Translations under genes and position numbers: made by a program
The notes under the pieces: model-generated
What the model saw: the letters and a program-made list of their open reading frames with translations, nothing else
Databases searched by the model: none
Told to the model about the DNA's origin: nothing
Assembly: GCF_023721795.1 (NCBI RefSeq)
Contig: NZ_JAMQYE010000002.1
Span: forward strand, 1-64,000
Reading direction: 5' to 3'
Length of the DNA: 64,000 bases
Origin: Zeimonas sediminis
GTDB lineage: Bacteria; Pseudomonadota; Gammaproteobacteria; Burkholderiales; Burkholderiaceae_E
Shown here: positions 1 through 64,000 of the stretch, in pieces
Layout: each line of letters opens with the position of its first letter
Numbering within the stretch: the stretch's first letter is position 1

Positions 1-97
1 GCTTGGCGCTCTCGCCCAGACGCCCACACTTATCGACTGCTGGATTGTTAAAGAACTCGATCGCGCTGCATTTGCAGTGGGTCGCGATCAGCAGAGA
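1..97 (-). other. rRNA operon leader with boxA (partial)
   Basis: Read on the minus strand, this stretch contains GTTCTTTAACAAT (56 to 44), a good match to the boxA antitermination element of bacterial rRNA leaders. It is followed by GATAAGTGTGGGCG, whose GTGTGGG part resembles boxC and is typical of betaproteobacterial rrn leaders. It lies just downstream of a strong promoter (104-132). The 16S gene itself would lie to the left, outside the window. The same boxA also occurs in 16S-23S spacers, but the adjacent promoter argues for the leader. Confidence 0.75.
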
Positions 98-103
98 AGC
101 GAG

Positions 104-132
104 ATTATGGCGGGGGTTTTTTCGGTTGTCAA
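104..132 (-). promoter_or_regulatory. Strong sigma70 promoter of the rRNA operon
   Basis: On the minus strand TTGACA (132-127) and CATAAT (109-104) are separated by exactly 17 bp. The predicted start is near 97, about 40 bases before boxA. This near-consensus promoter stands out in a GC-rich genome and, with the boxA leader, marks an rRNA operon running leftward. It lies 75 bp beyond the stop codon of the stress operon, in the same direction. Confidence 0.78.
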
Positions 133-207
133 ATCGACTCGCCGGGAGGCTCCGTTGGCCCCGTTCCGGAAAGCCGGCGGAGCCGCGCCCCCCGCCGCGC
201 GCCCGGC

Positions 208-1083
208 TCAGACCATCACGATCGGCCAGCCCGCACGGCGCAGGCCGCGCTCGAGCCGCTCGCGGTCGGCCGAGTCGGTCGGGCGCGGCAGCAGCAGCAG
301 CCCGGTGCCGCCCCCGGCGGCCCGCTGCCTGGCAGCGAGCAGCTCCTCGAGGCTCGCTTCGCGCCAGTCGTCGCGCCAGCCCTGCTGACGCAGCCAGTCG
401 CGAAGCGCTGCCGCGCGCGCCGGGTCGTCCGGAAGGACTAGCCGGCCGGGCGCGGCACCGCTCACCAGGCGATGCCCGATCTCCAGGACCCGCTGGCCGG
501 CCGGGCCGGCACCCGGCAAGGCCCAGATCTGGCGACCCGGTGCGATCGCCGGCGCCGCGGTCCGCTGCGCGCCGCGCGGCCGGGCCAGCGTCGGCGACAG
601 CCCTATCGAGGTGGCGATCCCGGCGCTGGGGAGCACGACGCAGTCGGCGGCTTCGGCGACCTCGAGCGCCTGCTGGACGATCCGGCCGCGCGCGATCCGG
701 AACGACCAGTTCACGCCGGCCTCGCGCGCCACCCGTTGCAGTTGCCGCTGCAGCGCGCTCGCCTGCGCGCGAAGCGCGTCCTCGAGCGCCTCGGACTCGA
801 CCGGCGCCTGCCCGGCCGGGCCGAACAGACGGGTCTCGAAGGCCTGCGGAAAGGCGGCCAGGCGGAACAGGTCGGCGTTCTCGACGAACAGGGCCGCGAG
901 TTCGGCCCGAAGGACGCGGGCGAGCGCGAACGCCGCGCCGAGCGGCGCCTCGCTTCGATCGAGCGCATCGAGCGCAAGCCAGATGCGCGGCGCGTCGCCG
1001 GCGGCCGGCGCGCCTTGCGCCTCCCGCGCCGCGCCTTGCGCCTTGCGCGCCGCGCCCTCGCCGCGCCCCTCACTGCCCGGCAT
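208..1083 (-). CDS. UspA-like universal stress domain protein
   Basis: A 291-residue protein of the universal stress family. The usable fold starts near residue 28 (PRIWLALDALDRSE), after an Ala/Gly/Glu-rich N-terminus. I do not see the G-2x-G-9x-G-S/T nucleotide-binding motif of ATP-binding Usp proteins, so it may be a non-ATP-binding or divergent member. The start at 1083 is chosen because GGAAGGAGG precedes it at good spacing; it overlaps the end of the Lon-like gene by 14 bases. It is the last gene of the ftsH-lon-usp operon, suggesting a role in protease-linked stress response (inferred). Confidence 0.72.
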   Translation of the reverse strand: MPGSEGRGEGAARKAQGAAREAQGAPAAGDAPRIWLALDALDRSEAPLGAAFALARVLRAELAALFVENADLFRLAAFPQAFETRLFGPAGQAPVESEALEDALRAQASALQRQLQRVAREAGVNWSFRIARGRIVQQALEVAEAADCVVLPSAGIATSIGLSPTLARPRGAQRTAAPAIAPGRQIWALPGAGPAGQRVLEIGHRLVSGAAPGRLVLPDDPARAAALRDWLRQQGWRDDWREASLEELLAARQRAAGGGTGLLLLPRPTDSADRERLERGLRRAGWPIVMV

Positions 1084-3448
1084 TGCCACCCCTCCTTCCC
1101 CGGATCCGGCGCAACGCGAAATCCCTGGCGATCTCCGCATACTGGCCGAGGCGCGCCCGGACCTTCCGGTCGATGTCCGCCTCGCCGGTCAGCAGCGCGA
1201 TCGCCTCGTCGAAGTGCGACACCGCGTGGATGGCGAAGCGGCCGTCCCGCACCGCGTCGACCACGTCGTGCCTGAGCATCAGGTGGCGAAGGTTCGCCTT
1301 CGGAATCATCACGCCGTGGCTCGCGTCGAGGCCGCGCGCCGCGCAGATGTCGAAGAAGCCCTCGATCTTCTCGTTGACGCCGCCGATCGCCTGGACTTCG
1401 CCCCGCTGGTTGACCGAGCCGGTCACCGCCCAGGCCTGCCGGATCGGCACGCCGGCCAGCGATGAAACCAGCGCGCAGAGTTCCGCCAGGGAGGCGCTGT
1501 CGCCCTCGACCGGTCCGTAGGTCTGCTCGAAGGCGAGGCTCGCGCTCAACGCGAACGGCTGCAGCGCCGCGTAGCGGGCGGCGACGAAGGCGCTGAGGAT
1601 CATCACGCCCTTCGAATGGATCGCGCCGGCGAGCTGCGACTCGCGCTGGATGTCGATCACGTGCCCGTCTCCGATCCGGGTGGTGGCGGTGATCCGGGTC
1701 GGCTGGCCGAAGACGAGCTCGCCGACCGAGTACACCGCCAGCCCGTTGATCTGCCCCGGCTCGGCGCCCTGCGTGTCGATCATGATCGTGTCGCGCAGGA
1801 TCTCCTCCTGCATGCGTCGCCGGACGCTGTCGCTGCGCTCGATCCGCGCGTCGAGCGCGCGCTGCACCTGCTCCGCCCCGACCACCGAGAGCCCCGCCTT
1901 GCGGGCCCAGTATTCGGATTCGGTGAGCAGGTCCTCGAGGGCGCGCCGGTGCAGGCTCAGCTTGCCGGAGTCGCCCACCTCGCGCGCGCCGAACTCGATG
2001 ACCCGCGCCACCGCCTGCCGGTCCAGCGGGATCTCGCAGGTCTTGCGGGCGATCGTGCCGATGACCCTTGCATAGACCGCGACCGACTCGGGCGAGCTGT
2101 CGGCGTCGTCCTCGAAGTCGGCGGCCACCTTGAACAGCTCGACGAATTCGGGGTCGTAGGCCTGCAGCAGCATGTGCAGCATCCGGTCGCCGAACAGGAC
2201 GACCTTCACGTCGAGCGGGATCGGCTGCGGCTCGAGCGACACCGTGCTCACCGCCCCGAAGAACTGGCCGGGCGACTCGATGCGGACCTCGCGCGTGTGC
2301 AGCGCGCGCTTGAGCGCCTCCCAGGCGAAGGGCTGCATCAGCACCCGGCGCATGTCGAGCAGCAGATAGCCGCCGTTGGCCCGGTGCAGCGCGCCGGCCT
2401 TGATCAGCCCGAAATCGGTCAGCAGCGCGCCGAAGCGCGCGATGTGCTCGATCCGCCCGACCAGGTTCGTGTAGGTCGGGTTCTCCTCGGTGACCACGGG
2501 CGCCCCGGCCTCGTCGCCACCGCCCACCAGCAGGTTGACCTCGTAGCGGCGCAGCGGCGGCAACTCCTCGGCCTGGGCGGCGAGCTGCTGCGGCATCGAC
2601 TCCCCCTGCGAGCGGAAGATGTCGGCGTTCTCGACCACGTCTTCCTTGAAGGCCTCGAGCCAGGCGACGACCTCGGGCAGGGCGACGTAGCGGCGCAGCA
2701 GGTCGTCGACCATGTTGCCGACCGCGAAGGTGGTCACCTCGCGGTTGAGCTTGCGCATCTCGTCGCGGTGCGCCCGCCGCCACAGGACCACCTGCCTCAG
2801 GAGCCGCTCGAGCTTCTCCTGCAGGCCGCGGACCGCCTGGGCGATCCGGTCCTTCTCCTCCTGGGGGAGCTTCTCGAACTCCTCGTGCGGCATCACCTCG
2901 CCGTCCTTGTCGGGGGCGAAGGAGAAGCCGGTCGGCGTTCGCAGCAGGAGGATGCCGTGGCCCTGCGCCTCGTCGACCAGCTCGCTGAACGCCTTCTCCT
3001 GCTTGCCGCCGAACTGCGCGTCGATCTGCTCGACCCGGGAACGGTAGTCGTCGCTCTCGAGCACCGCCGGAATCGCGCTGCGCAATTCCTCGATGAGCTG
3101 CTGGATGTCGGTACGGAAGCCCGGCCCGCGCCCGAACGGAAACCGCAGCGCGTGCGGCCTGTGCGGCTCCTTGAAGTTGTTGACGTAGCACCAGTCGTCG
3201 GGCCGGGCCTGCGCGGCGGCGATCGCGACGATCCGCTCGCGCGTGGCATCGGACTTGCCGGTGGCCGGGTCGCCGAGCACGAAGAGATTGAAGCCGCTGC
3301 GCCGGATGCCCACGCCGAGCTCGATCGCCTCGATTGCGCGCTGTTGGCCGAAGGCGTCGGCGATCGGCTCGAGCTGGTCGGTGGTCTCGAAATCGAACTG
3401 GCTCGGGTCGCAGTAATGGCAGAGCGCCTCTGCAGACACTCGGGTCAT
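1070..3448 (-). CDS. Lon-like ATP-dependent protease (AAA_32 / S16 family)
   Basis: A 792-residue Lon-related protease. An N-terminal AAA part carries Walker A GDPATGKS (residues 59-66). A long helical insert follows, and then a C-terminal S16 protease domain with the nucleophile motif [10 protein letters not shown] and the general-base lysine in [11 protein letters not shown], so the Ser-Lys dyad is intact. It lacks the LonA N-terminal substrate domain and resembles the stand-alone LonB-like group annotated as an AAA family ATPase. Its ATG overlaps the ftsH stop in ATGA, pointing to translational coupling. It probably degrades damaged proteins alongside FtsH (inferred). Confidence 0.88.
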
Positions 3449-5358
3449 CGCGCGTTCTCCGTGTTGCCTGTGCCTTTCGCGGGCCCCTGGGCCGCGGGCC
3501 GCGGCAGGGCCGGGCCGGCGTCCTGCTCGGGCACCTCGGCGCACAGGGCCTGCAGGTCGTCCTGGTCGAGGGTCTCGCGCTCGAGCAGCAACGCGGCCCC
3601 GCGCTCGAGCCGCGCCCGCTGCCGGGCCAGGATCGCGAGGCTTTCGGCGAAGGCCGAGGCGACCAGCTCGCGGACCGCCTCGTCGATCCGGCGCGCGCTC
3701 TCCTCGGAATGGCGCCGGGCCTCGGGAACCTGCTCCGCGATGCCGAGGAAGGCCGAGCGCGGCGACTCGTAGACCAGGTTGCCCAGCCCCTCGTCCATGC
3801 CGTACTGCATCACCATGCTGCGCGCGATGTCGGTCACCTTGGCCAGGTCGTCGGACGCGCCGGTCGATATCTCTCCCAGCACCAGCTGCTCGGCGGCCCG
3901 CCCGCCCAGCAGCACCGCCATCTTGCGCTCGAGCTCCTCGCGGGTCATCAGGAAGCGGTCCTCGATCGGGCGCTGGATCGTGTAGCCAAGCGAGCCTATC
4001 CCCCTGGGGATGATCGAGATCTTGTGGACGACGTCGGTGCCCGGCAAGGCCATCGCCACCAGCGCATGGCCCATCTCGTGGTGGGCGACGATGCGCCGCT
4101 CGAGCGGATTGAGCAGCCGGTTGCGCTTCTCCAGCCCGGCCACGATCCGCTCGATCGCGCCGGTGAAGTCGTCCAGCGTGACCGCCTCGCGGCCGTTGCG
4201 CGTGGCGAGCAGCGCGGCCTCGTTGACCAGGTTCGCGATGTCGGCGCCGGTGAAGCCCGGCGTGAGCGCGGCCACCTGCTCGGGATCGACGTCGGGCGCG
4301 AGCCTGACCTTGCGCAGGTGCACGCCGAGGATCTGCACCCGCCCCTTGCGGTCGGGCCGATCGACCAGGACCTGCCGGTCGAAGCGCCCGGCGCGCAGCA
4401 GCGCCGGGTCGAGGATCTCGGGCCGGTTCGTGGCCGCGAGCAGCACGACGCCCGACTTCGGGTCGAAACCGTCGAGCTCGGCAAGCAGCTGGTTCAGCGT
4501 CTGCTCCTTCTCGTCGTGGCCGCCGCCGAAGCCGAAGGCGCCGCGGGCGCGGCCCAGCGCGTCGATCTCGTCGATGAAGATGATCGCCGGCGCCTTCTGC
4601 CGGGCCTGCTCGAACAGGTCGCGCACCCGCGCCGCCCCGACGCCGACGAACATCTCGACGAACTCCGAGCCGTTGATCGAGAAGAAGGGCACGCCGGCCT
4701 CGCCGGCGACGGCGCGGGCGAGCAGGGTCTTGCCGGTGCCCGGCGGGCCGACCAGCAGGATGCCCTTCGGGATGCGCGCGCCGAGCCGGCCGTATTCCTG
4801 CGGGTTCTTCAGGAAGCCGACGACCTCGCGCAGCTCCTCCTTGGCCTCGTCGACGCCGGCCACGTCGTCGAAGGTGACGCCGACGCCGGTCTCGACATAG
4901 ACCTTGGCGCGGCTCTTGCCGATCGACATCAGCCCGCCCCCGCCGCCGAATCCGCCGATTCCCTTTTCCGCGATCTTGCGCAGCGCGAACATCCAGATGC
5001 CGAAGAACACCAGCACCGGCAGGATCCAGCCGAGCAGGTCGCGCAGCAGCGTGCTCTCGATCACGCCGCGGAAGCTCGCGCCGTGCTCGGCGAGCTCGTC
5101 GGCCAGCCGGGGATCGACCCGCACGGTCACGAAGCGGGTGCGGCCGTCGGCCTGCGGGCGCTTGAGCGTGCCCTGGATGCGGTCGGCGGTGACCTGCATG
5201 TCGGCGACGTTGCCGGCCTCGAGCTGCTGCATGAACTCGCTGTAGGGCATCGGCTCGACGGCCTTGAAGCTCTGCCAGACGTCGTGCGCGAGCATCGTCA
5301 GCAGCAGCACCGCCGCGATGTGCCAGACGTTCCAGCCGGGATGCTGAGTGCGCTCCAT
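3445..5358 (-). CDS. ftsH: ATP-dependent zinc metalloprotease FtsH (paralogue)
   Basis: A 637-residue membrane AAA protease. Two transmembrane helices (about 10-27 and 108-126) flank a small periplasmic domain. The AAA module has Walker A GPPGTGKT (204-211), Walker B IIFIDEID (259-266) and pore motif MFVGVG. The M41 peptidase site reads HEMGH (427-431) in place of the usual HEAGH; both histidines and the catalytic Glu are kept. A downstream GASDDL segment fits the third zinc ligand. It is not next to rlmE (the usual ftsH site) but heads a protease/stress operon, so it is probably a second, stress-related FtsH. Substrates are unknown. Confidence 0.92.
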
Positions 5359-5556
5359 TTCCTGTCCGTGTTTGTCCGATTCTAGTCAGCTTCGTCATGC
5401 TGCGGGAGGTCGCGGTGCAGCCGCTTGACCCTCGGCAAGGTTCGGCCCGTGGCCGGGCGCCGGGCGGGCCCGGGACCCCGGTCCGCGAGGCCGGTGACGG
5501 GACTAGAATGTGCTGCGAACCCCCGCCTGTCCACCCGCGATCCCCGAAGGAGACCC
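5359..5556. promoter_or_regulatory. Divergent promoter region ftsH / nrdJ
   Basis: This 198-bp region separates two divergent genes. A TAGAAT -10 lies at 5504-5509 for nrdJ and a mirrored TAGAAT at 5384-5379 for ftsH; neither has a convincing -35. TTGACCCTCGGCAA at 5425-5438 matches 7 of 10 defined positions of an FNR/CRP box and is centred about 60 bp upstream of the predicted ftsH start. I see no B12-box or cobalamin riboswitch fold ahead of nrdJ, although the enzyme needs B12. The ribosome site AAGGAGA precedes the nrdJ ATG. Confidence 0.45.
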
Positions 5557-8448
5557 ATGAAGCTCGAAAACGTGCTGGCAGCGCTGCCCGAACAGGAAGT
5601 CACGATCGACGTCCTGCAGGAGAAATACGCGAAGGGCGACGAGCGGACCGCGCACGACATCCGCAGGCGGGTGGCGCGCGCCCTGGCCTCGATCGAGGCG
5701 CCGGCCCAGCGCGAGCACTGGGAGGCGGAGTTCCTGTGGGCGATGGAGAACGGGTTCATCCCCGCCGGACGGATCAATTCGGCAGCCGGCACGGACATCC
5801 AGGCCACGCTGATCAACTGCTTCGTCCAGCCGATCGGCGACGCGGTCTGGGGACACGACGAGAACGGCACGCCGGGCATCTACGCCGCGCTGCAGGAAGC
5901 GGCCGAAACGATGCGCCGCGGCGGCGGCGTGGGTTACGACTTCTCGTCGATCCGCCCGAAGGGCGCGCTGGTGCGCGGCACGCATTCGCGGGCATCGGGT
6001 CCGGTGTCGTACATGCGGGTGTTCGACAAGTCCTGCGAGACGCTCGAGTCGGCCGGGTCGCGCCGCGGGGCCCAGATGGGCGTGCTGCGGGTCGATCATC
6101 CGGACATCGAGGAGTTCGTCCACGCCAAGCGCGACGGCTCGCTGTCGAACTTCAACATGTCGGTGGCCGTGACCGACGCCTTCATGCAGGCGGTGCACGA
6201 CGACGCCGAGTTCGAGCTGTCCCACGAGGTGCGGCCCTTCGACGCGCCCGAGGACCTGCAGCCTCGCGCCGACGGCAAGTTCGTCTACCGGACGATCCGC
6301 GCCCGCGAGCTGTGGGACCAGGTCATGCGGTCCACCTACGATCACGCCGAGCCCGGCGTCATCTTCATCGACCGGGTCAACCGCGACAACAACCTCTCCT
6401 ACTGCGAGCGAATCGAGGCCAGCAATCCCTGCGGCGAACAGTTCCTGCCGCCCTACGGCTGCTGCGACCTCGGCAGCCTGAACCTGGTGCGCTTCGTGTC
6501 GGATCCGTTCGGCGAGGCCCCGCGCTTCGACTTCGAGCGCTTCGACCGGGTCGTGTCGATCGCGGTGCGCGCGCTCGACAACGTCCTCGACCTGACGCTG
6601 TGGCCGCTGCCCGCCCAGGACCGCGAAGCCAAGGCCAAGCGGCGGATCGGGCTGGGCTTCACCGGCCTGGGCAACGCGCTGACGATGATGAAGCTGCGCT
6701 ACGACACGCAGGCCGCGCGCGACCTGGCGGCGGACATCGCGTGCCGGATGCGCGACACCGCCTACGAGACCTCGGTGGCGCTGGCCGGCGAGCGCGGCGC
6801 CTTCCCGCTGTTCGACGCCGAGCAGTACCTGGCCGAGCCGCACGCGGCGTCGCGCCTGCCCGAGGCGCTGAAGGCGCGCATCCGCAAGGAGGGCATCCGC
6901 AACTCGCACCTGATGTCGATCGCGCCGACCGGCACGATCTCGATCGCCTTCGGCGGCAACTCCTCGGGCGGCATCGAGCCGGCCTTCTCGTGGACCTACA
7001 CCCGGCGCAAGCGGATGCCCGACGGCAGCCGCCACGAGTACGAGGTCGAGGACTTCGCGTACCGGCTGTTCCGGCACATGGGCGGCAACGTCGGCGCGCT
7101 GCCCGACTACTTCGTGTCGGCGATGCAGATCTCGGCGCTCGACCACATGCGCATGAGCGCGGCGGTGCAGCCCTGCGTCGACTCGGCGATCAGCAAGACG
7201 GTCAACGTGGCCGAGGACTACCCGTACGAGGAGTTCAAGACCCTCTACCTCGAGGCCTGGAAGGCCGGGCTGAAGGGCATCACCACCTACCGGCCCAACT
7301 CGGTGATCGGCTCGGTGCTCAGCGTCTCGGGCACGCCGTCGGCGCAGCAGCCGCAGGACCTGACCGAGGACCCGGACCGCCGGCTTCGGCTCGACAAGCT
7401 GCCGCATCCGGCCCTGTCGTCGCTGCGCTGGCCGAGCCGCCCGAAGCTGCCTGCCGGCAACATGGCGTGGTCCTACATGTTCGAGCCGCTCGACGAGCGC
7501 GCCTCGTTCTGCATCTTCATCGGCCAGACCGAGGAGACGATCGAGCGCCTCGACGGAAGCCGGGCGGTTCGCAGCCTGCCCTTCGAGACCTGGGTCAACG
7601 GCAACGAGCAGCCGCGCGGCCTGGGCGCGATCGCCAAGGCGCTGTCGATGGACATGCGCTCGAACGACCGGTCCTGGCTCAGGCTCAAGCTCGACTCGCT
7701 GGGGCGCACCCGCGACGAGCAGCCGATGCAGTTGCCCTTCCCGCCCGAGGGCGAGGTGCGCTGGTCGCCGGGCGTGGTCGCGGCCTTCGCCGAGATCGTC
7801 CGGCACCGCTGCGAGGAGCTCGGCACCTTCGACTCGCTGGACACCCAGCCCACGCCGATGCTCGACGCGCTGATGTTCCGCAAGGAGCCCAAGTCGGGCC
7901 CGCTCGGCACGTTGTCGTGGACCGCCGACATCAGCAACGCCGCCACCGGCGACGACTTCGTCCTGGGGGTCAAGGAGCTGCAGCTGCCCGACGGCACGCG
8001 CAGGCCCTACTCGATCTGGCTGTCGGGCGACTATCCGAAGGTGCTCGACGGACTGTGCAAGCTGCTGTCGCTCGACATGCACGTGGTCGACGTCAACTGG
8101 ATCGGCCTGAAGTTGCGCAAGCTGCGCAGCTTCGGCGAGCTGAACGGCTCGTTCTGGGCGCCGGTGCCCGGCGAGAACCGCCAGCAGGTCTACCCGAGCA
8201 CCGTGGCCTACATCGCCGAGCTGATCCTGCACCGGTACAAGGTGCTGGGGCTGCTCGACGACGAGGGCCGCGCGATCGGCGGCGCCGGCGCGCTGGCACT
8301 GCCCGAGAGCGACACGGGCGGGCACGCGCCGACCGAGGCGCCGGTCATCGCCGGCCAGGCCTGCCCGTCCTGCGGCGCGCACGCCTACATCCGCAAGGAC
8401 GGCTGCATGTTCTGCACCGCCTGCGGACACCAGGGCGAATGCGGCTGA
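5557..8448 (+). CDS. nrdJ: Adenosylcobalamin-dependent (class II) ribonucleotide reductase
   Basis: A 963-residue class II reductase that makes deoxynucleotides from ribonucleotides using adenosylcobalamin and independently of oxygen. Visible are the LINCFVQP segment with the first redox cysteine and the active-site finger loop NPCGEQ followed by PPYGCCDLGSLNL. The C-terminal third has TSCPD-type segments, and the last about 30 residues form a four-cysteine zinc-ribbon-like tail (CPSCGAH...CMFCTACG). The start at 5557 has GAAGGAG just upstream. Its position beside two-component and FNR-type regulators suits growth under varying oxygen (inferred). Confidence 0.95.
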   Translation: MKLENVLAALPEQEVTIDVLQEKYAKGDERTAHDIRRRVARALASIEAPAQREHWEAEFLWAMENGFIPAGRINSAAGTDIQATLINCFVQPIGDAVWGHDENGTPGIYAALQEAAETMRRGGGVGYDFSSIRPKGALVRGTHSRASGPVSYMRVFDKSCETLESAGSRRGAQMGVLRVDHPDIEEFVHAKRDGSLSNFNMSVAVTDAFMQAVHDDAEFELSHEVRPFDAPEDLQPRADGKFVYRTIRARELWDQVMRSTYDHAEPGVIFIDRVNRDNNLSYCERIEASNPCGEQFLPPYGCCDLGSLNLVRFVSDPFGEAPRFDFERFDRVVSIAVRALDNVLDLTLWPLPAQDREAKAKRRIGLGFTGLGNALTMMKLRYDTQAARDLAADIACRMRDTAYETSVALAGERGAFPLFDAEQYLAEPHAASRLPEALKARIRKEGIRNSHLMSIAPTGTISIAFGGNSSGGIEPAFSWTYTRRKRMPDGSRHEYEVEDFAYRLFRHMGGNVGALPDYFVSAMQISALDHMRMSAAVQPCVDSAISKTVNVAEDYPYEEFKTLYLEAWKAGLKGITTYRPNSVIGSVLSVSGTPSAQQPQDLTEDPDRRLRLDKLPHPALSSLRWPSRPKLPAGNMAWSYMFEPLDERASFCIFIGQTEETIERLDGSRAVRSLPFETWVNGNEQPRGLGAIAKALSMDMRSNDRSWLRLKLDSLGRTRDEQPMQLPFPPEGEVRWSPGVVAAFAEIVRHRCEELGTFDSLDTQPTPMLDALMFRKEPKSGPLGTLSWTADISNAATGDDFVLGVKELQLPDGTRRPYSIWLSGDYPKVLDGLCKLLSLDMHVVDVNWIGLKLRKLRSFGELNGSFWAPVPGENRQQVYPSTVAYIAELILHRYKVLGLLDDEGRAIGGAGALALPESDTGGHAPTEAPVIAGQACPSCGAHAYIRKDGCMFCTACGHQGECG

Positions 8449-8455
8449 GCGATCC

Positions 8456-8485
8456 GCGCTTCGGCTGCTGCGCCGGCCGAAGCGC
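8456..8485 (+). terminator. Perfect hairpin after nrdJ
   Basis: GCGCTTCGGC (8456-8465) and GCCGAAGCGC (8476-8485) form a perfect 10-bp stem with a 10-base loop, 8 bases after the nrdJ stop. There is no U-tract (CTCCCCGTC follows), so it is a weak intrinsic terminator or a 3' stabilising structure. Confidence 0.5.
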
Positions 8486-8587
8486 CTCCCCGTCAAGAAT
8501 CCTGAAGGACTAGGCCGCGCGGCCGACGCGCGCGATCGCACCGCCCCCTAGACTGGCGAAGGCATCCATGCCGGGAGCGGGGGAACG

Positions 8588-10426
8588 ATGGTCGAGGCAG
8601 GCGACGCCGCGGTCGGCGCGGAGCGCGAACGACTCCAGGCCGGCCAGGCGGGCTTCGCGGCGGCAGCCGCGCTGCTGGTCTCCCTGTGGATGGCCGCGAT
8701 CGCCGCGCCTGCAGCCCACGGCCCGCTCGTCGCGGGCTGGCTGCTCGCGTCCGTGCTGGCGCTCGCCGCCACGTCCGCCGCGCTGCCCTCGCTGCGGCGG
8801 CTTCACGAAGCGCAACTCGCAGCGGCCGACCGCTTCGGCCGGCTGTCCGCCGCGCTGTCGGGCCTGGTGTCCGGCGCTGCCGGCACGCTGTTCCTTCCCT
8901 CGCTCCCCGGCCCGGGCCGCGCCGCGCTGAGCATCGCCGCCTGCGCCGGCCTGGCGGTGGCGATGACCTCGATCGGCCGCCAGGGGCCGGCGTTCAGGCT
9001 GCAGCTCGCCTGTTGCGCCGGCCAGTTCGCGCTGGCCTGGTGGCGGCTCGACACGCCGGGCACGGCCGGCGTCGCCGCCGCCTTCGCCGGCTTCGCGCTG
9101 CTGGCCGGATCGGCGTCGACCTCGGTCGACCGGCTGGGCCGCCGGGTGCTGGCGGCAGCGATCGAGAACCGCCGGCTGGCCGAGTCCCTGGCCAGGGCGC
9201 GCGACCGGGCCGTCGCCGCCGACCGCGCCAAGGCTCACTTCATCGCGGCGGCCAGCCACGACCTCCGCCAGCCGGCGGCCGCGCTGTCGCTCACCGCCAG
9301 CCTGCTGCGCCGGCAGGTCACCGACCCCGCCGTGGCCCCCGCGATGCAGGGCCTGGAGCGTTCGATCGCCGCGATGAACGAGCTTCTCGGCCAGTTGCTC
9401 GATCTCTCCCGGCTCGAGACCGGGCACGTCAAGGTCGAGACACGGCCGGTCGACATCGATGCGCTGGTCCAGGACCTGCTGCAGGAAGCCGCTCCGTCGG
9501 CGCGGGCGCGCGGGCTGCGCCTGCGCGCGATTCGCTGCGGCTGCGAGCTCGACTGCGACCCGGTGCTGGTGTCGCGGATGCTGCGCAACCTCGTCGACAA
9601 CGCGCTTCGCCATACCGCGCGCGGCGGCATCACGATCCGCGCACGCCCGGTACGCGCGCGCGCGGCGTCCGCCTGCGAGCCGTCCGCCTGCGAGCCGTCG
9701 GCCTTCGAGCTGTCGGCCTTCGAGCTGTCGGTGTCGGACACCGGCGCCGGCATTCCGGCCGAGCACCAAGGGCGGATCTTCGACGAGCACTACCAGGTCG
9801 CCGGCGAGCCGCAGCAGCGTGGCGGGCTGGGGCTCGGGCTGGCGATCGTGCGTCGCATCGCGGCCCTTCACGACGTGTCGATACGGCTGCGCTCGGCGCC
9901 GGGTCGCGGCAGCCGCTTCACGCTGCGCTTCGCGGGGGCGAGGTGGCGCCCGCTTCCGGCCCCCGGCGCGCCGGCCGCGCGCGAACCCTCCGTCCCCGGG
10001 AACCGGGGCGACCGGCCGATCGCCCCCGCATGCGGGCCGCAGCGCGGCGACCCCGCGCCCCTTGCCGGCCGCCGCCTGCTCCTCGTCGAGGACGACGTCG
10101 CCCTCGGCGATGCCTTCGCGCGGTGGCTCGAGGCGACCGGCTTCGAAGTCCTCAGGGCCGCGGATGCCGCAGGCGCCGCAGCGCTGATCGACGCTCCCGG
10201 TCGGATTGACGCGGCGATCTCGGACTTCCGGCTGCCCGGCGAGGTCGACGGCATCGCCGTGCTCGAACGGGTCTTGCGGCATCACCCCGCGGCGATCCGC
10301 GTACTGGTGAGCGGCGAGATCGATCCGGCCCTTTCCGACCGTGCGGCCGCGGCGGGGCTCACGCTCCTGTCAAAGCCCATGGAGCCGCGGCAGCTGGATC
10401 GCATACTCGGGCGAGGTGTCGGCTAG
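8588..10426 (+). CDS. Membrane hybrid sensor histidine kinase with C-terminal receiver
   Basis: A 612-residue hybrid kinase. The first about 175 residues hold several hydrophobic segments, likely a membrane sensor module with no recognised input domain. The HisKA box is SHDLRQP (His at about 223). The HATPase domain has N-box NLVDNALRH, G1 DTGAGIP and G2 GLGLGLAIV. A proline-rich linker leads to a receiver whose phospho-acceptor Asp is in ISDFRLPGE (about 547). Four tandem 15-bp repeats (9668-9727) insert about 20 residues between N-box and G1. There is no Hpt domain, so output probably passes through the receiver or to the regulator immediately downstream. The signal is unknown. Confidence 0.88.
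   Translation: MVEAGDAAVGAERERLQAGQAGFAAAAALLVSLWMAAIAAPAAHGPLVAGWLLASVLALAATSAALPSLRRLHEAQLAAADRFGRLSAALSGLVSGAAGTLFLPSLPGPGRAALSIAACAGLAVAMTSIGRQGPAFRLQLACCAGQFALAWWRLDTPGTAGVAAAFAGFALLAGSASTSVDRLGRRVLAAAIENRRLAESLARARDRAVAADRAKAHFIAAASHDLRQPAAALSLTASLLRRQVTDPAVAPAMQGLERSIAAMNELLGQLLDLSRLETGHVKVETRPVDIDALVQDLLQEAAPSARARGLRLRAIRCGCELDCDPVLVSRMLRNLVDNALRHTARGGITIRARPVRARAASACEPSACEPSAFELSAFELSVSDTGAGIPAEHQGRIFDEHYQVAGEPQQRGGLGLGLAIVRRIAALHDVSIRLRSAPGRGSRFTLRFAGARWRPLPAPGAPAAREPSVPGNRGDRPIAPACGPQRGDPAPLAGRRLLLVEDDVALGDAFARWLEATGFEVLRAADAAGAAALIDAPGRIDAAISDFRLPGEVDGIAVLERVLRHHPAAIRVLVSGEIDPALSDRAAAAGLTLLSKPMEPRQLDRILGRGVG
9668..9727 (+). repeat. Four 15-bp tandem repeats inside the kinase ATPase domain
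   Basis: Two copies of TCCGCCTGCGAGCCG are followed by two copies of TCGGCCTTCGAGCTG, encoding SACEP SACEP SAFEL SAFEL. The two halves differ by three substitutions, consistent with successive duplications. All copies are in frame within the Bergerat-fold ATPase, just before the G1 box. Confidence 0.9.
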
Positions 10427-10429
10427 AAT
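10424..10429 (+). promoter_or_regulatory. Candidate -10 element for the OmpR-type regulator
   Basis: TAGAAT overlaps the TAG stop codon of the upstream kinase (10424-10426) and lies 40 bases before the regulator start. No clear -35 is seen. It may give the regulator expression independent of the kinase gene. Confidence 0.35.
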
Positions 10430-10469
10430 CGGTCGCATCCTTACCCGAGCGACAAGGCTCCCACTCCGC

Positions 10470-11195
10470 ATGGCAGAACGCTTGCTCGTCGTCGACGACG
10501 AAGAGGACATCCGCGAACTCCTGGCCGACTACCTGAGCGGCTACGGCTTCGAGGTACGTACCGTCGGCAACGGCAGGCAGATGCGGGCGGCGCTGGAGGA
10601 GTCGCCGTGCGACCTCGTGCTGCTGGACCTGGGCCTTCCCGGGGAAGACGGCCTGACGCTGGCGCGCGAGCTGCGCGCGAATTCGAGTCTCGGCATCATC
10701 ATCGTGACCGGCAGGGGCCAGCCGGTCGACCGTATCATCGGCCTGGAAGTCGGCGCAGACGACTACATCGCCAAGCCCTTCGAGCTGCGCGAGCTCGTGG
10801 CGCGGGTGCGCAGCGTGCTTCGCCGCATCCACGCCGCCGCGCCTGCGGCGGCGCCCGCAGCCGAACCCGCCGACGACGCCCGCCTGCGATTCGACGGCTG
10901 GACCCTGGACCCGGCGGCCCGGTCGCTGCACCGGCCCGACCGCCAGCCGGTGTCGCTGACCACCGGCGAGTTCGACCTGCTGACTGCCTTCGCCCGCAAC
11001 CCGAACCGGGCTTTGTCCCGCGACGAGCTGATGGACATGATCCATCATCGCGAGGCCGGTCCCTACGATCGTTCGATCGACGTGCAGGTGGGCCGCCTGC
11101 GGCGCAAGATCGAGCGCGATCCGGCCCGGCCGGAGATGATCAAGTCGGTCCGGGGCGTCGGGTACATCTTCGCCCCTCGCGTCTGCCAGGAGTGA
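10470..11195 (+). CDS. OmpR/PhoB-family response regulator
   Basis: A 241-residue DNA-binding regulator. The receiver (1-120) has the acidic pair in VVDDEED, the phospho-acceptor in LVLLDLGLPGEDG and the conserved Lys in IAKPFELREL. An Ala/Pro-rich linker leads to a winged-helix Trans_reg_C domain ending VRGVGYIFAP. It lies between two hybrid kinases and ends 10 bases before the second one, so either could be its phosphodonor. Target promoters are unknown; the helically phased AACGG repeats at 14275-14299 are one candidate (inferred). Confidence 0.92.
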   Translation: MAERLLVVDDEEDIRELLADYLSGYGFEVRTVGNGRQMRAALEESPCDLVLLDLGLPGEDGLTLARELRANSSLGIIIVTGRGQPVDRIIGLEVGADDYIAKPFELRELVARVRSVLRRIHAAAPAAAPAAEPADDARLRFDGWTLDPAARSLHRPDRQPVSLTTGEFDLLTAFARNPNRALSRDELMDMIHHREAGPYDRSIDVQVGRLRRKIERDPARPEMIKSVRGVGYIFAPRVCQE

Positions 11196-11205
11196 GCTCC
11201 GCCCC

Positions 11206-13320
11206 ATGAAACCCGGCTCGATCGCCCTTCCCGGCCTGTTCGAGAGAATCTTCCGCACGGCGGCCGACGCGCTGGTGGTCATCGACGGCGACGGGCGGAT
11301 CCGGCTCGCGAACCTGCAGGCCGAGCGCCTGTTCGGCCACGACGCCGAGTCGCTGCTCGCGCTGTCCATCGAGGACCTGATCCCGCAACGCTTCCGCGAA
11401 AACCATCGACGCTATCGGCAGCATTACGGCCGCCGGCCGGAATCCCGGCCGATGGGCATGAACCTGGCGCTGCTCGGCCTGCATCGCGACGGCCACGAGT
11501 TCCCGGTCGAGGTCAGCCTCAGCCCCTTCCCGCTCGACGACGAGACGCTGATCTGCGCGAACATCCGCGACGTGGCCGAGCTTCAGCGCGCGCGCGAGCT
11601 GGCCGTTCACGCGCGGCAGGCCACCGCGATCGCCGAGTTCGGCCGGCTAGCCTTGGCGAGCAAGGACACCGGCGCCCTGGAGCGCGAGGCATGCCGGCTG
11701 GCGGTGCTCCACCTCGACGCCACGCGGGCGCTGATCGTGATGCGCGATGCCGCCCGCCGGGAGCCGCGGGTGGTCGAGTCGATCGGCTTCGAGCCGGAGC
11801 GCCTCGACGCCGCCCTCGCGATGATCGCCGAACGCTGGCAGCGCGACGGCGACCTGCCGATGGACGAACCGATCCTGCTCGACCAGCCCGAAGCCGGCGC
11901 CGGCCGGCGCGCCGGCGCGGCACGGCCGGACCGGCCGGTGGCCCCGCAGCCGCCGGGGACCGCGATCTCGCATCCGGGCGCGCGGTCCACAACCGGCCTG
12001 ATGCTCTGCGCGATCCCCGGCGAGGACGGCGCGGTCGGCCTGATCGGCGCCTGCGCCGCCGGCCGCCGCAACTTCGCGCGCGACGACGCGAGCTTCCTGC
12101 AGGCGCTCGGGAACACGCTGGGCGCCGTGCTCCAGCGCGAGAGCACCGAGGCCAGGCTGTTCCAGTCGCAGCGGCTGGAGGCGCTGGGCCAGCTCACCGG
12201 CGGCGTGGCGCACGACTTCAACAACCTGCTGACCGTCGTCTCGGGCAACCTGCAGATGCTCGAGGAGCGGCTCGACGACCCCTTCTCCCAGAAGTTGGCG
12301 AAGGCCGCGCTGCGCGCGACCGCGCGCGGCGCCGACCTGACCCGCAAGCTGCTGGCCTTCTCGCGCAGGCAGACGCTGCAGCCCCGCGCGATCGACGTCG
12401 CGCAGTTGCTCGACTCGCTGGCCGACGTGCTCAGGCGCACGCTGGGCGCGAACATCGACGTGCGGACCGCCTGCGACGAGGGCCTGCCGCCCGCCAAGGC
12501 CGACCCCGGCATGCTCGACACCGCGCTGCTCAACCTCGCGGTCAACGCGCGCGACGCCATGCCCGACGGCGGACGACTGACGCTGCAGGCGCAGCTCGAG
12601 CACCTGGACGCCGACTACGCCGGCCGTCACGCCGAGGTCGCGCCGGGCGAATACGTCGAGATTTCCGTCAGCGACAACGGCACCGGCATGCCGCCCGAGG
12701 TGCTGGCCCGCGCCTTCGAGCCCTTCTTCACGACCAAGGATCACGGGAAGGGCAGCGGCCTGGGCCTCAGCCTGGTCTACGGCTTCGTCAAGCAGTCGGG
12801 CGGGCACATCGCCGTCTACAGCGAGCCGGGCATGGGCACCACGATCCGCCTCTACCTGCCGATCGCCGACGAGGGCGCGACCCGGGCCAGCCGGCCCGCC
12901 CCCGCCGAGATCCGCGGCGGCGACGAGACGATCCTCGTTGTCGAGGACGACGATGCGGTGCGTGAGGTGGCCACAGGCTTCCTGAAGCGGCTCGGTTACC
13001 GGGTGCTCGAGGCGGCCGACGCGCGCCGGGCGCTGGCCCTGATCGAGGGCGAGTCGACGGTCGACCTGCTGTTCACCGACGTCGTGCTGCGCGGCGAGGT
13101 CAACGGCCCTGAGCTGGCCCGCCAGGCCGTGCGGCTCAGGCCCGGCCTGAAGGTGCTGTACACCTCGGGCTACCCGCGCAACGCCCTTCCGATGCAGGGG
13201 GAGCTCGACGGCAGCATCGAGCTGCTGAGCAAACCCTATCCGATCGCGCAGCTGGCCCGGATGCTGCGGCGCACGCTGGACGAATCTCCGCTGCCAACGC
13301 AAGAAGGCCCGGCTCGCTGA
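11206..13320 (+). CDS. PAS-GAF hybrid histidine kinase with receiver
   Basis: A 704-residue soluble hybrid kinase with no transmembrane segment. An N-terminal PAS domain (about 8-125) is followed by a GAF-like region (about 145-310). The HisKA box reads GGVAHDFNNLLT, typical of the HDFNN kinase subclass. The HATPase domain has NARDAMPDGG, DNGTGMPPE and GSGLGLSLV. A C-terminal receiver has its Asp in LLFTDVVLRGE. The PAS resembles the heme/redox sensor type seen in FixL-like kinases, but bound cofactor cannot be told from sequence alone. It is translationally close to the regulator upstream (10-bp gap, CAGGAG ribosome site). Confidence 0.9.
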   Translation: MKPGSIALPGLFERIFRTAADALVVIDGDGRIRLANLQAERLFGHDAESLLALSIEDLIPQRFRENHRRYRQHYGRRPESRPMGMNLALLGLHRDGHEFPVEVSLSPFPLDDETLICANIRDVAELQRARELAVHARQATAIAEFGRLALASKDTGALEREACRLAVLHLDATRALIVMRDAARREPRVVESIGFEPERLDAALAMIAERWQRDGDLPMDEPILLDQPEAGAGRRAGAARPDRPVAPQPPGTAISHPGARSTTGLMLCAIPGEDGAVGLIGACAAGRRNFARDDASFLQALGNTLGAVLQRESTEARLFQSQRLEALGQLTGGVAHDFNNLLTVVSGNLQMLEERLDDPFSQKLAKAALRATARGADLTRKLLAFSRRQTLQPRAIDVAQLLDSLADVLRRTLGANIDVRTACDEGLPPAKADPGMLDTALLNLAVNARDAMPDGGRLTLQAQLEHLDADYAGRHAEVAPGEYVEISVSDNGTGMPPEVLARAFEPFFTTKDHGKGSGLGLSLVYGFVKQSGGHIAVYSEPGMGTTIRLYLPIADEGATRASRPAPAEIRGGDETILVVEDDDAVREVATGFLKRLGYRVLEAADARRALALIEGESTVDLLFTDVVLRGEVNGPELARQAVRLRPGLKVLYTSGYPRNALPMQGELDGSIELLSKPYPIAQLARMLRRTLDESPLPTQEGPAR

Positions 13321-13328
13321 GCCGGGCC
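13306..13328. terminator. Hairpin terminator overlapping the kinase stop codon
   Basis: GGCCCGGCTC (13306-13315), loop GCT, GAGCCGGGCC (13319-13328): a perfect 10-bp stem containing the kinase TGA stop (13318-13320). AAGAA on its left becomes TTCTT on the minus strand, so it is better formed as the intrinsic terminator of the convergent FNR-like gene and may serve both. Confidence 0.68.
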
Positions 13329-13407
13329 CGGAAACGAAGCGCCACGCTGCGCCCCCGCGCGCGCCGGCTGGGGGCGGCCCGAACCGCCCCGCCCGGCGAC
13401 CGCCGGA

Positions 13408-14181
13408 TCAGGCGCCGACTTCGCGGCGGCTGTCGACCCGGCCGATCACCGCCTTCAGCGCGCACATCTCGACGATCGTGATCTCGCGATTGCGCACCGC
13501 GATCAGTCCCTCGGACTGGAAGCGCGACAGGATCCGGCTGACCGTTTCGAGCTTCAGGCCGAGCAGGCTGCCGATTTCCTCGCGCGTCATGCGCAGCAGG
13601 AACTGGGTGGCCGACCAGCCGCGCGCGGCGAGCCGCTTCGAAAGGTTCAGCAGGAAGGCGGCGAGGCGTTCCTCGGCGCGCATGGAACCGAGCAGCAGCA
13701 TCAGCGAACGCTCGCGCTGGATCTCGCCGGCGAGCAGCTTGAAGAGCTCGCGCTGAAGCGCCGGCTCGCGGCTGGCCAGCGCGTCGAGTTCCTCGAACGG
13801 GATCTCGACGACCTCGCTGTCCTCGAGCGCGATCGCGTCGCCGCCGCAGGCCTCGGAACCGACGCTGTCCAGCCCCAGCACCTCGCCGGCCATGTGAAAG
13901 CCGGTCACCTGCTCGCGCCCGTCCTCGGTCAGCAGGACGGTCTTGAAGGAACCGGCCCGGATGCCGTGCAGCGCGTGAAACGGCGCGCCGGCATGGAACA
14001 GGTACTCGCCGCGCCGGACCCGGCGCCGGGTGCCGCCGACCCGCATCAGCAGCGGCTCGAGCGCCGACATGCCACCGACCCCGGCGTCCGTGACCGAGCG
14101 GCCGGCGCGCGAGGCCGCGGCGGCGTGGCGCGCGGCGATTGCGGGGCTCTGGCTTGCGGTGGTGGCGGTCGTCTGGCTCAT
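13408..14181 (-). CDS. FNR-family transcription regulator lacking Fe-S cysteines
   Basis: A 257-residue Crp/Fnr regulator strongly FNR-like in its core: VTGFHMAGEVLGLDSVGS in the sensory fold, EIPFEELD, the dimer helix and the recognition helix LETVSRILSRFQ with the FNR-type E-x-x-S-R triad (E212, S215, R216). E. coli FNR binds [4Fe-4S] with three N-terminal cysteines plus one before EIPFE. Here the N-terminus has no cysteine and the fourth position is Val (VVEIPFE). Only C112 and C240 exist, at non-ligand positions. The start is secure: AGGGAGG precedes the ATG. It likely binds TTGAT-type half-sites but cannot sense oxygen the FNR way. Confidence 0.88.
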   Translation of the reverse strand: MSQTTATTASQSPAIAARHAAAASRAGRSVTDAGVGGMSALEPLLMRVGGTRRRVRRGEYLFHAGAPFHALHGIRAGSFKTVLLTEDGREQVTGFHMAGEVLGLDSVGSEACGGDAIALEDSEVVEIPFEELDALASREPALQRELFKLLAGEIQRERSLMLLLGSMRAEERLAAFLLNLSKRLAARGWSATQFLLRMTREEIGSLLGLKLETVSRILSRFQSEGLIAVRNREITIVEMCALKAVIGRVDSRREVGA

Positions 14182-14274
14182 CGTGGGCCTCCCTCTGGCT
14201 TTTCTGTCGTAATTCAATGAATCGTCAGGAAGGAAATCTACCGATGCGCGCTGCCGGTTCGATTGCACGGCCGA

Positions 14275-14299
14275 AACGGTCGGTAACGGTTTGTAACGG
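14275..14299. promoter_or_regulatory. Three AACGG direct repeats with 10-bp phasing
   Basis: AACGG occurs at 14275-14279, 14285-14289 and 14295-14299, exactly 10 bp apart, within the 198-bp region between the divergent FNR-like gene and the mgtC-type gene. The wider unit is (A/T)AACGG(T). Direct repeats on one helix face are typical of OmpR/PhoB-type or activator binding. The binding protein is unknown. Confidence 0.4.
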
Positions 14300-14379
14300 C
14301 ATGCCGGAGACTTTCGAGCGATCGCGCATTGACCGGGATCATCGTTCGTACGCCCGCCGACCGGCGATACTTGATCGCG

Positions 14380-15678
14380 ATGGAATTTTCCGAACTGATC
14401 CAGCTGCGTTTCGGCGAGCATCCCGAACCCGGGTTGCTGCGCACCTTCGCGATCGCGCTCGCGATCGGGCTGCTGATCGGCCTCGAAAGAGAGCGCCACG
14501 CCGAGCCGATCGCGGGGCTGCGGACCTTCGCGCTGACAGGATTGCTCGGCGCGGTTTCGGCGATGCTGTCGGAGATGTACGGCTTCCCGTGGCTGCTGGC
14601 CACGGGGCTGTTCGCGGTCGGCGCGATGACCGTCGTCGCCCACGTGCACGACCGGGCCGCGCAGGCCGATCCGGGCACGACCACGACGGTGGCGATCATG
14701 CTGTGCTTCGCGCTCGGGGCGATGGTCTGGCGCGGCTACGCCGAGGCGGCCGCGCCGCTCGCGATCGTCACGACCGCGCTGCTCTACTTCAAGCCCGAGC
14801 TGAAGGGAATCACCGAGGGGCTCGGCCGGCGCGACCTGGTCTCGATCCTGCAGTTCGGCGCGCTCAGCCTGATCATCCTCCCGGTGGTGCCCGACCAGGG
14901 CTACGGCCCGCACGGCGCGCTGAACCCGCACCGCATCTGGCTGATGGTGGTGCTGATCTCCGGCGTGAGCCTGGCCGGCTACCTGGCCCTGCGCGTCGTC
15001 GGTCCCCGGCACGGCGCGCCGCTGGTCGGCCTGCTCGGCGGCCTGGTTTCCTCCACCGCGACCACGCTGATGTACGCGCGCGAGGCGCGCGACACCGGCG
15101 ACGATCCGCGCGTGCCGGCGCTGGTCGTGCTGCTGGCCTGCTCGGTCGTGTTCGGCCGGCTCGCGGTGCTGTGCGTTGCCACCGCCCCTGCCCTGCTGCC
15201 GGCGCTCTGGCCGCTGCTGGTGGCCGGGGCGTTTCCGCTTCTGGTCGCCGCAGCGCTGGCGTGGCGCGGCATGCGGACACAGGACCTGCCGCCGGTGCCG
15301 GACGTTCGCAACCCGACCGAGCTGCGGACGTCCCTGTCCTTCGGCGCGCTGTACGCGCTGGTGCTTCTCCTGGCCGCGATCCTGTCGGCCGAGCTCGGCG
15401 CCGGCGGACTGTACGCGCTGGCCGCGGTCTCGGGCCTGACCGACGTCGACGCGATCGCGCTGTCCGGCATGCAGCTGCTCGGGCTCGACCAGATCGGGAC
15501 CGCCGAGGCGGTCACCGTGATCGGACTGGCGGCGCTCTCGAACACCGTGCTGAAGGCCGCGACCGCGGTCGCGATCGGCGGTCGCGCGCTCGGCCGCCGG
15601 ATCCTCGGCGGCTTCGCGGGCAGCGCGGCGGCGCTCGTCGCGGCGATCGCGTGGACGCAAGCGACGCTGGCGCCCTGA
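14380..15678 (+). CDS. MgtC/SapB N-terminal and DUF4010 membrane protein
   Basis: A 432-residue integral membrane protein. The MgtC/SapB-type N-terminal domain (about 15-140) carries GLLIGLERER and the TGLLGAVSAML helix. A DUF4010 domain of several more helices (about 165-425) follows, with the signature GLVSSTATTLMYA and GLTDVDAIALS. MgtC proteins act in magnesium-limited and acid stress survival, but this fused family is uncharacterised. ATG 14380 is preferred to an upstream ATG because the helices begin just after it. No Shine-Dalgarno is visible; GATACT (14366-14371) lies 8 bases upstream, so the mRNA may be leaderless. Confidence 0.85.
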   Translation: MEFSELIQLRFGEHPEPGLLRTFAIALAIGLLIGLERERHAEPIAGLRTFALTGLLGAVSAMLSEMYGFPWLLATGLFAVGAMTVVAHVHDRAAQADPGTTTTVAIMLCFALGAMVWRGYAEAAAPLAIVTTALLYFKPELKGITEGLGRRDLVSILQFGALSLIILPVVPDQGYGPHGALNPHRIWLMVVLISGVSLAGYLALRVVGPRHGAPLVGLLGGLVSSTATTLMYAREARDTGDDPRVPALVVLLACSVVFGRLAVLCVATAPALLPALWPLLVAGAFPLLVAAALAWRGMRTQDLPPVPDVRNPTELRTSLSFGALYALVLLLAAILSAELGAGGLYALAAVSGLTDVDAIALSGMQLLGLDQIGTAEAVTVIGLAALSNTVLKAATAVAIGGRALGRRILGGFAGSAAALVAAIAWTQATLAP

Positions 15679-15727
15679 GAGGCCGTCCCGGAATCCCCCG
15701 CCGGCCGGCCGGACCCGCACGGACCGA

Positions 15728-15768
15728 TTGCCTTGAATCAACACGAGAGCCCCGCTCTGGCCTAGGAT
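15728..15768 (+). promoter_or_regulatory. uspA promoter with FNR-like box at about -41.5
   Basis: TTGCC-TTGA-ATCAA (15728-15741) matches 8 of 10 defined positions of the FNR consensus TTGAT-N4-ATCAA. A -10 element TAGGAT lies at 15763-15768, giving a predicted start near 15775-15776. The box centre (15734.5) is then about 41 bp upstream, the class II activator position. There is no -35 hexamer, as expected for an activator-dependent promoter. AGAGC-CCC-GCTCT lies between the two. The leader to the uspA ATG is about 72 bases. Confidence 0.6.
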
Positions 15769-15846
15769 TGCACCCTGACGGCGGCTGAAATCTCGCGGCC
15801 CGATCCGAAGCATCCCGATAACACGACACGATGGAGAGCTGAAAAG

Positions 15847-16290
15847 ATGTACAAACACATCCTGGTTCCGACCGACGGATCGGATCTGTCCAACGAGGCC
15901 GTGGCCAAGGCCATCCAGTTCGCGAAGGAAACCGGCGCGAAGCTGACCATCCTTCACGTGATGCCCGAGTACATCCCGCCGGCCTTCGCCGAGTTCCCGG
16001 CCGCCGGGCAGGCCTCGTTCGCCGAATTCATGAAGGCCACCGAGGAGACCGCCAAGACGGTGCTCGGCGCCGCGCAGAAGTCGTCCGAGGACGCCGGCGT
16101 GGCCTGCGAAACGGTTTCGATCCGCCACACGCAGCCGTACCGGGCGATCATCGACCTGGCGCGCGACAAGGCCTGCGACCTGATCTTCATGTCCTCGCAC
16201 GGACGCCGCGGGCTGAGCGCGCTGGTGCTCGGCAGCGAGACCAACAAGGTGCTGACGCACTCGAGCATCCCGGTGCTGGTCTTCCGGTGA
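15847..16290 (+). CDS. uspA: Universal stress protein UspA
   Basis: A 147-residue single-domain Usp. The N-terminal strand KHILVPTDGS has the adenine-binding Asp, and the C-terminal nucleotide loop HGRRGLSALVLGSET fits G-2x-G-9x-G-S. The family responds to growth arrest, low oxygen and other stress. The ribosome site GGAGA lies at proper distance. It has its own promoter with an FNR-like box and its own terminator (16327-16357), so it is probably monocistronic and a candidate target of the nearby FNR-family regulator. Confidence 0.93.
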   Translation: MYKHILVPTDGSDLSNEAVAKAIQFAKETGAKLTILHVMPEYIPPAFAEFPAAGQASFAEFMKATEETAKTVLGAAQKSSEDAGVACETVSIRHTQPYRAIIDLARDKACDLIFMSSHGRRGLSALVLGSETNKVLTHSSIPVLVFR

Positions 16291-16326
16291 TCGATCTTCC
16301 GCGCGCCAGGCGGCGCGCCGACACGG

Positions 16327-16357
16327 ACGGCCGGCCGCGCGCCGGCCGTTCTTCTTT
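16327..16357 (+). terminator. Intrinsic terminator of uspA
   Basis: A 9-bp perfect stem ACGGCCGGC / GCCGGCCGT with a 5-base loop is followed by TTCTTCTTT. It ends 10 bases before the start of the next gene. Confidence 0.82.
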
Positions 16358-16367
16358 GGGCGCGACC

Positions 16368-16952
16368 ATGCGGATCCTCGCGCCGGCGCTGGCCCTGCTG
16401 GCGGCGCTCTGCTGGCCGGCCGCTGCGCCGCCGGCGCTCGCGGCGAGCCCGGCCGGCGCCGCCGATGCCTCCCCCAACGGCGCGGGCGAGACCGCAGCGA
16501 CTACCTCATCGGCCGCCCGCAGCGCGTGGATCGAGGCGGTCGTACTCGGCGTCGACGACGGCGACTCCTTCGTCGCGCGTCGTCCGGACGGCGGCCGGAT
16601 CCGCGTCAGGCTCGCCGGCATCGACGCGCCGGAGAAGTCGCAGCCCTGGGCCGCCGCCGCGCGACGCAAGTTGCGCGAGACGCTGGACGGCAGGGCGCTG
16701 CGCATCACGCCGCTGAAGACCGATCGTTGGGGCCGCTACGTGGCGCTGGTCGACGCGGACGGCGAGGACCCGGCGCTGGCGATGCTAGAAGCCGGGCTCG
16801 CCTGGCACTTCGCCCGTTACGATCGCGACCTGCCCGAGCGGCTGCGGCCGATCTACGCGCAAGCGGCCAGCGAGGCGCGCGAGCGCCGGGCCGGCCTGTG
16901 GCAGCAGGCCGACCCCGAGCCGCCGTGGGAATTCAGGCAGCGCTCGCGCTGA
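16368..16952 (+). CDS. Secreted thermonuclease-family (SNase-like) protein
   Basis: A 194-residue exported nuclease-like protein. A Sec signal peptide occupies about 1-26 (hydrophobic, ending ALA-A). The SNase domain (about 50-185) has DGDSFVARR, the core VRLAGIDAPEKSQPW, DRWGRYVALV and EAGLAWHFARY, the usual staphylococcal nuclease-fold motifs with the Arg and Asp of the active site. ATG 16368 is chosen because the signal peptide begins there; an in-frame GTG at 16287 overlapping the uspA stop would put a long basic leader ahead of it. No ribosome site is obvious and a terminator sits just upstream. Confidence 0.82.
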   Translation: MRILAPALALLAALCWPAAAPPALAASPAGAADASPNGAGETAATTSSAARSAWIEAVVLGVDDGDSFVARRPDGGRIRVRLAGIDAPEKSQPWAAAARRKLRETLDGRALRITPLKTDRWGRYVALVDADGEDPALAMLEAGLAWHFARYDRDLPERLRPIYAQAASEARERRAGLWQQADPEPPWEFRQRSR

Positions 16953-16955
16953 GCC

Positions 16956-16984
16956 GCGCTTCGGAGCGCGGGCGCCGAGCGCCC
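16956..16984. terminator. Two adjacent hairpins between convergent genes
   Basis: GCGCT-TCGG-AGCGC (16956-16969) is followed at once by GGGCGC-CGA-GCGCCC (16970-16984). They fill the 33-bp gap between the nuclease stop and the rlmB stop and probably act in either direction; neither has a U-tract. Confidence 0.45.
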
Positions 16985-16985
16985 G

Positions 16986-17729
16986 TCAGGCAGCGCCCGC
17001 GCCCGCCTTGCGGCGCTGGCGAAGCGTCTCGTAGAGCACGACCCCGGCCGCGACCGACACGTTGAGGCTGCTGACCTGCCCCAGCATCGGGATGCTGACC
17101 AGCGCATCGCAGCGTTCGCGCGTGAGCCGTCGCAGGCCCTTGCCCTCGGCGCCCAGGACCCAGGCGACCGAACCGGTCAGCGTTTCCTCGTACAGCGAGT
17201 GATCGGCCTCGTCGGCGGTGCCGAGCATCCAGAAACCGGCGTCGCCGAGCGCGTCCATCGCGCGCGCCAGGTTGGTGACCATGATGTAGGGCACGCTCTC
17301 GGCGGCGCCGCTCGCGGTCTGCACCGCCACGTCGGTCAGCGTGCACGCGTGGTCCTTCGGCGCGATGACCGCCGCCGCGCCGGCGCCGTCGGCCACCCGC
17401 AGGCAGGCGCCCAGGTTGCGCGGATCGGTCACCCCGTCGAGCAGCAGCAGCGTGGCCGGCTTGCCGAGACCGTCGAGCAGCTCGTCGAGCGTCATTGCGG
17501 GCAGCGCGGCCTCGCCGATCGCCACGACCCCCTGGTGGCGCCTGCCCGGGCACAGCCGCTCGAGACGCGCGTGGTCGACCAGGTGCGGGCGCAGGCCCGC
17601 ATCGGCGGCGAGCTTCAGAAGGTCGCGGGCCCGCGCGTCGTCGCGCGAGGCGTCGACGTAGAGTTCCCGGATCGATTCCGGCGCCCGGCGCAGCCGCGCG
17701 AGCACCGCGTGAAAACCGTGGATCAGCAA
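16986..17729 (-). CDS. rlmB: 23S rRNA (guanosine-2'-O-)-methyltransferase RlmB
   Basis: A 247-residue SPOUT methyltransferase that methylates the ribose of G2251 in 23S rRNA (E. coli numbering). The N-terminal substrate-binding domain starts LIHGFHAVLARLR. The C-terminal knot has GVTDPRNLGACLR, LGAEGKGLRRL and IPMLGQVSSLNVSVAAG, the three SpoU motifs. The start appears to be TTG at 17729, matching the family N-terminus. It lies 24 bp after rnr, as in other proteobacteria, and is presumably co-transcribed with it. Confidence 0.94.
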   Translation of the reverse strand: MLIHGFHAVLARLRRAPESIRELYVDASRDDARARDLLKLAADAGLRPHLVDHARLERLCPGRRHQGVVAIGEAALPAMTLDELLDGLGKPATLLLLDGVTDPRNLGACLRVADGAGAAAVIAPKDHACTLTDVAVQTASGAAESVPYIMVTNLARAMDALGDAGFWMLGTADEADHSLYEETLTGSVAWVLGAEGKGLRRLTRERCDALVSIPMLGQVSSLNVSVAAGVVLYETLRQRRKAGAGAA

Positions 17730-17753
17730 GATCGTTCCCGTGGTTGTGGTCGC

Positions 17754-20522
17754 TCAGCCCCGGCGCCGCCGGCGCGACGCGGGCCGCGCCGATTCGCCGG
17801 CCGCCGGGCGATCCGGACGCCTGTCGCCGGCCCTGGCCGCCCCCGCCCCGGCGGGCCGCTTGTCGGCCGCCTTGCCGGCGCGCTTGCCCGGCTTCGCGGA
17901 CGCGGCGCCGTCCTTCGCCTTGCCAGTCTTGCCGGGGTTGCCGGACTTGCCCGTCTTGCCGGTCTTCCGGCGGCCATCCGGCTCGGGCGGAAGAGGCAGG
18001 GCAGGCAGGTCGGCGTCGGCCTCGCCGGTCCGTCGGCCGCCGGCCTTCGACGCCCGCCTCGCGCCCTCGCGAGCCGCCCGGGCCTCCTCGCGCTCGCCGC
18101 GCTGGCGGTCCCGCTCGAGGCTGCGGAAATCGGTTCGCTGCACGAGCCGGAACTCGATGCGCCGCGCCTCCAGGTCGACGCGCGAGACCTGCACGTCGAT
18201 CGGGTCGGTCAGCCGGAAGCGGCGGCCGGTGCGCTCGCCGCGCAGTTCGTGACCCGACTCGCTGTACTGGAAATACTCGCCGCCGAGTTCCGACACGTGG
18301 ACCATCCCCTCCACGTAGAGCTCGTCGAGCGTGACGAACACGCCGAAGGGGGCGACACCGGTGATGCGGCCGGCGAACTGCTCGCCGACCCGCTCGCGCA
18401 TGTACATGCACTTGAGCCAGGCCTCGACGTCGCGCGAGGCCTCGTCGGCCCGCCGCTCGTTGGCCGAGCAGCGCATGCCCCACTGGTGCCAGCGCTCGAT
18501 CGCGTCCTGCAGGTCTGCGGCGGTCCGGTCGGGCTGCCTGCCCTTCTGCGCCCTGCCCGCCGCGGCACCGGCCGCCGCGTTGCGGCCCTTTCGCCCCCTC
18601 GCGCCCGCCTCGTCCTCGTCGCGGCCGTCGAAGGGCAGCGGTCGATGGCGCTCGCCCTTGAGCAGCGCCTTGATCACCCGGTGCGTCATCAGGTCCGGAT
18701 AGCGCCGGATCGGCGACGTGAAGTGCGCGTAGGCGTCGTAGGCCAGCCCGAAGTGGCCGACGTTCTCGGGCGAGTAGACGGCCTGCTGCATCGAGCGCAG
18801 CAGCATCGTCTGCAGCAGCAGGTGATCGGGTCGCGCGCGCATCTGGCCGGCCAGCGCCGCGTAGTCGCGCGGCGACGGCGACTCGCCGCCGCCGAGCGAC
18901 AGGCCGACGGTGCGAAGGAACTCGCGCAGCACCTGCAGCTTCTCGGGCGTCGGGCCCTCGTGGATCCGGTACAGGCCGGGATGCCGGCTGCGGTGCATGA
19001 AGTCGGCGGCGCAGACGTTGGCCGCCAGCATGCACTCCTCGATCAGCCGGTGCGCATCGTTGCGGCCGCGCGGCACGATCCGTTCGATGCGCCCGGCCGG
19101 ATCGCAGACGATCTGCGTCTCGACGGTCTCGATCTCCATCGCGCCGCGGCGCTCCCTGGCGCCGGCCAGCACGCGGTACAGGTCGTGCAGGTTGCGCAGC
19201 TGCGGCGCCAGCGCGAGCTTGTGCGGCGACACCGAAAGGTTCGGGCCGCCCGAGAGCATGGCCCACACCTCGTCGTAGGTGAGCCGCGCCGCCGAGTGCA
19301 TCACCGCGTCGTAGAACTGGTAGGCCCGGATGCGGCCGCCGCCGTCGATGACCATGTCGCAGACGAGCACCAGCCGGTCGACCTGCGGGTTCAGCGAGCA
19401 CAGGCCGTTGGACAGCTTCTCGGGCAGCATCGGGATGACCCGGCGCGGGAAGTAGACCGAGGTGCTGCGCTCGGCAGCGTCGGCGTCGAGCGGCGCGCCG
19501 GGCTTCACGTAATGGGACACGTCGGCGATCGCGACGATCAGGCGGAAGCCGGGCTCGGTCGCCTTGCGCCGGCCGCGGCGGCACGAGGGCGCGGTGTCCG
19601 CGCCGTCCGTCGCCCCGCCCGCCCGCTGCGCGGCCGTCTCGCGATCGTCGGCGCCGGCGTCGCCGACCGATTCGCCGCCGGTGCTCACCTCGATCGGCTC
19701 GCAGTAGACCGCGTCGTCGAAGTCGCGCGCATCCTCGCCGTCGATCGTGACCAGCGGAACGTCGCGCAAGTCGACCCTGCCCCGCAGGTCGGCCGGCCTG
19801 ACCACGCCCGGCAGCGCGGCCGCGGCCTCGAGCGCGGGCGCGCTGAACTCGTGCGGCACGTCGAACTTGCGCACCGCGATCTCGATCTCCATGCCCGGGT
19901 CCTCGATCTCGCCGAGCACCTCGACCACGCGGCCGATCGGAGGGGCGCCGTTGGCCGGCGGATCGACGATCTCCACGCTGACGACCTGGCCGTGCTGCGC
20001 GTGGTGGGTGTCGCCGGGCGGGATGACGATGTCGTGCTTGATCCGCTGGTCCTCTGGCACGACGATGTTCACGCCGCGCTCGTTCAGGAAGCGGCCCACC
20101 AGCCGCCGGTTGGCGCGCTCGGTCACCTCGACGATCCTGCCCTCGGGCCGGCCGCGCGAGTCGTACCCGGTCTGCTTGACCAGCACGCGATCGCCGTGCA
20201 TCGCCTTCTGCATCTGGCGCGGCGACAGGAACACGTCGGGCCCGCCGGCATCGGGGAGCAGGAAGCCGAAGCCGTCGCGGTGTCCCTGGACGCGGCCGGC
20301 GATCAGGTCGAGCTTGCTCGCGAGCAGCAGCACGCCCTTGCGGTTGGGCAGCAGCTGGCCGTCGCGCTCCATCGCGATCAGGCGCCGGTTCAGCGAATCG
20401 ACGTGATCTGGCGGAACCTCGAGCCTCTCGGCGAGTTCGGCAGGCGTCATCGGGACGCCCGCGCCGCGCAGGCACTCCAGGATTTCCTCGCGCGTCGGCG
20501 CGAACCAGGCTTTCTTCGTCAC
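17754..20522 (-). CDS. rnr: Ribonuclease R (3'-5' exoribonuclease)
   Basis: A 922-residue RNase II-family exonuclease that degrades structured RNA. In order: N-terminal HTH (about 8-65), cold-shock/OB domains, RNB catalytic domain beginning TIDGEDARDFDDAVY with the metal-binding aspartates, S1 domain (GVFVTLDELYVEGMVHV), and a long basic Lys/Arg/Ala tail. Odd points: the RNB domain carries an extra polar insertion of about 45 residues right after DFDDAVY, and the start codon is GTG. A four-codon frame (ATG at 20533) ends in a GTGA overlap with that start. It diverges from the tRNA-Leu gene. Confidence 0.94.
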   Translation of the reverse strand: MTKKAWFAPTREEILECLRGAGVPMTPAELAERLEVPPDHVDSLNRRLIAMERDGQLLPNRKGVLLLASKLDLIAGRVQGHRDGFGFLLPDAGGPDVFLSPRQMQKAMHGDRVLVKQTGYDSRGRPEGRIVEVTERANRRLVGRFLNERGVNIVVPEDQRIKHDIVIPPGDTHHAQHGQVVSVEIVDPPANGAPPIGRVVEVLGEIEDPGMEIEIAVRKFDVPHEFSAPALEAAAALPGVVRPADLRGRVDLRDVPLVTIDGEDARDFDDAVYCEPIEVSTGGESVGDAGADDRETAAQRAGGATDGADTAPSCRRGRRKATEPGFRLIVAIADVSHYVKPGAPLDADAAERSTSVYFPRRVIPMLPEKLSNGLCSLNPQVDRLVLVCDMVIDGGGRIRAYQFYDAVMHSAARLTYDEVWAMLSGGPNLSVSPHKLALAPQLRNLHDLYRVLAGARERRGAMEIETVETQIVCDPAGRIERIVPRGRNDAHRLIEECMLAANVCAADFMHRSRHPGLYRIHEGPTPEKLQVLREFLRTVGLSLGGGESPSPRDYAALAGQMRARPDHLLLQTMLLRSMQQAVYSPENVGHFGLAYDAYAHFTSPIRRYPDLMTHRVIKALLKGERHRPLPFDGRDEDEAGARGRKGRNAAAGAAAGRAQKGRQPDRTAADLQDAIERWHQWGMRCSANERRADEASRDVEAWLKCMYMRERVGEQFAGRITGVAPFGVFVTLDELYVEGMVHVSELGGEYFQYSESGHELRGERTGRRFRLTDPIDVQVSRVDLEARRIEFRLVQRTDFRSLERDRQRGEREEARAAREGARRASKAGGRRTGEADADLPALPLPPEPDGRRKTGKTGKSGNPGKTGKAKDGAASAKPGKRAGKAADKRPAGAGAARAGDRRPDRPAAGESARPASRRRRRG

Positions 20523-20537
20523 GCTCTCACCATCGAT

Positions 20538-20565
20538 TTGACAAATCCCCGCAGTCGATTAGAAT
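20538..20565 (+). promoter_or_regulatory. Near-consensus promoter of tRNA-Leu
   Basis: TTGACA (20538-20543) and TAGAAT (20560-20565) with a 16-bp spacer, followed by a GC-rich discriminator TCGCGCC as in stringently controlled stable-RNA promoters. The predicted start is near 20572, about 60 bases before the mature tRNA. Confidence 0.8.
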
Positions 20566-20630
20566 TCGCGCCTCTACAGCGGTCGACTCTGTCGGCCGCA
20601 GTCTTCGGGAAGCTCTCCCGCAGACCCGCA

Positions 20631-20717
20631 GCCCAGATGGCGGAATTGGTAGACGCACCAGGTTCAGGTCCTGGCGGTGGCAACACTGTGGAGGTTCGAG
20701 TCCTCTTCTGGGCACCA
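20631..20717 (+). tRNA. tRNA-Leu (anticodon CAG)
   Basis: An 87-base tRNA with encoded CCA. The acceptor stem GCCCAGA pairs with TCTGGGC, and the anticodon arm CCAGG-TTCAGGT-CCTGG gives CAG. A long variable arm, as in tRNA-Leu, and the T-arm GGTTCGAGTCC are present. It reads CUG, the dominant Leu codon in this genome. It has its own promoter and terminator. Confidence 0.97.
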
Positions 20718-20724
20718 GATTCAA

Positions 20725-20755
20725 CGCCTGCGAAAGCAGGCGTTTTCATTTTATT
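20725..20755 (+). terminator. Intrinsic terminator of tRNA-Leu
   Basis: CGCCTGC-GAAA-GCAGGCG, a 7-bp stem closed by a GAAA tetraloop, followed by TTTTCATTTTATT. It begins 8 bases after the CCA end. Confidence 0.9.
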
Positions 20756-20764
20756 GCCCAGAAA

Positions 20765-20786
20765 GCAGAGCGCCTGCGCGCTCTGC
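20765..20786 (-). terminator. Intrinsic terminator of the purA-side operon
   Basis: GCAGAGCGC-CTGC-GCGCTCTGC is a perfect 9-bp stem; on the minus strand it is followed by TTTCTGGGCAATAAAATG. It lies 25 bp past the stop of the phosphoribosyltransferase, closing the long minus-strand run. Confidence 0.75.
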
Positions 20787-20811
20787 GTGAGGACTCGAAA
20801 GGCGAGGCTCG

Positions 20812-21318
20812 TCACCCCCACCGCGCCTTCAGGTCGTTCGGTCGCATGTGGTCGTACTCCTCGAAGGGCTGGTGGATCCAGGGGTTCGACGGCAGGTGCT
20901 CGATGCAGTAGTCGGGCATCGCGACCGACGAGCCCTTCGCCCAGACCACCGCCGAGCGGATCTCCTCGACCTGCGGATAGCGCGACTTCAGCGCGGGCAG
21001 CACCTCGACCAGCGTGGCGCCGGAGTCGACCAGGTCGTCGACGAGCAGCCAGCGCGGGCCGGGCAGCGGCGCCGCCGAGCTCATGTGCTCGGCGATCATC
21101 AGCCGGCTGCGCTTGGTGCCGGCCTCCTCGCGATACGAACTGGTGAACAGCACGCCCAGCGGCTTGTCGAACAGGCGCGAGAACACGTCGCCGATCCGGA
21201 GGCCGCCGCGCGCCAGGCAGACGATCGCATCGAAGTTCCAGCCCGACTCCCAGACCTTCAGCGCGAGCTTCTCGATCAGCCGGTTGTACTCGTCCCAGGA
21301 TACGTAAAGGTCTTTCAC
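20812..21318 (-). CDS. Type I phosphoribosyltransferase (hypoxanthine/xanthine-type)
   Basis: A 168-residue phosphoribosyltransferase. The PRPP-binding loop is LLVDDLVDSGAT (about 92-103), and an upstream CLARGGLRIGD segment supplies the pyrophosphate-binding loop. Length and motifs fit the xanthine/hypoxanthine salvage group. It lies 28 bp after purA, the step from IMP toward AMP, so purine base salvage is the likely role; the exact base is not readable from sequence. Confidence 0.82.
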   Translation of the reverse strand: MKDLYVSWDEYNRLIEKLALKVWESGWNFDAIVCLARGGLRIGDVFSRLFDKPLGVLFTSSYREEAGTKRSRLMIAEHMSSAAPLPGPRWLLVDDLVDSGATLVEVLPALKSRYPQVEEIRSAVVWAKGSSVAMPDYCIEHLPSNPWIHQPFEEYDHMRPNDLKARWG

Positions 21319-21346
21319 GGGATCGGCCTCGACTCGTCGGAAGAAC

Positions 21347-23899
<2,553 letters not shown>

Positions 23900-23904
23900 T
23901 TAAG

Positions 23905-24081
23905 TCAGAACAGCAGCAGCGCGATGCCGAGCAGGGCCGAGCCCATCCCGACGAAGCGGATCTGGCCGTCGCGCAGCCTGGCGATCTGCAGGAAGGCCTC
24001 GCGCCAGCGGGCCGGCGCGATCATCGGCAGCAGGCCCTCGAGCACCAGCATCAGCCCGAGGGCTGCGATCAGCTTATCCAC
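23905..24081 (-). CDS. Small membrane protein, DUF2065 family
   Basis: A 58-residue protein with two hydrophobic helices (about 3-20 and 40-58) around a basic loop, matching the DUF2065 family commonly found between hflC and hisZ or purA. The start is GTG at 24081, with AAGGGG 6 bases upstream. Function is unknown; the context suggests association with the HflK-HflC membrane complex (inferred). Confidence 0.8.
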   Translation of the reverse strand: MDKLIAALGLMLVLEGLLPMIAPARWREAFLQIARLRDGQIRFVGMGSALLGIALLLF

Positions 24082-24122
24082 GCCGGCGGCCCCTTGCTGC
24101 AGCGAATCGGCCGCGGCGCCGC

Positions 24123-24998
24123 TCAGCGACGCGCGCCGGACTCGCCGAAAAATCGGAAGAAGTCGGCCGACGGATCGACCACCAGCAGGTCGTTCCGGTT
24201 GCGGAACGACGCGCGATACGCCTCGAGGCTGCGGTAGAAGCCGGCGAACTCCGGGTTCTTGCCGAAGGCGGACGCATAGATCGACGTGGCCTGGGCGTCG
24301 CCCTTGCCCTTGATCCCCTGCGCGTCGCGATAGGCCTCGGCCAGGATCACCTCGCGCTGCCGGTCGGCGTCGGCCCGGATCTTCTCGGACTCGGCCGCGC
24401 CGGTGGCCCGGCGCTCGTTGGCCACCCGCTTGCGCTCGGACTCCATCCGCGCGAACACCCGCTCCTGCACCTCGGGGGCGAAATCGACGCGCTTGAGGCG
24501 GACGTCGACGATCTCGACGCCGATCTGCCGGGAGTCGGCATCGACCTTGGTCCGCACGTTCTCGACGATCTCGTTGCGAGCGTTGGAGATGACGTCGGCC
24601 ACCGTGCGGCGAGCCACCTCGTTGTTCAGCGCATCGCGCAGGCTGCGCGAGATCCGGTCGGCGGCGACCTGCTCGCTGCCCGACACCGAGCGGATGAACT
24701 CGCGCGGGTCGACGATGCGCCACTTGATGAAGGTGTCGATCATCACGTTGAGCTTCTCGGACGTGATGAAGCGGTCGCTGTCGGAGGTGTCGAGCGTCAG
24801 GATGCGCTTGTCGAAGTAGGCGACGTTCTGGAACGGCGGCGGCAGCTTGAAGTACAGGCCCGGCTTGTCGTGGATGTGACGGATCTCGCCCAGCGCGTAG
24901 ACGACCGCGAACTGCCGCTGGTCGACGACGAACACGGAGGACATCAGGATGGTGAGCGCGACCAGCGCGCCGAGGACGATCGGGACGATTCGGTTCAT
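24123..24998 (-). CDS. hflC: HflC, SPFH membrane protein regulating FtsH
   Basis: A 291-residue SPFH (prohibitin-type) protein. An N-terminal transmembrane anchor (about 5-23) is followed by a periplasmic SPFH domain starting QRQFAVVYALGEI, with DTFIKWRIVDPREFI, and a long coiled coil (about 175-235). With HflK it forms the large cage that surrounds FtsH hexamers and modulates their access to membrane substrates. It lies 18 bp downstream of hflK. Confidence 0.95.
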   Translation of the reverse strand: MNRIVPIVLGALVALTILMSSVFVVDQRQFAVVYALGEIRHIHDKPGLYFKLPPPFQNVAYFDKRILTLDTSDSDRFITSEKLNVMIDTFIKWRIVDPREFIRSVSGSEQVAADRISRSLRDALNNEVARRTVADVISNARNEIVENVRTKVDADSRQIGVEIVDVRLKRVDFAPEVQERVFARMESERKRVANERRATGAAESEKIRADADRQREVILAEAYRDAQGIKGKGDAQATSIYASAFGKNPEFAGFYRSLEAYRASFRNRNDLLVVDPSADFFRFFGESGARR

Positions 24999-25016
24999 GG
25001 CGGGGTTCTCCGGCGC

Positions 25017-26300
25017 TCAGCGGGTGTCGCGTTCGCGGCTGCGCAGGCCGTCGAGGCGCGTGGCCGGCTGCTGGGCGGGGGCGGCGCCTCCGGGCTGGGG
25101 GGCCGGCGCGCCCGGCGCGGCGGCCTGGCCGCCGCTTGCCGGCGCGCCCTGCTGCATCAGCCGGTCGAGCGGCAGGTACAGCAGGTTGCCCGAGGACTTG
25201 GTGTCGACCAGAACCTTGCTGGTGTTGGCGAAGATCTGCTGCATCGTCTCGATGTACATGCGCTCGCGGGTGACCTGCGGCGCCTTCGCGTACTCGACCA
25301 GCACCGCGTTGAAGCGGCTGGCGTCGCCCTCGGCGGCCGCGACGACCCTCGCCCGGTAGCCCTCGGCTTCCTCGAGCAGCCGCGCCGCGGTGCCGCGGGC
25401 GCGCGGGATCACGTCGTTGGCGTAGGCCTGGCCCTCGTTGATCAGGTTCTCGCGGTCCTGCGCGGCCTTGTTGGCGTCCTCGAAGGCGGCCTGCACCTGC
25501 TCCGGGGGCTGCGCCTGCTGGATCGTGACGTCGACCACGCTGATGCCGACCTTGTAGCGATCGAGGATCAGCTGGATCTGCTCGCGCGCGTCGAGCGCCA
25601 CCTGCTCCTTCTCTTCGTAGAGCACCTGGTCGATACCCTTGCGCCCGACGATCTCGCGCATCGCGGTCTCGGCCGCCTGCCGGACGATCTCCTCGGGCAC
25701 CGGCCCGAGGTCGTTGTTGAACAGGTAGTCGCGCGCGTTGCCGATCCGGTACTGGACGGTGAACTGCAGGTCGACGATGCTCTGGTCGAGGGTCAGGATC
25801 AGCGACTCGCGCAGCGTCTTGTTGCGCACCGCATTGCGGTAGCCGACCTCGACGGTGCGCAGCTGCTGGGTGTTGACGATCTCGTGGCTCTCGATCGGAT
25901 AGGGCATGCGCCAGGTGAAGCCGGCGCGGTCGACCAGTTGCTTGAACTCGCCGAACCTGAGCACTGCGGACGCCTGGCCTTCCTGGACGATGTAGAAGCC
26001 GCTGCCGAGCCACAGCAGCACGGCCACGGCCGCGAGCAGGCCCAGCCCCGCACCGGCGCCCTTCATTGAGGGCCCCTCGCCGCCGCCGCCGCCACCGCGC
26101 GGCGCGCCCGGGCCGCCACCGCCCTTCTTGCCGAACAGGCCGTTGAGCCGGCGATTGAAGTCGCGCCAGAGCTCGTCGAGATCGGGGGGGCCGTCGCCCT
26201 GCCCGCCGGGACGCTGCGGAGGACGCTGCTGGTCACCGCCGCCGCTTCTGCCCCAGCCGGGGTCGTTGAGGGAAAAGATCGCGCGGACTGACTTCCACAT
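25017..26300 (-). CDS. hflK: HflK, SPFH membrane protein partner of HflC
   Basis: A 427-residue partner of HflC. A cytosolic Gly/Pro-rich N-terminus (about 1-78, starting SLNDPGWGR as in the family) precedes one transmembrane helix (about 82-103). The SPFH domain opens QEGQASAVLRFGEF, a coiled coil follows (about 270-345), and a Pro/Ala/Gln-rich C-terminus ends the protein. Order hfq-hflX-hflK-hflC is as in E. coli. Targets in this genome include at least the FtsH encoded at 3445 (inferred). Confidence 0.95.
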   Translation of the reverse strand: MWKSVRAIFSLNDPGWGRSGGGDQQRPPQRPGGQGDGPPDLDELWRDFNRRLNGLFGKKGGGGPGAPRGGGGGGEGPSMKGAGAGLGLLAAVAVLLWLGSGFYIVQEGQASAVLRFGEFKQLVDRAGFTWRMPYPIESHEIVNTQQLRTVEVGYRNAVRNKTLRESLILTLDQSIVDLQFTVQYRIGNARDYLFNNDLGPVPEEIVRQAAETAMREIVGRKGIDQVLYEEKEQVALDAREQIQLILDRYKVGISVVDVTIQQAQPPEQVQAAFEDANKAAQDRENLINEGQAYANDVIPRARGTAARLLEEAEGYRARVVAAAEGDASRFNAVLVEYAKAPQVTRERMYIETMQQIFANTSKVLVDTKSSGNLLYLPLDRLMQQGAPASGGQAAAPGAPAPQPGGAAPAQQPATRLDGLRSRERDTR

Positions 26301-26363
26301 GGTTCAGGGTCGCGGTTCGGGAATCGGGTGAAGGGAGGGGTGCATCGGGAGGCGGCCGGGCGG

Positions 26364-27527
26364 TCAGCCTGCCCGCGCCTCGAGGGCGGAGGATTCGACC
26401 TGCTCGCCGGCGGCCGCGGCGAAGCGGCGGGAGCGCCACTCGTCGACCCGCGCCTCGATCGCGTCGCGAAGCGCGTCGATGCCGGCGCCGGACACGGCGC
26501 TGACCCACAACCGGTCGATGCTACCACAGGCGTCCAGCGCGACTCTCGGCTCCAGGCCGGCGGCGTCGATCTTGTTCATGACGGTGAGCCGCGGCACGTC
26601 CGCCGCGCCGATCTCGGCCAGCACCCTCTCGACCTCGGCGATCTGCTCGTCGCGGTCGGGGGCAGACGCGTCGACCACGTGCAGCAGCAGGTCGGCCTCG
26701 GCGGTCTCCTCGAGCGTGGCGGTGAAGGCCTCGACCAGTTGGTGCGGCAGGTCGCGCACGAAGCCGACCGTGTCCGAGAGCACGACCTCGGCGCCGGAGG
26801 CCAGGCGTAGCCTCCGGGTCAGCGTGTCGAGCGTGGCGAACAGCTGGTCGGCGGCGTAGGTGCCTGCCTTGGTGAGCCGGTTGAACAGCGTCGACTTGCC
26901 GGCGTTGGTGTAACCGACCAGCGAGATCGCGAAGGCCGGGCGGCGGTCGCGCGCTCGGCGGCGGGTCCGCCGCTGCTTCTTTAGCTGGTCGAGCTGGCCG
27001 CGGAGGCGGCGAACGCGGTCGCCGAGCATCCGGCGGTCGAGCTCGATCTGCTTCTCGCCGGGGCCGCCGCGCACGCCGATGCCGCCGCGCTGGCGCTCGA
27101 GGTGGGTCCAGCCGCGCACCAGCCGGGCCTGCAGGTGCTCGAGCCGGGCGAGCTCCACCTGCAGCTTGCCTTCGTGGCTGCGCGCGCGCCGCGCGAAGAT
27201 GTCGAGGATCAGCTCGGTCCGGTCCATGACCGGAAGCTTCCAGAGCTGGTTCAGGTTGCGCTGCTGGACCGGCGTGATCTCGTGGTCGAACAGCACGAGA
27301 TCGAAGCCGCCGCCCGCGAGCATCGCGCCGATCTCGTCGGCCTTGCCCGAGCCGATGCAGAGGGCCGCGTCGGGGCGGGCCCGGCGGACGATGATCCTGG
27401 ACTGCGGGTCGAGGCCCGCGGAACGCGCGAGCGCGTCGAGCTCGTCGAGGCTGTCTTCGCTGCGGGGCCGGCCGCCGAAGGCGACGCCGACCAGCAGGCA
27501 GCGGGGGGGGTTGTCGTTCGCGCTCAG
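26364..27527 (-). CDS. hflX: GTPase HflX (apparent CTG start)
   Basis: A ribosome-associated GTPase that rescues or splits stalled 70S ribosomes. The GTPase domain has GYTNAGKST (about 205-213), DTVGF and NKID; the HflX domain upstream has [20 protein letters not shown] and [11 protein letters not shown]. The conserved N-terminal [10 protein letters not shown] lies upstream of the first ATG (27323), and no ATG, GTG or TTG is in frame before it. A CTG at 27527-27525 overlaps the hfq stop as CTGA with AGGAAAA just before it, giving 387 residues, a normal length. A run of eight C (minus strand) lies six codons in. Confidence 0.88.
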
Positions 27528-27760
27528 TTTTCCTGGGCTTCCTGTTGGAAATTGACGGGCCGGCCCGGCACGACGGTGGAAATCGCGTGCTTGTAGACCA
27601 TCTGCGTCACGGTGTTGCGAAGCAGGACCACATACTGGTCGAAGGACTCGATCTGTCCTTGCAGCTTGATGCCGTTGACCAGGTAGATGGAGACCGGCAC
27701 ATGCTCCTTGCGCAGGAGGTTAAGGAACGGGTCTTGTAGTAGCTGCCCTTTGTTGCTCAT
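27524..27760 (-). CDS. hfq: RNA chaperone Hfq
   Basis: A 78-residue Sm-like hexameric RNA chaperone that pairs small RNAs with mRNAs. Sm1 ([21 protein letters not shown]) and Sm2 ([12 protein letters not shown]) are intact, including the YKH motif. It heads the hfq-hflX-hflK-hflC run; its stop is shared with the apparent hflX start. Confidence 0.98.
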
Positions 27761-27879
27761 GGCGACTCCGGTTGTAGGTCTTGTGGTCGGAAGGTGCGGT
27801 CAGGCGCCCGGATTTCAACTCTAACGCAAATCCGACGGCGGCGTGGCAAGCCCGCGGCCGCGGCGCGGCGGGCCCGCGC

Positions 27880-29301
27880 TCAGCGCGCTTGGGCGACGTA
27901 CGGGTTCGCCGAGGAGCGGAATTCGATCCGCAGCGGCGTGCCCTGCAGCTTGAAGCGGTCGCGAAACCAGCCTTCCAGGTAGCGGCGGTAGGTGTCGCCG
28001 ATGTTGTCGAGCCCGCTGCCGTGGATCACGATGATCGGGGGATTGCGGCCGCCCTGGTGCGCGTAGCGCATCTTGGGCCTGAAGGGCCCGCGCTTGGGCG
28101 GCGCCTGCTTATCGACGGCCTCCTGCAGTGCCCGGGTGAGCTTCGGCGTGGACAGCCGCGCGGTCGCCGCCGCGTAGGCCTCGTCGATCGCGCGCATCAG
28201 CGCGCCGATCCCGGTGCCCTTCAGCGCGGACAGGTGCAACAGCTTGGCGAAGCGCAGGAAGTGGAGCTTGCGGTCGAGCTCGCCGCGCAGGCGCTCGCGC
28301 GTCTCGGCGTCGGCCAGGTCCCACTTGTTGACCGCGACGACCAGCGCCCGGCCGGCCTCGAGGATGTAGCTGGCGATCGTGGCGTCCTGGTCCGAGACCT
28401 GCTCGGTCGCGTCGAGCAGCAGCACGCAGACGTTGCTGTCCTCGATCGACTGCAGCGTCTTGACGACCGAGAACTTCTCGACCATGTCGGTGACCTTGCC
28501 CCGGCGCCGCAGGCCCGCGGTGTCGATCAGCGTGTAGGGCTTGCCGCCGCGCTCGAACTCGATCGCGACCGAGTCGCGGGTCGTGCCGGGCTGGTCGAAG
28601 GCGATCAGCCGCTCCTCGCCGAGCAGCGTGTTGATCAGCGTGGACTTGCCGGCGTTCGGGCGGCCGACGACCGCGACCCGGACCCGTCGGGGTTCTTCGG
28701 GCCCCGCCGCCCCCTCGGCCCCGGGCGCGGTCTCGCCGCCCTCGCCGCCCTCGCCGCTCTCGAAGCCCTCGCCCTCGGGCTGCGGCTCGGGCATGCCCGC
28801 GTCGCCCATGTGCTCGAACGCGATCTCGACCAGGTCGCGAACCCCGTCGCCGTGGGCGGCGGAGATCGGCAAGGGATCGCCCAGCCCGAGCTCGTGGAAC
28901 TCGGCGGCGACCTGGGCGCGCGGCATGCCCTCGGTCTTGTTGACCGCGACGAACACGCGCTGGGCGGTGCGGCGCAGCTCGCGCGCGATCTCCATGTCGT
29001 GCGCGGTCAGGCCCTCGCGGCCATCGACCACGAAGACGACGGTGTCGGACTCGAGCACCGCCTGCCGCGTCTGCCTGGCCATCTCGGCGGCGATCCCGGA
29101 CTTGGCGACCGGCTCGAACCCGCCGCTGTCGATGACGATGAACGCGCGCTCGCCGCTGCGCCCTCGCCCGTACTGGCGGTCGCGGGTCAGCCCCGGCACG
29201 TCGGCGACCAGCGCCGCGCGGCTGCGGGTGAGCCGGTTGAACAGCGTCGACTTTCCGACGTTGGGGCGCCCGACCAGCGCGAGGACCGGAAGCCTGGCCA
29301 T
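27880..29301 (-). CDS. der: Ribosome-assembly GTPase Der (EngA)
   Basis: A 473-residue double GTPase needed for 50S subunit maturation. First G domain GRPNVGKST with DSGGF; second GRPNAGKST with [11 protein letters not shown]-terminal KH-like domain ending near the Arg-rich tail. The linker between the G domains is a Glu/Gly-rich stretch of about 35 residues containing EGGEGGE. It lies 4 bp downstream of bamB, an arrangement conserved in proteobacteria. Confidence 0.97.
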
Positions 29302-29305
29302 CGAT

Positions 29306-30439
29306 TCAGTCCAGCGCCACGGCCTGCAGGCTGCCGCCGCTGGTCTGCACGATCGCCAGGTTGCGCCAGCGAGCCGGCGCGCCGACGATCGGGCTGCCGT
29401 CGGTCGACGATCTGGCGAGCAGCGCGCCGTCGTCGCGAGACAGCAGGTGCAGCATTCCCAGCGAGTCGCCGACCAGCACCTGGGACGCGGCCAGCAGCGG
29501 CGCCGAAGGCTGTCGGCGCTTCAGCGCGTCCTGGCGCCACAGGCTGGCGCCGCTGCGCGAAACGGAGTGCAGGACGCCGTCCGAATCGACCGCCACCACC
29601 TGCCGCGAATCGAGGTCGATGCCGGCCGCCGCGGCCAGATCCCGTCCCCAGGCCGCGCGGCCGGTCGAGGTGTCGAGACAGGCGATGCGGCCCTGCCAGG
29701 CGGCAGCGCAGACCTCGCCGCCGCTGATCAGCGGCGAGCCGACGACGTCGGCGATCCGCTCGATCTCGTTCGATCCGCGCGGCAGGCCGATCGCCGCCTC
29801 CCAGCGCTGGGCGCCGCTCTGCAGCGACAGGGCGACCAACCGGCCGCCGGGCAGGCCGACGTAGGCGCTGGAGGTGTCCATCGCGATCGCCGCGGTCTGC
29901 CGCAGCACGAGGGCCGGCGACTGCCGGTCGAAGGTCCAGCGGCGCTTGCCGGTCTCCAGGTCGAATGCCGAGACCCGGTTGTCGCTGGCGCGCACGATCG
30001 CCAGCCCGAGGCCGACGGCGGGCACGGTGACGATCTCGGCGCCGGCCTGGGTGCTCCAGCGCTGAGCGCCGTCGCGATCGAGCGCGATCAGCGATCCGTC
30101 GCGCGCCGCGACGACCGTGGTCGTGCCGTCGCTGCCCACCCCGGCAATCAGCGGCTTGCCGAGCTCGACGCGCCAGGCGACCCGCCCCGACTCGGCGTCG
30201 AGCCGCGCCACGACGCCTGCGCGAGAAGCGGCAAGGACCGAGTCCCCGACCACCAGCGGCTGGAAGCCGATCCCGCCGGCGCCGATCGGGTACGACCATG
30301 CGGTCCGCATGCTCGCCGCGCCGCTGACCGGCGGCAACTCGGGCAGCTTCGGCTTGGACGACGACCAGAAGCCGCAGCCGGCGGCCAGGACGGCGGTGGC
30401 GAGGCCCGCCGCCAGCAGGCGAAGCCGGGCGGTGATCAC
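29306..30439 (-). CDS. bamB: Outer-membrane assembly lipoprotein BamB
   Basis: A 377-residue beta-propeller lipoprotein of the BAM complex that inserts outer-membrane proteins. The signal peptide ends in lipobox LAAGC (Cys about 22). PQQ-like blades repeat through the mature part, for example [20 protein letters not shown] and [10 protein letters not shown]. The GTG start at 30439 overlaps the yfgM stop as GTGA, so it is likely translationally coupled. Confidence 0.95.
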
Positions 30440-31074
30440 GCCGAGCCTCCGCCGATCGCGTCGAGCTTGATCTGGACCAGCCGGCGCAGCGCGCTGTCGT
30501 TGCCCAGCAGGCCGAGCGCTTCCTGGTACGCGGCCCGGGCCTCGGCCGGCTTGCCCTGCGCCACCAGCAGGTCGCCGCGTCGATCGGCGAAGGCCGCGGC
30601 GTAGCTCTTCTCGGCCGGCGCTGCGAGCAGCTTCAGCGCCTCGTCGTAGGCCTTCTCGTCGAGCAGGATCGCCGCCAGCCCGAGCCTGGCCTGGTCGCGG
30701 AAGGCGGGGTCGCGGGCGTTCTCGACCGCCCATTGCAGCGGGACCTTGGCGGCCTTCGCATCGCCGGCCTCGACGTAGGCATCGGCCGCGACCAGCGCCG
30801 CCATCTGCGCCCAGGCGGTGCCGCCGTAGTCGGCGAAGATCCGGCCGGCCGCCTCGCGGACCTTGCCGACGTCCTTCGCGCCGGCGGCCTCGCGCAGCTG
30901 GTCGTAGGCCTGCGAGGCCTGCGCCGACTGGTTCGTCTGGTACCACTGCCAGCCGCGCCAGCCCGCCCAGGACAGCGCGACGACCAGCACGACGGTCAGG
31001 ATGAAATTCCCGTACTTGTGCCAGAACGCCTTCAGGTTCTCCAGCTGTTCCTGTTCTTCGAGGTCGTAAGCCAT
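30436..31074 (-). CDS. YfgM-like TPR protein, SecYEG/BamB partner
   Basis: A 212-residue protein with a cytosolic acidic start (YDLEEQEQLENLKAFWHKYG), one transmembrane helix (about 23-43) and a periplasmic region of tetratricopeptide-like helices. It matches the YfgM family, an ancillary subunit at the Sec translocon that hands proteins to periplasmic chaperones in E. coli. It sits between hisS and bamB as in many proteobacteria. Confidence 0.9.
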   Translation of the reverse strand: MAYDLEEQEQLENLKAFWHKYGNFILTVVLVVALSWAGWRGWQWYQTNQSAQASQAYDQLREAAGAKDVGKVREAAGRIFADYGGTAWAQMAALVAADAYVEAGDAKAAKVPLQWAVENARDPAFRDQARLGLAAILLDEKAYDEALKLLAAPAEKSYAAAFADRRGDLLVAQGKPAEARAAYQEALGLLGNDSALRRLVQIKLDAIGGGSA

Positions 31075-31114
31075 GTCTTGAATCGGTTTGCGGTTGGAGC
31101 GCCGCGGCGCCCGG

Positions 31115-32443
31115 TCAGTGCGAGGCCTCGCCGGAGATCGCGTCGGCCAGCGCCTCGGCGACGCGATCGAGCGGCACCGTGGACTGCCTGCCGGCGCCGC
31201 TTCCGGCGTCTTCGCCGCGCAGCCACTTGATCGAGGCCTCGCCGCGCGCCACCTCGTCCACGCCCAGGATCAGCGCGAACTGCGCGCCGCTCGCGTCGGC
31301 CCTGCGGAACTGCGACTTGAAGCTGCCGCCGCCGCAGTGGAGCAATACGTCGAGGCCGGTGTCGCGGATCCGCTCGGCGGCCTGCATCGCGGCCTCGAGC
31401 GTTGCATCGCCGTGATGCACGATGTAGACGTCGCATTGTGCCTGCGCCGGCTCGCCCCCCTGCGCGCGCATCAGCTCGAGCACCCGCTCGACCCCCATCG
31501 CGAAGCCGCAGGCCGGCGCGGGCTTGCCGCCGAGCATCTCGACGAGCGGATCATAGCGGCCGCCGCCGCAGATCGTGAGCTGCGTGCCGCCGAGGTCGGC
31601 GACCCACTCGAACACGGTCAGGTTGTAGTAGTCGAGCCCGCGCACCAGCCTCGGGTTGATCCGGAACGGCAGGTTCTGCGCGCGCAGCAGCGCCTGCAGC
31701 CGGTCGAAGTGGGCGAGCGACTCGGCGCCCAGGAAGTCGATCAGCTTCGGCGCGGATTCGACGATGCCGCGCATATCGGGGTTCTTGGTGTCCAGGATGC
31801 GAAGCGGATTGCTGTGCAGCCGGCGCGCGGCATCGGCGTCGAGCTCGTCGCGCCGGGCCTCGAAGTGCGCGATCAGCGCCTCGCGATGGGCGCGCCGCTC
31901 GTGCGAGGCGCCCAGCGAGTTGATCTCGAGCGAGACGCCGGACAGCCCCAGCTGGTCCCAGAGCCGCTGGCACATCAGGATGACCTCGGCGTCGGCATCG
32001 GGCCCGGCCAGCCCGAGCGCCTCGGCGCCGACCTGGTGGAACTGCCGGTAGCGCCCCTTCTGCGGGCGCTCGTGGCGGAACATCGGCCCCGCGTACCACA
32101 GCCGCTTCGGCCCGTCGTAGAGCAGGTTGTGCTCGATCGCCGCGCGCACCACGCCCGCCGTGTTCTCGGGGCGCAGGGTCAGGTCCTCTCCGTTCAGCTG
32201 GTCGGTGAAGGAGTACATCTCCTTCTCGACGATGTCGGTCACCTCGCCGATTCCGCGCACGAACAGCCGCGTGTGCTCGACGATCGGCGTGCGGATCTGC
32301 CGGTAGCCGTAGGCGCGCACCGTATCGGCGACCGCTTCCTCGAACGCACGCCAGAGCGGCTCGTCGGCGGGCAGGATGTCGTTCATGCCGCGCACGCCGT
32401 TCAGCTTCGTCGGCGCGCTGCGGTTCGGATTGTCGTCGTGCAT
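31115..32443 (-). CDS. hisS: Histidyl-tRNA synthetase
   Basis: A 442-residue class II synthetase. N-terminal [10 protein letters not shown]; motif 2 region [11 protein letters not shown] and [16 protein letters not shown]; histidine motifs [13 protein letters not shown] and GGGRYD; C-terminal anticodon domain from about 345. All catalytic motifs are present, unlike the HisZ paralogue at 22645. It lies between ispG and yfgM in the conserved run. Confidence 0.97.
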
Positions 32444-32488
32444 CGTTGTCGTTCGGTTCTCTGGACGCCGGCCGTTCGCCGCGCGGGC

Positions 32489-33823
32489 TCAGGCGTCCGC
32501 CTGCTCGGCGGCGCCGGCGTGCGCTGACGGTCGTGGCGCGTAGCGGCGGCGCACGTAGTCGTCGACGATCGCCTGAAACTCCTCGGCGATGCGCTCGCCC
32601 TTCAGCGTGACGGTGCGCTCGCCGTCGACGAAGACCGGCGCCACCGGCGCCTCGCCCGAGCCGGGCAGCGAAATGCCGATGTTTGCGTGCTTGCTCTCGC
32701 CCGGCCCGTTGACCACGCAGCCCATGACGGCGACCTGCATCGACTCGACGCCAGGGTGGCTGATCCGCCACACCGGCATCTGCTCGCGCAGGTAGGCCTG
32801 GATCTTCTGGGCAAGCTCCTGGAAGAAGGTGCTGCTGGTGCGCCCGCAACCCGGGCAGGCCACCACCACGGGAGCGAAGGCGCGCAGGCCGAGCGACTGC
32901 AGGATCTCCTGCGCGACCACGACCTCCTTCGTGCGGTCGCCGCCCGGCTCCGGGGTCAGCGACACCCTGATCGTGTCTCCGATGCCCTCCTGGAGCAGCA
33001 CCGCCATCGCGGCGGTGGAAGCGACGATGCCCTTGCTGCCCATGCCGGCCTCGGTGAGGCCGAGGTGAAGCGGCCAGTCGCAGCGCGCGGCCAGCGAGCG
33101 GTACACCGCGATCAGGTCCTGCGCATTCGACACCTTGGCCGACAGGCAGATCGCGTCGGCCGGCAGGCCGAGTTCGACCGCCCGCTCGGCGCTCTCGATC
33201 GCCGAGGTGACGAGCGCCTCGCGCATGACGGCCTGCGCGTCCCAGGGCTCGGGGCGCGCGGCGTTGCGGTCCATCAGCCGGGCCAGCAGGCCCTGGTCGA
33301 GGCTGCCCCAGTTCACGCCGATCCGCACCGGCTTGCCGTGGCGGCAGGCGATCTCGATCATCCGCGCGAAGTTGTCGTCGCGCTTGCTGGCGGACCCGAC
33401 GTTGCCCGGGTTGATCCGGTACTTCGACAGCGCCTGCGCGCAGTCGGGAAAGTCGGCCAGCAGCTTGTGGCCGTTGTAGTGGAAGTCGCCCACCAGCGGC
33501 GCGTCGACCCCCATGCGGTCGAGCTGCTCGCGGACCGCGGCCACCGCAGCCGCGGCGGCCGGCGAATTCACCGTGATCCGCACGATCTCGGACCCGGCCC
33601 GGGCGAGGTCCTTGACCTGGATGGCGGTGGCGATCGGGTCGGCGGTGTCGGTGTTGGTCATCGACTGCACGACGACCGGCGCATCGCCGCCGATCCGGAC
33701 CTCGCGCGCGCCCCAGCGGACGACGGTCTGGCGGGAAACGCGGCGGGCCGCCGGGCCCACCGGCATCGGCCGATCGGCGCCCGCCGGGCAGCCGGCCTGC
33801 GACAGTGCGGTCGGATCGCTCAT
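32489..33823 (-). CDS. ispG: (E)-4-hydroxy-3-methylbut-2-enyl-diphosphate synthase IspG
   Basis: A 444-residue iron-sulfur enzyme of the non-mevalonate isoprenoid pathway, converting MEcPP to HMBPP. The TIM barrel starts near [11 protein letters not shown], and the C-terminal [4Fe-4S] domain has CPGCGRT and [10 protein letters not shown]. The first about 30 residues are a non-conserved extension, so a later start is possible. It lies 14 bp upstream of no terminator and directly follows rodZ. Confidence 0.96.
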
Positions 33824-33837
33824 CGTTGCGCGGGGAA

Positions 33838-34974
33838 TCAGTCGAGGGTCAGTCGGGCCACGCCCTGCCGCGCCCGCGCCGCCAGGTCGACCGGCTTGCC
33901 GCCGCGCTCGAGCGTGACGTGCTCGGCGTTGCCGATCACCAGCGTCAGCGGCTTGCGCCCGCTGAGCTCGCGCTCGGTGCCGGGCTGCTGCAGGCCGGTG
34001 AGCAGGATCTTGCCGCCGGCCTCGCGGATCTCGACCCAGGACTCCCGCGCGAAGCGCAGGCGCAGGGTCTCGGTGCCCGACGCGCCAGCGGCCGGCGCGT
34101 CGGCGGCCTGGGCAGGCGCCGCGGACGGTGACGCCGACGATGAAGAGGCCGCAGCAGCCGAAGCGGCCGCGCCCGGCGATACCGCGCTCGGGGCCGCTGC
34201 CGAGGCCGACGCCGAGGCCGACGCCGAGCCGCCGGTGCCCGCGGCACCCGACGCCGCAGCGGGCGATCCGGGCGGCGAAGCCGGGGCCAGCGGAACCAGC
34301 GGCGCGAGCGAAACGCCGGCACCGCTCTCCTGGGCCTGGCCCGTTGCCGTCGCGCCCGCCGGAGCGACCGCAGCCGCGCCGCCCGTGGCGGTGCCTGCGG
34401 CGGGTGCGCCGCCCGACCCGGCCGCTGGAGCGGCGGCACCGTTCGAAGGCGCTGCCGGCTGGATCGAGGGCGCGGCCGACTGCGATTCCGCGAGGCCGGC
34501 CGTGTCGCCCCCCGCCTGTCGCTCGCCGAGCTCGAAGGCCGGGCCGAAGTAGAACACGATCGCGATGACTGCCGCGACGCCCAGCAGGATCCAGGCCAGC
34601 CGTCCGCCCGAGCCTCCGCCGCCGAAGCCGAAACTGCCGCCACGCGGCATCGGCGACTCGAGCGAGGCCGAGGCCTTCAACTCGGGCGCCGCGACCTGCG
34701 GGCCGAGCGACGAAAGCAGGGGCTCGACGTCGACGGCGATCGCCTTGCCGTAGGCGCGCAGCGCGGCGCGCACGAAGGCCTGGCCCGGCAGCGCCGGCCA
34801 GTCGCCGCGCTCGATCGCCTCGATCTGGCGGGTGGCCATGCCGAGGCGCGAGGCGACGTCGGACGCGCCCAGCCCCGCGGCCTGGCGGGCCGCGACCAGT
34901 TGCTCGACGGTGGACACCGCCTGCGTGCGCTGCTCGGCGGGTTCGCTCGCCTGGGTCTCGATCTGCTCGGTCAC
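33838..34974 (-). CDS. rodZ: RodZ-like cell-shape protein
   Basis: A 378-residue bitopic protein linking MreB to the envelope. A cytosolic Xre-type HTH (about 25-95, with [20 protein letters not shown]) is followed by one transmembrane helix (about 135-155). A linker of about 150 residues is almost all Ala, Ser, Gly and Pro. The C-terminal DUF4115 beta domain ([16 protein letters not shown]) ends the protein. The linker DNA contains five 6-bp GCCGAS units (34199-34228). The GTG start overlaps the pilF stop as GTGA. Confidence 0.9.
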
Positions 34975-35831
34975 TCGCTGTATCTCCGTGCCGCGAGGAG
35001 CCCGGCCTCCGGCGAATCGGGAAACCGGCGCCGAAGCTGGGCGCCGAGGCTGGCCTCGGCGTCGCGGTTGCCGAGGGCCCGCTCGACCTTCAACGCGAGC
35101 CACAGCGTCTGCGCCGACGGCTCGAAGGTGTTGACGAGACGCTGGGCGTGAAAGCGGGCGCGCTCGAGATCGCCCCGCTTCAGGTAGATCTGGCCGAGGT
35201 TGAACATCGCGACCGGATTGGTCGCGTCGACCTGGAAGGCCCTCAGGAAATAGGACTCGGCGGTCTTCTCGTCGCCGAGGCGAAGCGCGCAGATGCCCGC
35301 GTTGTGCAGGGGCATCGTCGGCGTCTGGTAGAGCGGGTCGCGCAGCGCCTGCTCGAAGCGCGCGATCGAATCGCGCTCGCGACCGGTCTGGCACAGGAAC
35401 CAGCCGTAGTTGTTGTTCAGGTTCGCGTCGTTGGGCGCCAGGCGCAGCCCGCGCTGGAAGCTCTCCTCGGCCCGCTCGCGATCGTTCAGCGCCATGTAGA
35501 CCAGGCCCAGCATGCCGAAGGCGCCCGGATATTCGGGGTCGGCGCGCAGCGCCTGGCCGATCTCGTCGAGCGCGACCTGGTAGTTGCGCTGCTGGTAGTA
35601 GCCGGCGGCGAGCTCGACCCGGATGCGCGCCCGCCGGCGAGCGTCGCTCTCCTCGCCCGATCCGGGCACGACTGCCACCGAGCCGTCGCGCGAGGACTCG
35701 GCCTGGCCCGCGCCGGGTCGCCCATCGGCGGCGCACCCCGCGAGCAGCGCGACGAGGACCGTGGCAAGCAGCGCGACGAGCCGCTGCGCGATCCCGCTGC
35801 CGGGGGCGAAGAAACGATCGGCGCCGGTCAT
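34971..35831 (-). CDS. pilF: Type IV pilus biogenesis/stability lipoprotein PilF (PilW)
   Basis: A 286-residue outer-membrane lipoprotein. The signal peptide ends in lipobox LLAGC (Cys about 33), followed by TPR repeats (about 72-250, e.g. [18 protein letters not shown]). In Pseudomonas PilF is the pilotin for secretin PilQ assembly. Its place between rlmN and rodZ is conserved. The ATG overlaps the rlmN stop as ATGA. Confidence 0.9.
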
Positions 35832-37054
35832 CGGGCCTCCGCCACGGCGATCACCGGCCGACCGCGGGCGTCCATCCGCTGCCGCAGCCTGGTGCGGTCC
35901 TGCACCTCGCCCGCGAGCTGGCCGCAGGCGGCATCGATGTCGTCACCGCGCGTGCGGCGCACCGTGGTGACGATGCCGGCATCGACCAGACGCTGCGCGA
36001 AGGCCTTGATGCGCTCCGGCCGCGACTTGCGCAGCCCGGATGCCGGGAAGGGATTGAACGGGATCAGGTTGAACTTGCAGGGCACGTCGCGCACCAGCGC
36101 CACGAGCTCCTCGGCATGCCGGTCGGAATCGTTGACGCCGTCGAGCATCACGTACTCGAAGGTGATGAAGTCGCGCGGCGCCTTTTCCAGGTAGCGGCGG
36201 CAGGCCGCGAGCAGCTCGGCCAGCGGGTACTTGCGATTGAGCGGCACCAGTTCGTCGCGCAGCGCGTCGTTCGGCGCGTGCAGCGAGACTGCCAGCGCGA
36301 CCGGGCAGTCTTCCCGCAGCCGGTCCATCATCGGCACCACACCCGAGGTGGACACTGTGACCCGGCGCTTCGAGAGCCCGTAGGCGTTGTCGTCGAGCAT
36401 GATGCGCAGCGCGACCAGCGTTGCCGCGTAGTTCTGCAGCGGCTCGCCCATGCCCATGAAGACCACGTTGCTGACCACCCGGTCCTCGGCAACGCCCTTC
36501 TCGCGGGCGTAAGCGCCGAGCGCCCGGTTCGCGTGCCACAGCTGGGCGACGATCTCGTGCGCATGGAGGTTGCGCGAGAAGCCCTGCTTGCCGGTGGAGC
36601 AGAACACGCAGTTGACCGCGCAGCCGGCCTGGGTCGACACGCACAGCGTGCCGCGGTCGGCCTCGGGGATGAAGACGGTCTCGACCGCGTTGCCGCCGCC
36701 GACGTCGAGCAGCCACTTGCGGGTGCCGTCGGCCGAGACGTGGTCACTGACGACCGCCGGCGCCTGCACGACCGCCCGCTGCCGCAGCAGCTCGCGAAAG
36801 TCCTTCGCGAGGTCGGTCATCGCGTCGAAGTCGGCCTCGCCGCGCTGGTGCACCCAGCGCATCAGCTGGCGGGCGCGGAAGGGTTTCTGGCCCCACTGCG
36901 CGCACAGCTGCGCCAGCCCATCGGCATCGAGGCCGAGCAGGTTGACCGGCTGCCGCGCGGTCGCCGGCTGCGCGGGACCGGCGCCGGCGCGCGGCGCGCC
37001 CGCCTCGAGCGCAACGGGATCGCTGGGCTGCACGCTTTGGGTCGACTCGGGCAT
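35828..37054 (-). CDS. rlmN: Dual-specificity 23S rRNA/tRNA adenine-C2 methyltransferase RlmN
   Basis: A 408-residue radical-SAM enzyme that methylates A2503 of 23S rRNA and A37 of some tRNAs. The radical-SAM cluster motif is CAVNCVFC, with the downstream [11 protein letters not shown]; the resolving cysteine is in the C-terminal [14 protein letters not shown]. The N-terminal about 35 residues are an Ala/Pro-rich extension before the conserved [10 protein letters not shown]. It lies 23 bp after ndk. Confidence 0.96.
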
Positions 37055-37077
37055 TCCGGGGCCGGCGCTCGCCTCGC

Positions 37078-37503
37078 TCAGCGCGAGTGGATGTTCATCG
37101 CCGGGAAGAAGAAGGCGATTTCGACCGCCGCGGTCTCGGCAGCGTCGGAGCCGTGCACCGCATTGGCGTCGATGCTGTCGGCAAAGTCGGCCCGGATCGT
37201 GCCCGGCGCGGCCTTCTTCGGGTCGGTGGCGCCCATCAGGTCGCGGTTCTTCAGGATCGCGCCTTCGCCTTCGAGCACCTGGACCATCACCGGGCCGGAC
37301 ACCATGAAGTCGACCAGGTCCTTGAAGAACGGGCGCTCCTTGTGCACGGCGTAGAAGGCCTCGGCCTCGCCGCGCGAAAGGTGCATCATGCGCGCCGCGA
37401 TCACCTTCAGACCCGCGTTCTCGAAGCGGGAGTAGATCTGTCCGATCACGTTCTTGGCGACGGCATCGGGCTTGATGATCGAGAGGGTACGTTCGACGGC
37501 CAT
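37078..37503 (-). CDS. ndk: Nucleoside diphosphate kinase
   Basis: A 141-residue enzyme, the usual length, that balances nucleoside triphosphate pools by phosphate transfer through a histidine. The active-site signature is [12 protein letters not shown], with His in it. N-terminal [15 protein letters not shown] is conserved. The start at 37503 matches the family; an in-frame ATG six codons upstream gives a non-conserved extension. It is the first gene of the 17-gene minus-strand run. Confidence 0.98.
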
Positions 37504-37667
37504 GGCTGATCCAGTTGTCACTTGGAGAGAGGTTATGGGAGTGGCGTGAAAAAGTGTTGAAAATGAGTGGTTTACGACAGCTTTTCACGAATTTGCGTAA
37601 TCGAGCAGTTTAACATAGGCGCTGCGATTCCCGATCGGGTCAAGCCCTTGCCCGGCCCGGGAATCGC

Positions 37668-37696
37668 TTGAAGCCCGGGGGCTTTGCCCCTACATT
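37668..37696 (+). promoter_or_regulatory. Promoter of the yccA-type gene
   Basis: TTGAAG (37668-37673), a 17-bp spacer and TACATT (37691-37696) predict a start near 37703 and a 93-base leader. The 292-bp region from 37504 to 37795 otherwise holds the ndk promoter area and a comparatively AT-rich stretch (37540-37615); I see no further gene there. Confidence 0.62.
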
Positions 37697-37795
37697 CGCG
37701 CCGAGCCTGCAAGGATGCGGCTCCGGGCGCGACCGAGCCCACGTAGAAGTCCCTTTTCCACAGCGGTCCCATTCCTTCACGAGGAGAACCACCTG

Positions 37796-38506
37796 ATGGC
37801 ATACGAGCAAAACCAACTGCGTGAGCCGGGTTTCGGCGGCGCGACCGGCGCGCTGGGCGCCGCCACGCGCAACCGCGTCCTGCGCAACACCTACGGGCTG
37901 CTCGCACTGTCGATGATCCCGACCGTGCTGGGCGCGTACGTCGGCGTCCAGGCTGGCTTCAGCTTCTTCGCCGGCAGCCCCTTCATCGGGCTGATGGTGT
38001 TCCTGGGCGTAGCCTTCGGATTCTTCTTCGCGATCGAGAAGTTCAAGAACAGCGGCATCGGCGTGGCGCTGCTGCTCGGCTTCACCTTCTTCATGGGCCT
38101 GATGCTGTCGCGCCTGGTCGGCGCGGTGCTGGGCATGTCGAACGGGGCCAGTCTCGTGATGACCGCGTTCGGCGGCACGGCCGGCATCTTCGCGGTCATG
38201 GCCACGGTGGCCACCGTGTCAAAGCGCGACTTCACCGGCATGGGCAAGTGGCTGTTCGTCGGCTTCCTGGTGATCTTCTTCGCCGCGATCGCCAACATCT
38301 GGCTGCAGATGCCCGCGCTCACGCTGACCGTGTCCGCCCTGGCCATCCTGATCTTCTCGGCCTTCATCCTGGTGGACCTGCAGCGCATCGTGCAAGGCGG
38401 CGAGACGAACTACGTGACCGCCACGCTGTCGATCTACCTGAGCGTGTACAACGTGTTCAGCAACCTGCTGATGATGCTCGGCATCTTCGGCGGCAACGAC
38501 GACTGA
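37796..38506 (+). CDS. Bax inhibitor-1/YccA family membrane protein
   Basis: A 236-residue protein with seven predicted transmembrane helices and the BI-1 family segment LMLSRLVGAVLG, with conserved acidic residues in the last helices (ILVDLQRIVQGGE). In E. coli YccA binds FtsH and HflKC and inhibits FtsH degradation of SecY. Here it lies near hflKC but on the opposite strand, with its own promoter and terminator. The ribosome site GAGGAG precedes the ATG. Confidence 0.92.
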   Translation: MAYEQNQLREPGFGGATGALGAATRNRVLRNTYGLLALSMIPTVLGAYVGVQAGFSFFAGSPFIGLMVFLGVAFGFFFAIEKFKNSGIGVALLLGFTFFMGLMLSRLVGAVLGMSNGASLVMTAFGGTAGIFAVMATVATVSKRDFTGMGKWLFVGFLVIFFAAIANIWLQMPALTLTVSALAILIFSAFILVDLQRIVQGGETNYVTATLSIYLSVYNVFSNLLMMLGIFGGNDD

Positions 38507-38545
38507 CCGGCCCGCGGGCGCCCAGCCAGGCGCCCCGGCATTCAA

Positions 38546-38574
38546 GGGCCGCCCTCGGGCGGCCTTCTTTTTTC
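38546..38574 (+). terminator. Intrinsic terminator of the yccA-type gene
   Basis: GGCCGCC-CTCG-GGCGGCC, a 7-bp GC stem, followed by TTCTTTTTTCT. It lies about 40 bases after the stop. Confidence 0.9.
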
Positions 38575-38593
38575 TCCCTTCCCCCTTCCCTCC

Positions 38594-38707
38594 CTAGGCC
38601 TTCACGCCAAGCGGCACGCTGGACGCCTTGAACAGCGCGGTCGCGCCGCCGCCGGGCGTGACGGCGGCAATCTTGCCCTCGAGGCCGTTGCGCTCGCCGG
38701 TCTTCAC
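38594..38707 (-). CDS. Hypothetical 37-residue ORF coupled to rlmD
   Basis: A 37-codon frame begins with GTG at 38707, whose GTGA overlaps the rlmD stop in the same way as the other coupled genes here, and ends just before the yccA terminator. The product (starting [13 protein letters not shown]) is basic and has no motif that I recognise. It could equally be chance 3' sequence of rlmD. Confidence 0.35.
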
Positions 38708-40212
38708 TGCGTCGGCTCCTCTTCTGCCGGGCTGCAACGCTGACGCGGTTCCGGGTCCGGCTCGAACACCGCGATCGACTCCACGTGGGAGGTCTGCGGG
38801 AACATGTTCACCGCGCCGGCCGCCTTCAGCGCGAAGCCGCCCTGGTGGACCAGGATCGCGGCGTCGCGGGCAAGCGTGGCCGGGTTGCACGACACGTAGA
38901 CGATCCGGCGCGGCTTGACCGGGTCGGCCGACAGCACCTTCGCGACCTCGAGCGCGCCCTCGCGCGGCGGGTCGATCAGCACCCGGTCGAATCGGCCGAG
39001 CGCGGACCAGGCCTCGGCCGTGAGCTCGAAGAGGTTCGCGGTGCGAAAGGCGGTGCGCCCCGCCAGGCCGTTCACCGCCGCGTTCTCCTGCGCGCGGCGG
39101 GTCAGCACGGGGCTGCCCTCGATGCCGATCACCTCGCTCGCGCGCCGCGCCAGCGGCAGCGTGAAGTTGCCGAGCCCGCAGAAGAGGTCGGCGATCCGCT
39201 CGCCGGGTTGCGGATCGAGCAGGCGCAGCGCCCGCGACACCAGCACCTCGTTGATGCGGTGATTGACCTGGGTGAAGTCGGTGGGCCGATACGGCATGTC
39301 GACGCCGAACTCGGCGAGCCGGTAGCCGAGCTGCGAGGCCGCATCGCCGGCCGCCGGCGCGCCGTCGCGGGTGCACAGCAGCCTGATCGAGTCCGGCCCC
39401 TTGGGCTGCAGCCACAGCTCGACGCGCTCGCGCGCGGCGAAGGCGAGCAGCTTCGCGCGGTCCTCGTCGGTAGGCGGCTCGAGCACCCGCAGCACCAGCG
39501 CGATCAGCAGGTCGCCCCCCTGGCCGGGCGTCGTGGCGACCGGCGCGGGCCCCGCGTCGGGGTCGCCTCCGGGCCCCGCACCCCTTCCGCGGTCGAGCGG
39601 CGATTCGCCGATCGCCACCTCGATCTGCGGCAGCCGCTCGCGCAGGCTCAGCGAGCCGACCAGCTCGCGCAGCGGCAGCAGCATGTCCGACATGCGCCCG
39701 GGCAGCACGTGGCACTCGCGCATGTCGGCGACGTAGCTCGAGCCCTTCTCGTGGAAGCCGACCAGCACGCCGCCCTTCTTGGGCACGTTGCGCACCGACA
39801 GTCGCGCCCGGTAGCGATAGCCCCAGGCCGGGCCGGCGATCGGTCGCAGCACGGTGCCGGGCCGCACCCTGCCGATGTGCCAGAGCTGGTCCTCCAGCGC
39901 GCGCTGCTTGATCGCGAGCTGCGCGCGCGGTTCCAGGTGCTGCATCGAGCACCCGCCGCACACGCCGAAGTGCGGGCAGCGCGGCGCGACCCGGGAGTGC
40001 GACTCGCGCAGGACCTCGAAGGCCTGGGCGACGTCGAAGCGCGGCTTGCGTCGCACGATCGCCGCGCGCACCCGCTCGCCGGGCAGCGCGCCACGCACGA
40101 ACACGACCTTGCCCTCGTGGTGCGCAACGCCGTTGGCCTCGAGGTCGAGCGAACCGACGTCGACGACGATCGGCTCGCCGATCGCGCCGCGGATCTCGGG
40201 CATGCTGCTCAC
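38704..40212 (-). CDS. rlmD: 23S rRNA (uracil-1939-C5)-methyltransferase RlmD
   Basis: A 502-residue TrmA/RumA-family enzyme. An N-terminal TRAM domain (about 10-70) is followed by the [4Fe-4S] cysteines [10 protein letters not shown] (about 79-88). The SAM-binding motif [14 protein letters not shown], the LIDPPREG motif and the catalytic cysteine in [13 protein letters not shown] complete it. A Gly/Pro/Asp-rich insertion (about 205-232) is not conserved. It sits 18 bp after the exonuclease gene in the nlpD-end operon. Confidence 0.93.
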
Positions 40213-40230
40213 CGCGGGCTCACTTCGTGC

Positions 40231-41022
40231 TCAGGATTGCGGCCACGCGTCGAGGAACTCGCGCCAGTGGGCTGCCCCGCCGTCGGCGAGCGCGCCGAGC
40301 GACTCGCGCAGCGCGGCGACCTCGGCCGCGTAAGAATCCGGCGCGAGCAGGCCCCGCATCAGCTGGAAGCGCGCGAACATCAGCCAGGTGTTGGCCACGT
40401 CGGTCTCGCAGTAGTCGCGGATCTCGCCGATGCGCCCCTCGCGGAAGGCCGGCCAGACCTGCGAACCGTCCATGCCGAGCTTGCCCGGGAAGCCGCAAAG
40501 CTTCGCGAGCTCGTCGAGCGGCGCATTGGCGCGCGGCGTGTACAGGGCCAGCATGTCCATCAGGTCGAGGTGGCGCGTGTGATAGCGGCTCAGGTAGTTG
40601 TTCCACTTGAAGTCGCGATCGTCGTCGCCGGTCTCCCAGTAGCGCGCCGCCTGCACGCCGTGCACCAGCCCGCGGTAGTGCAGCACCTGCAGGTCGAAGC
40701 CGCCACCGTTCCAGCTGACCAGTTGCGGCGTGAAGCGGTCGATCAGCGAGAAGAACTGCTGGACCAGCTTCGCCTCGCGGTCTTCGGGCGTGCCCAGGCA
40801 CTTCACGTGGAAGCCGCGGGCGTCGCGCATCAGGCACGCGATCGCGACGATCCGGTGCAGGTGCAGCGGCAGGAAGTCGCTGCCGCCGGTCTTCTCGCGC
40901 CGGCGCTCGAGCGCGATCTCGACGACCTCGGCGTCGGAGAGCGACGCGTCGATGCCCCAGGCGCTTCGCAGCCCCTGCGCGTCGGGGATCGTCTCGATGT
41001 CGAAGACCAGCGTGGGCGTCAC
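40231..41022 (-). CDS. Predicted 3'-5' exonuclease, PolB-like (DEDDy)
   Basis: A 263-residue protein of the PolB-like predicted exonuclease family. Exo I is FDIETIP; Exo II is around LVSWNGGGFDLQVL; Exo III is YCETDVANTWL, giving the DEDDy set with Tyr four residues before the last Asp. Substrate and role are unknown. It occupies the position after nlpD where rpoS is usually found, 7 bp from the nlpD stop. Confidence 0.85.
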   Translation of the reverse strand: MTPTLVFDIETIPDAQGLRSAWGIDASLSDAEVVEIALERRREKTGGSDFLPLHLHRIVAIACLMRDARGFHVKCLGTPEDREAKLVQQFFSLIDRFTPQLVSWNGGGFDLQVLHYRGLVHGVQAARYWETGDDDRDFKWNNYLSRYHTRHLDLMDMLALYTPRANAPLDELAKLCGFPGKLGMDGSQVWPAFREGRIGEIRDYCETDVANTWLMFARFQLMRGLLAPDSYAAEVAALRESLGALADGGAAHWREFLDAWPQS

Positions 41023-41029
41023 GATCGGC

Positions 41030-41995
41030 TCAGCGCGACGGCAGGTAGTCAGACGGGTCGACCGGCTTGCCGCCCTTGCGGATCTCGAAGTGCAGCTTGG
41101 TGCGGTCGGCGTCGGTGTCGCCCATCTCGGCGATCCGCTGCCCGCGCTTCACGTTCGCGCCTTCCTTGACCAGCAGCGCCCGGTTGTGCGCGTAGACCGA
41201 CAGCGTGTCGCTGGCGTCGTGCTTGACGATCAGCAGGTTGCCGTAGCCGCGCGGCCCCTTGCCGCTGAAGATCACGCGGCCGTCGGCCGCCGCGACCACC
41301 GGGTCGCCCGGCTTGCCGGCGATCGACACGCCCATGCTGCGCGGCTCTGCGAAGCGCTGGATGACCGGCCCCGAGGCCGGCCAGATGAAACCCTGCGCCG
41401 AGGGCGCGCCGGCCGAAGACACCGGCTTGTCCGGCTCGGGCTTCAGCGGTTCGGGCTTGAGCGGCTCGGGCTTCGCCGCCGCTTGCGGCCCGGGCGGCGG
41501 CGCCGACTGCCTGAGCTTCGCGAGCAGCGCCTCGGAGTAAGGCTGCTTGGCCGCGCTCGGCTCGGTGCGGATCGGCCCGCCGGCGATCGGCGGGGCGGTG
41601 GGCGACAGCGGCCGCGCCTCGCTGCCCGGCGCGCCCGACAGCGAACGGCTCTGGATCGCGGTGGAGCGGATCGGCTCGGTGCGCACCGGCTCGACGATCG
41701 GCCCGGGCTCCTGCGCGGCCGGCGCGGGTGCAGGTGCTGGTGCCGGCGCCACCGTGGCCGGCGGCGGCGCCGGCGTCTTGGTGGCGGGAACCGGTTCGCG
41801 GCGAACGATGGGCGCCGGATGCGGGCTTGCGCAGCCCGCCAGCACGGCTGCCGCGACCGCGGCGATCAGCGCGCCGCGCAGGCCCGAAGCGACCGGCGAC
41901 GCCGGCGCGAGGACCGGAGACGACCGACGGAAAGAGGATGACTGGCTCGACGCAAGCGCGATGCGGACGCCGACGCCCTCATGAGATTTCGTCAT
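41030..41995 (-). CDS. NlpD-like M23 peptidase-domain lipoprotein without LysM
   Basis: A 321-residue lipoprotein (lipobox LAGC, Cys about 50). A long Pro/Ala-rich linker with EPLKPEPLKPEPDKP repeats leads to a C-terminal M23 domain (about 215-318). That domain lacks the HxxxD zinc set at the expected first position (QRFAEPRSMGVSIAG) and so looks catalytically degenerate, as in E. coli NlpD, which activates amidase AmiC at division. I see no LysM motif between lipobox and M23, unlike typical NlpD. Position after surE-pcm supports the identity. Confidence 0.82.
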   Translation of the reverse strand: MTKSHEGVGVRIALASSQSSSFRRSSPVLAPASPVASGLRGALIAAVAAAVLAGCASPHPAPIVRREPVPATKTPAPPPATVAPAPAPAPAPAAQEPGPIVEPVRTEPIRSTAIQSRSLSGAPGSEARPLSPTAPPIAGGPIRTEPSAAKQPYSEALLAKLRQSAPPPGPQAAAKPEPLKPEPLKPEPDKPVSSAGAPSAQGFIWPASGPVIQRFAEPRSMGVSIAGKPGDPVVAAADGRVIFSGKGPRGYGNLLIVKHDASDTLSVYAHNRALLVKEGANVKRGQRIAEMGDTDADRTKLHFEIRKGGKPVDPSDYLPSR

Positions 41996-42069
41996 GACTG
42001 TGACGCGCCGCAAGCGGCGCACTCGGTTGACGGAGGAGAAACACCAACTGCGGCGGATCGAGGCCCGCC

Positions 42070-42927
42070 TCATGTCGTGCCGGTGCGCAACGGAACGAAT
42101 CGTACCGCATCGAGCACGGTGAGCTGCCATTCGTCGGAGGAGACGCGCTCGACCAGGTGCAGCGCCTGCCGGCCGCCGCTGGCGACCGGGGCGACCAGCC
42201 GCCCGCCCACCCGCATCTGGTGGAGCAGCGGCTCGGGCACGGCCTCGCCGGCCGCGGCCACCACGATCGAGTCGTAGGGCGCGCCCTGCGCGACACCCTG
42301 GTGGCCGTCGCCGAAAGCCAGTCGCAGGTTCGGCAGCCGAAGGCTGCGAAGGTTCGCGCGTGCCTGCTCGTGCAGCCCCCTGACCCGCTCGATCGACACC
42401 ACCTCGCCGTAGACCCTGGCCATCACCGCGGCCTGGTAGCCGCAGCCGGTGCCGACCTCGAGCGCCTTTGCCGCAGCGCGGCGGGCCCGCGGCAGGTGGG
42501 CCGAGGCCAGCTCGATCATCCGCGCGACGGTGCTCGGCTTCGAGATCGTCTGGCCGTGGCCGATCGGCAGCGCGACGTCCTCGTAGGCCCGGCTGGCGAG
42601 CGCCGGCTCGACGAACTGGTGGCGCGGCACCTGCATCAACGCGTCGAGCACCTGCGGGTCGCGCACGCCGGCGCGCGCCAGCAGGTCGACCATGTTCGCG
42701 CGCGCCCGGTCCGACGCGAGGCCGAGCCCGCTCGGCGCCGGCAGCGGCGACGCGACCGTGCGCGCCGCGCCGCCCGGGCCCCGGTTCGCGGGCGCCGCGT
42801 CGGGCCTCGGAGCGGCCGGCCGCGTCGTGCCGGGCTGGCCGGCCGCGCCGCCGGGGCGACTGCGGGAAGGTGTGCCGCCGCCCACGGTCGGCGGCAGCGT
42901 GGCCATCCAGGGCGGTCTGCGGGTCAT
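42070..42927 (-). CDS. pcm: Protein-L-isoaspartate O-methyltransferase
   Basis: A 285-residue repair enzyme that methylates isoaspartyl residues in aged proteins. The core begins near residue 75 (MVDLLARAGVRDPQVLDAL), with the family block VPRHQFVEPALASRAYEDVALPIG-type start, GQTISKPSTVARM and SAM motif ALEVGTGCGYQAAVMA. The first about 70 residues are a Pro/Gly/Ala-rich extension that may not be translated; a shorter start is possible. It lies between surE and nlpD, the conserved order. Confidence 0.93.
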   Translation of the reverse strand: MTRRPPWMATLPPTVGGGTPSRSRPGGAAGQPGTTRPAAPRPDAAPANRGPGGAARTVASPLPAPSGLGLASDRARANMVDLLARAGVRDPQVLDALMQVPRHQFVEPALASRAYEDVALPIGHGQTISKPSTVARMIELASAHLPRARRAAAKALEVGTGCGYQAAVMARVYGEVVSIERVRGLHEQARANLRSLRLPNLRLAFGDGHQGVAQGAPYDSIVVAAAGEAVPEPLLHQMRVGGRLVAPVASGGRQALHLVERVSSDEWQLTVLDAVRFVPLRTGTT

Positions 42928-42988
42928 GGCTGCGGAGGAAAGGGAAAGGAAGTGCCCGGACGGCTTCGGCTGCGCGGTGCGCCCCGGC

Positions 42989-43738
42989 TCACGCCGCGGG
43001 CGAGCCGAGCCAGCGCTCGACCTCGGGCAACTGCCTGACGCCGGTCAGGTCGATGTCGAGCGGGGTGATCGAGACCCAGTCGTTCTCGACCGCGTGGAAA
43101 TCGGTGCCGGGGCCGGCCTCGCGCGCGCCGCCCGCCGGGCCGATCCACCAGATCGTGTCGCCGCGCGGACTGCGCTCGCGTATCACCGGCTCTGCGATGT
43201 GGCGCTTGCCGAGCCGCGTCACCCGCATGCCCTGCAGCCGGTCGGCCGGGCACGAAGGGATGTTGACGTTGAGCAGCGTGCCGGGCAGCGGCTCGCGGAC
43301 CCAGCGCGCGATCACGTCGCGCGCCACGCCGGCGGCCACGTCGAGGTGCCGGTAGCCCTTCTTCGCGATCGAGAACGCGATCGCCGGCACGCCCAGCAGG
43401 TAGCCCTCGGTGGCGGCCGCGACGGTGCCGGAGTAGATCGTGTCGTCGCCCATGTTCGCGCCGTCGTTGATGCCCGAGAGCACCAGGTCGGGCTTGTGCT
43501 CGAGCAGGCCGGTGACCGCCACGTGCACGCAGTCGGTCGGCGTGCCGTTCACGTAGAGGAAGCCGTTGGCGGCCGCCCGGACCGACAGCGGCCGGTCGAG
43601 GGTCAGCGAATTCGAGGCGCCGCTGCGGTCCCGTTCGGGCGCGATGACGGTGACCTCGCCGAACTCCCGGGCGACCGCGGCAAGCGCCTCGATGCCCGGC
43701 GAGAAATAACCGTCGTCGTTGCTGATCAGGATTCGCAT
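42989..43738 (-). CDS. surE: 5'/3'-nucleotidase SurE
   Basis: A 249-residue metal-dependent phosphatase acting on nucleoside monophosphates. The metal site [10 protein letters not shown] is at the N-terminus, with ASNSLT and [19 protein letters not shown] following; all signature acidic residues are intact. It heads the surE-pcm-nlpD run, a stationary-phase and repair cluster in proteobacteria. Confidence 0.96.
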
Positions 43739-43767
43739 GGACGGATTCTATCGAATCCGCCGCCCGC

Positions 43768-44232
43768 TCACCCTTCGGCCGGCCAGTCGCGGATGTAGGC
43801 CTTGAGCATCCGGTTCTCGAAGCCCTGCTCTTCGAGCACCGCCTTGGCCACGTCGTGGAAGGAAACCACGCCGAGCAGGGTCTCGCCGTCCATCACCGGC
43901 ACGTAGCGCTGGTGGTGCTCGAGCATCAGCCGGCGCAGCTCGTTGACCTCCATGGCCGGCACCGCCACCTCGGGCTCGGGGTTCATCACGTCGCGCACGA
44001 CGATCTCGGCGACCGGCGGCGTCGGCCCCGTGCGATGCTCGAGCTGGCGCCTGGCGAGCACCTGCAGCACCTCGCGGAAAGTGAGCATGCCGGCCAGCTT
44101 GCCGCGCTCCATGACGACCAGCGAGCCGATGTCGTGCTCGGCCATCGTGACCACACAGTCCGACAGCATCGTGTCGGGCGTGACCGTGAACAGCGTGTTG
44201 CCCTTTACTCGAAGAACTTCGCTGACCTGCAT
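43768..44232 (-). CDS. CBS-domain pair protein
   Basis: A 154-residue protein made of two CBS domains (about 8-65 and 80-140), with VTPDTMLSDCVVTMAEHDIGSLVV and HHQRYVPVMDGETLLGVVS. Such stand-alone Bateman modules usually bind adenine nucleotides and regulate partners. It starts 34 bp after the cheA stop with GGGGGAG ahead of the ATG, so it may be the last gene of the chemosensory operon; surE follows 29 bp later. The partner is unknown. Confidence 0.88.
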   Translation of the reverse strand: MQVSEVLRVKGNTLFTVTPDTMLSDCVVTMAEHDIGSLVVMERGKLAGMLTFREVLQVLARRQLEHRTGPTPPVAEIVVRDVMNPEPEVAVPAMEVNELRRLMLEHHQRYVPVMDGETLLGVVSFHDVAKAVLEEQGFENRMLKAYIRDWPAEG

Positions 44233-44266
44233 GGCGCTCCCCCGACGGATCCGTTCGTCGTCGATG

Positions 44267-47200
44267 CTATCCCATCCGGGAAACGCCGGACAAGCCGGAC
44301 GCCGCCCCGCCCTGCGACCCTCGCTCGAGGCAGGAGAGAATCTGCGACGCGAGCGCGTCCTCGGTGTACGGCTTCGTCAGGAACACGTCCACGCCGGCTT
44401 CCAGCGCGAGCATCTTGTGGCGCTCCGAATACCGCGAGGTGATCATGATGACGGCCACCTTCGCGGTCGCCGGATCCGCGCGCAGCGCCCGCACGAACTC
44501 CAGCCCGTTCATCCGGGGCATCTCCATGTCGACCAGCGCCAGGTCGGGCACGCGCCGCCTGACCCGTTCGAGCGCCTCGACGCCGTCGGCCGCGCCCTCG
44601 ACCTCGAAGCCCAGGTCCCTCACGAAGATCTCGGTGGTGCGACGCACGCTGACCGAGTCGTCGACGACCAGGCACAGCGGCGCCGTCCCGGAAGACCGGC
44701 TTCGCGTGGCCGGCGCAACGGCCCGCGCGCGCAGGCTGCCGTCGGCGTGCGCAGCCATCAGCGTCGCCGGATCGAGCACCGGCGCGACGGCGCCGTCGCC
44801 GAGCACGGCCACGCCGTCGATGCCGGGCACCCGTGGCAGCCGCGCGGGCATCGGCCGCACGACCACGCTGCGCGGCGCCTCGGGCTCGGGCACCACCAGC
44901 GCGCGGCGACCACCGTCGGGCAGTCGCAACAGCAGCGCCGAGCGCGGCGCGGCCTCGGCGTCGGTCGAGCCCTCGGCGCGGAACGCGTCGTCCGCCAGGC
45001 CGAGCAGGCCCTCGATCGTCGTGGCCTGCCAGGCCAGCCCGTCCGCGAAGATCGTCCCGGAGGCGGGCGGACCGGCCGGCACGATCCGCTCGATCCCGCG
45101 CACCGACAGCGCGAGCGCCAGCGGCCGGCCCGGCGCGCGCAGCAGCATGACCGGCAACGAAGCCAGGCCCAGCGGCACGGTCAGCGCGAAGCGGGTGCCC
45201 CGGCCGGGCGTCGACTCGATCGCGATGCTGCCGCGCAGGCCTTCGACCGCCTGGCGTACGACGTCGAGCCCGATGCCGCGGCCGGACAGCTGCGAGGCGC
45301 GGTCCCGGGTCGAGAAGCCCGGCGCCATGATCATCGCCCGGAGCGCGTCGCCGTCGGCCGGCGCCCGCGCGTCGAGCAGGCCGAGCGCCACGGCGCGCGC
45401 GCGGATCGCGTCGAGGTCCAGGCCCTGGCCGTCGTCCTCGCAGACGAGCAACAGCGACGCGCCCTCGCGGCGGACCCCGAGCCGTATCCGCCCGATCGGG
45501 TCCTTGCCCAGCGCGCGCCGCCGCTCGGGCGGCTCGATGCCGTGGTCGACCGCGTTGCGCAGCAGGTGCGCGAGCGCGTCGACCAGCGTCGAAAGCATGC
45601 CCGCTTCGACCAGCGTGTCCTCGCCGTCGATCGCCAGTTCCGCCTCGCGACCGACCATGCGCGCCGCCTGCCTGACCGTGCGCCGCAGCCGCGACGCGAT
45701 CGATCCGAACGCGGCCATCCGCGTGCGCAGCGCGCAGTCGCGCAGCTCGGCCTGCAGGCGCTCGAGCCGCGCCAGCGAATCGCGCAGCGCGGCCAGGTTG
45801 GAGCCGAGCTGCTGCTCGACGAGCTTGCCGTCGGCGCCCGACTCGGCGATGCGCCGCGACACCGTGTGCAGGTCGTTGTACTCGTCGAGCTCGAGCGGAT
45901 CGAGGCTCTGCCGCGAGCGATGCTCGCTGAGCGCCAGCCCGCGAATGTCGACGAGCCGCTCCAGCTCGCCGGCGAGGTCCTGCAGCTGGTCGCCGCCCAG
46001 CCGCATCGTGGACCGCGAGCGCTCGAGCTCGACCGCCTGCTCGCGGGCATGCGCGACGACGATCGCCGCCTCGTCGACCAGTTCGAGCAGGCGCTCGACC
46101 AGCGAGGCGGGCACCCGGATCTCCGGCTCCGCCGAGCGCTCGGAGGCGGAAGCGCCAGCCGCTTCGGCTGTGGACGCGCCAGCCGCTTCGGCTGCGGGAG
46201 CGCCAGCGACTTCGGCTGCGGGCTCGCGTGCAGGCTCGCGGGGCGGCTCCGATACGGGCGCCGGCCCGGGCTCCGACGCGGGCGCCGATGCGGCCTGCGG
46301 CGTGGCCTCGCCGCCGACGAGCCGGCCGATCCACTCGACGATCCGGGAATGGACCGCGGCGGCCCCTGCGGGCGCCGGGCCGTAGCCGGCGACCGCCTCG
46401 CACATCTCGGCGACGCAGTCCGCGGCATCGCCCAGCAGCGCGTGCAGCGCGGCGGGCAGTTCCTCGCGGCGCCCCGCCAGCAACTGCAGCAGGTCCTCGA
46501 GCCGATGCGTGATCGCGGCGATGCCGCGCACGCCGACCGTGTTCGCCGAGCCTTTCAGCGTGTGGGCGAGCCGCTGCGCCGCGACCAGCGCATCGCGCTC
46601 GCCCGCCTCGAACGCGGCGATCCGCTCGCCGAGCTGCGCCGACAGGGCCGGAAGTTCGTTGAGCAGACTGTCGACGACCGAAGGATCGGCATCCGCGGGG
46701 ATCGCCAGCGAGAGATCGGGCTCGTCGCCGCCCGGCGCGGGCAGGCTCACCTGCCGCGAAGCGACGAGGCTGGACGCCGCGAGTTCGGCCAGCGCCGCGT
46801 CGACCAGCGACGGCGATACCGGTTCCGGCCAGCGGCGGTCGCGAAGCGGCGCCAGCGCGGCCCGGCCGGCCCCGGCCTCCCGGAAGAAGTCCGCCAGCGC
46901 AGCCGGCGTTTCCCGGAGCGGCTGCTCGAGACTCCGCAGCCGCTCGGCCGCGGCCGGATCTCCAGGCGCGTCGCGCGCCGTTTCGGCGAAGGACGCGAGC
47001 CGCGAACCGTGCTCGGCGAGCAGTGCCGCGGTAGCCCGCAGGCCCAGCAGGCCCGCCGCCTCGGCGATCCGCAGCAGGCCCTCGGCGAACGCCGCCAGCC
47101 TGCCGGGGCCGGAGTCCGCCTGCGACATCTCGTCGAGCAGCGCGCTCGACTCCTCGGCCAGGATCTCGAGTTCGTCGCGAGCGACGACGGCGCCTCCCCA

Positions 47201-47704
47201 GTCGCCGGCGAACGCGGGCGCGTCTTCGCCGGCATCCGGGGCGTCGACCTCGCCGGCCTCGATCGCATCGCCGTCGCCGGCCCCGGCCTGCGCGAGCTCG
47301 CCACCGTGCAGGTCGGCGATCCGCCGCGCCGCGTCGGCCAGCCTCGCGGCGAGCTCGACGTCGTCGCCGGCCATCGCCGCCGCCTGTCGCGGCTCGAGCC
47401 GCCCGGTGCTGAAATCCAGCAGGTCGGCCGCCCAGGCGCCGGCGGTGCCGCGCATCGCCTCGTCCTCGGCCAGCGCGTCGGCGCCCGCCTCGCCGCCCTC
47501 GCCGCCCTCGCCACCCAGCCGGTCCGCGAGTCGCTCGGCGAGTTCGGCGAGCGGCTCGAACCCGGCCCGCCGGGCAGCCGCCACGAAGGCTGCCAGCGAA
47601 GCCCGCATCGCGGGGCGCCAGTCCGCCGCGCCGACCACGACCGGCTCGAGCAAGGCGACCGCGGCCGCCTCGAGCGCGTCGAGCCGCTCGCGCGCGTCGC
47701 TCAT
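44267..47704 (-). CDS. CheA-type hybrid histidine kinase of a Pil/Chp-like system
   Basis: A 1145-residue CheA/ChpA-like kinase. One clear Hpt domain has the phospho-His in AHTLKGSANTVG (about 381); the region before it is divergent and may include degenerate Hpt modules. A variable Ala/Glu/Pro linker carries three 24-bp repeats. The H-ATPase has HLLRNAVDHGIEPPERR, DDGQGLD and SGRGIGLDVV. A CheW-like domain precedes a C-terminal receiver with its Asp in LALVDMEMPRMNG. ATG overlaps the receptor stop as ATGA. No cheB or cheR is nearby. Likely controls type IV pili or a related surface output (inferred). Confidence 0.9.
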   Translation of the reverse strand: MSDARERLDALEAAAVALLEPVVVGAADWRPAMRASLAAFVAAARRAGFEPLAELAERLADRLGGEGGEGGEAGADALAEDEAMRGTAGAWAADLLDFSTGRLEPRQAAAMAGDDVELAARLADAARRIADLHGGELAQAGAGDGDAIEAGEVDAPDAGEDAPAFAGDWGGAVVARDELEILAEESSALLDEMSQADSGPGRLAAFAEGLLRIAEAAGLLGLRATAALLAEHGSRLASFAETARDAPGDPAAAERLRSLEQPLRETPAALADFFREAGAGRAALAPLRDRRWPEPVSPSLVDAALAELAASSLVASRQVSLPAPGGDEPDLSLAIPADADPSVVDSLLNELPALSAQLGERIAAFEAGERDALVAAQRLAHTLKGSANTVGVRGIAAITHRLEDLLQLLAGRREELPAALHALLGDAADCVAEMCEAVAGYGPAPAGAAAVHSRIVEWIGRLVGGEATPQAASAPASEPGPAPVSEPPREPAREPAAEVAGAPAAEAAGASTAEAAGASASERSAEPEIRVPASLVERLLELVDEAAIVVAHAREQAVELERSRSTMRLGGDQLQDLAGELERLVDIRGLALSEHRSRQSLDPLELDEYNDLHTVSRRIAESGADGKLVEQQLGSNLAALRDSLARLERLQAELRDCALRTRMAAFGSIASRLRRTVRQAARMVGREAELAIDGEDTLVEAGMLSTLVDALAHLLRNAVDHGIEPPERRRALGKDPIGRIRLGVRREGASLLLVCEDDGQGLDLDAIRARAVALGLLDARAPADGDALRAMIMAPGFSTRDRASQLSGRGIGLDVVRQAVEGLRGSIAIESTPGRGTRFALTVPLGLASLPVMLLRAPGRPLALALSVRGIERIVPAGPPASGTIFADGLAWQATTIEGLLGLADDAFRAEGSTDAEAAPRSALLLRLPDGGRRALVVPEPEAPRSVVVRPMPARLPRVPGIDGVAVLGDGAVAPVLDPATLMAAHADGSLRARAVAPATRSRSSGTAPLCLVVDDSVSVRRTTEIFVRDLGFEVEGAADGVEALERVRRRVPDLALVDMEMPRMNGLEFVRALRADPATAKVAVIMITSRYSERHKMLALEAGVDVFLTKPYTEDALASQILSCLERGSQGGAASGLSGVSRMG
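46152..46223 (-). repeat. Three 24-bp tandem repeats in cheA linker
   Basis: Three head-to-tail 24-bp units (46152-46175, 46176-46199, 46200-46223) share GCGCCAGC..CTTCGGCTG on the plus strand and encode about eight residues each (Ala/Glu/Gly/Ser). They differ by a few bases and lie in the disordered linker between Hpt and dimerisation domains, so unit loss or gain would keep the frame. Confidence 0.85.
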
Positions 47705-49053
47705 GGCGCCGGGGGCGTGCGGAACACGCTCACTTCGTCGACCAGCAGGCGCGCGCACTCGACGAGCCGGCGGGTCTCGATGTTCTGCGCGGTCAGTTGG
47801 CGAGCCGTTTCGGCGCTGGCCTCCTGGATCACCCGGGCGCGGTCCTGCAGCCCCGAGCTCACCCGCGCCTGCTCGTCGGAGGTCGCCGCGATCTGGCGCA
47901 CGTCGGCGGCCAGCGCCTCGGTCTCCTGCTGGGTCAGCCGCATCTGCTCGCCCGCGTCGTCGGCGAGCCGGCTGATCTCGACGACCCGGGTGATCGCCTG
48001 GTTCATCGCCAGCACCGTCTGGTTCGTCTCGGTCTGGATCGCGTGGACCAGCCGCCCGATCCGGTCGGTGCTCTCGCGCGCCGACTCGGACAGCCGCTTG
48101 ACCTCGTCGGCGACGACCGCGAAGTTCCGGCCCGCCTCGCCGGCGGCGGCCGCGTGCATCGATGCGTTCAGCGCGAGGATTCCGGTCCGCTCGGCGATGC
48201 CGTGGATGATGCCGACGACCTCGCCGATCTCCTGCGAGCGCTCGCCGAGCCGCTTGATGCGCTTCTCGGTCTCGCGGATCAGCTCGCGCGAGCGGGTGAT
48301 CCCGTCGACGGTCCCGCCGACGATGCGCACCGCGGCGGCCGTGGTCTGCACCGCGCGGCCCGCCACCGCATCGGCCTGGCGGGCGCGATCGGCCACCGCC
48401 ACCAGCGCCCCGGCGGCCGCGGCCAGTTCGCGCGCGGCGAGCGCGACTTCGCGCTGCTCGCGCGCCGCCGCCCGCGTCGCCAGGTCCGACTGCCCGCGCA
48501 CCGAGCCCGAAGTGCGGGCAACCTCCTGGGCCACCTCGGACACCTTGCGCAGCACGCGCCCGGTCTCCTCGGTGAGCAGGTTCAGCGCCTCGGCGATCGC
48601 CCCGGTCACGTTGTCGGTCACGCGCACCCGGATGCCGAGGTCCTTCGTCGACGCGATCGTGCCCAGCGCCTGCATGATCTCGAGCACCGAGTCGTTCAGG
48701 TCCTCCGCCTCGCGATTCGCGCCGCCCTGCTCCGCGACGACCGAAGGCCCGGCAGCGACATCGACGGGCAGCGCTTCAGGCGGCGGGGCCACCGCGCGAC
48801 CCGCCGCGCCCCGCGCTTCCGGGGCACTCGCCGGTCGCCCTCGCGCGGCCAGGAAGACGACGACCGCCGCGATCGCCGACAGCGCGAAGGCGGCGAGCAC
48901 CAGAAAGCGGGCGGCCCCCGTCGGGCCGTCCTGCGCCGTCGCCGGCCAGAACAGCGCCGCGCCGGCCGCGACCGCCGCCACCGCCGGCAGCGCGGCCAGT
49001 TTCCAGGGCCTTGCGCCCGACGCCCCGGCGCTGGGGGCGCGACGCTCAGTCAT
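47701..49053 (-). CDS. PilJ-like methyl-accepting chemotaxis receptor
   Basis: A 450-residue receptor. Two transmembrane helices (about 17-39 and 48-69) lie close together, leaving almost no periplasmic domain, so sensing is likely cytosolic or within the membrane. The signalling domain has the hairpin tip GILALNASMHAAAAGEAGRNFAVVADEVKRL-type sequence (typical MCP with EAG-F-VVA-EVK). It sits between cheW and cheA in one operon, overlapping both by 8 and 4 bases. Ligand unknown. Confidence 0.9.
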   Translation of the reverse strand: MTERRAPSAGASGARPWKLAALPAVAAVAAGAALFWPATAQDGPTGAARFLVLAAFALSAIAAVVVFLAARGRPASAPEARGAAGRAVAPPPEALPVDVAAGPSVVAEQGGANREAEDLNDSVLEIMQALGTIASTKDLGIRVRVTDNVTGAIAEALNLLTEETGRVLRKVSEVAQEVARTSGSVRGQSDLATRAAAREQREVALAARELAAAAGALVAVADRARQADAVAGRAVQTTAAAVRIVGGTVDGITRSRELIRETEKRIKRLGERSQEIGEVVGIIHGIAERTGILALNASMHAAAAGEAGRNFAVVADEVKRLSESARESTDRIGRLVHAIQTETNQTVLAMNQAITRVVEISRLADDAGEQMRLTQQETEALAADVRQIAATSDEQARVSSGLQDRARVIQEASAETARQLTAQNIETRRLVECARLLVDEVSVFRTPPAP

Positions 49054-49570
49054 CGGAATCCTCGCTCGCCAGGCACTCGAACAGCAGGTCGGTGTCGACC
49101 GGCCACCAGCGCCTGCCCTGCGTGTCGCGCACCGGCTCGGCGAGCGCCCGGCGAAAGCCGGCCGACGCGATCAGGGCTTCCTGCGTGTCGTCGAGGGGCG
49201 CCCCGGAGCCGCCCGCGTCGCCCTGCGTTTGGAACGCGACGCCCTCGGGCGGCGCGTCGACGATCACCGCCGCCGCGCGCGGCGTGGCGCCCACCACCAG
49301 GACCGGGGCGCGCAGCGGCGCGTCGTGCGCGACCGCGGACGCATCGAAGACCGGGACCGGGTGGCCGCGCAACTGCATCAGCCCGGCAACCCGGCGCGGG
49401 CCGAGCGGCAGCCGCCAGATCGCCGCATCGGGCAGGTACTCGAGCCTCTCGCCCGAAGGGAACAGGACCGGCACGCCGGACAGGCTCGCGCCGAAGCGAA
49501 GCGGCGCGGGCGAGCCCGGCGACTCCGTGGCGGATCGGGAAGGACTTTCGTCTGGCACTTGGCTGAACAT
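49046..49570 (-). CDS. CheW-like coupling protein (PilI-type)
   Basis: A 174-residue protein with a single CheW-type fold (about 25-160). Recognisable parts are LEYLPDAAIWRLPLGPRRVAG-type strands and RGHPVPVFDAS, where the family has RG-x-IPVVDL. It probably couples the receptor to the CheA kinase. The end overlaps the receptor start by 8 bases. It is somewhat divergent, hence the moderate confidence in the exact subtype. Confidence 0.8.
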   Translation of the reverse strand: MFSQVPDESPSRSATESPGSPAPLRFGASLSGVPVLFPSGERLEYLPDAAIWRLPLGPRRVAGLMQLRGHPVPVFDASAVAHDAPLRAPVLVVGATPRAAAVIVDAPPEGVAFQTQGDAGGSGAPLDDTQEALIASAGFRRALAEPVRDTQGRRWWPVDTDLLFECLASEDSDD

Positions 49571-49695
49571 GCTCCGGCGGGATCGGCGCCGCCGGGCGAT
49601 GCCGGAGAAGGCGATCGTGGCGGCGCGCTCCGAAATGTATGACAAATCGGCGCGCCTCGCCGGGCCCGTGCCGAGCCGGGCCGTGAGCCGGCGGA

Positions 49696-51042
49696 TCAGG
49701 CGGGCATCGCGGGGCTGGGCGCGGCGTGGCCCTGCGCGGCAGGACTCTGCGCCGCCTGGGCCGGCGCGGGCGCAGGCGGGGCCGCAGTGCGCGCGGCCGC
49801 TGCCGGCGCCGCGTTGCGCGCGGCGGTCGCCGCTGCGCGTGCCGCCGCCGCGTTGCGCAGCAGTTCGGCCAGATCGTCCGCGGGGAGCGACTTGCGAAGC
49901 ACCTTCAGCATGGCCGCCTCGAGCTCCCTGAGCGGCACCGGCTTGGCCAGGTAGGCCTTGCACCCGGCCAGCCTGCCCCGCGCGTGATCGAAGGGCGAGC
50001 CGCGGCTGCTCAGGATGATGACCGGCGTGCCGCGGTGGCGCCTGCGTATCTCACGGGTCAGCCGATAGCCGTCCAGGTCCGGGATCATCACGTCGGCCAT
50101 CACGAGGTGGTACTGCCCGGCCGCGAGCCGCGCGAGCGCCTGCTCGCCGCTGCCGACCATCTCGCAGACGAAGCCCATCCGGGTGAAGGCGATCCCGAGC
50201 TGCTGGCGCACGGTCGGGCTGTCGTCGACGACCAGGATCCTGGGACGCCGCCCGATGGCGGCGACGCGCGTGCCGGCCGCGGGCGACGGGGCTTGCGCCG
50301 GGACGTCCGGCGAGGACGAAGTTCCTGGAGACTGGGCTCGCGTCGGCGCGGCTTGCGAAATTGCGGCTGCCGACGACGCGGGTTGCGGCGGCCTTGCCGC
50401 GACGGGCTGCCCGGCCGCGACGGCCGACGGGGCCGCGGCTGCCGCGGGCAACGCCGATGTCGCAGCGGGCGAGGCCGGTCGCCCGGCCGGCGCTTTCGCC
50501 GCGGCGGCGGGAGGGGAAGTCTGCGCGACGGGCCGGGCCGCCGGCGCCGGACGGGTCGAGGCCAGCGGAGCGGCCGGCACGCCGAACCGCGGCGCCGGCT
50601 CGACCGGGCGTGCGGTCGCCGCGGCAGGGCGCGACGCCGCGTTGCCGAAGGGCGGCTCGCCCTCCGGCAACGGCATCGTCATCGGCTGGGTCTCGGGCGA
50701 CAGCAGCTCGGACTCGACGACGCGATTGAGGATCGGCAGCAACTGCAGCGTCAGCCGGTCGATCGAGATCGCATGGCGCGCCGGGCTCGGCACGCCGCGC
50801 CCCACCGCGGCGACCACCGGCACGTGGCGCGGCAGCCTGCGCACCGCGCTGACCGCCTGCAACCCCTCGGGCGCGGCCGTGTCGACCAGCAGCACGTCGA
50901 TCATGTGCGGGTCGGAGCCGTCGTCGAGCACGAACTCGAAACGGTTGTACTGGCTGTGCCTGAAGACGATCTCGATCAATCGGACGTCGCGCGGATCCAG
51001 GCCGGCGACGGCGATGCGGTAGACGGGGCGTTGTTCGAGCAT
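49696..51042 (-). CDS. Response regulator with degenerate plus canonical receiver (PilG/PilH-like)
   Basis: A 448-residue protein. The N-terminal part (1-115, starting YRIAVAGLDPRDVRLIEIVF) looks like a degenerate receiver fold without the acidic pocket. A Pro/Ala/Ser linker of about 155 residues follows. The canonical receiver (about 275-390) has LVVDDSPTVRQQ, the phospho-acceptor in MADVMIPDLDG and the Lys in YLAKPVPL. The tail is Ala/Pro-rich. It is the first gene of the chemosensory operon and has no DNA-binding or enzymatic output domain, as in PilG/PilH. Confidence 0.82.
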   Translation of the reverse strand: MLEQRPVYRIAVAGLDPRDVRLIEIVFRHSQYNRFEFVLDDGSDPHMIDVLLVDTAAPEGLQAVSAVRRLPRHVPVVAAVGRGVPSPARHAISIDRLTLQLLPILNRVVESELLSPETQPMTMPLPEGEPPFGNAASRPAAATARPVEPAPRFGVPAAPLASTRPAPAARPVAQTSPPAAAAKAPAGRPASPAATSALPAAAAAPSAVAAGQPVAARPPQPASSAAAISQAAPTRAQSPGTSSSPDVPAQAPSPAAGTRVAAIGRRPRILVVDDSPTVRQQLGIAFTRMGFVCEMVGSGEQALARLAAGQYHLVMADVMIPDLDGYRLTREIRRRHRGTPVIILSSRGSPFDHARGRLAGCKAYLAKPVPLRELEAAMLKVLRKSLPADDLAELLRNAAAARAAATAARNAAPAAAARTAAPPAPAPAQAAQSPAAQGHAAPSPAMPA

Positions 51043-51176
51043 GGGGCGAGCGTCGATCCGGGGGCGTCGGGCGGATGGTCCGGACGATTCTCTCCCCGCG
51101 GACCGGCCGCCCCAAGCCCGGGCGGCGCGCCAACCGCTGCCCGCGCGCTGCGGGCCGACGGCCGGCACCCGCGTGC

Positions 51177-51182
51177 TAGGAT
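51177..51182 (+). promoter_or_regulatory. -10 element placing metY as a leaderless gene
   Basis: TAGGAT ends 6 bases before the metY ATG (51189), so transcription would begin at or next to the A of ATG. No Shine-Dalgarno lies upstream and no good -35 is seen. The 146-bp region from 51043 also contains the start of the minus-strand chemosensory operon. Confidence 0.4.
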
Positions 51183-51188
51183 TTTCGG

Positions 51189-52484
51189 ATGAGCCAGAGC
51201 GACCCCCAGGGCTTCGACACCCTGTCACTGCATGCCGGCGCCGTGCCCGACCCGTCCACCGGGGCCCGCGCGACGCCGATCCACCTGTCGACCGCCTTCG
51301 TCTTCCGCGACTCCGACCAGGCCGCGGCGCTGTTCAACATGGAACAGGCCGGCCACGTCTATTCGCGGATCAGCAACCCGACCGTGTCGGTCTTCGAGGA
51401 GCGGATGGCCGCGCTCGAGGCCGGCGTGGGCGCGATCGCCACGGCCAGCGGCCAGGCGGCGCTGCACCTGGCGGTCGCCACGCTGGCCGGCGCCGGCTCG
51501 CACATCGTGGCCTCGCGAGCGCTGTACGGCGGCTCGCACAACCTGCTGCACTACACGCTGCGCCGCTTCGGCATCGAGACCACGTTCGTCGACCCGCGCG
51601 ACCCGGACGCCTGGCGCGCCGCACTGCGGCCAAACACGCGGATGCTGTTCGGCGAGACGCTGGGCAACCCCGGGCTCGACGTGCTCGACATCCCGACCGT
51701 GGCGGAGATCGCCCACCGGCACGGCGTGCCGCTGCTGGTCGACTCGACCTTCACCACGCCTTGGCTGATCCGGCCCTTCGAGCTCGGCGCCGACCTGGTC
51801 TACCACTCGGCCACCAAGTTCCTGTGCGGCCACGGCACCGTGGTGGGCGGCGTGCTGGTCGACTCGGGCCGCTTCGACTGGGACGCCTCGGGCAAGTTCC
51901 CCGAGCTCACCGAGCCTTACGAGGGCTTCCACGGCATGGTCTTCTCCGAGGAGTCCACCGTCGCGCCCTTCCTGCTGCGCGCCCGCCGCGAGGGCCTGCG
52001 CGACTTCGGCGCCTGCCTGAGCCCGATGAACGCGTTCCAGATCCTGCAGGGCATCGAGACGCTGTCGCTGCGGATGGCGAAGCACGTCGCCAACGCCGAG
52101 AAGGTCGCGCGCTTCCTGGCCGAGCACGCGATGGTCGATCGCGTGTCCTACCCGGCGCTCGAGTCGCACCCCGACCACGCGCTGGCCAAGAAGCTCCTGC
52201 CGCGCGGCTGCGGCGCGGTGTTCAGCTTCGACCTGAAGGGCGACCGCGCGGCCGGCCGGCGCTTCGTCGAGTCGCTGCGGGTGTTCTCGCACCTGGCCAA
52301 CGTCGGCGACGCGCGTTCGCTGGTAATCCACCCGGCTTCAACCACGCACTTCCGGATGGACTCGGCCGCGCTGAAGGCGGCCGGCATCGGCGAGGGCACG
52401 CTGCGCCTGTCCGTCGGCCTCGAGGACGCCGACGACCTGATCTCCGATCTCAAGGCCGCGTTCCGCGTGGCGCAAAAGGGCTGA
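51189..52484 (+). CDS. metY: O-acyl-homoserine sulfhydrylase (MetY/MetZ family)
   Basis: A 431-residue PLP enzyme of the Cys/Met metabolism family that makes homocysteine from O-acetyl- or O-succinylhomoserine and sulfide. N-terminal GFDTLSLHAG; YSRISNPTVSVFEERMAALE; PLP lysine in HSATKFLCGHGT. Length and N-terminus fit MetY; acyl preference cannot be read from sequence. It is followed 4 bp later by a hydrolase gene. Confidence 0.9.
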   Translation: MSQSDPQGFDTLSLHAGAVPDPSTGARATPIHLSTAFVFRDSDQAAALFNMEQAGHVYSRISNPTVSVFEERMAALEAGVGAIATASGQAALHLAVATLAGAGSHIVASRALYGGSHNLLHYTLRRFGIETTFVDPRDPDAWRAALRPNTRMLFGETLGNPGLDVLDIPTVAEIAHRHGVPLLVDSTFTTPWLIRPFELGADLVYHSATKFLCGHGTVVGGVLVDSGRFDWDASGKFPELTEPYEGFHGMVFSEESTVAPFLLRARREGLRDFGACLSPMNAFQILQGIETLSLRMAKHVANAEKVARFLAEHAMVDRVSYPALESHPDHALAKKLLPRGCGAVFSFDLKGDRAAGRRFVESLRVFSHLANVGDARSLVIHPASTTHFRMDSAALKAAGIGEGTLRLSVGLEDADDLISDLKAAFRVAQKG

Positions 52485-52488
52485 TCCC

Positions 52489-53313
52489 ATGTGGCTGCAG
52501 GTCAACGGACAACGCGCCTACGCCTACACCGGCGGGCGCCCCTTCGATCCCGCGCGCCCCGTGATCGCCTTCGTTCACGGCGCGCAGCACGACCACAGCG
52601 TCTGGATCCTGCAGACGCGATACCTGGCCCACCACGGCTACTCGGTGCTGGCCTTCGACCTGCCCGGCCACGGCCGCAGCGAGGGCGAGCCGCTCGCCAC
52701 CGTCGAGGCGATGGCCGACTGGGTGCTCGCAGCGCTCGCGGCCGCCGGCGTGGGCAAGGCCACGCTGGTCGGCCACAGCATGGGCTCGCTGATCGCGCTC
52801 GACGCGGCCGGCCGCGCGCCGGACAAGGTCGACCGGATCGCGCTGGTCGGCAGCGTGTTCCCGATGCCGGTTTCCGACGCGCTGCTCGACGCGGCCCGGT
52901 CCGACGAGCCGCGCGCCTTCGACATGATCAACCGCTGGTCGCACGGCTCGCTGTACGACCCGCCGAGTTGTCCGGGGCCGGGTTTCTCGATCTGGAACCA
53001 GAACCGGCGGCTGATGGAGCGCCAGCGGCCCGGCGTGCTGCTGAACGATTTCGTTGCCTGCAATGCCTACCAGGCCGGCTTCGATCGCGCCGACGCGCTC
53101 GCCTGCCCGGTGCTGTTCGTGCTCGGCAAGCGCGACCAGATGACGCCGCCGCGCGCGTCGCGCCCGCTCGTCGAGCGTTGCGCTGCCGCGCTGGCCGGGC
53201 GCGGGCTGCCGGCACCGAAAGTGGTCGAGGTGCCCGACTGCGGGCATGCGCTGATGACCGAGAAGCCGCTGGCCGTGCTGAACGCGCTGCGCGAGTTCGC
53301 GACGAAGGCCTGA
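52489..53313 (+). CDS. Alpha/beta-fold hydrolase
   Basis: A 274-residue hydrolase. Oxyanion segment AFVHGAQHDHSVW; nucleophile elbow GHSMGS with Ser about 98; acid in LGKRDQMTPP; His in CGHALMTEK. The triad is therefore complete. It resembles monoacylglycerol-lipase or esterase-type members, but the substrate is unknown. It lies 4 bp after metY, so the two are likely co-transcribed, and ends one base before the convergent yihY stop. Confidence 0.88.
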   Translation: MWLQVNGQRAYAYTGGRPFDPARPVIAFVHGAQHDHSVWILQTRYLAHHGYSVLAFDLPGHGRSEGEPLATVEAMADWVLAALAAAGVGKATLVGHSMGSLIALDAAGRAPDKVDRIALVGSVFPMPVSDALLDAARSDEPRAFDMINRWSHGSLYDPPSCPGPGFSIWNQNRRLMERQRPGVLLNDFVACNAYQAGFDRADALACPVLFVLGKRDQMTPPRASRPLVERCAAALAGRGLPAPKVVEVPDCGHALMTEKPLAVLNALREFATKA

Positions 53314-53314
53314 G

Positions 53315-54664
53315 TCAGCCGGTCCGTGCCGCAGCGCACGCGGGCCACAGCGGCGCGTCCAGGAATGCCGCCGGGAAGGCATCGCGCGAATCCCCGCCGG
53401 AGGGCAGCCAGACCGCGTCGAACAGCGGCCTGAGGCTCAGCGTGGCCGGCGCCGCCGCCCATCCCCAGCGCTCGGCCCAGATCGGATCGCCCTCGTCGTC
53501 GTCGATCGGCAGCGGCGCGCGGCGCGCGAGCCGCCGCAACAGCAGGCGCAGCCTGCCGGTCGAAACCTGCGCCTCGACTGGCGCCAGGTCGGCGAGCGTC
53601 ACGAAACGCGTCAGGTAGCCGAGCGCGGCCAGCAGGCCGACGGCATCGGCGGCGCGCCGCGGGTCGCGGTCGAAGAGGCCTTCGAAGCTTCGCGCCGGGA
53701 TCGTCGCGTCGGTGCGCTCGCCTGCCTCGGCCACCATCGTGTCCAGCACGCGCCGCGCGTCGTCGAATCGATCCGCCATCGTCCGGCGGACCTGCGTGTC
53801 GTCGGGCTGCCCCCACCAGCGCAGGTTGGCCGCGAGCAGCGCCCCGGCCAGCAGCGCCATCCAGCCGAGCAGCAGCCAGAGCAGGAACAGGGGCAGCGCC
53901 GCGAATGCGCCGTAGACGACCGTGTAGGTCGGGAACCGGACCACGTAAAGGCCGACCCCACGACGCAGCAGCTCGAACAGCAGCGAGGCCAGCAGCGCCC
54001 CGGCGAAAGCCTCGCTCCAGCGCACGAAGGTGGCCGGCACGAGACGGTAGAGCAGCGTGAGTCCGGCGAGGCTGGTCAGCCACGGCACGAGCGCGAACCA
54101 GACGCCGCGCAGCTCCTGCAACTCGCCGCCGCGCAGCCAGCGCGTCACCACCACGCCGTGGAAGAGCAGGCTGGTGGCCAGCAAGAGCGGGCCCAGCGTG
54201 AGCACCGCCCAGTAAAGCGTCAGGCGCAGCGTCAGCGGCCTGCGCCGGTCGGCTCGCCAGATCCGGTTCAACGTCGCCTCGACCGTCAGCAAGGCGCTGA
54301 ACGCGGTCAGGAAGAAAACGATCGCGCCGAGCGCCGACAGCTCGCCCGCCTTGGCCGCGAACTGGCCGACGTGGCTGAGCAGCGTCTGGCTGAACGCCGC
54401 CGGGAACAGGTTGCCGTCGAGGAACCTGTGCAGCGCCTCGCGCAACTCGCCGAAGACCGGCAGCGCGGTCATCACCGCGAAGCCGATCGAGAACATCGGC
54501 ACGATCGCCAGCATCGACAGGAAGGCCAGGCTGCCCGCGACCTGGGAAAGGCGCAGCTCCCGCGCCTGCTCGATCATCGCCCGGGCAAGGCTCGCAAGGG
54601 CCCTGCCGAACGGCAGCGCCGCGGCCGAGGGCGACGAATCGTGGGGGCTGGGCGCGACCTTCAT
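53315..54664 (-). CDS. YihY/virulence factor BrkB family inner-membrane protein
   Basis: A 449-residue protein with about six transmembrane helices in residues 25-290 (LSQVAGSLAFLSMLAIVPM typical of the family), then a cytosolic C-terminal extension of about 150 residues ending in a winged-helix-like part with PLPIDDDEGDPIW. Older annotation as RNase BN is incorrect for this family. Function is unknown. ATG 54664 lies only 17 bp from the divergent DUF2069 start; an ATG at 54688 would overlap that gene. Confidence 0.87.
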   Translation of the reverse strand: MKVAPSPHDSSPSAAALPFGRALASLARAMIEQARELRLSQVAGSLAFLSMLAIVPMFSIGFAVMTALPVFGELREALHRFLDGNLFPAAFSQTLLSHVGQFAAKAGELSALGAIVFFLTAFSALLTVEATLNRIWRADRRRPLTLRLTLYWAVLTLGPLLLATSLLFHGVVVTRWLRGGELQELRGVWFALVPWLTSLAGLTLLYRLVPATFVRWSEAFAGALLASLLFELLRRGVGLYVVRFPTYTVVYGAFAALPLFLLWLLLGWMALLAGALLAANLRWWGQPDDTQVRRTMADRFDDARRVLDTMVAEAGERTDATIPARSFEGLFDRDPRRAADAVGLLAALGYLTRFVTLADLAPVEAQVSTGRLRLLLRRLARRAPLPIDDDEGDPIWAERWGWAAAPATLSLRPLFDAVWLPSGGDSRDAFPAAFLDAPLWPACAAARTG

Positions 54665-54667
54665 CCC

Positions 54668-54673
54668 TATAAT
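54668..54673. promoter_or_regulatory. Shared TATAAT of a 17-bp divergent promoter
   Basis: TATAAT (54668-54673) lies in the 17-bp gap between divergent ATG codons at 54664 (minus) and 54682 (plus). The plus start is predicted 7-9 bases past it, at the ATG. On the minus strand GAATTATAGGG reads toward the other ATG. Symmetric -10 elements that fire both ways are known in bacteria. Confidence 0.42.
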
Positions 54674-54681
54674 TCTGAACG

Positions 54682-55032
54682 ATGTCACCAGACCTGTTGC
54701 GCCGTGTCGTCCTGGCCTGCTTCGTGGCGCTGATCGCGCTGGGCCTCGCCTGGGAAACCTGGCTCGCCCCGCTGCGCCCCGGCGCCTGGCTGCTCGCGCT
54801 GAAGGTCGTCCCGCTCGTCGCTGCGCTGCCGGCGATAGCGGGCGGCAAGGTGCGCGCCTATCAGTGGTGGTCGATGGGCGTGCTGCTCTACCTGACCGAG
54901 GGCCTCGTGCGGGCCACCTCGGACACCGGCCCGAGCGTGCCGCTCGCGGTCGCCGAGTCGCTGCTCGCCGCGACCGCCTTCCTGGCGATCCTGGGCTACG
55001 TCAGGTCCAAGCGGCGAGCCGCGGCGACCTGA
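54682..55032 (+). CDS. DUF2069 family membrane protein
   Basis: A 116-residue protein with about four transmembrane helices and the family segment KVVPLVAALPAIAGGKVRAYQWWSM-type core, plus YLTEGLVRA. Function is unknown. No Shine-Dalgarno is visible and a TATAAT ends 8 bases upstream, so the mRNA may be leaderless. Its last 32 bases overlap the 3' end of dusA on the other strand. Confidence 0.83.
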   Translation: MSPDLLRRVVLACFVALIALGLAWETWLAPLRPGAWLLALKVVPLVAALPAIAGGKVRAYQWWSMGVLLYLTEGLVRATSDTGPSVPLAVAESLLAATAFLAILGYVRSKRRAAAT

Positions 55033-56017
55033 AGGCCTCGAGACCGGCATCGAGGATGCGCGCACCCTCGCGCGCGAGCGTCGCCGAATCGCTCAGCGTG
55101 CGCCGCCAGCGCCGCGCCCCGGGCAACCCGTTGAAGAGCCCGAGCATGTGCCGGGCGATCGCGCGCGGCGGCGTGCCGGCGGCGGCCTCCCGCAGCAGGT
55201 AGTCGCGCATCGTCTCGACCGCCGCCTCCCGGCCCTGCGCAGGGCCCTGCTCGTCGAAGTACAGCAGATCGACCGTGGCGAGCGTCCAGGGATTCTCGTA
55301 GGCCTCGCGTCCGAACATGACGCCCGCCAGCGGCGTGCCGCCCTGCCCGCCGCGCAACTCGGCGAGCGCCGCATCGTGGCTTCGCAGGCCGCCGTTCAGC
55401 ACGAAGCGGCACGCCGGGAAGTCGCCGGCCAGGCGGTGGACGATCTCGTAGCGCAGCGGCGGCACCTCCCGGTTCTCCTTCGGGCTGAGGCCCTTCAGCC
55501 AGGCGTTGCGGGCATGCACGATGAAGAGCTCGCAGCCGGCCTCGGCCAGCGTGCCGACGAAGTCGCGCACGAAGCCGTAGTCCTCGATACGGTCCAGCCC
55601 GATCCGGTGCTTGACCGTGACCGGCACCGAGACCGCGTCGCGCATCGCCTTCACGCAGTCGGCCACCAGCGCCGGTTCCGCCATCAGGCAGGCGCCGAAC
55701 GACCCGCGCTGCACCCGCTCGCTGGGGCAGCCGCAGTTCAGGTTGACCTCGTCGTAGCCGGCGCGCTCGGCCCACTTGGCGCTGCGCGCCAGGTCGGCCG
55801 GCTCGGAGCCGCCGAGCTGGATAGCCACCGGATGCTCGGCCGGATCGAAGGCGAGCAGGCGCTCGCGCGGACCGTGGATCAGCGCCCCGGTGGTGATCAT
55901 CTCGGTGTAGAGCCGCGCGCGGCGCGACAGCGCCCGATGGAAGCGCCGGCAGTGCCGGTCGGTCCAGTCGATCATCGGGGCGACGCAGAAGCGGTGCGAG
56001 GCAAGGTCCTGATTCAT
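55001..56017 (-). CDS. dusA: tRNA-dihydrouridine(20/20a) synthase DusA
   Basis: A 338-residue FMN enzyme reducing uridine 20/20a in tRNA. N-terminal RFCVAPMIDWTDRHCR; LNCGCPSERVQRGSFGACLM with the catalytic cysteine; VKHRIGLD; and HARNAWLKGLSPKENRE typical of the DusA subfamily. It ends inside the last codons of the convergent DUF2069 gene. Confidence 0.95.
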   Translation of the reverse strand: MNQDLASHRFCVAPMIDWTDRHCRRFHRALSRRARLYTEMITTGALIHGPRERLLAFDPAEHPVAIQLGGSEPADLARSAKWAERAGYDEVNLNCGCPSERVQRGSFGACLMAEPALVADCVKAMRDAVSVPVTVKHRIGLDRIEDYGFVRDFVGTLAEAGCELFIVHARNAWLKGLSPKENREVPPLRYEIVHRLAGDFPACRFVLNGGLRSHDAALAELRGGQGGTPLAGVMFGREAYENPWTLATVDLLYFDEQGPAQGREAAVETMRDYLLREAAAGTPPRAIARHMLGLFNGLPGARRWRRTLSDSATLAREGARILDAGLEAFRSPRLAAWT

Positions 56018-56216
56018 CTGAGCATTTTACCCTTCGGCCCGGTATCGTCGCCCGGCTCGCGAAGATAGGCCGAACGGCCTAGTCCGCCGCGCTAGACCGC
56101 CGGGACGCTTGACACCCTGCCCTCCGCCGCGCGAACAATCCGGCCAACGACCAAGCGCTGCGGCCGCGGGCTGCCGACCGCGGAGACGAGCGCAACGAGA
56201 ACGGGAGGAAACGAAG

Positions 56217-57071
56217 ATGGGCGTGTCCGCACTGGTCGTCGATGACCACCCCCTGATCCGCGACGCGGTCCGGATGACGCTCGAGTCCCTGGGCCCCGGC
56301 GACCGGATCGACATGGCGGATTCGTTCGCCGAGGCCCGGCGAATGCTCGAGTCCGGCGGCGAGTGGGACTTCGCGCTGCTCGACCTGAGCCTGCCGGATT
56401 GCGAGGGTTTCGAGGGCCTTTCCGCCTTTCGCGAGTTGCGTCCCACCCTGCCGACGATCGTGCTGTCGGGCCGCACCGATCGGGAGACCATCCTGCGCTG
56501 CATCGATCTCGGCGCGGCCGGCTACATCCCGAAGACGAGCCAGTCCGACGTCATCTCCGACGCCCTGCGGCTGGTCGCTTCGGGACACGTCTACCTGCCC
56601 CGGGAGGCGCTCGACCGCAGCCCACCGCTGCCGGCGCGCGCCGGATCCTCGGCCGCCTGGCCGGCCCCGGTCGCCGGTGAACCGGGCGGGGCCGCCCTGG
56701 TATTCGCCGCGGGCGTCGGCGCGGCCCGGGTGCCCGCGGCTGCCGGATCGCCGGGCGGCGGCGAGCCGGGCTGGCCCGCCGGCACGCGCGCGGCCGCCCC
56801 GCCCCGTCCGGCGGAGGCCGTGGCGCAAGCCTCGGCGCCGGTCGATCCGCGCAAGCTGGGTCTCACCGAGCGGCAGTGCGACGTCCTGCGGCTGATCCTG
56901 CGCGGCCTGCCGAACAAGCTGATCTGCCGGCAACTCGATCTCGCCGAGGGCACGGTCAAGGTTCACGTCAGCGCGGTGCTTCGCGCGCTGGGCGTGCGCA
57001 ACCGCACCCAGGCGGTGATCGCCGCCAGCCGGATGGGCCTGCGGCTCAACCGCGACCAGCCCGGCGACTGA
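56217..57071 (+). CDS. NarL/FixJ-family response regulator (orphan)
   Basis: A 284-residue regulator. The receiver (about 3-120) has VVDDHPLIRD and phospho-acceptor Asp in LLDLSLPDCEG. A C-terminal LuxR-type HTH (about 215-275) has GLTERQCDVLRLILRG and VKVHVSAVLRALGVRNRTQAV. The linker of about 90 residues, Ala/Gly/Pro-rich, is much longer than usual. GGGAGG precedes the ATG at good spacing. There is no kinase next to it; the partner could be one of the hybrid kinases elsewhere (inferred). Confidence 0.9.
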   Translation: MGVSALVVDDHPLIRDAVRMTLESLGPGDRIDMADSFAEARRMLESGGEWDFALLDLSLPDCEGFEGLSAFRELRPTLPTIVLSGRTDRETILRCIDLGAAGYIPKTSQSDVISDALRLVASGHVYLPREALDRSPPLPARAGSSAAWPAPVAGEPGGAALVFAAGVGAARVPAAAGSPGGGEPGWPAGTRAAAPPRPAEAVAQASAPVDPRKLGLTERQCDVLRLILRGLPNKLICRQLDLAEGTVKVHVSAVLRALGVRNRTQAVIAASRMGLRLNRDQPGD

Positions 57072-57119
57072 GCGCCTGTCCGGCGTGCCCGCGCCGGCGC
57101 GCCTCTCGACTTCCGCCGC

Positions 57120-57177
57120 TTGACCTTCCCATAATGGGAAGCTTGAAACTCTTGTCGAATCTTCCCCGGCGGGGAAG
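57120..57177 (+). promoter_or_regulatory. MerR/CueR-type promoter with two similar palindromes
   Basis: A -35 TTGACC (57120-57125) is followed after 19 bp by GAAACT (57145-57150), the long spacer used by MerR-family activators. The spacer contains CTTCCCATAATGGGAAG (57125-57141), a perfect dyad of the copper-operator type. A second dyad, CTTCCCCGGCGGGGAAG (57161-57177), has the same CTTCCC-N5-GGGAAG plan, centred 36 bp downstream near or just past the start point. The copper chaperone ATG follows at 57225. Confidence 0.68.
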
Positions 57178-57224
57178 ACAACACGGATCGCCGACCCCGG
57201 CGATCGGTAACGAGGGAGCCAGAG

Positions 57225-57422
57225 ATGAACCAGGTATTCGAAGTGAAAGGCATGAGCTGCGGCCATTGCGCGCGCGCGGTGACCGGCGCGATCCAGGAGA
57301 TCGACCCGTCGGCGAAGGTCGAGGTGGATCTCGCGGCCGGCTCGGTCGAGGTGCAGAGCGCGCGGCCAAGGGTCGAGCTGGCCGAAGCGATCCGTGAAGC
57401 CGGCTACGAAGTCGCGGCCTGA
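57225..57422 (+). CDS. copZ: Copper chaperone (CopZ-like, HMA domain)
   Basis: A 65-residue single heavy-metal-associated domain with the copper-binding loop GMSCGHC (about 9-15) and the ferredoxin-like fold ending AGYEVAA. It likely carries Cu(I) in the cytosol. GAGGGAG precedes the ATG. The dyad promoter upstream and a CueR-like gene downstream support copper control. No copper ATPase is adjacent. Confidence 0.9.
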   Translation: MNQVFEVKGMSCGHCARAVTGAIQEIDPSAKVEVDLAAGSVEVQSARPRVELAEAIREAGYEVAA

Positions 57423-57522
57423 GGCGGCGGGGCGGTCGCGGCCCGAGGCCCCTGGGAAGTCGCAGCCCGCGGCCGCGCGCGCCGCGGCCGCAAGCCCGCC
57501 GCGCGCCGTCGATGCAGGCCCG

Positions 57523-57912
57523 ATGAACATCGGCCAGGCGTCGCAGGCCACCGGCGTCAGCGCGAAGATGATCCGCCACTACGAGGAGATCGGGCTGCTG
57601 CCCGCCGCGCAGCGAAGCTTTTCCGGCTACCGGCAGTACGTGGCAGCGGACCTTCACACGCTGCGATTCGTCAGGCAGGCCCGCCAGCTCGGCTTCGGCA
57701 TTGCGCAGATCGCCGTACTGCTCGACCTGTGGCGCGACCGCGGCAGGCCCAGCGGCGAGGTCAAGGCGCTCGCCGAATCGCACATCCGCGAACTCGATGC
57801 GCGCATCGCCGAACTGCGCAGCATGCGCGCCACGCTGGCCTCGCTCGCCGAGGCCTGCCACGGCGACCACCGGCCCGACTGCCCGATCCTCGACGGCCTG
57901 GCCGGCGAGTGA
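57523..57912 (+). CDS. cueR: MerR-family copper regulator, CueR-like
   Basis: A 129-residue MerR regulator. HTH MNIGQASQATGVSAKMIRHY; dimer helix; metal loop CHGDHRPDCPI with Cys-x7-Cys, the Cu(I) ligands of CueR. ATG 57523 matches the family start; an in-frame GTG at 57394 inside the copZ end would add about 43 non-conserved residues. It probably controls the dyad promoter upstream of copZ. Confidence 0.88.
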   Translation: MNIGQASQATGVSAKMIRHYEEIGLLPAAQRSFSGYRQYVAADLHTLRFVRQARQLGFGIAQIAVLLDLWRDRGRPSGEVKALAESHIRELDARIAELRSMRATLASLAEACHGDHRPDCPILDGLAGE

Positions 57913-57981
57913 TCCGCAGCCTGCAAGTTGTCATCGCCCGCCGGGACAATTCTCTCCGGACCCCAGGAGAAGGAGCAGAAA

Positions 57982-58752
57982 ATGACGGACAGGACGCACG
58001 ATACGAAGGAGTTTGCCGGCAAGGTCGCGATCGTCACCGGCGCGGCGTCGGGCATCGGGGCCGCGGTGGCCGAGCTGCTGGCCGCCGGCGGCGCATCGGT
58101 GCTGGTGGCCGACCACGACGCCGAGGGCGCCAATGCGGTCGCCGAGCGCATCGCGAAGACCGGCGGCGCAGCGCTCGCCCACCGGGTCGACGTCTCGGAT
58201 CCGACCGCGGTGAAGGCCATGGTCGACGCCGCGGTCGAGCGCTTCGGCGGGCTGCACCTGGCGGTGAACAATGCCGGCATCGGGGGCGCGCTCGCGCCGC
58301 TCGCCGACCAGCCGCTCGACGCCTGGCACAGGGTGATCGCGGTCAACCTGAACAGCGTCTTCTACTCGATGAGGTACGAGATCCCGGCGATGCTGGCCGC
58401 GGGCGGCGGCGCGATCGTGAACATGGCCTCCATCCTCGGCTCGGTCGGCACGCCCAACAGCTCCGCCTACGTGGCCGCCAAGCACGGCGTCGTGGGCATG
58501 ACCAAGAGCGCTGCCGCCGAGTACGCGAAGCAGGGCATCCGGATCAACTCGGTCGGCCCGGCCTACATCGACACCCCGTTGCTGAACGTGCTGGACGCGG
58601 CCACCAAGGAATACCTGGTCGGGCTGCATCCGGTGGGCCGCCTGGGGCGTGCGAAGGAGGTCGCCGAACTGACCGCATTCCTGCTCTCGGATCGGGCGAG
58701 CTTCATCACCGGCAGCTACCACCTGGTCGACGGCGGCTACACCGCGCTCTGA
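57982..58752 (+). CDS. Short-chain dehydrogenase/reductase
   Basis: A 256-residue classical SDR. Cofactor motif TGAASGIG (about 19-26), NNAGIGG, active-site Ser in MASILGS, and YVAAK with the catalytic Tyr and Lys; C-terminal DGGYTAL. An acidic residue after the second strand (ADHD) favours NAD. The ribosome site GGAGAAGGAG precedes the ATG. Substrate unknown; it precedes a transporter and a ketopentenoate-type hydratase, so a catabolic role is possible. Confidence 0.9.
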   Translation: MTDRTHDTKEFAGKVAIVTGAASGIGAAVAELLAAGGASVLVADHDAEGANAVAERIAKTGGAALAHRVDVSDPTAVKAMVDAAVERFGGLHLAVNNAGIGGALAPLADQPLDAWHRVIAVNLNSVFYSMRYEIPAMLAAGGGAIVNMASILGSVGTPNSSAYVAAKHGVVGMTKSAAAEYAKQGIRINSVGPAYIDTPLLNVLDAATKEYLVGLHPVGRLGRAKEVAELTAFLLSDRASFITGSYHLVDGGYTAL

Positions 58753-58796
58753 ACCGATCGGAACGCATCGACGCCGTCCCGGCGCCTTGCGCGGCC

Positions 58797-58802
58797 TAGA
58801 AT
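58797..58802 (+). promoter_or_regulatory. -10 element placing an EamA gene as leaderless
   Basis: TAGAAT ends 6 bases before the ATG at 58809. No Shine-Dalgarno precedes that ATG. The predicted start coincides with the A of ATG. No good -35 is seen. Confidence 0.42.
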
Positions 58803-58808
58803 GCCGCG

Positions 58809-59738
58809 ATGAGGATCGTTCCCGTCGTGCTGGCGTTGCTGTGGGGCCTGAACTGGCCCGCGGTCCGTATCGCGCTGAGCGCCCTGCCGCCCTGGACGCT
58901 GCGCGGCGCCGGCCTGGCCTGCGGAGCGATCCTGCTGCTCGCGATCGCGAAGGCCCTCGGGCGCTCGCTGCGCGCGGCACCGGGCATGGCGCCGCGGATC
59001 GCGATCGCGGGCGTGCTGAACATCGCGGTATTCAACGTGGCCACCGCGTTCGCGCAGCTGAACACCAGCACCTCGCGCGCCGCGGTCCTCACCTTCACGA
59101 TGCCGATCTGGACCGCGCTGTTCGCCTGGCTGCTGCTCGGCGAGCGGATCGACCGGCGCAAGGCGATCGCGCTGGCCTGCGGCAGCGCCGGTATCGCGCT
59201 GCTCGCCTGGCCGGTGTTCGCCGCCGGCGGCTCGGCGCGCGGCCTCGTCTACCCGCTGGTCGCCGCGCTCGGCTGGGCTGCGGGCACCGTCTACCTGAAG
59301 TTCAGGCCGATCGCCGGCGACCGCATCGTCGCGACCGGCTGGCAGCTCGCGGTCGGCGCCGCCTGCGCCGGCATCGGCCTGCTGGCCAGCGGCGAAACGC
59401 CCAGGCTCGCGCGCTTCGACGCGCAGGTGGCGGGCGCGCTGGCCTTTCACGTGCTGCTCGCCACCGCGCTCGCCTACCTGCTCTGGTTCCGGATGCTCGA
59501 GCGCACCAGCGCGTCGACCTCGGCGCTGACCACGCTGATGATCCCGGTGGTCGGCGTGCTCGGTGCGATGATGCTGGTCGGCGACCGGCCCGGCGCGCTC
59601 GATCTCGCCGGCTTCGCCGCGGTGCTGGCGGCGGCTGCGCTGATCCTGCTGCCGGCGCGCGCGCCGGCGAAGCTCGCCGCGCCGACGGCCGGCGCCGCGG
59701 CGCAGGCGCAGGCGCAAACGAAAGGAGCGACACGATGA
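58809..59738 (+). CDS. EamA/DMT-family transporter
   Basis: A 309-residue membrane protein of ten helices in two EamA repeats (about 1-135 and 145-285), with GLNWPAVRIAL in the first and an Ala/Gln-rich cytosolic tail. Such proteins export amino acids, nucleotides or other metabolites; substrate unknown. Its stop overlaps the hydratase start as ATGA. Confidence 0.87.
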   Translation: MRIVPVVLALLWGLNWPAVRIALSALPPWTLRGAGLACGAILLLAIAKALGRSLRAAPGMAPRIAIAGVLNIAVFNVATAFAQLNTSTSRAAVLTFTMPIWTALFAWLLLGERIDRRKAIALACGSAGIALLAWPVFAAGGSARGLVYPLVAALGWAAGTVYLKFRPIAGDRIVATGWQLAVGAACAGIGLLASGETPRLARFDAQVAGALAFHVLLATALAYLLWFRMLERTSASTSALTTLMIPVVGVLGAMMLVGDRPGALDLAGFAAVLAAAALILLPARAPAKLAAPTAGAAAQAQAQTKGATR

Positions 59739-60523
59739 TCGACGACGACGCCGCGAAGCAGGCCGCCGGCCTGCTCTGGAAGGCCTGGCGCACCGCGGGC
59801 ACCCTGGCTGCGCTGCCCGAGGCCTGCCGTCCCGACAGCCGCGCCGACGGCTACCGGATCCAGTCCGAACTGCTCGCGCTGGCGGGCCGCGGCTGGGGCT
59901 GGAAAATCGCCGCCACCAGCGTCGCCGGCCAGCAGCACATCGGGGTCGACGGCCCGCTGGGCGGGCGCATCTTCGCCGACCGGATCCACGCGCCCGGCGA
60001 CACGGTCTCTCTGGCCGGCAACCGGATGCGGGTCGCCGAAGTCGAGTTCGCCTTCCGGATCGGCCGCACGCTGGAACCTCGCGATGCCCCCTGGCGCAGC
60101 GGCGAGCTGCTCGAAGCGGTCGACGCGCTGCTGCCGTCGATCGAGATCCCCGACTCGCGCTTCGAGCCCTTCGAGCGCGCCGGCGCCCCGCAGCTGATCG
60201 CCGACAACGCCTGCGCCTGGCGCTTCGTGCCGGGCAAGCCCGCGCCGGAGAGCTGGCGCGACGCCGACCTCGCCGCCTGGCAGGTCCGGGCGGCGGTCGG
60301 CGGCCGCTACACCCGCGATGGGATAGGCAGCAACGTGCTCGGCGATCCGCGTCTGGCGCTCGCCTGGCTGGTCGACGAGCTGTCGGCGCAGGGCATCCCG
60401 CTGGAGGCCGGGCAGGTGGTCACGACCGGCACCTGCCTGCCGCCGCTCGAGATCCAGCCCGGCGACCACCTGGTGGCCGACTTCGGCGCGCTCGGCACCG
60501 TCGACGTGCGCTTCGCCGAATGA
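59735..60523 (+). CDS. 2-keto-4-pentenoate hydratase family protein
   Basis: A 262-residue protein of the fumarylacetoacetate-hydrolase-like hydratase family (MhpD type). GWKIAATSVAGQQHIGVDGP, VEVEFAFRIGR-type metal segment (AEVEFAFRIGR), and IEIPDSRF give the metal-binding Glu/Asp set. The family hydrates 2-hydroxypenta-2,4-dienoate in meta-cleavage aromatic pathways, but no ring dioxygenase is nearby, so the substrate may differ. Start overlaps the transporter stop; GGAG precedes it. Confidence 0.87.
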   Translation: MIDDDAAKQAAGLLWKAWRTAGTLAALPEACRPDSRADGYRIQSELLALAGRGWGWKIAATSVAGQQHIGVDGPLGGRIFADRIHAPGDTVSLAGNRMRVAEVEFAFRIGRTLEPRDAPWRSGELLEAVDALLPSIEIPDSRFEPFERAGAPQLIADNACAWRFVPGKPAPESWRDADLAAWQVRAAVGGRYTRDGIGSNVLGDPRLALAWLVDELSAQGIPLEAGQVVTTGTCLPPLEIQPGDHLVADFGALGTVDVRFAE

Positions 60524-60608
60524 TGCACAACCGGTCGGCAGCGTCGCAGGAAAGCCGTGCTCTGCGCGAACGGAGCGAGGCCGTGATCGGCGCGTCCGGG
60601 GCGCGATC

Positions 60609-61544
60609 GTGAGCGGCACGGCCTCGCCGACGCCCGGCGCCGTCGCCGCGGGCTCGCTCGCGTCGGGCACGCTCGCCTATTTCGCGACCAGCGTCTGCTG
60701 GGGCGCGAACATCCCGCTCACCGCGATCCTGTTCCGCAGCTTCGATCCGTTCTTCCTGGGCTTCCTGCGCGCCAGCGTGGCCTCGGTGGTGCTGGCGATC
60801 GCCGTGGTGCTGATGCTCGGCTGGCGCAGGCTGGCGCTGCCGATCGGCCTCGGCAGGCTGGCCGCGATGTCGGCAGCGATGGCGGGCTTCTTCATCCTGT
60901 ACAACCTCGGCCTTCGCTACACGAACACGATCACCGCCGCCGCGATCATGGCCGGCGCGCCGGTCTACGGCGCAGTCACGATGCGGCTGCTCACCGGCTC
61001 GCCGCTCGAGCGCGGCTTCGTGCCGGCGGTGGCGCTCACGCTGGTCGGCGGCGCGATCGCGGTGTGGAGCCGGGCGGACGGCGGCGCGATGCGGCTGCAG
61101 GGCGGCGAGCTGCTGATCGTGCTGGCCTTCGGCTGCTGGACCGCCTACTCCCTTTACGCGCAGCGCTGGTTCGGCCCCGAGGTGCCGCAGCTGCGGCGCA
61201 CCTGGAGCGCCACGCTGGGCGCGGCCTTCTGGCTGTTGCCCTGCTGGGCGCTGATCCACGCCGTCGGCATCGCGCCGCCGCCCAACCTCTCCCCGGACGC
61301 CGAGGCGCTGCTGTGGCTCGGCGTGACCGGCACCTTCTCGACCGCGCTCGGCGGCCTGCTGTGGAACGTCGGCGTGTCGCGGGTCGGGCTGGCGGCCGGG
61401 GTGCTCTGGCAGAACACGGTGCCGGTCTTCGGCGTGCTGATCTCGATGATGTTCGGCTTCGTGCCGACCGCCGGCCAGGTGCTCGGCGGCGCGCTGGTGC
61501 TCGCCGGCGTGCTGGTCATGCAGTGGCACCGCCTGAAGCGCTGA
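60609..61544 (+). CDS. EamA/DMT-family transporter (second)
   Basis: A 311-residue membrane protein of about ten helices with SVCWGANIPLTAILF in the first repeat and QNTVPVFGVLISMMFGF in the second. It starts with GTG at 60609. It is not close in sequence to the EamA gene at 58809 by eye. Substrate unknown. Confidence 0.86.
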   Translation: MSGTASPTPGAVAAGSLASGTLAYFATSVCWGANIPLTAILFRSFDPFFLGFLRASVASVVLAIAVVLMLGWRRLALPIGLGRLAAMSAAMAGFFILYNLGLRYTNTITAAAIMAGAPVYGAVTMRLLTGSPLERGFVPAVALTLVGGAIAVWSRADGGAMRLQGGELLIVLAFGCWTAYSLYAQRWFGPEVPQLRRTWSATLGAAFWLLPCWALIHAVGIAPPPNLSPDAEALLWLGVTGTFSTALGGLLWNVGVSRVGLAAGVLWQNTVPVFGVLISMMFGFVPTAGQVLGGALVLAGVLVMQWHRLKR

Positions 61545-61721
61545 AACGCGGCCCCGTCCCGTAATTCCCCTGATCGGTGCGGCCGGCGTTTCCCGGCCCC
61601 GCATCCGGAGATTGACGCACCTCGCCGCTGCCCCGATCATCCGGCAGACCGCCCTCGCCGCGCACCCCGTGCAGCCGGTGCCAGGAAGGCGGGACAACGA
61701 CAACCACCGAGGAGGATTGCC

Positions 61722-62696
61722 ATGCAGTCGAGGAAGACACGTACGAGGAAGACACGTACCGCCGTCATCGCGGGCCTGGGCGCCAGCCTGGGCCTCGCCG
61801 CTTCGCTCGCCTTCGCGCAGCAGGCGAACTGGTTCCCGTCCAAGTGGGGCGCCAACGACGAGATCGGCGCGGCCAACTACATGACGCCCGAGCGCGTGGC
61901 CGCGGCCGCCAAGCTGGTCAAGACCGGCAAGGTCTATTCGCTGGGCATCGAGGTCACGCCCGACACGCCGGCCTTCCCGCCGCGCGGCTGCAAGCTGTAC
62001 ATCGTGCAGCCCGGCCAGCATGCCGGCGCCACGCTCGGCCCCACCAAGACCAGCTACAACGACGACATCCTGAACTGCTGGGTCGGCATCGGCAGCCAGC
62101 TCGACGGCCTGGGCCACATCGGCATCGACAACGTGTACTACAACGGCGTGCACGCGAAGGACTTCGTCGATTCGACCGGCCTGAAGAAGTACGGCATCGA
62201 GAAGATCCCGCCGATGGTCACCCGCGGCGTGCTGCTCGACATGGCCGCCTATTTCGGGGTCGACGTGGTCAAGGAAGGCACCCCCTTCAACAAGGCCGAG
62301 ATCGAGGGCGCCGCGAAGAAGCAGGGCGTCGAGATCCGCGAGGGCGACGTGGTGCTCTTCCACACCGGCTGGCTCAGCCTGATCGACAAGGACCCGAAGC
62401 GCTACGGCAGCGTCGAGCCCGGCCTCGGCAAGGAAGGCGCGCTGTACCTGACCGGCAAGGGCGTGGTCGCGATCGGCGCGGACACCTGGGGCCTGGAGGT
62501 GCTGCCCTTCGAGCAGGGCGTCGGCGTGTTCGAGGTGCACCAGATCCTTCTGACCAAGACCGGCACCTACATCCTCGAGAACATGAACACCGCGCCGCTG
62601 GCCAAGGACAAGGCCTACGAGTTCATGTTCGTGCTGGGCCACAACAAGTACAAGGGCGCGGTCCAGTCGATGATCAACCCGGTCGCGATCCGCTGA
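61722..62696 (+). CDS. Secreted cyclase-family (kynurenine formamidase-like) protein
   Basis: A 324-residue exported protein of the cyclase/KFA family. A signal peptide with strongly basic n-region (RKTRTRKTRT, from a 15-bp duplication at 61729-61758) and cleavage near AFA-QQ. The fold contains SQLDGLGHIG, the metal site that in the family is H-x-[DG]-T-H-x-D-x-x-x-H; here only the D-x-x-x-H part is clear, so activity is uncertain. RTG-like FHTGWLSL and GADTWGLE follow. GAGGAGG precedes the ATG. Confidence 0.84.
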   Translation: MQSRKTRTRKTRTAVIAGLGASLGLAASLAFAQQANWFPSKWGANDEIGAANYMTPERVAAAAKLVKTGKVYSLGIEVTPDTPAFPPRGCKLYIVQPGQHAGATLGPTKTSYNDDILNCWVGIGSQLDGLGHIGIDNVYYNGVHAKDFVDSTGLKKYGIEKIPPMVTRGVLLDMAAYFGVDVVKEGTPFNKAEIEGAAKKQGVEIREGDVVLFHTGWLSLIDKDPKRYGSVEPGLGKEGALYLTGKGVVAIGADTWGLEVLPFEQGVGVFEVHQILLTKTGTYILENMNTAPLAKDKAYEFMFVLGHNKYKGAVQSMINPVAIR

Positions 62697-62811
62697 CCGG
62701 CGCGCGCGGCGGCCGGCTCCGTCGGCTCGCCGCGGATCTTTCGCCCCGGCTGAACCGACGGCGCCGCTTCCGGTTTATGCTCGCGCCGTCGCCCCTTTCA
62801 GGAACCCCATC

Positions 62812-64000
62812 ATGATCGGACGTCTCGCTCGCTGGCTGCCCGCGCTGGCGCTGGCCCTGGCCGCCGGCACCGTTTCCGCCCAGAACCTGACGATCGGGCT
62901 GTCGACGCCGATCACCACGCTGGATCCCCACTTCCACAACCTGTCGCCGAACAACGCGATGGCGCGCCACGTCTTCGAGACCCTGGTGCGCACCGACGAG
63001 GCGCAGCGCAAGCTGCCGGGCCTGGCGGAGTCCTGGAAGGCGCTGTCCGACACCGAGTGGGAAATCAAGCTGCGCAAGGGCGTCAAGTGGCACGACGGCT
63101 CGGAGTTCACCGCCGACGACGTGATCGCCACCTTCAAGCGCGTGCCGGGCGTGCCCAACAGCCCGGCCTCGTTCGCGGTGTTCGTGCGGCAGATCACGTC
63201 GATCGACGCGCTCGACAAGCACACGCTGCGCCTGAAGACCGCCACCGCCCACCCGCTGCTGCCCAGCGACCTGAGCTCGGTGCTGATCCTGCCGAAGTCG
63301 GTGGCCGAGACCGCCAAGACCGAGGACTTCAACTCCGGCAAGGCGATGATCGGCACCGGGCCGTTCCGCTTCGCCGAGTACGTGGCCGGCGACCGCGTCG
63401 CCTTCACCCGCAACGATGCCTACTGGGGCAAGAAGCCGCACTGGGCGAAGGTGCAGTTCAAGATGATCACCAGCGCGCCGGCACGCGTGGCCGCGCTGCT
63501 GGCCGGCGACGTGCAGATGATCGAGAACGTGCCGACCGCCGACATCCCGAAGCTGAAGAAGGACGCCCGCGTCGCGCTGTCCTCGGCGGTGTCCAACCGG
63601 CTGATCTACCTGCACATGGACAGCGGACGCGAGACGAACTCGCCGTTCGTGACCACCGCCGACGGCAAGCCGATGGAGGCCAACCCGCTGCGCGATCCGC
63701 GCGTGCGCCGCGCGATCAGCAAGATGATCGACCGCGACGCGATCGCCTCGCGCATCATGGAGGGCCAGTCGGTGCCCGCCGGACAGCTGCTCGCCGAGCA
63801 GTTCTTCGGCACCAGCCAGAAGCTCAAGGCCGAAAAGTACGATCCTGCCGGCGCGAAGAAGCTGCTCGCCGAGGCCGGCTATCCGAACGGTTTCGGGCTG
63901 ACGCTGCATGCGCCGAACAACCGCTACATCAACGACGCCGCGATCGCCCAGGCGATCGCCCAGTTCCTGACCCGCAACGGCATCCAGACCAAGCTCGAGA
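62812..64000 (+). CDS. Peptide/nickel-type ABC transporter substrate-binding protein (partial)
   Basis: The first 396 codons of an SBP_bac_5 family protein; it runs off the window. Signal peptide about 1-23 (ends VSA-QN). Family signatures TLDPHFHN, LAESWKALSDTEWEIKLRKG-type and WHDGSEFTADDVIATFKR are present, and RVRRAISKMIDRD marks the second lobe. It binds a peptide or small solute in the periplasm. Permease genes presumably follow outside the window. AGGA precedes the ATG; a weak -10 TTATGC lies at 62775-62780. Confidence 0.9.
   Translation, partial: MIGRLARWLPALALALAAGTVSAQNLTIGLSTPITTLDPHFHNLSPNNAMARHVFETLVRTDEAQRKLPGLAESWKALSDTEWEIKLRKGVKWHDGSEFTADDVIATFKRVPGVPNSPASFAVFVRQITSIDALDKHTLRLKTATAHPLLPSDLSSVLILPKSVAETAKTEDFNSGKAMIGTGPFRFAEYVAGDRVAFTRNDAYWGKKPHWAKVQFKMITSAPARVAALLAGDVQMIENVPTADIPKLKKDARVALSSAVSNRLIYLHMDSGRETNSPFVTTADGKPMEANPLRDPRVRRAISKMIDRDAIASRIMEGQSVPAGQLLAEQFFGTSQKLKAEKYDPAGAKKLLAEAGYPNGFGLTLHAPNNRYINDAAIAQAIAQFLTRNGIQTKLE

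Follow-up and report, generated by a model that had tools for sequence, protein, structure and literature searches.

A conserved cysteine-less FNR-type regulator in Zeimonas sediminis, linked to FxkR-type two-component genes and preceded by a K-box

Results

Organization of the locus and properties of the regulator

The window, by which we mean the whole 64,000-nucleotide stretch of Zeimonas sediminis DNA that was analysed, holds the gene for a cysteine-less regulator of the FNR type, together with two-component genes and genes for a membrane protein and a universal stress protein (Table 1). FNR is the textbook direct oxygen sensor. A sequence-only reading of this DNA had proposed that the regulator lost all four ligands of the [4Fe-4S] cluster while retaining the FNR core and the residues that read DNA, and that a wrong start could not account for the missing cysteines.

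Table 1. Features at the regulator locus (window coordinates)
Feature	Position	Strand	Basis
Second hybrid kinase, upstream of the response regulator	8588..10426	+	domain matches
OmpR-family response regulator, putatively FxkR-type	10470..11195	+	domain matches, tree
Hybrid histidine kinase, hFixL-like	11206..13320	+	domain and sequence matches
Cysteine-less FNR-type (FixK-like) regulator, 257 aa	13408..14181	-	profile, structure and alignment matches
Shine-Dalgarno AGGGAGG of the regulator gene	14188..14194	-	six nt before ATG, sequence
-10-like hexamer TAGATT	14235..14240	-	motif scan
Third, weaker 10-bp-phased repeat GTTTC	14273..14277	-	sequence
K-box GTTACAAACCGTTACC, 11/12 to GTTACA-N4-GTTACA	14282..14297	-	motif scan
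MgtC/DUF4010 membrane protein, between regulator and usp	14380..15678	+	domain match
Universal stress protein (usp)	15847..16290	+	domain match

The regulator consists of a cNMP-like domain, a dimer helix (residues ~140-166) and a helix-turn-helix whose recognition segment, GLKLETVSRILSRF, retains E-x-x-S-R. Residues 51-247 match FNR structures with an E-value of ~5e-47 (the group of 5cvr, which we take to be from Aliivibrio fischeri), and in the structure model the ten-residue blocks of residues 51-250 have a mean pLDDT of 73-96, while residues 1-36 and 251-257 fall below 50. The core and the DNA-reading residues are thus those of FNR, as had been proposed. The NCBIfam Fnr model gives 205.9 bits, below its cut-off of 228, and the FixK model 114 bits against a cut-off of 300. 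The only cysteines in the protein are C112 and C240, and V125 is aligned to C122 of E. coli FNR, the fourth ligand position. The three N-terminal cysteines and the central cysteine that mark a [4Fe-4S] FNR are therefore absent, and its E-x-x-S-R recognition helix is present.

The frame of the regulator gene stays open far upstream of the ATG. Over the 60 codons that precede the core it encodes no Cys, and over 80 no CxxC; in the orthologue L016 only 11 codons ahead of the core are open. These observations, together with the Shine-Dalgarno sequence, exclude a cysteine-rich N-terminus hidden by a wrong start or a frameshift. A sequencing error can be dismissed as well, since all 16 copies from the same genus, and the copies from a related genus, were read without the ligands. 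We also considered whether the cluster could be held by other residues, and rejected this: the clade shares no new Cys, and the position of C112 is occupied by Tyr, His or Cys.

Conservation of ligand loss and ancestry of the regulator

Exactly one match to the regulator at E<=1e-20 was present in 16 of 18 genomes of the genus (its own included), and all 16 proteins are cluster-less, with Val, Ile, Met, Thr or Ala at the fourth ligand position; the remaining two genomes had no match. Matches were found in four of five genomes of a related genus, which belongs to the same family, and every copy read lacks the ligands (for a second copy in G083, L146, the open piece was read). Elsewhere in the family, at loci ~50-60% identical, all 27 of the 27 copies read keep CxxC...C and the fourth Cys. 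The cysteine-less state is a conserved feature of the lineage.

In a tree of 126 rows the 20 cysteine-less rows of the clade fell together (support 100/99) among betaproteobacterial FNRs, though without one definite sister group. The regulator is about 50-62% identical to the nearest betaproteobacterial FNRs outside the clade, and 28-32% identical to FixK9a, FixK9b and the pSymA regulator. A single clade with the rhizobial (alphaproteobacterial) FixKs was rejected (p-AU 0.0007, with long branches in play). A single origin within the betaproteobacterial FxkR-linked regulators, the clade joining the copy from G041, a genome of another family, was not rejected (p-AU 0.293; support 55/94).

Other Crp/Fnr proteins in the genome

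A search for a second FNR bearing cysteines, which the sequence-only reading had proposed, gave a divided answer. No second close FNR is encoded in the genome of the window, the next best match being 26% identical, and the identity of the six further matches at E<=0.01 spans 23-37%. One distant Crp/Fnr protein (C1:1380878-1381456; L003, L235), 25% identical, does have a CxxC before its core (FCLMC) and a central Cys aligned with C122. In this protein Val and Ala replace the Glu and Ser of E-x-x-S-R, and it scores 43 bits with the Fnr model, the cut-off being 228. It occurs in two of the 18 genomes of the genus, that of the window and Zeimonas arvi (L236, the G007 copy), with the same cysteines in both, and is absent from the other 16 at E<=1e-20. 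The protein, possibly a further Fe-S or metal sensor, could act alongside the regulator; judged by matches at E<=1e-20, it cannot make up for the missing cluster in the 14 remaining genomes with a cysteine-less FNR. G041 encodes, besides its cysteine-less copy, a separate FNR with cysteines (L145).

The neighbouring two-component genes

The response regulator and the PAS hybrid kinase are convergent (tail-to-tail) with the regulator gene in eight of eight relatives of the clade for which flanks were available, and usp is nearby in all eight. The MgtC/DUF4010 gene is found in three of them (L037, L039, L040). A clear orthologue of the second hybrid kinase occurs in just one, that of Zeimonas arvi (L037), so this kinase is not a constant part of the module. 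At the eight loci checked, out of 72 with a cysteine-bearing fnr, the response regulator and kinase were never adjacent, and at two of these eight a usp gene lay some 5 kb away.

We searched 61 genomes for the kinase, scoring at most the best 18 candidates in each, and 20 of them have it at E<=1e-120. It directly adjoins a cysteine-less FNR in 19 (16 in the genus, two in the related genus, and G041). The twentieth, G023, has a cysteine-less regulator of its own with weaker homologues of the response regulator and kinase adjacent. Within the genus, general synteny also retains usp and other neighbours. In 16 kb around the copy in G041, just the regulator, the kinase and the response regulator were found among the genes of the window, and neither usp nor the other neighbours; the link between the three genes is therefore more than local synteny.

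The response regulator is 49-58% identical to FxkR9 (49%) and to regulators of S. meliloti and Variovorax, and forms one clade with them (95/93), with its own paralogue L215 outside. A second response regulator of the genome is nearly as similar to FxkR9 (217.9 vs 230.6 bits), yet lies outside the FxkR clade. The place of the neighbouring response regulator in the sequence clade of Rhizobium FxkR and the K-box upstream of a fixK-type gene mark it as probably FxkR-type, with K-box binding predicted.

The order of domains in the adjoining kinase is a FixL-like PAS, a middle region that appears GAF-like though it gave no Pfam hit, HisKA, HATPase and receiver. The protein thus shares PAS, kinase and receiver with hFixL, along with sequence kinship (residues 311-692 are 48% identical to hFixL9). 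Its PAS matches FixL (E 7e-14), the best match being the PAS of another kinase, 10jx (E 3e-17). His67 lies at the heme-ligand position of FixL, and His was found there in 10 of 10 kinases. The position of FixL Arg220 is Leu, Ile, Thr or Met in the betaproteobacterial kinases, whereas Rhizobium hFixL keeps Arg. With the His kept and Arg220 absent, the kinase is at best a candidate heme-based oxygen sensor. A heme ligand of the DosP type (Met95) was rejected, as the column in which we presume Met95 to lie is not conserved.

A K-box with rigid spacing upstream of the regulator gene

The repeated GTTAC motif before the regulator gene was found prior to our reading of the K-box literature. FxkR is described as an OmpR-family regulator that binds GTTACA-N4-GTTACA (the K-box) at Rhizobium fixK promoters (PMC7888657, PMC4999443, PMC7769827), and we read the same K-box before fixK9a and fixK9b of pRL9 and a Crp/Fnr gene of pSymA, the genes being named by position. 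GTTACA-N4-GTTACA was present within one mismatch in all 21 upstream regions of cysteine-less genes, three times exactly; these represent 20 distinct sequences, as L044 and L121 are identical. In all 21, TANNNT, a -10-like pattern chosen after inspection of the promoters, begins exactly at +58 from the start of the K-box (57 nt after it), and the region upstream of the G041 copy has the same arrangement. Transcription of the regulator gene is predicted to start at ~14228. The K-box of R. leguminosarum is given at -62 from the transcription start (PMC7888657), and in the regulator promoter the predicted start would place the 3' end of the box ~54 nt upstream, a similar position that is not identical.

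The exact repeat GTTACN5GTTAC occurs once in the 3.86-Mb genome of the window and once in G007, both times at the regulator gene. Among the six genomes scanned, G013 has three copies and G002 and G011 two each, one of them at the regulator gene in every case, and G020 has zero exact copies. On either strand it was absent from all 107 upstream regions of cysteine-bearing fnr genes, some of which are duplicates. An FNR box within one mismatch showed the opposite trend: 80 of the 108 other upstream regions (these 107 and that of the cysteine-less G041 copy; 106 had at least 300 nt) contain one, against seven of the 21 cysteine-less regions and two of 16 in the genus. With seven of 21 only, the FNR box was mostly rejected as a conserved promoter element of the clade. 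In the promoters of the related genus (L023, L024, L044, L120, L121), a one-mismatch FNR box lies at +26 from the start of the K-box, before the -10 element, which suggests autorepression in that genus.

FNR boxes and candidate targets

The palindrome TTGATN4ATCAA occurs three times in the genome of the window and zero times in the control. The first box is near a gene whose product scores 658 bits as benzoyl-CoA reductase subunit C (cut-off 421). The second separates the gene for a branched-chain-type ABC substrate-binding protein from GNAT/Rrf2 genes, and the third lies between the COX2/COX1 operon of an oxidase and the gene for a cytochrome b-ferredoxin reductase. Two exact boxes, identical in their letters to the second and third, occur in G007, which we take to be Zeimonas arvi on the strength of an identical match to L037. 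The relaxed TTGAYN4RTCAA occurs 15 times vs once in the control, with genes for the F1 ATPase beta subunit, hemerythrin and PPK2 among the neighbours; several of the 15 lie by genes with no evident anaerobic link (pgsA, TauD-like, dehydrogenase-like). No FNR box was found upstream of ccoN within one mismatch. Genome-wide scans with one mismatch gave 47-86 sites per genome vs 3-12 in controls and were left unused.

Two further observations concern these regions. Four FNR-like palindromes (L117, L118, L223, L224) are spread over ~31 kb around the gene for benzoyl-CoA reductase subunit C (G000:C1:148066-179433). At L179 (715-8538) an unusual set of genes encodes COX2/COX1, an SCO1-like protein and a cytochrome b with 4Fe-4S and FlpD domains, and a cytochrome b-ferredoxin-FAD reductase fusion is divergent from it, with the exact FNR box in between.

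Discussion

Taking together the observed loss of the ligands and its conservation, the linkage of the three genes, the promoter motif with its rigid spacing, the kinship of the response regulator with FxkR and the genomic FNR boxes, we consider it probable that this FNR-derived protein occupies the FixK role in a cascade of the hFixL-FxkR-K-box-FixK type. The PAS hybrid kinase would sense a signal, most likely low oxygen or the redox state, and phosphorylate the FxkR-like regulator, which would bind the tandem GTTAC repeats and activate the regulator gene at an activator-dependent promoter. The cluster-less regulator would then dimerise without a cofactor and bind FNR boxes (TTGAT-N4-ATCAA) at anaerobic or microaerobic genes, its activity being set by the amount of protein made and not by an oxygen-labile cluster. 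The sequence-only reading had left three options, namely constitutive activity, another signal, or control by the neighbouring two-component genes. The last is favoured because the adjacency is conserved, a K-box is present in every clade promoter read, and an FxkR-like regulator lies next door. Constitutive activity of the regulator protein itself is compatible with such control. Several findings weigh against the cascade: the missing Arg220 of the kinase, the distant Cys-bearing Crp/Fnr protein, the second response regulator close to FxkR9, the Variovorax module without a K-box, G020 without an exact repeat and three genomes with further copies, the acidic residue at 154, the ccoN gene without an FNR box and the relaxed boxes by genes unconnected with anaerobic life, along with the general synteny of the genus.

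It is unlikely that the regulator is simply an FNR with constitutive activity, always dimeric, made in steady amounts and unrelated to the two-component genes beside it. We compared the 20 rows of the clade with 103 cysteine-bearing FNRs (E. coli numbering), and many of the clade-fixed differences fall in the dimer helix: Phe144 and Gln152 in 19 of 20 rows each, Arg155 in 20 of 20, Glu154 in 20 of 20 vs 14 of 103, and Leu157 in 20 of 20 vs 12 of 103. A dimer helix with such fixed residues, in a protein whose cluster is gone, is what a permanent dimer might carry, and the D154A variant of E. coli FNR is described as able to dimerise free of the cluster and as partly active (PMC4214427). The clade, however, retains an acidic residue at 154, and a Glu there is reported also for the cluster-bearing Fnr1 and Fnr3 of Herbaspirillum (PMC5934665). 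The rhizobial FixKs carry Ala at 154 and so resemble D154A, whereas the clade keeps the acid; the route to a stable dimer, if any, therefore differs from that of the rhizobial FixKs. Steady expression also sits poorly with a regulator site conserved at fixed spacing in 21 of 21 promoters, and a lack of relation to the neighbours with the persistent linkage of kinase and response regulator in G041.

That the regulator itself senses another ligand, through its cNMP-like pocket or a heme as CRP, DNR and CooA do, appears improbable. The protein does have an intact cNMP-binding domain, and at several effector-domain positions the clade is fixed for residues other than those of cysteine-bearing FNRs, but many of the clade-specific changes lie in the dimer helix instead, the best matches are to FNR and not to CRP or DNR, and neither a shared new Cys nor a conserved N-terminal motif is found, residues 1-36 being of low confidence in the model. 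It is very unlikely that the K-box and the response regulator control usp or the MgtC-like gene in place of the regulator: usp is divergent from the regulator in five of the eight flanked relatives, which have no MgtC-like gene in between, yet where that gene does intervene the box is on the side of the regulator, in its orientation and with the same -10 spacing, and the G041 copy has the K-box with no usp found around it.

The lineage relies on an FNR unable to bind the cluster and lacks a close one that does, in a genome that contains a benzoyl-CoA reductase gene, so most of the sensing of oxygen or redox state must take place elsewhere. The proposed cascade is a variant of a known one, found in a different class and with an effector of different ancestry. 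More tentatively, it is possible that in this betaproteobacterial lineage an FxkR-type two-component system first took control of the genome's one close FNR, which lost its cluster afterwards, so that the FixK role arose separately from rhizobial FixK and FixKf. The effector seat would have been refilled repeatedly by the FNR at hand, with the response regulator and K-box constant across classes, and the betaproteobacterial kinase might sense something other than, or besides, heme-bound oxygen. FixK and FixKf are proposed to have lost the cluster independently in alphaproteobacteria (PMC4999443), and the clade described here is a further case of such loss. A promoter box and response regulator of rhizobial symbiosis, placed on a separately derived FNR, indicate that sensing and DNA reading can be rewired, and the K-box promoter of the regulator offers a concrete, testable promoter.

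Like the hFixL-FxkR-FixK(f) cascades of Rhizobium leguminosarum, R. etli and Sinorhizobium meliloti, the locus combines an OmpR-type response regulator of the FxkR clade, a PAS hybrid kinase, a K-box before the regulator gene, and a cluster-less Crp/Fnr regulator with an FNR-type recognition helix (E-x-x-S-R). Unlike them, the regulator derives from a betaproteobacterial FNR, and common descent with the rhizobial FixKs was not found; the kinase has an apparent extra GAF-like region and lacks the FixL Arg220; the response regulator and kinase genes are convergent with the regulator; and a third repeat is present. R. leguminosarum 3841 has FnrN in addition, whereas the genus lacks a close cluster-bearing FNR. 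With the FNR of E. coli and other betaproteobacteria the regulator shares its fold, core motifs, recognition residues and FNR boxes in the genome, but it has none of the four ligands, its promoter carries a K-box, and the FNR box is rare in promoters of the genus. FixLJ-FixK of Burkholderia, compared by description alone, likewise places a FixK-type regulator under a kinase in a betaproteobacterium and differs in its use of FixJ (PMC9104464). Among the matches listed in a search of open-licence literature (titles and abstract openings), none reported FxkR or the K-box in Betaproteobacteria.

The cysteine-less Crp/Fnr regulators of Variovorax and G023 also adjoin a response regulator and a PAS kinase, convergently in Variovorax, but are 35-41% identical to the regulator and have Trp at the fourth ligand position. 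No K-box was found at these modules within the limits scanned, in Variovorax within two mismatches. At 13 more distant cysteine-less loci (L174, L175, L190-L199, L203; some with short flanks) this response regulator and kinase were adjacent only at L174. Ten of the loci, L190-L199 (G019, G034, G077, G089, G091, G093-G097), form a separate group within the family; their FNR-like products are ~40% identical and have Tyr or Phe as the fourth ligand residue, and the response regulator and kinase in question are absent from the flanks read. The cysteine-less FNR-like gene at L203 (G058, 3242-8021) encodes Ile at that position and adjoins PAS domains and two universal stress protein genes.
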